This document shows positions 1 through 40,027 of a DNA stretch of 40,027 bases, piece after piece (the first letter of the stretch is position 1; each line of letters starts with the position of its first letter). A model generated the notes under the pieces. It did not search any database and had not been told where the DNA came from. It worked only from the letters and a program-made list of their open reading frames with translations. The stretch lies in assembly GCA_024763365.1 (NCBI GenBank), contig JANTFO010000010.1, positions 1 through 40,027 of the forward strand, read 5' to 3'. A program made the position numbers and the translations under genes. Origin of the DNA: Flavobacteriaceae bacterium (lineage in GTDB: Bacteria > Bacteroidota > Bacteroidia > Flavobacteriales > Flavobacteriaceae).

Positions 1-479
1 GGAAATATGCTATAAGATTACTGGAAAAATTCCTCCCAAAAGTATACCTTTCATCCAGAGAAAATCAAAACTTTGACCATCCAAATATTATTTATGATAT
101 AGAAGAAGGCTTAGGCCCATTTGGAGCAATACGTTCAGCTTTTAAATCTTATCCTAATACTGCTTTTTTGATCATTGCCAATGATTTACCTTTTTTGGAT
201 GAAAACCACATCGCAAAACTTATTCAGCAAAGAGATCCTTCAAAAGCTGCTACTGCTTTCAAAGTCAAAGAAAAAGACTATCCAGAGCCTTTGGCGGCTA
301 TTTGGGAACCAAAAGCCTTAACTTTCATTCAGGATTTTTATCAAAAAAATTGTTATAAACCTATTGAGGTTTTAAAGAGCATGCAAGTGAAATATGTAGA
401 AATATCCGCTGAAAATGTAAAAAATATCAACACCAAAAAGGCTTATAAGAAAGCTCAAAATAAAATTAAAAAACTTTAG
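1..479 (+). CDS. mobA: MobA-like molybdenum cofactor guanylyltransferase, 5' truncated by window edge
   Basis: The ORF track starts at an internal TTG (168), but the same frame is open back to base 3 and translates as protein, so this is the C-terminal ~158 codons of a longer gene. Visible motifs are a GLGPFGAI segment, then ANDLPFLD, which fits the acidic metal-binding strand of NTP-transferase (GT-A fold) proteins, and EPLAAIWEP, typical of the MobA C-terminal half. MobA proteins attach GMP to molybdopterin in the cytoplasm; that role is family knowledge. The N-terminal nucleotide-binding loop lies outside the window, so another NTP-transferase subfamily cannot be excluded. It converges with yraN, with 3 bp between the stops and no visible terminator hairpin. 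Confidence 0.75.
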   Translation, partial: KYAIRLLEKFLPKVYLSSRENQNFDHPNIIYDIEEGLGPFGAIRSAFKSYPNTAFLIIANDLPFLDENHIAKLIQQRDPSKAATAFKVKEKDYPEPLAAIWEPKALTFIQDFYQKNCYKPIEVLKSMQVKYVEISAENVKNINTKKAYKKAQNKIKKL

Positions 480-482
480 GAC

Positions 483-848
483 TTATTGAAAAAAATAAAA
501 AGCATCTTCAATATGCCTTACATTTTGGTATTTTTCGTTAAGAATGACCGCAACCACATCAAATCTTACTTCTACATCTAAATCGTTTTCTTGTACATAA
601 GCATCCGCAGCCATGACCAACAACCTAATTTTCTTTTTTGAAATAAATTCTTCCGGCTTACCAATAGCTTCATTATTCCTGGTTTTGACTTCCACAACAA
701 CTATTGTATTTTTTTCTTTTTGAGCAAGGATATCTATTTCTGCTTTTTGATAAATCCAATTGGTTTCGAGAATTTCATAACCCTTCTTAAGCAACATTTC
801 TTGGGCTAATATTTCGCCGGCTTTTCCTAATTCATTGTGTTCGGCCAT
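483..848 (-). CDS. yraN: YraN family (UPF0102) endonuclease-like protein
   Basis: A 121-residue protein of normal family length. It has the N-terminal GKAGEILAQEML segment, then AEIDILAQ and VVVEVKTR, the conserved restriction-endonuclease-like core (acidic E/D residues followed by E-x-K). The family resembles Holliday-junction resolvases and RecB-type nucleases, but its cellular role is poorly defined. It lies 12 bp downstream of ruvB on the same strand, so it is probably co-transcribed with it; pairing with a branch-migration gene fits a DNA recombination role, which is inference. The ATG start matches the conserved N-terminus of the family. Confidence 0.88.
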   Translation of the reverse strand: MAEHNELGKAGEILAQEMLLKKGYEILETNWIYQKAEIDILAQKEKNTIVVVEVKTRNNEAIGKPEEFISKKKIRLLVMAADAYVQENDLDVEVRFDVVAVILNEKYQNVRHIEDAFYFFQ

Positions 849-860
849 TATTATAAAATT

Positions 861-1883
861 TTAAAACAAGGTGTCTTGCTGTACACCTCGATCTCTACCA
901 AGATGCTTATAAGCCAATTCAGTGACTTGCCTGCCACGGGGTGTCCGCACAATAAAACCTTCTTGAATTAAAAATGGCTCATATACTTCTTCCAAAGTCT
1001 CCGCATTTTCAGCAACTGCTGTAGCCAAAGTAGAAAGACCTACAGGCCCTCCCTTAAACTTATCAATGATCGTCAAAAGGATCTTATTATCCATTTCGTC
1101 CAATCCATGTGTATCTACATTGAGTGCCTTTAAAGCATATTGGGCAATTTTAATGTCGATATCTCCCTTGTTCTTGATTTGAGCAAAATCACGAACACGC
1201 CTTAAGAGGGCATTAGCAATTCGGGGTGTACCTCTGCTTCTACCAGCTATTTCAATGGCGGCTTCCATACTTATTGGAACCTTTAAAATCCCGGCACTTC
1301 TTTCCACTATAGTTGTCAATAATTCAGTTTCATAATACTGTAACCTGCTACTAATTCCAAAACGTGCCCGCATAGGTGCTGTCAACAAACCGGATCGGGT
1401 AGTTGCTCCTACTAAAGTAAAAGGTTCTAATTCTATTTGTACACTACGTGCATTGGGACCACTTTCAATAAGGATGTCAATTTTATAATCTTCCATTGCA
1501 GAATACAAATATTCTTCAATCACCGGGCTCAAACGGTGAATTTCATCAATAAACAATACATCGCGAGCATTGAGATTGGTAAGCAAACCCGCTAAATCAC
1601 CTGGTTTGTCCAAAACAGGACCAGAAGTTACTTTGATATTAACTTCTAATTCATTGGCTAAAATATAAGCTAAAGTAGTCTTTCCTAATCCCGGAGGGCC
1701 GTGAAACAAGGTATGATCTAAAGCATCCCCCCTCTGATTGGCAGCTTCAACAAAGATTTTCAAGTTTTCGAGAACTGACTTTTGTCCGGTAAAATCATCA
1801 AAGTGTACCGGCCTCAATCTTTTCTCAACTTTCATATCCTCATCGGTCAAGTGTTGCTTATCGGGATTTAGGTTTTCGTTCAT
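861..1883 (-). CDS. ruvB: Holliday junction branch migration ATPase RuvB
   Basis: A 340-residue AAA+ ATPase of standard RuvB length. Walker A is GPPGLGKT (residues ~62-69), Walker B is LFIDEIHRL, the sensor-type stretch is GATTRSG, and the C-terminal winged helix carries [10 protein letters not shown] and RTPRGR. RuvB hexamers drive branch migration with RuvA during recombinational repair. No ruvA or ruvC is in the window; in this phylum the ruv genes are often dispersed (family knowledge). A ~100-bp gap that holds the sdh operon terminator separates it from sdhB. The ATG start gives the expected short N-terminal extension ahead of the [13 protein letters not shown] motif. Confidence 0.97.
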
Positions 1884-1927
1884 TCACAAAAGAATTTATC
1901 AAACGAAAGTAGGTAATTTGAATGGTT

Positions 1928-1961
1928 AAAAAAAATCTGCTTCCCGGTTTGGAAAGCAGAT
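1928..1961 (-). terminator. Rho-independent terminator of the sdhCAB operon
   Basis: Read on the minus strand, an ~10-bp stem (ATCTGCTT with its complement AAGCAGAT) closes a short loop and is followed by a run of eight T. It lies about 25 bp past the sdhB stop and before ruvB. Confidence 0.8.
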
Positions 1962-1984
1962 CTTATATTTACTTAGAATATTTT

Positions 1985-2731
1985 TTACATGGTTTTAGCC
2001 ATGGCGCGGTTGTATTCAAAATTCATATGAGCTATATCTATTAATTGAACTTCTTGCGGACATACCATTGCACAAGCACCGGTATGTGTACAACTTCCGA
2101 AACCTTGTTCATCATGTTCGTTGACCATCCAAATCACACGCTCTTGTCGCTCTACTTGACCTTGCGGTAACTTAGCCAAATGTGCCACTTTAGCTGACAT
2201 GAATAATGCGGCTGATGAATTCTTACAAGTAGCCACACAAGCGCCACAACCAATACAGGCAGCACTATCAAAAGCACTTTCTGAAACCTCATGGTGGATA
2301 TTAATGGTATTGGCTTCCGGAGCCATACCGGTAAAGGCAGAAATATAGCCTCCTGCTTGAATAATTTTGTCCAAAGAACTTCTATCAACTTTTAAGTCTC
2401 TAATAATAGGAAAAGGCTTTGCGCGGAAAGGTTCAATAAATAAGGTATCACCGTCTTTAAATGAGCGCATGTGCGTCTGGCAAGTAGTATAATGCTTATT
2501 ATGACCATGTGCTTGTCCATTGATAACAAGTGAACATTGTCCGCAAATACCTTCTCTACAATCGTGGTCAAACTCAACAACACGTTTTCCTTCAGTCACT
2601 AATTGTTCATTAAGCATATCTAACATTTCTAAGAAAGACATGTCTTCACTTACGTCAGTTAAATTAAAAGTTTCTAATTTTCCCTTTGCTTTTGGGGATT
2701 CTTGACGCCAAATTTTTAAAGTAAATTTCAT
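1985..2731 (-). CDS. sdhB: Succinate dehydrogenase / fumarate reductase iron-sulfur subunit
   Basis: A 248-residue protein with all three cluster motifs. The [2Fe-2S] ligands are C58, C63, C66 and C84 (CREGICGQC and a later Cys), the [4Fe-4S] motif is CIGCGACVATC (159-169), and the [3Fe-4S] ligands are C214, C220 and C224 (CTHTGACAMVC). It passes electrons from the flavin in SdhA to the membrane cytochrome. It is the last gene of sdhC-sdhA-sdhB, 31 bp after sdhA. The long form with extended spacing between the cluster motifs fits the type B (menaquinone-linked) enzymes common in Bacteroidetes. Confidence 0.96.
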   Translation of the reverse strand: MKFTLKIWRQESPKAKGKLETFNLTDVSEDMSFLEMLDMLNEQLVTEGKRVVEFDHDCREGICGQCSLVINGQAHGHNKHYTTCQTHMRSFKDGDTLFIEPFRAKPFPIIRDLKVDRSSLDKIIQAGGYISAFTGMAPEANTINIHHEVSESAFDSAACIGCGACVATCKNSSAALFMSAKVAHLAKLPQGQVERQERVIWMVNEHDEQGFGSCTHTGACAMVCPQEVQLIDIAHMNFEYNRAMAKTM

Positions 2732-2762
2732 GGTGTTCTTGTTTTTTAACTCAATTCAACTT

Positions 2763-4676
2763 TTATTTATAACTACGTGTTTTCACTTCTATATTCTCGT
2801 ACTTGAGTGCTTCTTTGTGTAAATCCCATTTGTGATCACCTTTCCATTCCCAAGCTGCTGAATACATATAGTTTTTATCATCACGAACGGCTTCACCATC
2901 TTCCGTTTGGTATTCTTCTCGGAAGTGAGCCCCACAACTTTCTTTACGGTCTAAAGCATCGATAGCCATCAATTCGGCAATTTCAAGGTAATCTGCTAAT
3001 CTGCCGGCTTTTTCTAATTCGGAATTTACTCCTTTGGCATCACCGGTAACAGCGACATCACTCCAAAACTCTTGTCTTAACTTCTTAATTTCTTCTATAG
3101 CCCATTTAAGCCCTTTTTCATTTCGCGACATGGCTACTTCTTTAAATAATATTTTACCGAGCTTACGGTGAATTTGATCAACAGGAGTTTTTCCATCAAT
3201 TGACAATAATTTATCAATTTGCTCTTTAACTTCCTTTTCAGCTTTTTCAAATTCTGGCAAATCTGTAGAAATAGGACCAGTACTGATATCATTTGATAAG
3301 TAGTTTGAAATGGTATTTGGCAATACAAAATTTCCATCTACAGAGGCTTGCAAAAGCGAGTTAGCACCTAATCTGTTGGCTCCATGATCTGCAAAATTTG
3401 CTTCTCCTACTGCATATAAACCAGGGATCGTTGTACCTAATTCATAGTCTACCCATAAGCCACCCATTGAGAAGTGTGCCGCAGGAGAGATCTTCATCGG
3501 TTCTTTATACGCATCAATTCCGGTAATTTTTTTGTACATCGTAAATAAATTACCGTAACGTTCTTTGATCGTTGCTTTGCCATGTTTTTCTATGGCTGTT
3601 TTAAAATCTAAGTATACTGCATTTTTTAATGCCCCCACTCCATATCCGGCATCCATCCGTTCTTTGGCCGCTCTGGAAGCTACATCACGTGGCACCAAAT
3701 TACCAAAGGCAGGGTAACGACGTTCCAGATAATAATCTCTTTCTTCTTGTGGAATATCTCCAGGTTTGCGTGGATCGTTTTTCTTTTTAGGCACCCAAAT
3801 ACGGCCGTCATTCCTCAATGACTCTGACATCAATGTCAGTTTGGATTGATGCTCTCCGGCTTGCGGTAATGCCGTCGGGTGAATTTGTGTCCAAGAGGGA
3901 TTCGCAAAGAAAGCGCCTTTTTTATGTGCTCTCCATGTTGCTGAAACATTAGAGTTCATCGCCAAAGTTGATAGATAAAAAATCTTACCAAAACCTCCGG
4001 TGCCCAATACCACAGCATGTGCCGAATGACGTTCAATCTCTCCGGTCACCAAATTACGGGCTATTACACCGCGCATTTTTCCATCTACCATTACAAAATC
4101 AAGCACTTCATGTCGCTTATATTCTGTTAGGTTTCCGGCCTTTACTTGCTTCATAATAGCTTGATAAGTTGCGAGAAGAAGCTGCTGTCCGGTTTGCCCT
4201 CTGGCATAAAAGGTTCTAGATACTAATACACCACCAAAAGATCGGTTACTCAAATAACCATTATATTCACGAGCAAAAGGGACCCCTTGTGCGTTCATAT
4301 GGTCTATGAGGTCTACTGATAATTGTGCCATCCGATATACATTGGCTTCTCTTGATCTGTAATCTCCTCCTTTTATTGTATCATAAAACATACGGTATAT
4401 ACTATCACCATCATTTCTATAATTCTTAGCGGCATTTACCCCTCCTTGAGCAGCTACAGAGTGTGCTCTACGGGCAGAATCCTGAAAGTAGAAGTTCTTT
4501 ACATTATAGCCTAACTCAGCCAGAGTTGCTGCAGCCCCACCTCCTGACAATCCACTACCTACGACAATAACATCGATCTTTTTTCGATTGGCAGGGTTAA
4601 TTATGTTTTTACTATCTAAATAATTTTGCCATTTATCTTTTAATGGTCCTTCCGGTATTTTTGCGTCTAATGCCAT
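2763..4676 (-). CDS. sdhA: Succinate dehydrogenase / fumarate reductase flavoprotein subunit
   Basis: A 637-residue flavoprotein. The Rossmann FAD loop is [12 protein letters not shown] (~39-49). HSVAAQGG (~72-79) contains the His expected to carry covalent FAD, HPTALP and [13 protein letters not shown] belong to the dicarboxylate site, and [10 protein letters not shown] is the C-terminal FAD contact. It oxidises succinate to fumarate in the TCA cycle, or works in reverse, at the inner face of the cytoplasmic membrane. It begins 6 bp after the sdhC stop, so the two are translated from one message. The flavoprotein type matches the sequence-divergent group that uses a single diheme cytochrome subunit. 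Confidence 0.97.
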
Positions 4677-4682
4677 ATTTTT

Positions 4683-5372
4683 CTATTTAAAATAAATGAT
4701 TATTGGAATTATTGCATACAGAACTGCCATGACAATTCCAAAACACATAGCAATATATTTTAATACTTTAATACATGGTTTTTGGTGCACTCCCAATGAT
4801 CTATGGGCACTTTCTACACCATGAACCAAATGAAAACCTAAAGATATAATGCCAATAAGGTAAAGAATGATCACCCATCCTTGTTTAAATGTCGCAACTA
4901 CCAAATCATATAAATCGGGCTCGGTACCGAGTACTTTATATTTCAACCAAAACTGCCCCATATGTATTACGATAAAAATACCGATGATAGAACCCAGGAT
5001 CCCCATATTTCTGGAATACCAAGTACTAGTAGAAGTATCTTTTTTGATATACTTGTCATCAGCATTGGCTTTTCTATTCCTTAAAGTAATCAACAAGGCA
5101 TCAAATGCATGAATGATAATAGCTGCATATAATAACCATGCTACAATACTTATAGGCCAAAAATGTACGAGAAAATGCGAATAGGCATTGTACATATCAT
5201 GTTGGTTTGCCACCCCTCCCCAAAATTCAATAGGAAACCAAGAGTCAGGTATGATAAGAATTAAATTTCCTGCTAAGTGAATAACAAGAAAAAATGCGAT
5301 AAAAAGTCCGGTCACTGCCATCACATTTTTACGCATTACAGATGTTTTAAAAAGTCCTCTTTGCGAGCTCAT
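4683..5372 (-). CDS. sdhC: Succinate dehydrogenase cytochrome b subunit (type B, single anchor)
   Basis: A 229-residue membrane protein with about five hydrophobic helices. It contains several helix-embedded His residues (VIHLAG, FLVHFW, IIHAFDA, VIHMGQ, GFHLVHG) suited to ligate two hemes. It anchors SdhAB and transfers electrons to (mena)quinone. First gene of the sdhCAB operon; a TAnnTTTG-type -7 element lies 27-34 bp upstream. There is only one membrane-anchor gene, so this is not the sdhCD arrangement of Proteobacteria. Confidence 0.95.
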   Translation of the reverse strand: MSSQRGLFKTSVMRKNVMAVTGLFIAFFLVIHLAGNLILIIPDSWFPIEFWGGVANQHDMYNAYSHFLVHFWPISIVAWLLYAAIIIHAFDALLITLRNRKANADDKYIKKDTSTSTWYSRNMGILGSIIGIFIVIHMGQFWLKYKVLGTEPDLYDLVVATFKQGWVIILYLIGIISLGFHLVHGVESAHRSLGVHQKPCIKVLKYIAMCFGIVMAVLYAIIPIIIYFK

Positions 5373-5398
5373 AAATAATTATTTAAAAATAATGACGA

Positions 5399-5406
5399 CA
5401 AATTTA
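5399..5406 (-). promoter_or_regulatory. Predicted -7 element of sdhCAB
   Basis: TAAATTTG on the minus strand matches the Bacteroidetes -7 consensus TAnnTTTG exactly and lies 27-34 bp before the sdhC start. No clear TTG -33 element is visible at the expected spacing. Confidence 0.55.
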
Positions 5407-5425
5407 ATTGATTAAAAAACATTGT

Positions 5426-5445
5426 AAAATGACTAATGTCATTTT
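5426..5445 (-). terminator. Possible short terminator hairpin after the porin gene
   Basis: AAAATGAC and GTCATTTT form an 8-bp AT-rich stem with a 4-base loop between the porin stop and the sdhC promoter. The minus-strand T tract is short, so termination is uncertain. Confidence 0.35.
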
Positions 5446-5474
5446 TTATAATTCAGACAATATTTTATTAAAAT

Positions 5475-6674
5475 CTACAAATAAATCATCGCTTGAATAC
5501 TTAATACATTTTCTTTAGCTTCTCCCATTTTTTGATGGGCATATTCCAATGTCAACTTGGAATTATGGCCACTAAAAAAGGTGTTAAGTCCTACACCAAA
5601 CCTGTTTTTAATATCATCCGTTGCATCATAGGAATGGTTAAGAAAAGACAGGTATGGCTGGAATCTGGTTTTTTCTTTGTCACCCGGAATTACATAACCT
5701 GCATGGGTATAAAACATAGTACCGGTGCCATAAGTAGAACCTAATAAATAATTCGTTCCGTAATCATTATTTTGTAAAACGGCATAGGCTGTTAAAGCCC
5801 CATTACCAACAGGTGCATCATAAAATACATCAGCTGCCCATAAATTGACATTTTCTCCTACTAAATTATCTCCTTCTAAAATTACTGAACCATTGGGGTG
5901 CATAAAGAAACCTGCTCCTACAGCTAAAACTTTTTTGCCTCCCAAATAACTGCCTACTCTAAAAGGTAAAAAATTGGACTCTTTATCCAAAAAATGATAG
6001 GTAAAATAACCAGCGAAATTTTTACTACCTTTATGATCACTTAGCAAACGTTTGCCTCCATATATGGCATAATCATCACTTGGGTCTCTTGTATCGAGAC
6101 CATTTGTCAACGCATCATTTACAGCAAGCTGAAATTGAAATTTGCCCACATCTCCTTTAGCGAAAAATCCGAGATGTCTTCCAAATTGATCTGTTAGACC
6201 CAAAGTAGCCCAGGAGGAACGATTGTTGTCTAAGGTTAGAAAATTCAATGTGCTCTGGCTGTTTAATCTTGAGACTCCGTTAAAGTAATGTAAACCACCT
6301 CCAACTGATAAATGATCTCCTATATTATATTGTGCCCAAACATCATGAAAAAACAACTGTACACCTTCTCCTTTACCGGTTGGTGATAAAGTATTAGCAT
6401 TCACGCTATTTGCTCCGAAATGCGTAACAATCATAAAATCCTTGGTTACTTGCCCGAAAAGGAGTAATCTGGCCCTTCTAAGTTGAAAAGCTGTGGTTTC
6501 TGCATCAATATCATAGTTAGCCTGCATCTGTGCCCAAGAAATAAGCCTCAAATATTTTTGGCCATCCTCGTCAAATTTTATTTTAAAGCCCCCTTTGTAA
6601 TCTGGCGAACCTTGAGAAAAAGATTGAAAACTTAACAAAATTGAAAATACTAAGATGGATATTTTACGTAACAT
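5475..6674 (-). CDS. Outer-membrane porin, phosphate-selective porin O/P-like
   Basis: A 399-residue protein with a clear signal peptide (MLRKISILVFSILLSFQSFSQ). The rest consists of alternating amphipathic strands. The opening FKIKFDEDGQKYLRLISWAQ, then RRARLLLFGQVTKDFMIVTHFG, is typical of the porin O/P-like barrels that are widespread in Bacteroidetes. It ends in an aromatic-hydrophobic strand (LSIQAMIYL), as expected for BAM-dependent insertion. Substrate specificity cannot be read from sequence; phosphate or polyphosphate is only the family label. It is monocistronic between fbp and the sdh operon. Confidence 0.8.
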   Translation of the reverse strand: MLRKISILVFSILLSFQSFSQGSPDYKGGFKIKFDEDGQKYLRLISWAQMQANYDIDAETTAFQLRRARLLLFGQVTKDFMIVTHFGANSVNANTLSPTGKGEGVQLFFHDVWAQYNIGDHLSVGGGLHYFNGVSRLNSQSTLNFLTLDNNRSSWATLGLTDQFGRHLGFFAKGDVGKFQFQLAVNDALTNGLDTRDPSDDYAIYGGKRLLSDHKGSKNFAGYFTYHFLDKESNFLPFRVGSYLGGKKVLAVGAGFFMHPNGSVILEGDNLVGENVNLWAADVFYDAPVGNGALTAYAVLQNNDYGTNYLLGSTYGTGTMFYTHAGYVIPGDKEKTRFQPYLSFLNHSYDATDDIKNRFGVGLNTFFSGHNSKLTLEYAHQKMGEAKENVLSIQAMIYL

Positions 6675-6741
6675 AGGTGTTAAAAAATTTGGTTAATAAG
6701 CTATAAAACATTTTAAAAAATAATAGATGAAAAAAGATATA

Positions 6742-7749
6742 TTAACTATACTTTTTCATAAAACTTTCAGCTTTGGTAACCATTTCGGCACTACCCACGA
6801 AAAATGGCACACGTTGGTGAAGTTCGCTCGGTTCTATATCTAAAATAGGCTGATAGCCATCGCTAGCTTTTCCACCTGCTTGTTCTGCCAAAAACGCCAT
6901 GGGGTTACATTCGTAAAGCAAACGCAATTTTCCGTTAGGAGAAGCTGTTGTAATAGGGTATATATAAATACCTCCCTTTATCATATTCCTATGAAAATCA
7001 GACACTAAAGATCCAATATAGCGAGAAGTATAAGGCCGGTCATCTTTTTCTTCCTGACAGTATTTTATATATTTCTTGACACCTTTTGGAAAATGGACAT
7101 AGTTCCCTTCATTTATAGAATAAATTTTTCCCATTGATGGAAATTTCATATCAGGATGTGATAGATACCAGGTGCCCAAAGCCGGATTTAAAGTAAAACC
7201 ATTTACACCATATCCTGTGGTATAAACCAACATAGTGGAAGTTCCATAAACTACATATCCCGCCGCCACCTGATTACGACCTTTTTGTAAAAAATCCTCT
7301 TTGGTTGCTAACGACCCTACAGGACTTATTCTTCTAAAAATCGAAAAAATAGTTCCCACAGATACATTGACATCTATATTGGAGGAGCCGTCTAAAGGAT
7401 CCATCAAAACCACATATTTATGATCATTACCACCATCATCTTTATTGATCGCTACAAAATCATCCTCTTCTTCACTGGCTACACCACATACAATATGTCT
7501 ATCTTTCAAAGTGCGCATGAAAACTTCATTGGCATATACATCCAGTTTTTGCTGGGTTTCTCCTTGTACATTTGTTTCTCCGGCAGAACCCAAAATATCA
7601 ACTAAACCGGCTTTATTAACTTCGTGGTTTACTACTTTTGCGGCTAATTTTATAGAATTTAGTAAGCGAGAAAGTTCTCCTTCAGAGTATCTAAATTGAT
7701 TTTGATTTTCAATAATAAATTCTCCGAGTGTGCTTGGTTTATTCTTCAT
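6742..7749 (-). CDS. fbp: Fructose-1,6-bisphosphatase class I
   Basis: A 335-residue enzyme with the class I signature [13 protein letters not shown] (~116-128), the metal and phosphate site that hydrolyses fructose-1,6-bisphosphate to fructose-6-phosphate in gluconeogenesis. Further family motifs are [20 protein letters not shown], and the C-terminal [25 protein letters not shown]. Length and start agree with the family. It is divergent from the aspartate kinase gene with only 44 bp between the chosen starts, so the two promoters must overlap. Confidence 0.97.
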
Positions 7750-7793
7750 TGAACAAAATTAATATTTATAATTGTGTAAATTCGCATGCTGAG

Positions 7794-9050
7794 ATGACCA
7801 AGATAAAAATTTATAAATTCGGAGGTGCTTCTGTTAAAGATACATCTAGCATTACGAATGTAGCAAAGTTACTAAAAAATGAAGGCTGTCGTAATACTTT
7901 TTTGGTAATTTCTGCAATGAGCAAAATGACCAACGCATTTGAGGATGTTTTACACAAGTTTTTAAATGATAAAGATCAATTTGACCATGCACTAAAAAAG
8001 GTCAAAGATTTTCACTTTAAGATCATCAACACACTTTTTAATAATAAAACTAACATACTTTCTGAAACCCAATCACTTTTTAAAAAGTATTTAGATTTTC
8101 TAGAACAAAATATCGTTTCTAATTACGATTATATATACGACCAAACAGTAATTTATGGAGAACTATTATCCACTAAGATCGTCAGTGCTTACCTTAATGA
8201 AATAGGTATTGAAAATACTTGGTTAGATGCAAGAGAACTTATTTTTACGGATGATAATTACAGGGATGCCCGAGTCAATTGGGAAAAAACCTGTCAAGAG
8301 GTAAAGAAATATAAAATCAAAGATAGTTTGTTAATTACACAAGGTTTTATTGGTAGTGCTTTAAATAAAAATAGTACTACGCTGGGGCGTGAAGGTTCAG
8401 ATTATACAGCAGCTATACTAGCTCATTGTCTTGATGCCCAAGAAGTAACTATCTGGAAAGATGTTGAAGGCTTGCTCAATGCAGATCCCAGATTTTTTGA
8501 TGAAACAAAATTAATTCAGTCTATTTCTTACCAAGACGCCTTGGAAATGGCTTTTTATGGAGCCAGTGTAATTCATCCCAAAACTATAAAACCACTTCAA
8601 AACAAAAATATTCCCTTAAAAATACGTTCCTTTTCTGATAGCTCCAACCCGGGTAGTATAATTTGTCAAAAAGATAAACATGATGACCACCAAACTTGCT
8701 TTACAAAAAAGGAAAATCAAATATTGATCAACCTGCAAACAAATGATTTCTCATTTATTTTTAAAAAAAATACCAGCCACATTTTTTCTTTGCTTGACGT
8801 ATATAAAATCAATCTCAACCTCATTCAAAATTCGGCTATTTCGGCATCAATATGTATTGAGGACCCTTTTCAACAATTAAAAAATTTAGTCAGCTCATTG
8901 GAAAAGAATTTTCAAATACAAGTATATGAATCTGTTAACCTGTTTTCAGTTTTTCATTACGATAAAGTCGAGTATTGGACTTTTTTAAAAGGGAGAAAAC
9001 TGCTTTTAAGACAACAGAATGAGCATACCATTCATTTTGTGACAGATTAA
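7794..9050 (+). CDS. Monofunctional aspartate kinase
   Basis: The ORF track start (7728) lies inside fbp. The ATG at 7794 gives MTKIKIYKFGGASVKD, placing the kinase P-loop motif KFGGAS at residues 8-13 as in the family, so I use it (418 residues). Other motifs are FLVISAMSKMT, the catalytic segment TLGREGSDYTAA, and DVEGLLNADPR. The C-terminal third is a poorly conserved ACT-like region (from about ILINLQTNDFSF). It phosphorylates aspartate, the first step towards lysine, threonine and methionine. The degenerate ACT region makes feedback inhibition by lysine or threonine uncertain. A TAAATTCG element at 7777-7784 resembles the -7 box, one mismatch from TAnnTTTG. Confidence 0.9.
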   Translation: MTKIKIYKFGGASVKDTSSITNVAKLLKNEGCRNTFLVISAMSKMTNAFEDVLHKFLNDKDQFDHALKKVKDFHFKIINTLFNNKTNILSETQSLFKKYLDFLEQNIVSNYDYIYDQTVIYGELLSTKIVSAYLNEIGIENTWLDARELIFTDDNYRDARVNWEKTCQEVKKYKIKDSLLITQGFIGSALNKNSTTLGREGSDYTAAILAHCLDAQEVTIWKDVEGLLNADPRFFDETKLIQSISYQDALEMAFYGASVIHPKTIKPLQNKNIPLKIRSFSDSSNPGSIICQKDKHDDHQTCFTKKENQILINLQTNDFSFIFKKNTSHIFSLLDVYKINLNLIQNSAISASICIEDPFQQLKNLVSSLEKNFQIQVYESVNLFSVFHYDKVEYWTFLKGRKLLLRQQNEHTIHFVTD

Positions 9051-9160
9051 TACCCTTTATAGTATAAAAAATCAGATTGTTATCTGTTGAAAATAAGTGA
9101 AAAATAAATCAAAACTACACAGAAAATTACATCAATTTTTATTGATTTCTAAAATATTTG

Positions 9161-9167
9161 TATTTTG
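9161..9167 (+). promoter_or_regulatory. Possible -7 element of the TonB-dependent receptor gene
   Basis: TATTTTG followed by C, 28 bp before the ATG, is one base short of TAnnTTTG. A TTG lies 16 bp upstream. The position fits a promoter but the match is imperfect. Confidence 0.35.
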
Positions 9168-9194
9168 CCACGATTTTAACCAAACAAATAAACA

Positions 9195-12038
9195 ATGAAA
9201 AAATTATTATTCTTTGTACTACTCATTAGTAGTATTTTTATTTACGCCCAAACGACAATAAGCGGTAAAGTTACCGATGCCAACACTAATGAGCCCATAC
9301 CGGGTGTTAGTATTCAAGTGAGTGGTGATAATCTGGGAACCACTACAGATTTTGACGGAAACTTTACTTTGACGATTAATAAAGATGTACCATTTGATCT
9401 GGAAGCATCCAGTATTGGATTTAAGAATTCAGTAATATCTATTACAGAAAATGGACAAGAAGTACACTTTAAATTAGCAGAAGCTACTGAATTATTAGAT
9501 GAAGTGGTTGTTTCTGCCTCTCGAACTCCTGAACGCATTAGAGAATCACCCGTAACCATAGAAAGAATGGATGCCAAAATGGTTAAAAATGCTGCTACTC
9601 CTGATTTTTATGAAGGATTAGAAAATTTGAAAGGAGTTGACGTAAATACTAACTCTTTGACATTCAAATCTGTCAATACCCGTGGATTTGCTACTTTTTC
9701 TAATGCGCGTTTTATGCAATTGGTAGATGGGATAGACAATTCTTCACCAGCCTTAAACTTTGTTTTAGGTAATTTGGTAGGTATGAACGAATTAGATGTA
9801 AATACTGTAGAAATACTTCCCGGAGCTTCTTCTGCCCTTTACGGTGCGAATGCTTTTAATGGTATATTATTTATGACCAGTAAAAGCCCCTTTCATCATA
9901 CTGGTATCAGTACTTATGCCAAAGTAGGCCAAACCTCTCAAGTTGTGGCAGGCGATCATAGATTTTATGACTACGGCATCAGAGCTGCTTATAAGTTCAG
10001 TGAAAAATTTGCCGGTAAAGTCAACTTCTCCTATATGAGAGGAACTGACTGGATGAGTGCAGATTATGACCAATATTATGATGTACTTCCTGGCGAAGCC
10101 AGTATCATTACACCCTATGCTGATAGAGGTAACACTTTTGATGGATTAAATATATATGGAGATGAAATAACTGCCTCTGCTGCACTGCCTTCAAATGGTA
10201 TCCCAAATATGGAAGCTTTAGGCTATGCACTTACCGGTGTTCTACTACCTGAAGGAACTATTGGAGATGTAAGTATGACCGGTTATAATGAAATGAATAT
10301 GACCGATTATCAAGCCAGAAGCATTAAAACAGACGTTGCGCTTCATTATAAGCCTTGGGAAAATGATAAAGAATTGATCTTTAATTTTCGAAGTGGCCGT
10401 GGTAATACTATTTATCAAGGAGCCAACCGTTATTATTTAAAAGATTTTATTATGAATCAAACCAAATTAGAATTTAAAGGTGATAACTTCTTTGTCCGTG
10501 GTTATATAACTACGGAAGATGCTGGTGATTCTTACGATATGCGTTTTGCCGGTATTAATATGAGTAAAGCCTTTGCAGGTAATTGGTTTGGAGCTTATGC
10601 TCAAGGATTTATTGGTGCTTTTGCTGCCGGAGCCGATGCAGCTACTGCACATGCTACAGGTCGTGAGACTGCAGACACTTATGTAACTCCTCAACCCGGA
10701 ACAGCAGCATTTGAGTCTTTATTTAACCAGGTTACTACTGACCCCGATCTAAATACTGGTGCCAAATTTATTGATAAATCTAAAATGCATCATGCCGACG
10801 CAAACTATAATTTAGCGAGCCTTATTGATGATTGGGCAGATCTGCAACTCGGTGGATCCTATAGACTATATACCTTAGATTCTCAAGGAACTATTTTTAC
10901 CGATTATGATGCACCTATCAAATATGATGAGTACGGAGCCTATGCTCAATTATCAAAAAAATTTGCCGATGACAGGTTGAAATTTACCGGATCTGTTCGT
11001 TATGATAAAGCGCAAAATTTTGAAGGATCTTTCTCTCCACGTGTCGCTTTTGTATATAGCGTAGGTGAAAATTTAAATCATAATTTAAGGGCTTCTTTCC
11101 AAACCGGCTTTAGAAATCCGACCACCCAAGACCAATACATCGGTTTGGATGTAGGACAAGCTATTTTAGTAGGTTCAGCTAAAGATAATCTTGATAGATA
11201 TACTTCTAAACCTTTGAGTATCAGCTCGACAGGTCAGGCATTAGGTTTTCCTGCAACGGTAAGTCTTTCTGGAGCTAGGGCTTATGACAATGCATTTACT
11301 TATTCATCTTTATTGGCATTTGCTGGTAGTGGAAATCCAGCTGATTTAGCTAAAGCAAATACTGACTATGTACAACCAGAACAAGTAAGTGCGTATGAGT
11401 TAGGTTATAGAGGAAAGCTAGGACCCGTAAATATGGATATTAGCGGATATTATAATCAATATGACGGATTTATATCTACTAAAACGGTAATTGTCCCTAA
11501 ATATGGAATGGCTGATCTTTCTGATATTCATCCTGTTGTGCAACAACCTAATGCTATTATTGCTATTGCAAATGGTGATTTTCAACCATTCCAGGTATAT
11601 ACCAACTCTACAGCCGAAGTAAGTTCATACGGTGGTACTTTAGGTTTAAGTACCGGAATCGGTAAATTTGATTTAGGCTTAAATTATACTTATGCTACTT
11701 TTGATTTTGACCAAACCACTGACCCCGATTATGAAGCTGGTTTTAATACTCCCGAGCACAAAGTAAAAGTAAGTCTTGGTAGTGAAGAATTGTTTAAAAA
11801 CTTTGGATTTGGTGTTAATTACAGATGGCAAGATGAATTCTTGTGGGAAGCTAATATTGCCAATGCCATGATCCCGGCACGTTCCGTAATTGATGCTCAG
11901 ATTAACTATAATGTACCAAGTTTGAAATCTATATTAAAAGTTGGTGGCACTAATATTGGAGGAGATGATTATCTGGTAGCACCTGCCTCCGGAAAAATAG
12001 GACAACAATACTATGTTTCCTGGACTATTAATCCATAA
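9195..12038 (+). CDS. TonB-dependent outer-membrane receptor with N-terminal CarboxypepD_reg-like domain
   Basis: A 947-residue protein. Signal peptide MKKLLFFVLLISSIFIYAQ is followed by a carboxypeptidase-regulatory-like beta-sandwich (TTISGKVTDANTNEPIPGV..., ~20-95), then the plug domain (DEVVVSASRTPERIRESPV, NTRGF, LYGANAFNGI). The rest is a 22-strand-type barrel ending in YYVSWTINP. Such receptors import a ligand across the outer membrane using TonB-ExbBD energy. No SusD-like lipoprotein follows, so it is not a polysaccharide-utilisation pair; a siderophore, vitamin or similar ligand is possible but unsupported. It is flanked by its own terminator and stands alone. Confidence 0.93.
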   Translation: MKKLLFFVLLISSIFIYAQTTISGKVTDANTNEPIPGVSIQVSGDNLGTTTDFDGNFTLTINKDVPFDLEASSIGFKNSVISITENGQEVHFKLAEATELLDEVVVSASRTPERIRESPVTIERMDAKMVKNAATPDFYEGLENLKGVDVNTNSLTFKSVNTRGFATFSNARFMQLVDGIDNSSPALNFVLGNLVGMNELDVNTVEILPGASSALYGANAFNGILFMTSKSPFHHTGISTYAKVGQTSQVVAGDHRFYDYGIRAAYKFSEKFAGKVNFSYMRGTDWMSADYDQYYDVLPGEASIITPYADRGNTFDGLNIYGDEITASAALPSNGIPNMEALGYALTGVLLPEGTIGDVSMTGYNEMNMTDYQARSIKTDVALHYKPWENDKELIFNFRSGRGNTIYQGANRYYLKDFIMNQTKLEFKGDNFFVRGYITTEDAGDSYDMRFAGINMSKAFAGNWFGAYAQGFIGAFAAGADAATAHATGRETADTYVTPQPGTAAFESLFNQVTTDPDLNTGAKFIDKSKMHHADANYNLASLIDDWADLQLGGSYRLYTLDSQGTIFTDYDAPIKYDEYGAYAQLSKKFADDRLKFTGSVRYDKAQNFEGSFSPRVAFVYSVGENLNHNLRASFQTGFRNPTTQDQYIGLDVGQAILVGSAKDNLDRYTSKPLSISSTGQALGFPATVSLSGARAYDNAFTYSSLLAFAGSGNPADLAKANTDYVQPEQVSAYELGYRGKLGPVNMDISGYYNQYDGFISTKTVIVPKYGMADLSDIHPVVQQPNAIIAIANGDFQPFQVYTNSTAEVSSYGGTLGLSTGIGKFDLGLNYTYATFDFDQTTDPDYEAGFNTPEHKVKVSLGSEELFKNFGFGVNYRWQDEFLWEANIANAMIPARSVIDAQINYNVPSLKSILKVGGTNIGGDDYLVAPASGKIGQQYYVSWTINP

Positions 12039-12066
12039 TAGTTTATAATATAACTTTCCAAATTTC

Positions 12067-12107
12067 AAAAATCCAAACCTTTGTAAATCAGGGTTTGGAT
12101 TTTTTTC
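12067..12107 (+). terminator. Terminator of the TonB-dependent receptor gene
   Basis: AAATCCAAACC pairs with GGTTTGGATTT around a 12-13-base loop and is followed by a T run. It starts about 30 bp after the stop codon. Confidence 0.85.
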
Positions 12108-12137
12108 ATAAAGACTTTTTCTTTATAAATAAATGTT

Positions 12138-12145
12138 TAATTTTG
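12138..12145 (+). promoter_or_regulatory. Predicted -7 element of atpDC
   Basis: TAATTTTG matches TAnnTTTG exactly. It would give a leader of about 100 nt before atpD, containing the hairpin at 12202-12221. Confidence 0.5.
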
Positions 12146-12179
12146 CAACTTTGTAAAGAAAGGCTTATGTGAGTCTTAA

Positions 12180-13760
<1,581 letters not shown>

Positions 13761-13793
13761 TAATTTAAAATGTAGAATTAAGAATTAAGAATT

Positions 13794-14072
13794 ATGCTGT
13801 TAGAAATCGTTACTCCCGAAGCTGTTATATTCAATGCCGAAGTCACTTCTGTTGCTGTACCCGGTGTAAATGGCGCATTTCAAATGTTAAATGACCACGC
13901 CCCTATCGTTTCACTTTTAAGTGAAGGAACTGTCAAAATAAAAGGGGAAAACATTTCTCTTTTGAGAGATTATAAAGACAAATTTACCTCAGAAGGTAAC
14001 GAATACCAGTTAGCTATTTCTGGCGGTACCATTGAAATGAGTAATAACAAAATTATTATTCTGGCAGATTAG
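13794..14072 (+). CDS. atpC: F1Fo ATP synthase subunit epsilon (short form)
   Basis: A 92-residue protein beginning MLLEIVTPEAVIFNAEVTSVAVPGVNG, the conserved N-terminal beta-sandwich of epsilon, with the typical FQMLNDHAPIVSLL and a C-terminal EMSNNKIIILAD strand. It lacks the C-terminal two-helix inhibitory domain found in ~135-residue epsilon subunits, so regulation by that domain is not expected. This short form is common in the phylum. It follows atpD by 33 bp and is closed by a strong terminator. Confidence 0.94.
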   Translation: MLLEIVTPEAVIFNAEVTSVAVPGVNGAFQMLNDHAPIVSLLSEGTVKIKGENISLLRDYKDKFTSEGNEYQLAISGGTIEMSNNKIIILAD

Positions 14073-14086
14073 TATGATAAGAATTT

Positions 14087-14121
14087 AAAAAAGGGTGGTT
14101 AGTATTGACCACCCTTTTTTT
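14087..14121. terminator. Bidirectional terminator between atpC and the YdeI-like gene
   Basis: A perfect stem (AAGGGTGGT / ACCACCCTT) flanked by A6 on one side and T7 on the other. It serves atpC on the plus strand and the convergent minus-strand gene, whose stop codon lies in the same A/T tract. Confidence 0.9.
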
Positions 14122-14626
14122 ATACATTTTTGAAAGCTAAGTGGAGTTCTTTAAAATCCAATTTGCCATTTACTTGAACTAAATAATTGCGTAATGTCAT
14201 CAGCTTATCCAGACGTTTTTGTTCAGTCTTAAATTTTCCAATAAGATGTAATAAAGATCGTTGTTTTCCTTTGGTAAGGTTGTGAAAAACTTTGTCAAAA
14301 TCAGGATCTTGTATTAATAACTCCGCAAATACTTCAGGAACGGGAATACCATATTTACTTTTGTCCGGGGTTAAGGTAACCTGTATGTTATCATTTAAAT
14401 CCAGCTTCAATTTATTCCTGATATCTTGATTGATATTAATAAAAAAACTTTCTTCACCTGTAGAAAGTATTGCACATTGAAATTGATATGTCCCATCAAG
14501 ATTACAAATCACTCTTTTAGATTTTTTTTTAAGAGCTAGGGCAACATCATTCGGTATTTTGATATGGTAATACCAAAGTTTGGAATTTTCAAATTTTTCT
14601 AAATTTGTAATAAAAGTATACTCCAT
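14120..14626 (-). CDS. DUF1905 / YdeI-OmpD-associated-like protein
   Basis: The ORF track start (14644) lies within a terminator hairpin. The ATG at 14626 gives MEYTFITNLEKFENSKLWYYHIKIP, matching the usual N-terminus of DUF1905 domains, so I use it (168 residues). The first ~90 residues form the DUF1905 small beta-barrel (QFQCAILSTGEESFFININ..). The C-terminal part (VPEVFAELLIQDPDFDKVFHNLTKGKQRSLLHLIG) resembles the bacteriocin-protection YdeI/OmpD-associated family. The function is not established. The gene begins immediately after the T run of the upstream protease terminator, leaving almost no room for its own promoter or ribosome-binding site. Confidence 0.8.
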   Translation of the reverse strand: MEYTFITNLEKFENSKLWYYHIKIPNDVALALKKKSKRVICNLDGTYQFQCAILSTGEESFFININQDIRNKLKLDLNDNIQVTLTPDKSKYGIPVPEVFAELLIQDPDFDKVFHNLTKGKQRSLLHLIGKFKTEQKRLDKLMTLRNYLVQVNGKLDFKELHLAFKNV

Positions 14627-14657
14627 AAAAAAAGCCATTCGCATGAAGACGAATGGC
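14627..14657 (-). terminator. Terminator of the S8 protease gene, abutting the next start codon
   Basis: GCCATTCG and CGAATGGC form a perfect 8-bp stem with an 8-base loop, followed by seven T on the minus strand. The next base begins the ATG of the downstream gene. Confidence 0.85.
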
Positions 14658-14692
14658 TAATTTAATATAAATAACTTATTCAGTAATTAAAT

Positions 14693-16456
14693 TTATTTTG
14701 CTTTTGATATTCTATCAGCTAATACTACTGCGTTATATGCATTTAATATTTTACCAGAAACTGATAACTTATTGAAATCAACCATAACAGGTTTAGCACC
14801 TCTACTGGCAGGTAATTTAACTTGTCTATTAAAATCAATACCTGAATCCATGATAATGTGTTTGACTTCACTGGCAGTCAAATTTGGATAGTAAGAACGT
14901 ACCAAAGCTGCTACACCCGCTACTTGCGGAGATGCCATAGAAGTACCTTGAATAGATTCATACTCGTTTTTAGGGAAAGTAGAATAGATCTCCAAACCGG
15001 GAGCAAAAACGTCTACATTCTTTTTACCATAGTTAGAAAAAGTAGCTACTAAGTTTTCATCAAAATGTCTTGTCATGGCACCAACAGTAATGACATTATC
15101 CGATATTTCAGTTAATTTATCTTTACTATCATTGGGAAAATTATCTGCAACATCTATATCTTCGTGATCATTACCAGCAGCGTGTACTAGTAAAACATCA
15201 TGGTCTGCTGCATACTTAATAGCATCAAATACCCAGTATTTATGAGGTGAGTAACTTTTACCAAAGCTCATATTGATTACTTGAGCACCATTGTCAACAG
15301 CATATCTAATAGCCAAGGCAACATCTTTGTCATATTCATCACCGTCTGGTACCGCACGAACAGACATCAAGGCTACATTATTAGTTACTCCGTTCATTCC
15401 TATACCATTATTTCTCTCTGCCATAATAATACCGGAAACGTGTGTGCCATGTATTTCATCATCTTTTGATCCAATCACCCAATTATTGCCATAAGGCACA
15501 TCTTTCAAATCATCAGGATTATCATTTGTGACACGACCTTTAAAATCAATATTATAATGGTAATCCGACTTTAAAGTGAAATAATCAATGGCACCTTGTA
15601 ATTGCTCAATACCTTCTTCAGGTGTTAAACCGGAAGCCAGCATTCTCATTAACATCTCTTTACCTTTATCTGTACTTTCTTCTTCTGGGGTAAATGCAGT
15701 TAAATCATCAAGTGTATAGGTATCCTTACCTAAAGATTTTTTTACCGATGCATCAGCTTTTTTCATGCTCTCTTGTAAGCCTATATACATTACTTTTTGT
15801 TTGAGCGCATCTTCTCTTTCTTTATCAACTTCTTCTTTTAACTCCATATAATGTTCTTTGGCATATTTAATTTTTTCTCTAACTTTTTCATTATCACCTT
15901 CTTGAGCCAAAATCTCTTTTTCATTCATCTTTTCCATTTGATCAGCAAGTTTTTTAACAATTCTAGTAATCTCTAATTGCTCAGGAGCTGAAGATCCTTC
16001 TTCACCACCTAAGAAATTCCATCCATGGATATCATCTACATATCCGTTTTTATCATCATCAATGTTATTATTTGGAATTTCATCTTCATTGGTCCAAATC
16101 AAATCATCCAAATCTTCATGTTCAATATCAATTCCTGAGTCTATCACACCTACAATAACTTTCTCTCCATTCTTCCCGGCAAGAAATTCATATGCTTTGT
16201 CTAAACTCATACCCGGTACGGAATCTTTATAAATGTCCATATGAGGCCACTGTTGAATTTCTTTTTCAGTCATTTCACTTTTTCTGGCTAAAACCTGATC
16301 TGTTTTAACTTGCATATCATAGTGTTTGGTCATCTCTGCTTTCTGTGCTGTCTGAATTTCTTTTTGTGTCTTGTTAGCAGAAGCTGTTTTGGTAGTTCCG
16401 CAACTTGCAAGTGCCAGTGCTAAACTAATTCCTGTTAATACGTGTAAAAATTTCAT
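14693..16456 (-). CDS. S8 family (subtilisin-like) serine protease, predicted lipoprotein
   Basis: A 587-residue protein with a lipoprotein signal peptide ending in the lipobox LASC (acylated Cys19). The triad is visible: D106 in GVIDSGID, H336 in HGTHVSG, S506 in GTSMASP, with the oxyanion Asn429 in AAGND. Between Asp and His lies about 230 residues where classical subtilisins have about 30. The insert includes a highly charged, probably helical stretch (~160-290). The protein should sit in the periplasm or on the outer membrane and degrade proteins. Its own terminator follows. Substrate and the role of the insert are unknown. Confidence 0.92.
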   Translation of the reverse strand: MKFLHVLTGISLALALASCGTTKTASANKTQKEIQTAQKAEMTKHYDMQVKTDQVLARKSEMTEKEIQQWPHMDIYKDSVPGMSLDKAYEFLAGKNGEKVIVGVIDSGIDIEHEDLDDLIWTNEDEIPNNNIDDDKNGYVDDIHGWNFLGGEEGSSAPEQLEITRIVKKLADQMEKMNEKEILAQEGDNEKVREKIKYAKEHYMELKEEVDKEREDALKQKVMYIGLQESMKKADASVKKSLGKDTYTLDDLTAFTPEEESTDKGKEMLMRMLASGLTPEEGIEQLQGAIDYFTLKSDYHYNIDFKGRVTNDNPDDLKDVPYGNNWVIGSKDDEIHGTHVSGIIMAERNNGIGMNGVTNNVALMSVRAVPDGDEYDKDVALAIRYAVDNGAQVINMSFGKSYSPHKYWVFDAIKYAADHDVLLVHAAGNDHEDIDVADNFPNDSKDKLTEISDNVITVGAMTRHFDENLVATFSNYGKKNVDVFAPGLEIYSTFPKNEYESIQGTSMASPQVAGVAALVRSYYPNLTASEVKHIIMDSGIDFNRQVKLPASRGAKPVMVDFNKLSVSGKILNAYNAVVLADRISKAK

Positions 16457-16516
16457 ATTTCGATTTAAAAATTACTTTGTTAATTTGTGTTTAAATAGGT
16501 TTAAAAGTTACGATTA

Positions 16517-17374
16517 TTAAAAAATATCTTCAAAGGTATGTGTTTTTTCCAAGCGCACCCCTTTTTCAGTATGTTTTAGGGTACAAAGTTCATTATCGGC
16601 ATCGTGTTCTAAAAATAGGTAATATTCTTCATCTGCTGCTCTTTGTAAAAATGTTGCTTTTTCCTCCAAAGTTAAAAGTGGCCTTGTATCATAACCCATC
16701 ACATAGGGCAATGGAATATGTCCTACTGTTGGAAGCAGGTCGGCCATAAAAACTAATTTCTTACCCTTGTAATTGATATGGGGTATCATCATTTTATCTG
16801 TATGTCCATTGACAAAAAAAACATCAAAGCCCAGAGCACTATTTCTTAGAAAATCCCCTTCAGGAATATTGACAAAATGTAGCTGTCCACTTTCTTGAAT
16901 AGGCATTATATTTTCTGTAAGGAATGAAGCTTTTTCGCGTGGATTGGGTTTTATAGCCCACTCCCAGTGATTGCTATTACTCCAATACCGGGCATTTTTA
17001 AAAGCCGGTTCATATGCGGTACGGTTTTTATTCCATTGAATACTGCCTCCACAATGATCAAAATGTAAGTGGGTCAAAAATACATCAGTAATATCATCGC
17101 GATGAAAACCATATTTAGCTAAGGATTTATCCAAAGATGCATCACCATATAAATAATAATACCCAAAAAATTTATCCGATTGTTTGTCTCCCATCCCGTT
17201 ATCTATCAAGATCAACCGGTTACCCTCTTCAATAAGCATAGCCCGCATACTCATGGAAATCATATTATTACTATCAGCCGGATTGGTTCGTTGCCATAAA
17301 GATTTTGGCACTACACCAAACATAGCTCCTCCATCTAGTTTAAAATTTCCGGTTTCAATAGGATAGATACGCAT
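16517..17374 (-). CDS. MBL-fold metallo-hydrolase
   Basis: A 285-residue cytoplasmic protein with the metallo-beta-lactamase-fold motif THLHFDHCGG (H102, H104, D106, H107), a second metal ligand in NGHTDKM, and an Asp in FMADLLPT. LILIDNGMGD precedes these, as in the lactonase-like group (AHL lactonases and related hydrolases). Two metals would be bound and an ester, lactone or phosphoester hydrolysed; the substrate is not determinable. A 60-bp gap separates it from the protease start, and it may have its own promoter. Confidence 0.85.
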   Translation of the reverse strand: MRIYPIETGNFKLDGGAMFGVVPKSLWQRTNPADSNNMISMSMRAMLIEEGNRLILIDNGMGDKQSDKFFGYYYLYGDASLDKSLAKYGFHRDDITDVFLTHLHFDHCGGSIQWNKNRTAYEPAFKNARYWSNSNHWEWAIKPNPREKASFLTENIMPIQESGQLHFVNIPEGDFLRNSALGFDVFFVNGHTDKMMIPHINYKGKKLVFMADLLPTVGHIPLPYVMGYDTRPLLTLEEKATFLQRAADEEYYLFLEHDADNELCTLKHTEKGVRLEKTHTFEDIF

Positions 17375-17462
17375 AAATTAAAAAGGATTTATAATATCAA
17401 AAATCTTAAGATTTTCTGTAAAAAACAAAGGTGAGAAAAATTAAAGCGTTAGATTGTTAAGA

Positions 17463-17500
17463 AAAACAAAAAATCCATTCTCAAATAAGATGAGAATGGA
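17463..17500 (-). terminator. Terminator of tRNA-Cys
   Basis: A perfect 10-bp stem (TCCATTCTCA / TGAGAATGGA) with a 7-base loop, followed on the minus strand by a T-rich tract, begins 5 bp after the tRNA 3' end. Confidence 0.9.
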
Positions 17501-17504
17501 CTTG

Positions 17505-17575
17505 AGGCGTCAAGCGGATTCGAACCGCTGTACAAGGTTTTGCAGACCTCTGCCTAACCACTCGGCCATGACGCC
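17505..17575 (-). tRNA. tRNA-Cys (GCA)
   Basis: On the minus strand the sequence begins GGCGTCATGGCCGAGTGG and folds as a full cloverleaf. The anticodon loop CTGCAAA holds GCA, the T loop is TTCGAAT, and the acceptor stem GGCGTCA pairs with TGACGCC. The discriminator base is U73, as expected for Cys. CCA is not encoded. Confidence 0.96.
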
Positions 17576-17586
17576 TTTAGAGCATG

Positions 17587-17594
17587 CAAATTTA
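17587..17594 (-). promoter_or_regulatory. Predicted -7 element of tRNA-Cys
   Basis: TAAATTTG on the minus strand matches TAnnTTTG exactly, 12 bp upstream of the tRNA. It continues as GCATGCTC, which is also found downstream of the tRNA-Phe -7 element. Confidence 0.65.
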
Positions 17595-17618
17595 GGAAAA
17601 ATATTAGTAATTCTTTAC

Positions 17619-17981
17619 TTACTTAGGACGTTTTTTTGACATGCTGATTGAAACTTCCGATACATTTCCCATGATGGGTGGATTTACTTTAGCCACAACT
17701 ACACATACCTTTCTAACCATTGGAAGATCATTTAACACACGATCCAATATACGCTTAGCTACATGTTCCAGCAGATCTGCTCGAATAGCCATCTCTTCTT
17801 TAACAATACTATTTAAGTATACATAATCAACTGTATCAGAAAGTTGATCGCTTTTTGCGGACTTACTCAAATCTGCTTTTACATTGAGATCAACGATGTA
17901 GTCACTGCCTATTTTAGCTTCTTCATCCAAACAACCGTGATAAGCATATAGTTTAATATTTTTGAGTGTGATTTTATCCAT
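17619..17981 (-). CDS. folB: Dihydroneopterin aldolase
   Basis: A 120-residue protein starting MDKITLKNIKLYAYHGCLDEEAKIG, the hallmark N-terminus of FolB (YAYHG..EE). It also has DTVDYVYLNSIVKE and LLEHVAKRI, with the catalytic Glu/His region, and the C-terminal VKVNPPI-type segment (AKVNPPIMGNVSEVSISM). It converts 7,8-dihydroneopterin to 6-hydroxymethyl-dihydropterin and glycolaldehyde in folate synthesis. Its start overlaps the ribF stop by 8 bp, so it is translationally coupled to ribF. Confidence 0.94.
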   Translation of the reverse strand: MDKITLKNIKLYAYHGCLDEEAKIGSDYIVDLNVKADLSKSAKSDQLSDTVDYVYLNSIVKEEMAIRADLLEHVAKRILDRVLNDLPMVRKVCVVVAKVNPPIMGNVSEVSISMSKKRPK

Positions 17982-18888
17982 TTTTTTTGTGTTTGCTAAT
18001 CCAATTTAAAGTTGTTTCTTCATCTTGTTCCAATTGTTTTCTTAAGCCATCTAAATTTTCAAACTTCTTTTCATCTCGCAATCTATGCAAGACTATTATT
18101 CTTAATTTTTGATAATAGAGGTCTTCATTGAAATTAAAAAAATGCACCTCTATGGTACGCGTCTTTCCGTCCACTGTAGGTCGAAAACCAATGTTCATCA
18201 TCCCAAAAAAAGCTTGTTCATTTAGCTTACTTTTTACAATATAAACACCCTCTTTTGGAATAATTTTATTGGAATAATCCAAAGCAATATTGGCTGTTTG
18301 ATAACCGATTTTTCTACCTAACTGATTCCCTTGTATCACTTTTCCAGAAAGGCAAAAATCATAACCTAAAAAATCGTTTGCCTTATCAATATTCCCTTTT
18401 TTTAATTCATTTCTAATTAAGGTAGAACTTACCAATTCCCCTTTATGATAAAAAGGTGTAATACGCTCTAAATCAAAACCTTTAGATTCACTTAATTCAG
18501 AAAGCATGGCCATATTACCTTCTTTGTTCTTGCCAAAACTATGGTCGTGTCCTACTATCAAAAACTTCATGCTTAACCTGTCTAATAAAGTATCAATAAT
18601 AAATTGTTCAGCACTTAGCTCAGAAAATGCTTTGGTAAATTCTTGCACATAGACCAATTCGACTCCTTGGTTTTTCAACATTTTAACCCTTTCTTCAATA
18701 GAAATCAGCAATTTTAAAGGTTTTTCAGGAGAAAGCACATGAGAGGGATGCGGAAAAAAAGTGACTAGGATTGGAACTAAATTCTTTTCTTGTGCTACTC
18801 TTAATAATCTATCTATTACTTTTTGATGTCCTAAATGAACACCATCAAAAGTACCTAAAGCGATAACACTATTCTCGTTTGAATGCAT
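17974..18888 (-). CDS. ribF: Bifunctional riboflavin kinase / FAD synthetase
   Basis: A 304-residue protein with two domains. The N-terminal FAD-synthetase nucleotidyltransferase carries GTFDGVHLGHQ (~12-22) and VGHDHSFGKNKEGN. The C-terminal flavokinase (~180-304) carries GNQLGRKIGYQTANI and PKEGVYIVK. It makes FMN and FAD from riboflavin. The N-terminus is shorter than in many homologues; the chosen ATG leaves about 11 residues before the first strand. No earlier in-frame ORF start is listed. It forms a two-gene unit with folB. Confidence 0.95.
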   Translation of the reverse strand: MHSNENSVIALGTFDGVHLGHQKVIDRLLRVAQEKNLVPILVTFFPHPSHVLSPEKPLKLLISIEERVKMLKNQGVELVYVQEFTKAFSELSAEQFIIDTLLDRLSMKFLIVGHDHSFGKNKEGNMAMLSELSESKGFDLERITPFYHKGELVSSTLIRNELKKGNIDKANDFLGYDFCLSGKVIQGNQLGRKIGYQTANIALDYSNKIIPKEGVYIVKSKLNEQAFFGMMNIGFRPTVDGKTRTIEVHFFNFNEDLYYQKLRIIVLHRLRDEKKFENLDGLRKQLEQDEETTLNWISKHKKNG

Positions 18889-18910
18889 ATGTTAAGATAA
18901 ATAAAGTAAT

Positions 18911-18948
18911 AAAAATAAAAAAAGTGTCGCTGGTAAGCGCAACACTTT
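18911..18948 (-). terminator. Probable terminator downstream of tRNA-Leu
   Basis: AAAGTGT-CGC pairs with GCG-(CA)-ACACTTT, a 10-bp stem with a 2-base bulge, and the minus strand continues into TTTTTTTATTTTTATT. It lies ~90 bp past the tRNA end and just before the ribF start. Confidence 0.7.
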
Positions 18949-19006
18949 ATAAATATCTTCTATTTTATATTTAGAAACGACTTTATGAGTTTCTTAAATT
19001 CAACCA

Positions 19007-19029
19007 ATTTAAAATTCAGAATTTTAAAT
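19007..19029. repeat. 23-bp AT-rich perfect palindrome next to tRNA-Leu
   Basis: ATTTAAAATTC and GAATTTTAAAT flank a single central A. It lies 8 bp beyond the 3' end of tRNA-Leu. No T run follows on the minus strand, so it is not a standard terminator; it may be a processing hairpin or a binding site. Confidence 0.55.
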
Positions 19030-19037
19030 CTGAAAAG

Positions 19038-19121
19038 TACCTCGGGTGGGAATCGAACCCACACGGTATTGCTACCACTGGATTTTGAATCCAGCGCGTC
19101 TACCAGTTCCGCCACCGAGGC
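19038..19121 (-). tRNA. tRNA-Leu (CAA)
   Basis: On the minus strand it begins GCCTCGGTGGCGGAACTGG, typical of class II tRNA-Leu. The anticodon stem-loop CTGGATTCAAAATCCAG carries CAA, followed by a long variable arm and a T loop TTCGATT. Acceptor GCCTCGG pairs with CCGAGGT, leaving a G1-U72 wobble and discriminator A73. CCA is not encoded. Confidence 0.95.
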
Positions 19122-19138
19122 TAAACTTTAAGGGGTGA

Positions 19139-19146
19139 CAAAATTA
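19139..19146 (-). promoter_or_regulatory. Predicted -7 element of tRNA-Leu
   Basis: TAATTTTG on the minus strand matches TAnnTTTG exactly and is followed by a GC-rich stretch (TCACCCC), 17 bp before the tRNA. It is arranged back-to-back with the prs -7 element. Confidence 0.6.
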
Positions 19147-19157
19147 TAATATTTTTT

Positions 19158-19165
19158 TAATTTTG
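19158..19165 (+). promoter_or_regulatory. Predicted -7 element of prs
   Basis: TAATTTTG matches TAnnTTTG exactly, 27 bp before the prs ATG. It mirrors the tRNA-Leu element on the other strand. Confidence 0.55.
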
Positions 19166-19192
19166 TGAGAAATAATCCAATATTTCTCTTTC

Positions 19193-20134
19193 ATGTCTTC
19201 ATCTGAGTTAAGCCCAAAAGTATTTGCTTGTTCACAAAGTGAAAAATTAGCCAAAAAAATTGCAAAACATCTAAATACAAAATTAGGAAATGTAAAACTG
19301 CAAAATTTTAGTGATGGGGAGTTTCAACCTGCTTTCGAAGAATCCGTAAGAGGCAGGCGTGTTTTTATTGTCGGGTCTACAATGCCACCGGCAGACAACC
19401 TGATGGAACTCCTACTATTATTAGACGCTGCCAAAAGAGCGTCTGCCCGACACATTACAGCCGTAATCCCTTATTTTGGTTGGGCACGCCAAGATAGAAA
19501 AGACAAACCTCGTGTTGCTATAGGTGCGAAACTGGTGGCGAACTTGATACAAAGCGCAGGTGCTACCCGAATCATGACCATGGACCTGCATGCCGACCAA
19601 ATCCAAGGTTTTTTTGAAAAACCCGTTGACCATCTATATGCATCTACCATATTTCTTCCGGAGATTAAAAAAATGGAATTGGACAATTTGGTCATTGCTT
19701 CTCCCGATATGGGAGGTTCTAAAAGAGCCTATGCGTATTCAAAATATCTAAATTCTGAAGTAGTAATTTGCTATAAACAAAGAAAAAAAGCCAATGTGAT
19801 CAGCAAAATGGAACTAATTGGTTATGTAAAAGGTAAAAATGTTATTCTGGTCGATGATATGGTTGATACAGCCGGAACACTTGTCAAAGCAGCCGATTTA
19901 ATGATGAAAAGAGGTGCTTTGAGTGTGCGTGCTATAGCTACTCACGCTATACTTTCAGGAGATGCTCATAATCGTATCAGCGAGTCAAAATTAGAAGAAT
20001 TAATAGTGACTGATACTATTCCTTTAAAATTTAAAAATAATAAGATAAAAGTTGTATCTTGCGCCCCCTTATTTGCTGAGGTTATGCAGATGGTGCATAG
20101 CAATGCTTCAATAAGCGGACAGTTTTTAATGTAA
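19193..20134 (+). CDS. prs: Ribose-phosphate pyrophosphokinase
   Basis: A 313-residue enzyme of standard length. Motifs are NFSDGEFQPAFEESVRG, the flexible-loop segment GWARQDRKDKPR, the divalent-cation motif TMDLHADQIQGFF, SPDMGGSKRA, and the PRPP loop VILVDDMVDTAGT. It makes PRPP from ribose-5-phosphate and ATP for nucleotide, histidine and tryptophan synthesis. It is followed 17 bp later by the L25 gene, a pairing (prs-ctc) widely seen in bacteria, so the two are probably co-transcribed. Confidence 0.97.
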   Translation: MSSSELSPKVFACSQSEKLAKKIAKHLNTKLGNVKLQNFSDGEFQPAFEESVRGRRVFIVGSTMPPADNLMELLLLLDAAKRASARHITAVIPYFGWARQDRKDKPRVAIGAKLVANLIQSAGATRIMTMDLHADQIQGFFEKPVDHLYASTIFLPEIKKMELDNLVIASPDMGGSKRAYAYSKYLNSEVVICYKQRKKANVISKMELIGYVKGKNVILVDDMVDTAGTLVKAADLMMKRGALSVRAIATHAILSGDAHNRISESKLEELIVTDTIPLKFKNNKIKVVSCAPLFAEVMQMVHSNASISGQFLM

Positions 20135-20151
20135 ATTATTTTAATTTTATT

Positions 20152-20811
20152 ATGCAATCAATTACAATCAAAGGATCTAAAAGAGAAAGCGTAGGCAAGA
20201 AAGCTACTCGAGTACTACGTAATGCTGATAAGGTTCCTTGCGTGATATACGGCGAGGGTGAACCAGTACATTTTTCAGCAGACGAAATTACATTCAAGCC
20301 TTTAGTATATACTCCGAATGTATATTTTGCAAATATTGAATTGGACAACGGGGAAACTTATAATGCAGTGATGCAAGACATCCAGTTTCATCCGGTGAGT
20401 GAAAGAATTCTTCACATTGACTTTTACCAATTAAACAAAGAAAAACCATTGAACATCAATCTTCCTGTAAAATTAGAAGGTACTTCAGTAGGGGTCAGAA
20501 ATGGTGGTGTATTGCGTTTCCCAAATCGTAAATTATCAGTTACAGCACTCCCAGATGATCTACCTGATTTCTTAACGGTAGATATTTCAAAGCTTAAAAT
20601 TGGTGATAAGTTCTTTGTAAGAGAATTCGACGAAGAAAAACTCACTTTTAACCACCCCGGAGATATGGTAGTTTGCCAAGTAAGAACAGCTAGAGCTGCT
20701 ATAGTTGATGCTGTCGAAGAAGAGGAAGAAGGCGAGGAAGGTGAAGAAGGTGCAACTGAAGGCGGTGATGCCCCAGCTGAAAGTGGTGGAGACACCCCTG
20801 CAGAAGAATAA
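20152..20811 (+). CDS. rplY: 50S ribosomal protein L25 / general stress protein Ctc
   Basis: A 219-residue CTC-type L25. The N-terminal 5S-rRNA-binding domain (~1-95) has GSKRESVGKKATRVLR and VPCVIYGEGE. The TL5-like C-terminal beta domain (~96-185) includes LPVKLEGTSVGVRNGG. The protein ends in a highly acidic, low-complexity tail (about 30 residues rich in E, G and A). It binds 5S rRNA on the large subunit. The tail is typical of long L25 proteins of this phylum, and its function is unknown. Expression with prs links ribosome and nucleotide supply. Confidence 0.95.
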   Translation: MQSITIKGSKRESVGKKATRVLRNADKVPCVIYGEGEPVHFSADEITFKPLVYTPNVYFANIELDNGETYNAVMQDIQFHPVSERILHIDFYQLNKEKPLNINLPVKLEGTSVGVRNGGVLRFPNRKLSVTALPDDLPDFLTVDISKLKIGDKFFVREFDEEKLTFNHPGDMVVCQVRTARAAIVDAVEEEEEGEEGEEGATEGGDAPAESGGDTPAEE

Positions 20812-20862
20812 ATAACAACTCAAATTTTTTGAGAAGTATTTTTTCAAAATTTGAAATTTTGA

Positions 20863-20870
20863 TATATTTG
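20863..20870 (+). promoter_or_regulatory. Predicted -7 element of tRNA-Phe
   Basis: TATATTTG is an exact TAnnTTTG match, 26 bp before the tRNA, and is followed by GCATGCTC, identical to the sequence after the tRNA-Cys -7 element. Confidence 0.65.
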
Positions 20871-20896
20871 CATGCTCATTTTAAATATGAGTATCT

Positions 20897-20969
20897 GGTA
20901 CCTTAGCTCAGTTGGTAGAGCAAAGGACTGAAAATCCTTGTGTCCCTGGTTCGATTCCTGGAGGTACCA
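20897..20969 (+). tRNA. tRNA-Phe (GAA)
   Basis: A 73-nt cloverleaf starting GGTACCTTAGCTCAGTTGG. The anticodon loop CTGAAAA holds GAA, the T arm is CCTGGTTCGATTCCTGG, and acceptor GGTACCT pairs with AGGTACC, with discriminator A73. CCA is not encoded. Its 3' half is duplicated, in altered form, 350 bp downstream. Confidence 0.97.
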
Positions 20970-21120
20970 CACAAAAAGCCCTGAATAACAGGGCTTTTTT
21001 ATTTAATAATTGTCAATGCATTATTTTTATATCATTTACAGCTATTCAACTGATTCTTACTACATTGGTGAAACACAAGATTTAGAAAATAGAATTATTA
21101 AACATAATAATCATACATTC
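20940..21120 (+). repeat. Direct repeat copy A: tRNA-Phe 3' end, terminator, 5' half of GIY-YIG gene
   Basis: This 181-bp stretch runs from the variable/T-arm region of tRNA-Phe through its terminator into codon ~35 of the GIY-YIG gene. It is almost identical to copy B at 21298-21488. Differences are few: the T-arm insert in copy B, a few bases after the terminator, and one substitution (ACATTGG against ACATCGG) in the gene. Confidence 0.93.
20973..21000 (+). terminator. Terminator of tRNA-Phe
   Basis: AAAAAGCCCTG pairs with CAGGGCTTTTT around the loop AATAA, followed by T. It starts 4 bp after the tRNA and lies just before the GIY-YIG ORF. Confidence 0.93.
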
Positions 21121-21291
21121 CAAAAAGCCTATACCAAAAAAGCAAAAGATTGGGAATACGTCTTAAAATATGAATGTGGCAATAGGTCGAATGCTCAAAA
21201 AATTGAGAGGTTTGTCAAAAAAATGAAAAGCAGCGTATTTATTCAAAAACTGATAAAAAATCCAAATATCATAGCGGAACTACCTATTTAA
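21016..21291 (+). CDS. GIY-YIG nuclease domain protein (UPF0213-like)
   Basis: The track gives a TTG start at 21010; the ATG two codons later (21016) yields MHYFYIIYSYSTDSYYIGET, where YFYIIY...YYIG is the GIY-YIG core. The protein has 91 residues, a stand-alone single domain of the UPF0213/YhbQ size. The conserved family Arg follows in LENRIIKHN, and the C-terminal half has the typical KIERFVKKMKS segment. The predicted activity is metal-dependent DNA cleavage; the biological role is unknown. No promoter is seen between the tRNA terminator and the ATG, so expression may depend on read-through from tRNA-Phe. Its 5' half, with the tRNA end, is repeated downstream, suggesting a mobile or recombination-prone unit. 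Confidence 0.85.
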   Translation: MHYFYIIYSYSTDSYYIGETQDLENRIIKHNNHTFQKAYTKKAKDWEYVLKYECGNRSNAQKIERFVKKMKSSVFIQKLIKNPNIIAELPI

Positions 21292-21297
21292 CAAGAA

Positions 21298-21488
21298 GTG
21301 TCCTGGTTCCCCCGATGATTCGGGGCTGGAGGTACCACACAAAAAGCCCTGAATAACAGGGCTTTTTTGATTTATAATTGTCAATGCATTATTTTTATAT
21401 CATTTACAGCTATTCAACTGATTCTTACTACATCGGTGAAACACAAGATTTAGAAAATAGAATTATTAAACATAATAATCATACATTC
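21298..21488 (+). repeat. Direct repeat copy B with altered tRNA-Phe 3' remnant
   Basis: A 191-bp copy of 20940-21120. It begins GTGTCCTGGTTC, then holds an inserted palindrome CCCCGATGATTCGGGG in the T-loop position, then CTGGAGGTACCACAC as in the tRNA 3' end, the same terminator, and 35 codons of the GIY-YIG gene. No tRNA 5' half is present, so it is not a tRNA gene. Confidence 0.93.
21341..21368 (+). terminator. Duplicated copy of the tRNA-Phe terminator
   Basis: Identical stem and loop (AAAAAGCCCTG / AATAA / CAGGGCTTTTTT) within repeat copy B. It would terminate transcripts leaving the full-length GIY-YIG gene. Confidence 0.88.
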
Positions 21489-21539
21489 TATAAAAACCAT
21501 TACAAAAAGACTTCAGGCAAATATTATAAGTCTTACTAA
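21384..21539 (+). pseudogene. Truncated second copy of the GIY-YIG gene
   Basis: The ATG at 21384 opens a 51-codon frame whose first 35 residues are identical to the upstream gene (through KHNNHTF). It then diverges abruptly to YKNHYKKTSGKYYKSY and a stop. It lacks the C-terminal half of the domain, so nuclease activity is not expected. The different tail may come from another family member joined at this point. The ORF is too short for the track. Confidence 0.8.
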
Positions 21540-21604
21540 AAATTGAGAACTTAATAGTTTTTCTCTAGTTTTTATACTTAAAAAGTTTGAATAACTTTAA
21601 GGTA

Positions 21605-23038
21605 TCAGCTAAACAAATACCATAGTTGTGTTGTAAAAAAAGTGACTATCAGACCTAATGCAATAGGTAAAAAAGTAGAAACCAATGTCCATTTAAGACT
21701 TTTTGTCTCCTTATAAATAGTCATAATTGTAGTTGAACAAGGATTGTGTAATAAGCTGAAAAGCATCAAATTAATTCCTGTTAATAATGTCCAACCACCG
21801 GCTTGCAATATTTGAGCAGTATCGTGTATAGAGTCCATCTCAAACATCACTCCAGTTCCTTCACCAACGCCTGATATATTGGCACTCAATACAGTAAGCA
21901 TCAGGATAGTTGGAATCACAATTTCATTAGCCGGAATTGCAATTATATATGCCAAAAGAATGACCCCATTCAAACCAAAAATAAATGCAAAAGGGCCTGA
22001 CCACTTGATAAAATACGCTGCAATACTCAACTCCCCGATATGGATATTAGCCACCAACCAAATAAGAATTCCGGCTGGAATAGCAAATACAATTGCTCTA
22101 TAGAGAACTATTAATGTTCTGTCAATCAGAGATGTATAAAGTGTTCGCCATATTCTTGGTGGACGATAAGGTGGTAATTCCAAACTAAATGATGAAGCCT
22201 CACCTCGCAATACAGTTCTGCTTAAACCCCAAGATACCAGTAAACTAAAAAATATTCCCAAAATTGCAACAAAAACCACAGAGGCTGCAGAAACCAAACC
22301 GGCTAAACTGGCAGGGACTAATCCACCAATAAAAATACTTGCAATCAAAATTTGCGTAGGCCACCTGCCATTACACAGGGAAAAATTATTTGTAATGATG
22401 GCAATTAATCTTTCACGTGGACTATCAATTACTCTTGCAGCAACTACACCTGCAGCATTACAACCAAATCCCATACTCATAGTCAAAGCCTGTTTTCCGT
22501 GAGCACCTGCTTTTCGGAATAGATTATCCATATTAAAAGCTACTCTTGGCAAATATCCTAAATCTTCCAATAAAGTAAATAACGGAAAAAATATAGCCAT
22601 AGGCGGTAACATAACAGCTATTACCCAGGCCATTGATAAATAGGCCCCATCAATTAAAACACCATCTAACCACCAAGGTAAATGTAGCGCATTTGCAAAA
22701 TTCTTTAAGATAGGATGAATAGTATCTATTAACAAATCAGCCAGTAAAGAAGAAGGGTAATTAGCTCCCGCTATAGTAATCCAAAAAACCAACGCTAAAA
22801 TAACAACCATCAATGGAAATCCTAACCATCTGCTCGTTATCAGCTTATCTATCTTTAAATCAAAACTATAGACCTGTTTTCCATCTTTTTGTTTTACAGT
22901 TTTATGTGCTATATGGGAAGCTTCCTCATAGATTGTTTCTACAATAGAATCGTGAAAATCACTCCCCAAATCCCACCTTGCTGCATTCGCTTCCGAAATA
23001 ATTTCATCACCTATTGATTGTAAATTGTCTTTATTCAT
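21605..23038 (-). CDS. feoB: FeoB membrane (gate/core) subunit, separate from its G-domain
   Basis: A 477-residue polytopic protein equal to the C-terminal part of FeoB. After a ~65-residue soluble start (end of the helical GDI-like region) come membrane segments, including the FeoB signatures [27 protein letters not shown] and GFGCNAAG. The first gate motif reads [12 protein letters not shown] instead of the better known S-C-x-A-R-L-P-type sequence, so this is a divergent FeoB subgroup. It would move Fe(II), or possibly another divalent metal, across the inner membrane. It starts 16 bp after the G-domain gene and in a different frame, so the split is real in this sequence. Last gene of the operon; no strong terminator hairpin was seen after it. 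Confidence 0.88.
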
Positions 23039-23054
23039 GCTTATTCAATATATT

Positions 23055-23840
23055 TTATATAGCAAATCTTTCTTCTCTTAGATTTCCAATTTCTCCAGAA
23101 CGAATGGCCTCAATAATACTATTATCTCCCTCTAATAAACGCATAGCTACCCATTTTACATTTGGTAAATCAGGGTAAACTTCTAGAATTTTATTCGATA
23201 ATTTGACAATGGCATTGTTAAGATTCTTAGAATGCTTCTTTATCTTTCTGGGTTTACATACATATTTACCTGAGGCCACTTCGTGTATTGCTTGTAGTAA
23301 TTCATCCATCCCTTGTTTACTTCTCGCCGATGTGGGTATTACCGGAATACCTAATTCCTTTGAAAGTAAACGTATGTCAATTTCTATGTGATTTCTAGCT
23401 GCTTCATCAATGAGGTTTACACATAGAACTGCCCTGTTAGTCAACTCCAATATTTGCAAAACCAAATTTAAATTACGTTGTAAACGAGTAGCATCGGCAA
23501 TGACAACTGTTACGTCAGGCTTTCCAAAAAGAATAAAATCACGAGCCACTTCCTCGTCTTTACTAGTAGACAGTAAAGAATAAGTGCCGGGTAAGTCTAT
23601 AACTTTATATTTTTTTTCGTTAAATCTAAACCCTCCTTCTGCTCTTACCACTGTTTTCCCTGGCCAATTACCGGTATGTTGATGCAAACCGGTCAAGTTA
23701 TTAAAAACAGTACTTTTTCCGGTATTGGGGTTGCCTGCCAGTGCAATAACATAATCTACATTTTGAAGATTTAATCCCAATTTGATGAGATTAGCTTTAT
23801 GATGTACCGGACAATTTTCACAATTATTAGGAGTGTGCAT
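23055..23840 (-). CDS. feoB: FeoB GTPase domain as a separate protein
   Basis: The track start (23864) overlaps the upstream gene by 38 bp; the ATG at 23840 (MHTPNNCENCPVHHK) cuts this to 14 bp and is my choice, though either is possible (261 or 269 residues). It has G1 GNPNTGKS, G3 DLPGTYSLLS, G4 NLID and G5 TSAR, then a helical region ending in EGDNSIIEAI, where FeoB normally continues into the GDI and membrane domains. The N-terminal CENCPVHH is Cys/His-rich and may bind metal (inference). With the next gene it makes up one complete FeoB (about 740 residues in total). Confidence 0.9.
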   Translation of the reverse strand: MHTPNNCENCPVHHKANLIKLGLNLQNVDYVIALAGNPNTGKSTVFNNLTGLHQHTGNWPGKTVVRAEGGFRFNEKKYKVIDLPGTYSLLSTSKDEEVARDFILFGKPDVTVVIADATRLQRNLNLVLQILELTNRAVLCVNLIDEAARNHIEIDIRLLSKELGIPVIPTSARSKQGMDELLQAIHEVASGKYVCKPRKIKKHSKNLNNAIVKLSNKILEVYPDLPNVKWVAMRLLEGDNSIIEAIRSGEIGNLREERFAI

Positions 23841-24900
23841 GTTCTTTGATTTTGATTCGATCAATAAAAATTAGCCCTGCTTCCTTTTTTCGAATTCCTA
23901 TAGTTGTTCCCATAACATTATAGGCCACCGGGTTTCCTGAAGCACTTTTCATCAAAGCTTTAATCCTACTACCGGGAACAATACCCAAATCCAATAAACG
24001 ACGACGTTGTGGGCCTCGACAATTTGTTGATATACCTTTAATGATAGCTTCATCTCCAATTTCTAGAGATGAAAGAAGTTCATGTTTTTGAGGTAAAATT
24101 GTTTTATGATCATCTTTTTCAACTTTAACTTGTCCAGCAAAAAGTGGTGTCAAAGTACATTCTTCACCATCAGCAACAAAGGTGATTTTTTTATCATTCA
24201 CCTCAGTAATATATACAGACATACCAGGGTGCAAACCTAAAACATTCAGTTGTTCAAAAATGCTACTGGGTTCATCCTCAAGATGAATAATCTTTCCCAT
24301 TTCTCTTTCCTTCATTGTGTTTAATAACACACCCTTTGCATCTGGTAATTCTCCTTTTTTGGTAGGTATAGGATCCCCATGCGGGTCAAAAACGGGATTG
24401 CCGATACTGGCAGCTAATATTTCTATTTTTTCTTGTGAAACATGATGTTCTAATCTGTCTGCAACATTATGCCAATCAGTAGGTTTTACACCTGTTTGAT
24501 CCGCCAAATATCGTTCCCAAACCCGATGAATTCTTATGATGCGTAAGGCATAAGATCTTCCTTCATCTGTCAAGGTAACAAACTGATTTTCAAAATGAAT
24601 AAATTCTAGCTCCATGAGCTTCCCAATGAGCTCTCCGGCAGTATCTGTTGCGATATTCAGATTTCCTGCTATTGCATTTATATCGCATTTTACTTTGTTA
24701 TATTCACAATCAAAAATAAATTTTAATGCATCCTCTAACTGTATCCGCTTGTTATGACGGTAAATTTTTGTTAGCCACTCTAACCCCCCATTTCTCGGCC
24801 AAAAAAACCAAATTAAAAAAGTCAATATAAGTAACCCGATGACTAACATAACTGCCGGATGCCTGGCATCTGCATTAACTATGTAATTGGTAATTATCAT
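23827..24900 (-). CDS. Membrane-anchored DtxR-family regulator fused to FeoA
   Basis: A 357-residue fusion. Residues ~16-35 are a hydrophobic helix (AVMLVIGLLILTFLIWFFW). Residues ~50-115 form a DtxR-type winged helix, ~115-175 the dimerisation/metal domain (HRVWERYL, ADRLEHH), followed by the family motif DPHGDPIP. Residues ~205-265 form an SH3-like domain, and ~275-350 a FeoA domain (GDEAIIKGISTNCRGPQRRRLLDLGIVPG). At the position of the DtxR Cys ligand there is Asp, closer to MntR-type sites. Next to feoB, it could act as the FeoA partner of the transporter and sense metal at the membrane; whether it still binds DNA is unknown. The start lies 3 bp after the stop of the smaller DtxR gene. 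Confidence 0.88.
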   Translation of the reverse strand: MIITNYIVNADARHPAVMLVIGLLILTFLIWFFWPRNGGLEWLTKIYRHNKRIQLEDALKFIFDCEYNKVKCDINAIAGNLNIATDTAGELIGKLMELEFIHFENQFVTLTDEGRSYALRIIRIHRVWERYLADQTGVKPTDWHNVADRLEHHVSQEKIEILAASIGNPVFDPHGDPIPTKKGELPDAKGVLLNTMKEREMGKIIHLEDEPSSIFEQLNVLGLHPGMSVYITEVNDKKITFVADGEECTLTPLFAGQVKVEKDDHKTILPQKHELLSSLEIGDEAIIKGISTNCRGPQRRRLLDLGIVPGSRIKALMKSASGNPVAYNVMGTTIGIRKKEAGLIFIDRIKIKEHAHS

Positions 24901-24903
24901 TAT

Positions 24904-25563
24904 TTAATCAATAGTTTGTTTTACATAAATCACATTAGTTACTTGATTATTCAATAACATTTTCTGAGCTCCGATATTGATTTCTGTCATACCATTTAGA
25001 AATTGTTTTTCAACGCCAATTTTAGTTCCAACATTTATTTGATTAGCTGCACAAAAGTCAAAAAAATCCTTATCTGAACTGTTTAATCGTAAAACTTCGT
25101 AAGTTTTGCCTGCGATAGAGTGCATCAATGAAATCTGGTTATTTTCGTAAGACAATACCCCTTTTTTGGAAGGGATTGGATCACCATGTGGATCTACAGA
25201 AGGATTGTCGAGATACTGTTCTATTTTATTTGCCAGAAAGTCTGAAGTGAAATGCTCCAAATTTTCTGCTTCACAATGAATTTCGTGTAATGACAATTCT
25301 AAAGTTTCATACAAAAAGGATTCCCAAAGTCTGTGTTTTCGCAATACATTGAGTGCTAATTTTTTTCCTGAATCTGTTAACGAAACTGGTTTGTATTTAA
25401 TATAATTTACCAAATTCTTTGCAGATAACTTTCTTGCCATGTCTGTAGCTGCAGTATTGGATATTTTTAATATTCTCGCAATAGTACTCAACTTAGTATC
25501 AGCTTCAGACAAGTGTTGCTGATTATAAACAGTTTTTACAAAATTCTCTACTGAGACCGACAT
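24904..25563 (-). CDS. DtxR/MntR-family metal-dependent transcriptional regulator
   Basis: A 219-residue soluble protein. It has an N-terminal winged helix (~1-65), a dimerisation/metal domain with HRLWESFL, EIHCEAENLEH and the motif DPHGDPIPSKKG, and a C-terminal SH3-like domain (~150-215). The ligand pattern A-E-x-L-E-H has Glu where DtxR has Cys102, as in manganese-responsive MntR proteins. It should repress its own operon when Fe(II) or Mn(II) is plentiful. First gene of the four-gene feo operon. A perfect palindrome just downstream of the predicted transcription start is the likely operator. Confidence 0.93.
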   Translation of the reverse strand: MSVSVENFVKTVYNQQHLSEADTKLSTIARILKISNTAATDMARKLSAKNLVNYIKYKPVSLTDSGKKLALNVLRKHRLWESFLYETLELSLHEIHCEAENLEHFTSDFLANKIEQYLDNPSVDPHGDPIPSKKGVLSYENNQISLMHSIAGKTYEVLRLNSSDKDFFDFCAANQINVGTKIGVEKQFLNGMTEINIGAQKMLLNNQVTNVIYVKQTID

Positions 25564-25586
25564 AATAATGTGAATTTAAAATATTA

Positions 25587-25602
25587 TTGAAGTATACTTT
25601 AA
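25587..25602. promoter_or_regulatory. Candidate metalloregulator operator
   Basis: TTGAAGTATACTTTAA contains the perfect palindrome AAGTATACTT, extended with one mismatch pair. It lies 9-24 bp past the predicted -7 element of the feo operon and 24-39 bp before the dtxR start, so a bound repressor would block early transcription. Confidence 0.55.
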
Positions 25603-25610
25603 TTTATAAA

Positions 25611-25618
25611 CAAATATA
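25611..25618 (-). promoter_or_regulatory. Predicted -7 element of the dtxR-feo operon
   Basis: TATATTTG on the minus strand matches TAnnTTTG exactly and gives a start site about 40 bp before the dtxR ATG. Confidence 0.6.
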
Positions 25619-25681
25619 CTTAATATAAATTATATGAACCCCTAATTAACATCTAAATTTTAATAGAAAAATCACTAATAA

Positions 25682-25733
25682 TATATCTTTGCAAACTAAA
25701 TCCCTATAAAAAAGTATATCTTTGTAAACTAAA
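25682..25733 (+). promoter_or_regulatory. clpP: Tandem duplicated clpP promoter
   Basis: Two 19-bp units, TATATCTTTG(C/T)AAACTAAA, start 33 bp apart (25682 and 25715). Each contains the -7 element TATCTTTG. The downstream unit would start transcription ~15 bp before the ATG, the upstream one ~48 bp before. Confidence 0.75.
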
Positions 25734-25744
25734 ATTATTACAAT

Positions 25745-26404
25745 ATGGATTACGGTAAAGAGTTTAAACAATATGCGACCAAGCACCACGGTATCAGTAG
25801 TATGCACTATGATAAACTGGTGAGCAGTGTGACACCCTACATCATTGAAGAACGACAGCTCAATGTAGCTCAGATGGATGTTTTTTCCCGTTTGATGATG
25901 GACCGCATTATCTTCTTGGGCACCGGCATCAATGACCAGGTGGCCAATATTATACAAGCTCAATTACTCTTTTTAAGCAGTGTAGATTCCACTAAAGATA
26001 TTTCCATCTATATGAATTCTCCCGGAGGTGGTGTTTATGCCGGATTAGGTATCTATGACACCATGCAATTCATCAAACCAGATGTAGCAACTATCTGTAC
26101 AGGTATGGCGGCTTCTATGGCGGCCGTTCTGATGGTTGCCGGCACCAAAGGCAAGCGTTCAGCTTTGCCACATTCACGTATTATGATCCACCAACCTTTG
26201 GGAGGCGCACAAGGACAAGCCAGTGATATTGAGATTACAGCACGAGAGATCTTGAAACTTAAAGATGAGCTTTATCAAATCATCTCCAAACACTCCGGAC
26301 AAAAATTTGAAAAAGTCGCCGAAGATTCCGATCGTGATTATTGGATGAAAGCTGAAGAAGCAAAAGCCTACGGTATGATTGACGAAGTACTTAACCAATC
26401 TTAA
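25745..26404 (+). CDS. clpP: ATP-dependent Clp protease proteolytic subunit
   Basis: A 219-residue ClpP. The catalytic triad is visible: S124 in [11 protein letters not shown]149 in [11 protein letters not shown], and D198 in [14 protein letters not shown]-type strand sequence ([12 protein letters not shown]) and the C-terminal GMIDEVL are as expected. It forms the tetradecameric protease chamber fed by ClpX. It is 5 bp from clpX, so the two are co-transcribed. The usual neighbour trigger factor (tig) is not here; the feo operon lies upstream instead. Confidence 0.97.
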
Positions 26405-26409
26405 GTTTT

Positions 26410-27645
26410 ATGTCAAAACAAGAAGACATTCAATGTTCGTTTTGCGGACGTGAAAAATCGGAAACCGAAGTTTTAATCGCCGGTTTAGATGCGCATATTT
26501 GTGATGTGTGTATCGAACAAGCTTATCAAATCGTTTCGGAAGAACTGTCCGAAAAACGTACTAAAAAGGGAAACTTCGATTTTGAAATTAAAAAACCCAA
26601 GGAAATTAAAGCTTTTCTAGATCAATATGTGATTGGACAAGAATCGACCAAAAAATCCATGTCTGTAGCGGTCTATAACCACTATAAACGATTGATACAA
26701 GAAAAAGATGAAAATGAAGTTGAGATCGAAAAAAGTAATATGATCCTGGTGGGTGAAACCGGTACCGGAAAAACTTTAGTAGCTCGAACCATTGCCAGAA
26801 TGCTCAATGTACCTTTTGCCATTGTAGACGCCACGGTATTGACCCAAGCCGGCTATGTGGGGGAAGATGTAGAAACTATTTTGACGCGCTTATTGCAAGC
26901 CGCCGATTATGATGTGGAAAAAGCCCAAAGAGGTATTGTTTTTATCGACGAAATAGACAAAATAGCCCGTAAGGGGGATAATCCTTCTATCACACGTGAT
27001 GTAAGTGGAGAAGGCGTGCAACAGGCCTTATTGAAACTTTTAGAAGGTGCCGTAGTGAATGTACCTCCCAAAGGAGGCAGGAAACATCCTGAACAAAAAT
27101 TTGTAGAAATAGATACAACTAATATTTTATTTGTGGCCGGTGGTGCTTTCTCAGGTATTGACAAAATGATCAGTAAACGTTTGAATATGCAGGCTGTAGG
27201 TTATAATGCCGTTAATAAAGGAGCCGAAATCGACAAAGAAAATCTATTGCAATATATTATTCCCAAAGATCTAAAAGAATTTGGATTGATTCCGGAAATC
27301 ATTGGCCGATTACCTGTTTTGACTTTCATGAATCCTTTAGATGCCAAAACGCTTCGTGCTATCTTAACTGAGCCTAAAAACGCATTAACCAAACAATATA
27401 TCAAACTCTTTGCTATTGATGGTATTGAATTGAGTTTTACTGAGGAAGCACTGGATTATATTGTAGAAAAAGCGGTAGTATATAAATTGGGCGCCAGAGG
27501 CTTACGTTCTCTTTGCGAAGTAGTTTTAACTGATGCGATGTTTGACATGCCGGGAGAAAAAGAAACAAGTCTTGAGGTAAACAAAGACTATGTAGTTCAT
27601 AAACTATCTAAAACTACGCTTAATAAGTTAAAAGCGGCATCTTAA
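26410..27645 (+). CDS. clpX: ATP-dependent Clp protease ATP-binding subunit ClpX
   Basis: A 411-residue AAA+ unfoldase. The N-terminal zinc-binding domain has CSFCGR (C10, C13) and CDVC. Walker A is GETGTGKT, Walker B is [10 protein letters not shown], the pore-loop-type VGEDVETIL and [10 protein letters not shown] (sensor 2) are present. ClpX unfolds substrates and passes them to ClpP. It is convergent with the following YjbR-like gene: the two stop codons are directly adjacent with no intervening base. Confidence 0.97.
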
Positions 27646-27999
27646 TTATAAGCCGGCTTCTTTTCTCGCTTTTTTAGTCAAGCTATTTACAATTAGTTCA
27701 TAAGAATGGTCCGTGAGTTCCACTAAAAGATCTTGGGTTATACTTCCGGCAAGTATTACCGTATTCCAATGTTTTTTACTCATATGATAGCCGGGTAAGA
27801 TATTTTCATAGGTTTCTCGCAATGCTAAAGCACGTTCAGGGTTGCATTTAAGATTTACCCTAAGAGGTTGGCTATCTAAAGAAGCTAATGCAAACATTTT
27901 TCCGGCGACTTTAAAAACCAAAGTAGTTTCATCAAATGGGAAAGACTCAGTAACCGCTTTTTTAGAAAGACAATAATCTCTAAAAAACTCAATATGCAT
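27646..27999 (-). CDS. MmcQ/YjbR family DNA-binding-like protein
   Basis: A 117-residue protein of typical family length. It has the family motifs FPFDETTLVFKVAGKMFAL, NLKCNPERALALRE, and the C-terminal MSKKHWNTVIL followed by DLLVELTDHSYELIV. The YjbR fold is CyaY-like; members have been described as possible DNA-binding proteins, but the function is not settled. The stop is immediately adjacent to the clpX stop on the other strand, so transcripts must overlap at the 3' ends. Confidence 0.88.
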   Translation of the reverse strand: MHIEFFRDYCLSKKAVTESFPFDETTLVFKVAGKMFALASLDSQPLRVNLKCNPERALALRETYENILPGYHMSKKHWNTVILAGSITQDLLVELTDHSYELIVNSLTKKARKEAGL

Positions 28000-28019
28000 A
28001 GGTATATAATTTATAAAAA

Positions 28020-28055
28020 AATAAAAAAATTGCTGCTTAGCTCAACCAAGCAGCA
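28020..28055 (-). terminator. Terminator of the small secreted protein gene
   Basis: TGCTGCTT and AAGCAGCA form a perfect 8-bp stem with a 9-base loop, followed on the minus strand by TTTTTTTATTTTTT. Confidence 0.85.
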
Positions 28056-28082
28056 TTAGTTGATACTTAAACAACTAGTTAC

Positions 28083-28553
28083 TTAGATCTTTCCCGACTT
28101 CATTTTTTGTCTTTCCTCACGAATTTCTTTAAAATAGTGCTGTTTAATGGAGTCCATTTTTTCTCTCATTTCCTGAAATTTTTCACTTTCACCATTATCA
28201 AAGAAAAATAGATTATCATCGAAACCTTTGTAGCTTCTTAATGAATCCTTGTCAAAGAAGAAGATAAATGGATCATGCATTTCAAATGGAAAATCTTCCA
28301 TAAAAAAATGCTGCATGTGGGGTGAAAAAAGGAACTTCATTCCATTTCTGATACTATCAATATCAACATGAAAACTATGTCGACCGTCGGATGACCAAGT
28401 ATAGACGGAGTCATAGGCAATTAAATTTCCCTGGTCATCATATTGTTTGTTAACATGCCATTTGGCTTTCGGTGACGCTTGATCTTTTTGAGCACATACA
28501 CTAAAAGTAAGTGTGCTGATCACAAATAAAAGACTTAAAACTAATCTACTCAT
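28083..28553 (-). CDS. Small secreted protein of unknown function
   Basis: A 156-residue protein with a signal peptide (MSRLVLSLLFVISTLTFSVCAQ) and no family I can recognise. The middle part is rich in aromatic and acidic residues, with His/Met/Phe clusters (HMQHFFMEDFPFEMHDPFIFFF) and a second FFFD repeat. The C-terminus is a charged, likely helical segment (KFQEMREKMDSIKQHYFKEIREERQKMK). The early part, WHVNKQYDDQGNLIAYDSVYTWSSDG, resembles periplasmic proteins that carry the phrase 'yDenGNliryDS' in Bacteroidetes. Monocistronic with its own terminator. Confidence 0.75.
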   Translation of the reverse strand: MSRLVLSLLFVISTLTFSVCAQKDQASPKAKWHVNKQYDDQGNLIAYDSVYTWSSDGRHSFHVDIDSIRNGMKFLFSPHMQHFFMEDFPFEMHDPFIFFFDKDSLRSYKGFDDNLFFFDNGESEKFQEMREKMDSIKQHYFKEIREERQKMKSGKI

Positions 28554-28716
28554 GACTTTAGGTTTTTAAATTCAATACGAAATTAAAAATAAAAGGCTAT
28601 TTACCCTACCTAAAAAAGCGTTAAAAAAACTTTATAAAAAGTGAAAATTAGCAGTGTCGTTATGAATCTATTATCAGTTAAGCATTTGAATGCTGCTTAC
28701 TGAGTATTGAAACAAA

Positions 28717-29502
28717 CTATTTATACTTCTCAATAGCTTCTTTGATATGTTCAATTCTGTTCTCCGGGTCTGGATGCGTACTTTGAAATTCAGGAAGACT
28801 TTGACCGCCCGAAGCTTGTTTTAAAATCTGCATTACCCCAATCATTTCTGCAGGTGTATAACCTGCATCTATCATAAATTTAACCCCTAAATCGTCACTT
28901 TCTAATTCATCTTCACGTCCATACTTCATGTTAATCAAATTCCCAATCATGGCAGCAGTTTGAGCAGCGCCCATACTACCATCAGAACCAACCAATACAG
29001 CATTAATTAAACCTTGTGTTAAGTCTTGTTTGGCTATTCTTTCAGCAGAGTGGCGACCAACAACATGGCCTATTTCATGGCCCAGAACTCCCGCTAATTG
29101 ATCTTCATTCTCCAGGCGTTTTAATAAGCCGTATGTGATAAATACTTGCCCTCCGGGTAAGGCAAAAGCATTCACCGTATTGGGGTCTCTTAAAAGATGA
29201 AAATCATATTGGTAAGGTGTTTCACGTGCTACACTGGAGTTGACAAGCCTTTGGCCTATTTCATCAATTTTAGCTTGTAATCGTTGATCCGGATATAAAC
29301 CACCGTATTGTTGTGCCATTTGTGGAGCACTGCGTAAACCGATCATGATTTCTTGTTCAGTATCCATGTTGATATGTTGTTTTCTACCAGTCCATTCATT
29401 GGTGCTTGCGTTAGACCAATATTTTACCAGTGCAAAAATTACGATACCTACAGCTATTATTAACTTAATAGGAATACCTCTGGAACGTCTTCTGTAAGTC
29501 AT
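28717..29502 (-). CDS. M48 family metalloprotease, membrane-anchored
   Basis: A 261-residue protein. It has an N-terminal basic segment and one transmembrane or uncleaved signal helix (IPIKLIIAVGIVIFALV, ~10-27). The zinc motif HEIGHVVGRH (H142, E143, H146) and the third ligand in REDELESDDLGVKFM are present, and it ends in QSTHPDPENRIEHI, the usual M48 C-terminal signature of the LoiP/BepA type. It probably degrades misfolded envelope proteins in the periplasm; this role is inferred from the family. It is a stand-alone gene. Confidence 0.92.
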   Translation of the reverse strand: MTYRRRSRGIPIKLIIAVGIVIFALVKYWSNASTNEWTGRKQHINMDTEQEIMIGLRSAPQMAQQYGGLYPDQRLQAKIDEIGQRLVNSSVARETPYQYDFHLLRDPNTVNAFALPGGQVFITYGLLKRLENEDQLAGVLGHEIGHVVGRHSAERIAKQDLTQGLINAVLVGSDGSMGAAQTAAMIGNLINMKYGREDELESDDLGVKFMIDAGYTPAEMIGVMQILKQASGGQSLPEFQSTHPDPENRIEHIKEAIEKYK

Positions 29503-29670
29503 TGTTTTTGAATTTATTTTGTGAATAAAATTATAAAATTATATTTAAATATTCTTAAAAATTTAAATATGTAACAAATATCACATTTGATTAAAAAAAA
29601 ATATCATTTATTTGTGACGTTAATAATAAACCCCAAAAATTGCAAAGAAATATATTTAGTTAGTAATACA

Positions 29671-29704
29671 AAAATAAGGAGTTAATAGCTCCTTATTTTT
29701 TTTA
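29671..29704. terminator. Terminator at the 3' end of yifB
   Basis: AAAATAAGGAG pairs with CTCCTTATTTT around a 7-base loop, flanked by A on one side and T on the other. It lies directly after the yifB stop codon. Confidence 0.75.
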
Positions 29705-31237
29705 TCCCAACCATCCATCACGATCTAAACTTCTATATTGTATCGCTTCTGCAATATGAGATGATATAATATTATGAGAACCTTCGAGATCAGCAATAGT
29801 TCTTGAGACTTTAAGAATTCGGTCATAGGCACGAGCTGAGAGGTTTAGTTTCTCCATGGCTTCTTTTAATAGTTTTAATGAATCCTCATCTAATTTGGCA
29901 TATTTTCTTAATTGTTTGACATTCATTTGTGCATTATAGTGGATGCTTTCTTCTTCAAAGCGTTCTGTTTGTATCTGCCTTGCTTTCATAACTCTTTCTC
30001 TTATAATTTTACTTGATTCTCCTCTTCGTTTCTCTGAAAGCTTCTCAAAGGGAACTGGGGTGACTTCAATGTGAAGATCAATTCTATCTAATAGAGGCCC
30101 TGATATTTTGCTCAAGTAGCGTTGCATTTCGGCAGGTGAAGAGGTCATTGGACTATCGGGATCATTAAAATAGCCACTAGGACTGGGGTTCATACTTGCT
30201 ACCAACATAAAAGAGGAAGGATAAGTAATGGTAAAGCGGGCTCTCGAAATGGTTACTTCTCTATCTTCAAGAGGTTGACGCATGACTTCAAGGACAGTTC
30301 TTTTAAATTCCGGTAATTCATCTAAGAATAAAACGCCGTTATGCGCCAAAGAAATTTCACCGGGTTGTGGATAAGTTCCACCTCCGACAAGGGCAACGTC
30401 TGATATAGTATGGTGGGGACTACGAAATGGCCTTTGACTAAGTAAGCCAATTTGTTCTTTCAATCGTCCTACAACCGAATGAATCTTAGTAGTTTCGAGT
30501 GATTCAGAAAGCGTCATTGGTGGTAATATTCCGGGAAGTCTTTTGGCTAACATCGTCTTTCCGCTTCCGGGTGGACCTATGAGGATAATATTGTGTCCAC
30601 CTGCGGCGGCAATTTCCATACAGCGCTTTACGGTTTCTTGCCCTTTTACATCGGCAAAGTCATTTTCAGGGTCTTTAAGATGTTCGTAAAACTCTTTTCG
30701 GGTATCAATGATGGTTCGTTCCAACGGCTCTCCTTTGTCAAAGTAGTTGATAACTTCCGTAATATTTTTTACCCCATATACTTCAAGGTCACTTACAATT
30801 GCGGCTTCTTTAACGTTTTGTTCCGGTAGTATAAAACCTTTAAATCCTTCTTCACGGGCTTTAATCGCTATAGGTAGTGCTCCTTTAATGGGCTGGAGCG
30901 AGCCGTCAAGCGAGAGCTCTCCCATAATGATATATTGTTCAATTTCAGTTGCTTGAATTTGTTTTGAGGCCACGAGAATACCGATTGCTAAGGTTAGATC
31001 ATAGGCACTTCCTTCTTTACGCATATCGGCAGGAGCCATATTGAGGGTAATTTTTTTACCCGGAATTTTGTATCCGTTGTTTAAGAGTGCCGCAGAAATG
31101 CGGTAATTACTTTCTTTAATGGCATTGTCTGGCAATCCAACCAAGTGGTAGCCAACTCCTTTATCCACATTCACTTCTACAGTGATGGTGGTAGCATCTA
31201 TTCCAAAAACAGCACTTCCATAGACTTTGGTGAGCAT
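29702..31237 (-). CDS. YifB/ComM family Mg-chelatase-like AAA ATPase
   Basis: A 511-residue protein. The N-terminal Lon-like domain (~1-170) starts MLTKVYGSAVFGIDATTITVEVNV and includes GELSLDGSLQPIKGALPIA. The AAA+ module has Walker A GPPGSGKT, LFLDELPEFKR as Walker B, and SPSGYFNDPD. The C-terminal Mg_chelatase_C domain includes NLSARAYDRILKVSRTIADL. In naturally competent bacteria ComM/YifB works in branch migration during transformation; in this organism the role is inferred. A short relic with strong similarity to residues ~105-127 lies ~3 kb away at 33973-34026. Confidence 0.95.
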   Translation of the reverse strand: MLTKVYGSAVFGIDATTITVEVNVDKGVGYHLVGLPDNAIKESNYRISAALLNNGYKIPGKKITLNMAPADMRKEGSAYDLTLAIGILVASKQIQATEIEQYIIMGELSLDGSLQPIKGALPIAIKAREEGFKGFILPEQNVKEAAIVSDLEVYGVKNITEVINYFDKGEPLERTIIDTRKEFYEHLKDPENDFADVKGQETVKRCMEIAAAGGHNIILIGPPGSGKTMLAKRLPGILPPMTLSESLETTKIHSVVGRLKEQIGLLSQRPFRSPHHTISDVALVGGGTYPQPGEISLAHNGVLFLDELPEFKRTVLEVMRQPLEDREVTISRARFTITYPSSFMLVASMNPSPSGYFNDPDSPMTSSPAEMQRYLSKISGPLLDRIDLHIEVTPVPFEKLSEKRRGESSKIIRERVMKARQIQTERFEEESIHYNAQMNVKQLRKYAKLDEDSLKLLKEAMEKLNLSARAYDRILKVSRTIADLEGSHNIISSHIAEAIQYRSLDRDGWLG

Positions 31238-31403
31238 GGGTTTGTTTATTTATGGTAAAATTAAGAAATTAATTAAAATTCTAACCCATTTAAGATTTAG
31301 ATTATAACAACGTAGATTCAACCACAAATATACATTTGAAACCAGTCATAAAAAAGTGAGATTTATTCAAATTCAATAGTTGCTGAAAATAGTATATAAT
31401 TTA

Positions 31404-32063
31404 TTATTTGTTGTTAAGCCTTATTATAACGTATTGAAGTTGAATGTAAGGTAGAATAAAAGGATTCTCTTCATTCATACTTTCAAATTGATGTTTTTCT
31501 ACAAAATACCCACCTATTTTTAAACCTAATTTATTACCACTTATACCAAAAGCCAATGAATAGGCTCTAAAATCATAACTACCATCTTGACCATAGGCAG
31601 GAATTACTGTATCACCCGTTAATCTAGTGTAGGCAAAATGAGTACTGCTATCCATTAGAGAAAAACCGAGTTGAACAGACAATTCTGTTTCACTTTTCAA
31701 CTCAAAATACTTCTCGGCTTTAAGATGATAATCTACTATTAAAGTTTTAATTGGGTCATTCGAATGGTTCTCTTCAAAATTGTAAGAATCACTATAATAT
31801 AACAAATCATAACGAAAAGATTGCCCCAAACTAAAACGCCAATTGATAGTAGCAGGATTGTAATTTAAAAAGTAGGTTAATGCAGAACCGGATAAGTGTG
31901 CATCAGTATTAGTAACAGGTCTTGTAATATCAGATTTCCAGTTAGGTTTTAGTTCAATAGGTGTAATCCTAAAATCAGGGCCTATATTGACTGTAAATTT
32001 CTCTTGGCTGTATAATAAAGCCGAATATATACAAAAAATACTAAGAAACAAGGTTTTTTTCAT
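31404..32063 (-). CDS. Probable outer-membrane beta-barrel protein
   Basis: A 219-residue protein with a signal peptide (MKKTLFLSIFCIYSALLYSQ). Repeating amphipathic strands follow (INWRFSLGQSFRYDLLYY, TELSVQLGFSL, LAFGISGNKLGLKIGGYFV), ending in YIQLQYVIIRLNN. The pattern fits a small beta-barrel of about eight strands, but I recognise no named family. It lies 62 bp downstream of the frameshifted lipoprotein gene and may share its transcript if the hairpin between them is leaky. Confidence 0.65.
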   Translation of the reverse strand: MKKTLFLSIFCIYSALLYSQEKFTVNIGPDFRITPIELKPNWKSDITRPVTNTDAHLSGSALTYFLNYNPATINWRFSLGQSFRYDLLYYSDSYNFEENHSNDPIKTLIVDYHLKAEKYFELKSETELSVQLGFSLMDSSTHFAYTRLTGDTVIPAYGQDGSYDFRAYSLAFGISGNKLGLKIGGYFVEKHQFESMNEENPFILPYIQLQYVIIRLNNK

Positions 32064-32090
32064 AATTTGATAATTAAAAATTATTAGAAA

Positions 32091-32115
32091 TAAGGGAGGC
32101 TTTTAACCTCCCTTA
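32091..32115 (-). terminator. Hairpin between the lipoprotein gene and the beta-barrel gene
   Basis: TAAGGGAGG and CCTCCCTTA form a perfect 9-bp stem with a 7-base loop. On the minus strand only TTTCTAAT follows, so termination may be partial. Confidence 0.55.
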
Positions 32116-32125
32116 AAATTAATTT

Positions 32126-33329
32126 TTATGGATATTCAATGACATCCGATAGGTACAAATTAAATTTCATATTTAAGTCGTCTTCTGAATAGTTATGGAT
32201 ATTTGTTTCGTTTGTTTCATCTAAAACTTTGGAATATAAAGATTTATTCCCAAAATAACTGCCATCCGAAGATCTGTATTCAATTTGTTTTGTAGAATTA
32301 GCACCATAATAATTATTGATAGGAAAAAAATCTTTTTTCTTTCCTGTGGGCCATGCGTCCGATTCAAAAATTACATTACAACTTACTATGGGGATAGCGC
32401 TATAGCTCCATTTTTGTAATCTCTCAAACACAAAATCAACAGTTATTTCAGTTTGGTTACTCACTTCACTTCTGCTAAATTTTCTTATTAATATTCCTTG
32501 ATAGCTACTCGTTGTATTAACACCATCTCTTGAGCATTCATTATCGGGGTCACCATATCCGTGACATTCCCCATCTGTATAATACCTATATCCTCTTATT
32601 GCCACTTCAGATTTCCCTGCAGCCCATGATTCATAGTGCTTCTTTATGGCCATTTTATCAATGCTATGTTCATAAATGTCATAATCAATAGGTATTGGAG
32701 TGGGTAATACGGTTTGCAAGGCCATTTCTTCATTAATTGAAATAATCCAAACATCATTTTGTTGCGCAAATGTTTCATCCACAACCTCTTCTATAGGTTG
32801 CAATTCACCGTTAGCATCTTCTTGATAACCCACATATTCATCATCTGGTTCTTCAACAACAAAAGGTACTATTACAGGTTTATCAGGGTTAAAAGAGCGA
32901 TTTAGAAAGTTTTGATATTGGCGGTTAAAATCAGGAATATATAATTGCGGATGCCAAATCAATTCCCTCAATATCTTTAAATGCATTAATTGAGCTTTGT
33001 AAAGTACTAATATCATTTTGATTAATGATGGGTATTCCTCTTTCATTTGATGCTGAAATAATATTACGAATTAAAATAGCACTATCATCATTTCGTGATT
33101 TTAATTGTATCATTGGATAAATTGTTTCTAAAAAATCCCTGTTGTTACTATATTTTGATAATACATTTCCTATAGCTAATAAATGTTTATGGGCATATGC
33201 GACTTGTTCCTCATATGATTTATTTTCAATTTTTTCAGAAGTAGGTTCTGTTGTGTTTATATCATCTCTATGGCAACTACTTAGTAGCAAAGTTATTATA
33301 GATAAAATTAATAAATAATGTGTTTTCAT
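32126..33329 (-). pseudogene. Lipoprotein of unknown function, interrupted by a one-base frameshift
   Basis: The track lists two overlapping frames: 33329-32931 (132 residues) and 33046-32126 (306 residues). The first begins with a lipoprotein signal (MKTHYLLILSIITLLLSSC) and reads to GIDL, then runs into seven unrelated residues and a stop. The second, up to its residue 31, is a shadow of the first; from HPQLYIPDFN it reads as coherent protein. Removing one base at the CC around 32954-32955 joins them as ...GIDL-HPQLYIPDF..., a single protein of about 400 residues. No known domain was recognised; the latter part is rich in acidic residues and has PDDEYVGYQEDANGELQPIEE and CHGYGDPDNEC. It is either a recent pseudogene or a sequencing error. 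Confidence 0.8.
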
Positions 33330-33461
33330 TGTTTGTTATATTAAAATTGTTAATCTTTTGTTTTGTTTTCCCCAATTATACTTGGGTTTAACACTCTACA
33401 TTTCTGTATTTCAGTTCTTTAAGGCATTAAACTTAACAAACAAATACATAATGAAAATCAT

Positions 33462-33469
33462 TATCTTTG
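33462..33469 (+). promoter_or_regulatory. Predicted -7 element of the candidate small RNA
   Basis: TATCTTTG followed by CAAA is an exact TAnnTTTG match and the same as the clpP promoter elements. Confidence 0.6.
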
Positions 33470-33470
33470 C

Positions 33471-33541
33471 AAAGCTAAGTCGATGGCTTAGTTACGGAGC
33501 GTCTTCTAAGTGTTACAAATCTTAATGGGGCGCTCTTTTTT
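33471..33541 (+). ncRNA. Candidate small structured RNA
   Basis: About 70 nt downstream of a TAnnTTTG element and ending in a T run. Hairpin 1 is AGCTAAG / CTTAGTT with a 7-base loop (33473-33493). Hairpin 2 (33497-33535) has GAGCGTCTT pairing with GGGGCGCTC using G-U pairs, then a small internal loop and a second helix TAAG / CTTA around a 10-base loop. Six T follow. It contains no plausible ORF, and no gene lies downstream on the plus strand, so a stand-alone sRNA is more likely than a leader. I cannot assign it to a known family. Confidence 0.6.
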
Positions 33542-33556
33542 GTTTTAAGGAATTTG

Positions 33557-33661
33557 TTGCTATGTCATATCTATCCGAATTTAGGTTAAACTTAAATATA
33601 TTACTCATACTCTAAGTATGTTAGTATACTTATTAATATTTAGGTTGGATAGCTATAGCAA
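33557..33661. repeat. Imperfect long inverted repeat
   Basis: The outer arms are TTGCTAT-(7 nt)-CTATCC on the left and GGATAG-(2 nt)-ATAGCAA on the right. Inside lies a separate hairpin, CATACT-CTA-AGTATG (33606-33620), and two copies of TTTAGGTT. It has no ORF; it may be a MITE-like remnant or a structured transcript. Confidence 0.45.
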
Positions 33662-33759
33662 TTCTTTACTCTTTTAAGATATCATTCTTTACTATAACAA
33701 TACTCAAAATTAAATAAAAATTTTTATTTAAAACAAATAAAGTATAAATACTTTACGTA

Positions 33760-33769
33760 GGGGGGGGGG
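33760..33769 (+). repeat. G10 homopolymer tract
   Basis: Ten consecutive G in a strongly AT-rich intergenic stretch, 5 bp after a perfect AAAGTAT/ATACTTT dyad (33739-33754). Confidence 0.9.
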
Positions 33770-33972
33770 TATTAACTGAATGTCAGTTTATTAATTATAT
33801 ATTTAGTGAATAATAGCTAATTATGTGAATAATTGTATTTTTTTACCCTTTTTAATAAATCGGATTAAAATACTTCTATCTAACCTAATATTCTCGTCAA
33901 CTACTCGCAGAGTATACTCATTTTTAAATTTTTGAATGTATAGACTATTTCTTAAATCAACTTCATCCAATA

Positions 33973-34026
33973 TGCTTTAACGACAATGAGTAAGGCTCCT
34001 TTTATAAGTTGTAGGCTACCATCGAG
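33973..34026 (-). pseudogene. Short relic of a second YifB/ComM-like gene
   Basis: On the minus strand an open stretch reads LDGSLQLIKGALLIVVKA. The intact YifB in this window has LDGSLQPIKGALPIAIKA at the same place in its Lon-like domain. Including the residues just before, 15 of 21 positions agree. Stops close the frame on both sides, and the codons differ mostly at synonymous positions, so it is a diverged paralogue fragment rather than a fresh copy. The rest of the gene is missing. Confidence 0.6.
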
Positions 34027-34042
34027 GAATAATCTTTTTCAC

Positions 34043-34073
34043 AAAAAAACCCGCAGCTTAAAAATTGCGGGTT
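34043..34073 (-). terminator. Terminator of the coaX-to-ppiD gene cluster
   Basis: AACCCGCA and TGCGGGTT form an 8-bp stem with a 10-base loop, followed on the minus strand by seven T. It begins 28 bp after the ppiD stop. Confidence 0.9.
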
Positions 34074-34100
34074 AGTCAATATATGATAAAAATCTATTTC

Positions 34101-36218
34101 TTAATATCGGTAATCCTCTACCGCTGAAGCTTCTTTTAAAGCATTGAAGATAGTCGTATTGTCTTTTCTTAAATTTTTAGAAAGTTGTGCTCTAAATGGC
34201 TCATAAGATTCCATTTCTGCAGGAACTTTTTTACTCAGTAATTCTATGGCATAAACGCCATTATTACCCACGACACCTTTGATGATATCTCCTTTTTTCA
34301 TGGCGAGCATAGCGCCCGCAACTGCTTTTTCACGTCCTACTGAAGTAGAAGGATTGTTGTAGCTTATTTCTCCGGTAGTCAATACTCTTACCTCATTGGC
34401 ATCTGCAATACTGCTTAAATCACCATCTTTCATTTTATCACTAAGCATTTTGGCTTTTTTCTCCTTGATAATTATAGGTTTTACAAGCATTTTGGCGCTT
34501 TTTACAGTTTGCAAACCTTCAGCTTCTTTTTCGGTCAACTGAGCTACCACATAAGCTTTATCAATATCAAAACGTTTAGAATCACCTACACTGACATTAT
34601 CTTCAAAGGTCCAATACACGATATTGGCATTATTACCAGCCAAACCGGGAATTCTATCATCTTGTTTTTTAAGTTTCTGAGCATTCTTTACCTCATAATT
34701 TTTTTCTTTGGCCAATTCCGTAAAATCAGTACCTTTAGAAAGCTCCGCTGCAAAACTTTCTGCCTCAACAAATACTTTATTTTCTGTTGTTTCAGAAGGA
34801 ACGATAGCTTTAGTAATACTAGCTAATTTAATAGCCGGATCTGATTTTGTGTCAAATATTTTGATAATATGGTAACCAAAATCGGTTTCTACCATACCAA
34901 TGTCTCCTTTTTTGTGAGAGAATACCCAGTCGTTGAAAGCTGGCACCATTTGACCTTCTTTAAACCAACCGAGGTCACCTCCTTTGCTTGCACTTGGCCC
35001 GTCAGAGCTCAATTTGGCTTCGGTTGCAAAGTCTGTTCCGCTCTTTTTCATTCTCTTTAAGATTTGATTAGCTCTCGCTTCTGCCTCTTCTTTGGTGCGT
35101 TTTACATCGGGATTTGCTCTTACAGCTCCTTCATAAGCTACTAGAATATGACTGGCTTTAACAGATGGCACTTCTGTATTTTCAATAATCTTAGAGAGTT
35201 TGATGTATTCACCATCTTCATAAGGTCCATAAATGCTATTGACCGGCAAACTAAACAAGCTATCTGCCAATTGTGTATTAAGATTATTTTTGAATACGTA
35301 ACTATCATTAAATGGCGTATCAGAATTTTCTGCGAGAAAATTTTGATAATCTGTTGTATTTTTTAATCCTTCAATTTTAATATTGGCTTTGGCTACGCTA
35401 CTATATTCTTCACGATCATCAATAAGACTTATCAAGCTTTCTTTAATCTCATTTTTGTCTTCTTCTGAGGCTGCCAAATCAAATTTTACATAGCGGATAC
35501 TTCTGGAAGCTTCCACCTGAAAATCTTTTTTATGTTCGTTGATATAAGCTTGTATATCACTATCACTTACATTAACTATACTATCAGGAATACTTTGGAA
35601 GGGTAAGAAAACGTATTTACCGGAAACTAAGGTATTGTTAAGTTCATAATTTCTTTTTCCTTCATCAAGAGAAACATCAATACCGGATTTTACCAAATTT
35701 AAATAGGCTTCTCTTTCAAGGCTTTGCTTGATACTACGCTCATAATCCAACCAACTTTGCCAACGGGTTTTACCATTTTCCGTTTTGTCTGCTTGCAGAT
35801 CAGCGATAAATGCTTTTAAGCTTTCTTCATCAAAAAGACCTGCCTCATTTTGGAATTGAGGATTACTTTTTATTGAATTGTCATTGATCAAAAATTCCCA
35901 AATATCTTTCTCACCAACTACGATACCTGCTTTTTTTAATTGGGTTTCGTATACTTTTTCTTGCATCATATTATTCCAAACTTCTTTGGAAGCTTGTGAA
36001 TCGTTGATATTATTTCTGCCGGCTTTGTAATTCTTAACCTGATTGACAAATTCTTCTCTACTTATTTGTTCTCCATTGACACTACCAACAAAATTCACTT
36101 TATCGGATTTGAAAAAATTCATAATGTCTTTAGGGCTTGCTACAAAGGCAAACAATGCCATACCAATAATAAGTATAAGGAATAATGATTTGTCTCTAAT
36201 GGTTGATAAAATGGCCAT
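34101..36218 (-). CDS. ppiD: PpiD-like membrane-anchored peptidylprolyl isomerase/chaperone
   Basis: The track start (36254) adds 12 unlikely residues; the ATG at 36218 gives MAILSTIRDKSLFLILIIGMALFAFV, the usual start, with a single N-terminal transmembrane helix (705 residues). The SurA_N-like region follows (VGSVNGEQISREEFVNQV). The parvulin rotamase domain (~350-455) contains VKASHILVAYEG, SKGGDLGWFKEGQMVPAFNDW and FGYHIIKI. The C-terminal part is a second chaperone-like region. It assists folding of exported proteins in the periplasm. It is last in the coaX-OMP-TPR-lptC-ppiD cluster. Confidence 0.93.
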   Translation of the reverse strand: MAILSTIRDKSLFLILIIGMALFAFVASPKDIMNFFKSDKVNFVGSVNGEQISREEFVNQVKNYKAGRNNINDSQASKEVWNNMMQEKVYETQLKKAGIVVGEKDIWEFLINDNSIKSNPQFQNEAGLFDEESLKAFIADLQADKTENGKTRWQSWLDYERSIKQSLEREAYLNLVKSGIDVSLDEGKRNYELNNTLVSGKYVFLPFQSIPDSIVNVSDSDIQAYINEHKKDFQVEASRSIRYVKFDLAASEEDKNEIKESLISLIDDREEYSSVAKANIKIEGLKNTTDYQNFLAENSDTPFNDSYVFKNNLNTQLADSLFSLPVNSIYGPYEDGEYIKLSKIIENTEVPSVKASHILVAYEGAVRANPDVKRTKEEAEARANQILKRMKKSGTDFATEAKLSSDGPSASKGGDLGWFKEGQMVPAFNDWVFSHKKGDIGMVETDFGYHIIKIFDTKSDPAIKLASITKAIVPSETTENKVFVEAESFAAELSKGTDFTELAKEKNYEVKNAQKLKKQDDRIPGLAGNNANIVYWTFEDNVSVGDSKRFDIDKAYVVAQLTEKEAEGLQTVKSAKMLVKPIIIKEKKAKMLSDKMKDGDLSSIADANEVRVLTTGEISYNNPSTSVGREKAVAGAMLAMKKGDIIKGVVGNNGVYAIELLSKKVPAEMESYEPFRAQLSKNLRKDNTTIFNALKEASAVEDYRY

Positions 36219-36357
36219 ATTCTCTTTTTTAAAAATTAGTGTGCAAAAATACAATTATCTGTTTAATAATACAATAGAATAATCATAGTTATTTGGATAG
36301 AGTCATTGGTGCTTACTATCCTTCTCCCCATATTTCTGGTTTGTAATTTGTGCTACT

Positions 36358-36918
36358 CTATTCAACAACATTGAAAGTACCTCTATTATCAGTGGCACTC
36401 CATCGGGATAAATCCTCATTGGATTCAAAGGCCGTACCATAAAGCGTATCATGGGGCGTCATGAAAATGAATTTTTTTTCAGAAATAAAGTAGTGTTCGT
36501 TTTGATCCCAGTAAAGCTGTTCTGTCCGTAGGATATAATTTGACGCATGATTGTGAACTATCACATTTCCTTTGATCTCCGAGATATTAGTTTTGGTGTA
36601 ATTGATGGCATAATTTCCACTGATCGTGGTAGAATCTGTTTCTTTGTCAATCTTTATTATTTTGATCCCTTGCGGAAATTCTGTATAAGGATGCTCCTCT
36701 CTATTACTAAAATCGAGGAAAAGAGGACTTATAAGTTTGGTTGTAACCCTTCCGGAATCCATGTAAACAGTATAGATTTTTTCAGAAACACCTATTGGTA
36801 AGTTTTTATCGGCAAGATAGTCTCTTACTTTTTTGATGTCATTGGTACATGAAAAAAACAGCGTTGCCAAAAGAATGACAACACTGCTAGATTTTATTTT
36901 TTGTGATATATGAATCAC
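36358..36918 (-). CDS. lptC: LPS export protein LptC
   Basis: A 186-residue protein with an N-terminal hydrophobic segment ending in a lipobox-like FFSC, then a repeated beta-jellyroll pattern (SGRVTTKLISPLFLDFSN, EIKGNVIVHNHASNYILRTEQLYWDQNEHYFIS). The sequence TPHDTLYGTAFESNEDLSRW is characteristic of LptC in Bacteroidetes. It takes LPS from LptBFG and passes it to LptA in the periplasm. The gene is 18 bp after the TPR gene and probably in the same transcript. The lipobox suggests lipid anchoring instead of the usual transmembrane helix, which is inference. Confidence 0.9.
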   Translation of the reverse strand: MIHISQKIKSSSVVILLATLFFSCTNDIKKVRDYLADKNLPIGVSEKIYTVYMDSGRVTTKLISPLFLDFSNREEHPYTEFPQGIKIIKIDKETDSTTISGNYAINYTKTNISEIKGNVIVHNHASNYILRTEQLYWDQNEHYFISEKKFIFMTPHDTLYGTAFESNEDLSRWSATDNRGTFNVVE

Positions 36919-36936
36919 AGTTTATTTTTAAAAATT

Positions 36937-38313
36937 TTAAGGAATTCTAACCGTTTCTCCTATCCAACATCCTAATTTAATAGGAGAGCCTGATTGTAAA
37001 CCTTTATTAAATACATCTTCTGTGGAAGGTACTTTAGAAGCATAAGAATTGATATATCTTTGAGCCAATGATGATATACTTGGATCAATCGCTTTAGCTT
37101 TACGAGCTTTGTTTAAAGCAGCTTGATAAACCATACGTTGGGTAAATGTATCTCCACCTGAACAAGATTTAGCACTTTTGGCATACATATCAGCTACTAA
37201 AAGGTATGCTCTACCTAAACTAGGCCTTGCTTCTAAAGCTCTGTAAGCATAACTTCTGGCTTCACCATAGCGTCCTTTGTCTTTCATCATCTTAGAGATG
37301 TTATACAAATAATTTGCTTTTTTGTAATTATCCGTTTCTAAATCTACTGCCCGCTTAAAGTACTCTAATGCTTTGGCATCATTGTCTTTTTTCATTTGCA
37401 TACCCGCATAGAACACATAGGCATCTGATGATGGGTCAGCATTTACATAGGTTTCAACCATTTTGTCATAAAAAGCACCACTCGTACAGCCTTTATTGTA
37501 TAACCTGGACACACTACGTTTTAACCAAACCTTATCGGTTTTCATACTTTCAAAATCTTCTTGATAAAGTGGTAATAAACGGTCACAAGTAGCGTACTTT
37601 TCTAATTTAACACTTAATCCGTCTTCTATCTTACCTAAACCTTTTAAATTGGTGCTGTATGCTTTTTGTAAATATGCTTCACGCTTGGTCAATTCTTGTC
37701 CGGATTCTTCTTTTTCACGAATCTTATCCAATTCTTGAGAATATTTATCGATTTTAGCATTAGCTACATCTACCAAATTATCAAACATGTCAAAGACCTT
37801 TTGAATATTAGTATCTTTATTTCTCTCTATGATACCATCAAAGTATATAAATATAGCTTTTAAACCTAAACTGGTAGGATCATTATCATAAGAGTTTTGT
37901 AGTAAGCCAAAAACCTTCTCTTCAGTACCACCGTTTTCATGACAAAACATAGCGTAATCATTATAAACATCACCGGGAGATTCATCAGGGTAGTACTCCA
38001 ATCTTTGTTTGTATACCTTTTGAAGGAGTTCTTTAGCAGCTTGTTTATCAGCACCAGTAGCTTTTTTATACCTATCTTCGACTATTTTTACACCCATTTG
38101 GTAAATGCCAATAGACAAATCGGGACAGTTCTCAAATGTCCACAACCAATTTTCATAAGCTCTATCGTAGTTTTTTGATTTGTAATCCGGTAGAAACATA
38201 TTGTATTTCAGATTACATTCTTCTTTACTCTGAGCTTTAGCTTCCGTATAACTAAAAAGCAAGAATAAGCTTACTAAAGTAGCAACTAACCTCGTGTTCA
38301 TAAATGATTTCAT
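36937..38313 (-). CDS. Secreted tetratricopeptide-repeat protein
   Basis: A 458-residue protein with a signal peptide (start at M1 or M5, ending near SYTEAKAQ). TPR-like helical pairs follow, clearest near residues 300-400 (YVFYAGMQMKKDNDAKALEYFKRAVDLETDNYKKANYLYNISKMMKDKG-type sequence). A Cys-containing C-terminal part follows (KLGCWIGETVRIP). It is likely a periplasmic or outer-membrane-associated scaffold. It lies between the LptC gene and an outer-membrane protein gene, 16 bp after the latter, consistent with envelope assembly. The precise function is unknown. Confidence 0.85.
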   Translation of the reverse strand: MKSFMNTRLVATLVSLFLLFSYTEAKAQSKEECNLKYNMFLPDYKSKNYDRAYENWLWTFENCPDLSIGIYQMGVKIVEDRYKKATGADKQAAKELLQKVYKQRLEYYPDESPGDVYNDYAMFCHENGGTEEKVFGLLQNSYDNDPTSLGLKAIFIYFDGIIERNKDTNIQKVFDMFDNLVDVANAKIDKYSQELDKIREKEESGQELTKREAYLQKAYSTNLKGLGKIEDGLSVKLEKYATCDRLLPLYQEDFESMKTDKVWLKRSVSRLYNKGCTSGAFYDKMVETYVNADPSSDAYVFYAGMQMKKDNDAKALEYFKRAVDLETDNYKKANYLYNISKMMKDKGRYGEARSYAYRALEARPSLGRAYLLVADMYAKSAKSCSGGDTFTQRMVYQAALNKARKAKAIDPSISSLAQRYINSYASKVPSTEDVFNKGLQSGSPIKLGCWIGETVRIP

Positions 38314-38329
38314 CTTTTCAGGTTTTATA

Positions 38330-39622
38330 TTAATTAATTTTACGTTTAATAAACCATTTGTCGGCTAGGGATAAAGAGAGGCGCAAGTTAAAATAATTTT
38401 CTTGAATAAGACCGTCCGTTTTTTCACCTCTTTTCCCATATTCCACTCCCAAGTTTACTTGAGACAATTGATTCTTCATCGGTAAGCTTAAACCAAAAGA
38501 TATGCCAAAGTCATTTAAGGGGGTATATTCTGTACTCGTTTCATCTACTTTTACAAGCAATCCGGTGTTTTCAAAACGCAATCCCATTCTATATGTGATA
38601 CGTTCCCAGTAACTTGTGATAGAGTATTTTTTGGGTGTCCAGTAACCTCCTAATACATATTTTGAATAAGTATCGTACTGTACTTTGCCGGCATTATAGG
38701 ATAGCCCAAGGTCAAAATCTAAGGCTGCTTGTGTTTCGTATTGAGTGCCTATATACCATTTGTCTTTTTTACCTATACCAATTGCAAATGTAGATTGCGC
38801 CGGATGTTTTATTTTACCTGAAATATCTTCCTTAGCCAATAAAGTGTCTATGGGAACTTCAACACCTTGCCCGTAAGTAAATGAATAAAGATACTCTTTC
38901 AGATTAGTAGATGATTCATTTTCAAGGCTATAGGTTACTCCTGCATTTAAATATACCTCTTCTGATAGATCATAGTTATACTGAGCTCCCAATATGAAAT
39001 TATCAGATGTAATATCCAAACTATGCTTATAACGAGAGTTGAGTGTGGTTTCAGTACTACTAAATAATGCGCTGTTATTTACTTGTCCAAATAAATATTC
39101 CCATTGAAGCCCTAATGTAAGCCCTTTGGCCACTTCATAACCGGCTCCTATAAAAAATCGATTGGTACCTCCCGAACCTTCAAAATGAGTTAAATCAATA
39201 ATATTATTATTTTCATCAAGATTTTCTGATATAATGGAATAGCCTACACTGGTATTGGGTTGTAAACCGGCCATTAAACCAGCTTTTTTAGCTATAGGAA
39301 TACCAAGACCTAACGATCCTAAACTGGTATAATTATTCTTTTGCTTGTCACTCTCATTGCTTAGGCTAAAGAACTTTGTACCACCTGATACAGAAAAAAC
39401 AGTAAATTCCAATGCGCTTGCTGCTGCCGGATTTTGAAAATTTATCTCGTTAGTATAATTCGTAGCGGTATTCAATCCACCCATATTATTTGCATTAATG
39501 GAAGACCGGCTATTTTGATTTCCGATTCCAAAATATGAGTATGGTGAAATGTTGTCTATAGTTTGAGCAAAGCCTGTATAAAGAAAACTGCTCAATAATA
39601 AAAATAAGAATTTTTTATTCAT
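38330..39622 (-). CDS. Outer-membrane beta-barrel protein
   Basis: A 430-residue protein with a signal peptide (MNKKFLFLLLSSFLYTGFAQ), followed by ISPYSYFGIGNQNSRSSINANNMGG, FQNPAAASAL, and alternating beta strands (GLTLGLQWEYLFGQ, FILGAQYNYDL, YLNAGVTYSLEN) ending NLRLSLSLADKWFIKRKIN. The 'NPA' and 'N-terminal plug-like' pattern recalls FadL/OmpP1-type barrels, but the assignment is only at fold level. Its start overlaps the coaX stop by 8 bp. The cargo is unknown. Confidence 0.8.
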   Translation of the reverse strand: MNKKFLFLLLSSFLYTGFAQTIDNISPYSYFGIGNQNSRSSINANNMGGLNTATNYTNEINFQNPAAASALEFTVFSVSGGTKFFSLSNESDKQKNNYTSLGSLGLGIPIAKKAGLMAGLQPNTSVGYSIISENLDENNNIIDLTHFEGSGGTNRFFIGAGYEVAKGLTLGLQWEYLFGQVNNSALFSSTETTLNSRYKHSLDITSDNFILGAQYNYDLSEEVYLNAGVTYSLENESSTNLKEYLYSFTYGQGVEVPIDTLLAKEDISGKIKHPAQSTFAIGIGKKDKWYIGTQYETQAALDFDLGLSYNAGKVQYDTYSKYVLGGYWTPKKYSITSYWERITYRMGLRFENTGLLVKVDETSTEYTPLNDFGISFGLSLPMKNQLSQVNLGVEYGKRGEKTDGLIQENYFNLRLSLSLADKWFIKRKIN

Positions 39623-40027
39623 CTGTGTTTTGTTTCAGAATGTAGTAAAGTCCTTCCATCAGAAAATAAGGACGGACAAAAATGCTACTTTTTATTTGTT
39701 TTGCCAAGTAGTCTGCATCTCCACCTGTTAAAACAACTGTTAATTTTCCAAATTCATTATCATATTGGTGAATAATACCCGCTATCTCTTTCAGAATACC
39801 ATTGATTACACCAGAATGGATTGATTCAATTGTATTTTTACCAATAAATGAATCAGGTTTTTTGGTCTCTAACAAAGGTAAATTAGCTGTATAATCATGT
39901 AGCGCTTTATAGCGACTTCTAATCCCCGGGGCGATGGCCCCACCCAAATACGCTGCTTGTTTATTGATAAAATCATAGGTTATACATGTTCCGGCGTCAA
40001 TAACCAGGCAATTCTGCCCTTCAAAAT
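39615..40027 (-). CDS. coaX: Type III pantothenate kinase, 5' end outside the window
   Basis: The track start (39947) is internal; the frame is open to the window edge and reads GQNCLVIDAGTCITYDFINKQ, with the ASKHA-type IDAGT-C-T strand of CoaX. LGGAIAPGI, the core CoaX motif, and LTGGDADYL near the C-terminus complete the assignment. It phosphorylates pantothenate, the first step in CoA synthesis, using a feedback-resistant enzyme type. It is translationally coupled to the outer-membrane protein gene. About 100 N-terminal residues are missing from the window. Confidence 0.95.
   Translation of the reverse strand, partial: FEGQNCLVIDAGTCITYDFINKQAAYLGGAIAPGIRSRYKALHDYTANLPLLETKKPDSFIGKNTIESIHSGVINGILKEIAGIIHQYDNEFGKLTVVLTGGDADYLAKQIKSSIFVRPYFLMEGLYYILKQNTDE

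Follow-up and report, generated by a model that had tools for sequence, protein, structure and literature searches.

A candidate short intergenic RNA unit behind a palindromic promoter element in a lineage-specific insertion of a Flavobacteriaceae genome

The DNA analysed here, referred to as the window, is a stretch of 40,027 nucleotides (contig C10) from a Flavobacteriaceae genome assembly of 2.0 Mb that is divided among 149 contigs and is 84% complete. The ppiD gene of the window, which neighbors the RNA unit described below, has its nearest named relative in a Lutibacter sp. MAG, with 65% protein identity. In congeners, comM is found directly after ppiD, with only ~100-200 bases and a terminator between the two genes. 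In the window, comM and ppiD are separated by a 2.9-kb insertion (31240-34100) that is missing in the congeners, and that consists of a gene for an outer-membrane-like orphan protein (31404-32063), an orphan lipoprotein gene on the minus strand, and the RNA unit together with ~500 bases at 25-26% GC. The lipoprotein gene, which is divergent from the RNA unit, is interrupted by a frameshift that leaves two overlapping frames, 32931-33329 and 32126-33046; the split represents either a true frameshift or an assembly error. The C-terminal part of the lipoprotein is without a relative in 200 other genomes of the family. Direct repeats flanking the insertion, as would mark a transposon, were not found. 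Two other features were observed in the surrounding DNA, an imperfect 26-nt inverted repeat within the gene-free stretch (33581-33606 and 33863-33888, with 256 bases between the copies), and a run of ~10 G residues at 33759-33770 amid very AT-rich DNA that may be a slippage site or a weak point of the assembly.

The RNA unit begins with TATCTTTG (33462-33469, plus strand), a -7 element of the TAnnTTTG type that is followed by CA to give the extended form TATCTTTGCA, of which the window holds two copies. The flavobacterial TAnnTTTG box sits at positions -12 to -5 (PMC9723704), which places the predicted +1 near G33474 and gives an RNA of ~68 nt. Reading of the sequence located no TTG -33 element at the usual distance from TATCTTTG. 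TAnnTTTG is not enriched in the window (62 occurrences against 60 expected), so the octamer alone proves nothing. The element belongs to TAnCTTTGCAAAGnTA (33462-33477), which is palindromic almost throughout; the minus strand carries a TAGCTTTGCA box, and there the mirror-image -7 element TAGCTTTG (33470-33477) faces the divergent lipoprotein gene. TAnnTTTGCA is thus present on either strand, at 33462-33471 and 33468-33477, and because of this near-perfect symmetry transcription may start both ways, with the leftward transcript directed to the lipoprotein gene. The palindromic -7 core, TATCTTTGCAAAGCTA, reads as TAnCTTTGCA on both strands.

The predicted transcript (33474-33541, plus strand) consists of two hairpins followed by a run of T residues. 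The 5' hairpin (33473-33493) has 9 bp, including two G-U pairs, and a GAU loop. The 3' hairpin (33496-33536) is bipartite, with an outer helix of 10 bp and an inner helix of 4 bp that together include four G-U pairs, and it encloses a 10-nt loop, TGTTACAAAT (33511-33520). Its GC-containing stem runs directly into T6 (33536-33541), the arrangement expected of an intrinsic terminator. A simple terminator scan overlooked this hairpin-T6 unit, probably because the 10-nt loop and the inner bulges exceed the limits of the scan. All of these parts, from TATCTTTG through the 9-bp and bipartite hairpins to T6, lie where the earlier note had placed them. Its description of a free-standing unit also holds, in that a sigma-A-type -7 box and a terminator bound a non-coding-looking sequence, and downstream of it the plus strand carries no gene of ordinary size. 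The note did not anticipate that the locus lies in an insertion missing from the congeners. An ATG at 33483, inside the predicted RNA, opens a frame that a stop closes after two codons.

The 68-nt RNA has a predicted folding energy of -21.9 kcal/mol (z -3.78), and a 78-nt version has a fold z of -3.2. Each hairpin is significant by itself, with z values of -3.1 for the 5' hairpin and -3.7 for the 3' hairpin. The opposite strand folds at only -9.7 kcal/mol (z -1.4), a gap between the strands that is largely due to the six G-U pairs, and that assigns an RNA gene, if there is one on one strand, to the plus strand. The earlier note had taken the G-U pairs as a sign of selection at the RNA level; the pairs do favor the plus strand, and the claim of selection itself was not borne out, as the searches described next found no homologue in which compensatory changes could be counted.

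Searches of Rfam at gathering and at permissive cut-offs returned no real match; the best sub-threshold hit was rli56, at 24.1 bits against the 47 needed. Membership in an Rfam family, flavo-1 included, for which the earlier note had proposed a search, is therefore not supported, with no family reaching its gathering cut-off. Blastn searches with 131 bases against 40 relatives, plasmids, and phages recovered only pieces of ~17-40 bases, mostly from promoters or coding starts. A pattern combining a Fur-like box, TTTGC, and a T-run revealed no site with an equal organisation in 201 family genomes, and searches of viral contigs with two patterns and with both neighboring proteins produced no match. 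A structure model, R1, was built from the single sequence and used to search all 7 genus genomes, 400 family genomes, and 398 order genomes, where the family and order draws overlap and were subject to stricter filters than the genus search. No convincing homologue was found in any of the three sets. All R1 hits, from the genus search as well as the two draws, were read in their genomic setting; those considered and rejected were terminators of ordinary genes (G136, G115, G293, and G713), coding DNA (G202 and G571), and the rimP leaders of two congeners (G003 and G002). With no homologue found, compensatory changes cannot be counted and there is no sign of selection. Missing homologues are common in real small RNAs, since 27 of the 49 intergenic sRNAs of Bacteroides thetaiotaomicron that possess a transcription start site and a terminator are strain-specific (PMC7366714), and the negative searches thus neither prove nor refute a function.

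The rimP leaders of the two congeners merit separate comment, because they share with the RNA unit a TATATTTGCA box, a terminator-like hairpin with a T-run, and a hairpin of the form AA.TC.ATGG.TTA (GCTAAATCAATGGTTTA in one of them). This hairpin differs from the first hairpin of the unit by a G-C to A-U change that would be compensatory. Unlike the RNA unit, the rimP leader is a cis-element located before rimP-nusA, and its first hairpin is followed by a GGGGAC/GTCCCC hairpin; the unit is not followed by a gene, and its second hairpin is unrelated. A conserved structured element 5' of rimP has already been reported for Flavobacteriaceae (PMC9723704). The genome studied here has its own rimP leader on another contig (G000:C28), away from the RNA unit and less alike to it than are the leaders of the congeners. 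Given this separate and less similar leader, the unrelated second hairpin, and the cis-acting position of the leader, the match is read as a convergence of promoter and hairpin and not as homology. The unit was likewise rejected as a rimP leader element in its own right, as it is not directly upstream of rimP and lacks the GGGGAC/GTCCCC hairpin.

The features of the unit could have come together by chance, with a hairpin that happens to accompany an AT-rich octamer of -7-like sequence in decaying DNA and no transcription as a unit. In 400 simulated 40-kb windows generated with a second-order Markov model, a promoter and terminator that were equally strong and at a similar distance occurred in 4%, and an equally good 78-mer fold after any TAnnTTTG occurred in 19.5%. 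These frequencies, the chance-level abundance of TAnnTTTG, and the fact that the unit was singled out after a survey of the whole window all favor coincidence. On the other side are the fold z of -3.8 and the strand asymmetry of the unit, the exact placement of T6, and the extension of the box to TATCTTTGCA. Ranked by the fold downstream of each of the 62 TAnnTTTG sites in the window, the unit comes third, with two tRNA genes above it and another one below. A looser scan found four such units in the window against 1.0 expected, one of the four being the tRNA-Cys gene. The case against chance is suggestive and not overwhelming, and we regard coincidence as unlikely, yet deserving of serious weight. 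A somewhat similar weight falls on the possibility that the RNA is a by-product of a bidirectional promoter, in which TAnCTTTGCAAAGnTA would drive the lipoprotein gene leftwards while the hairpin and T6 cut the rightward transcript short, so that the 3' end of ppiD and the intergenic DNA are insulated, and the RNA would have no regulatory task. The -7 sequences on both strands agree with this arrangement, as do the position of the lipoprotein start (33329) downstream on the minus strand and the lack of homologues for both the RNA and the lipoprotein. An insulator, however, has no need of the 5' hairpin (z -3.1), the minus-strand leader would reach ~136 nt, and the palindrome could itself be due to chance; this explanation is judged improbable, a little more so than simple coincidence.

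Two further explanations concern sequences that overlap the promoter element. A 24-codon frame, MKIIIFAKLSRWLSYGASSKCYKS (33452-33526, plus strand), begins upstream of the predicted transcription start and could encode a small protein or a leader peptide, or could be what is left of the 5' part of a decayed gene, with the hairpin and T-run ending its message. Its ATG at 33452 lies in a typical flavobacterial context and obtains a start-context score of 4.9, where genes average 5.5, in a model trained on only ~35 starts; no more than 2.2% of the ATGs across the window, real starts included, score as high. The 24 codons are open from the ATG, and the leader is similar to the one in front of the divergent gene, as seen in inverted repeats I2 and I7. 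If the RNA starts at 33474, this ATG lies outside it, and the sequence upstream of 33452 offers no good -7 box. Furthermore, the stop codon falls within the terminator hairpin, such that translation would disrupt the hairpin; the peptide has no family match; and attenuation lacks a downstream gene on which to act. In view of these points, and of the few starts on which the score model rests, a coding origin appears quite unlikely. The other overlapping sequence is a palindrome, CATAATGAAAATCATTATC (33447-33465), that agrees with the Escherichia coli Fur box in 17 of its 19 positions, where 0.03 matches with at most 3 mismatches are expected in the window. The match would suggest an iron-regulated sRNA resembling RyhB, repressed by Fur through this palindrome over the -7 box, and an E. 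coli-like Fur box over the promoter is a likeness to RyhB and other Fur-repressed sRNAs. In the genome, however, E. coli-type boxes are at control level (5 against 4 in the reversed control), whereas the Riemerella anatipestifer-type box, ATTTAGAATTATTCTAAAT, is enriched (22 against 6) and by sequence marks putative Fur-type sites. The latter box is the one given in the main text of the study on R. anatipestifer Fur, the abstract of which prints an E. coli-type box (PMC5609570). Since the genus is enriched for another Fur-type box, it probably does not use the palindrome as a Fur site, and the palindrome also overlaps the gene-like ATG AAA ATC context; the unit differs further from RyhB in offering neither homology nor evidence of a target. 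Regulation by Fur of this kind is thus very improbable. As a separate observation, the R. anatipestifer-type box ATTTAGAATnATTCTAAAT is commoner than its reversed control in each of the 7 genus genomes.

The explanation that we favor, tentatively and with somewhat less than even confidence, is that the unit specifies a species-specific intergenic sRNA of ~68 nt, for which promoter, fold, and terminator are features of the sequence and transcription is inferred from them. In favor of such an RNA are its intergenic location, its strand-specific fold, and the completeness of the unit, in which a -7 box, a 5' hairpin, and a terminator are all present. Its rank among the tRNA genes for downstream folding, the ~4% of simulated windows with an equally strong promoter and terminator, and the precedents in B. 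thetaiotaomicron and Flavobacterium psychrophilum also count for it. Arguing against it are the absence of a -33 TTG and of any homologue, loop-mRNA duplexes at background level, and the AT-rich DNA (25-26% GC) beside a broken orphan gene, where non-functional remnants are to be expected. In the proposed scheme, sigma-A RNA polymerase would start near G33474 from TATCTTTG and stop at the intrinsic terminator at 33541, and the 5'-terminal hairpin would shield the end of the RNA. The longest open stretch, the unpaired 10-nt loop UGUUACAAAU, could then pair with mRNA in the absence of Hfq, as other short intergenic sRNAs of Bacteroidota do, though pairing by the present RNA is conjecture. No obvious homologue of Hfq or ProQ has been found in Bacteroides (PMC7366714). 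The earlier note had likewise proposed that the loop could pair with targets. Duplexes predicted between the loop and the start regions of 35 window genes were at best no better than background, and the only near match to the loop region in the rest of the genome has 3 mismatches and lies in the sense of the loop itself rather than its complement. A more elaborate version, in which a newly arisen and very short sRNA gene arrived with or arose in the lineage-specific 2.9-kb insertion, shares its palindromic two-way promoter with the gene for the surface lipoprotein, and regulates this gene, or other genes, via the 10-nt loop, seems to us a long shot.

As a plausible species-specific sRNA of an ordinary kind, with a function that is not readable from sequence, the unit can be compared by description with small RNAs already known in the phylum. 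The strain-specific intergenic sRNAs of B. thetaiotaomicron, belonging to a "high-confidence" set that includes GibS (PMC7366714), resemble it in having their own promoter (a predicted one in the unit), an intrinsic terminator, and no annotated gene. GibS itself differs, being 145 nt long and genus-conserved with an open 5' seed (PMC7366714), whereas in the present candidate, of ~68 nt and with no known target, structure begins at the 5' end. In Flavobacterium psychrophilum, 45 independent non-antisense RNAs have been described, 18 of which are strongly structured (PMC9723704). These Rfp RNAs, such as Rfp18, share with the unit the bacterial family, an independent transcription unit, and strong predicted structure; Rfp18 differs, again by description, in being genus-conserved, in having at least 3 stem-loops, and in affecting protease mRNAs (PMC9723704). 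If transcribed, the unit would add another unannotated strain-specific sRNA to a phylum with few characterised examples, and would provide an example of a short sRNA unit inside a lineage-specific insertion. The kind is already known, and the unit leaves known mechanism unchanged.

Two observations on similar sequences were made outside of the insertion. At 25684-25724 of the window, two TATCTTTG boxes 33 bases apart precede a gene at 25745, and these may be tandem promoters. In the rimP leader across Flavobacteriaceae (G000:C28 near 7413 (L149); L143-L165), for which two loci checked had no Rfam match, a TATATTTGCA-like box is followed after 20-30 bases by a GAGGGGAC-loop-GTCCCCTC hairpin, then by TTTTTATA and rimP-nusA.
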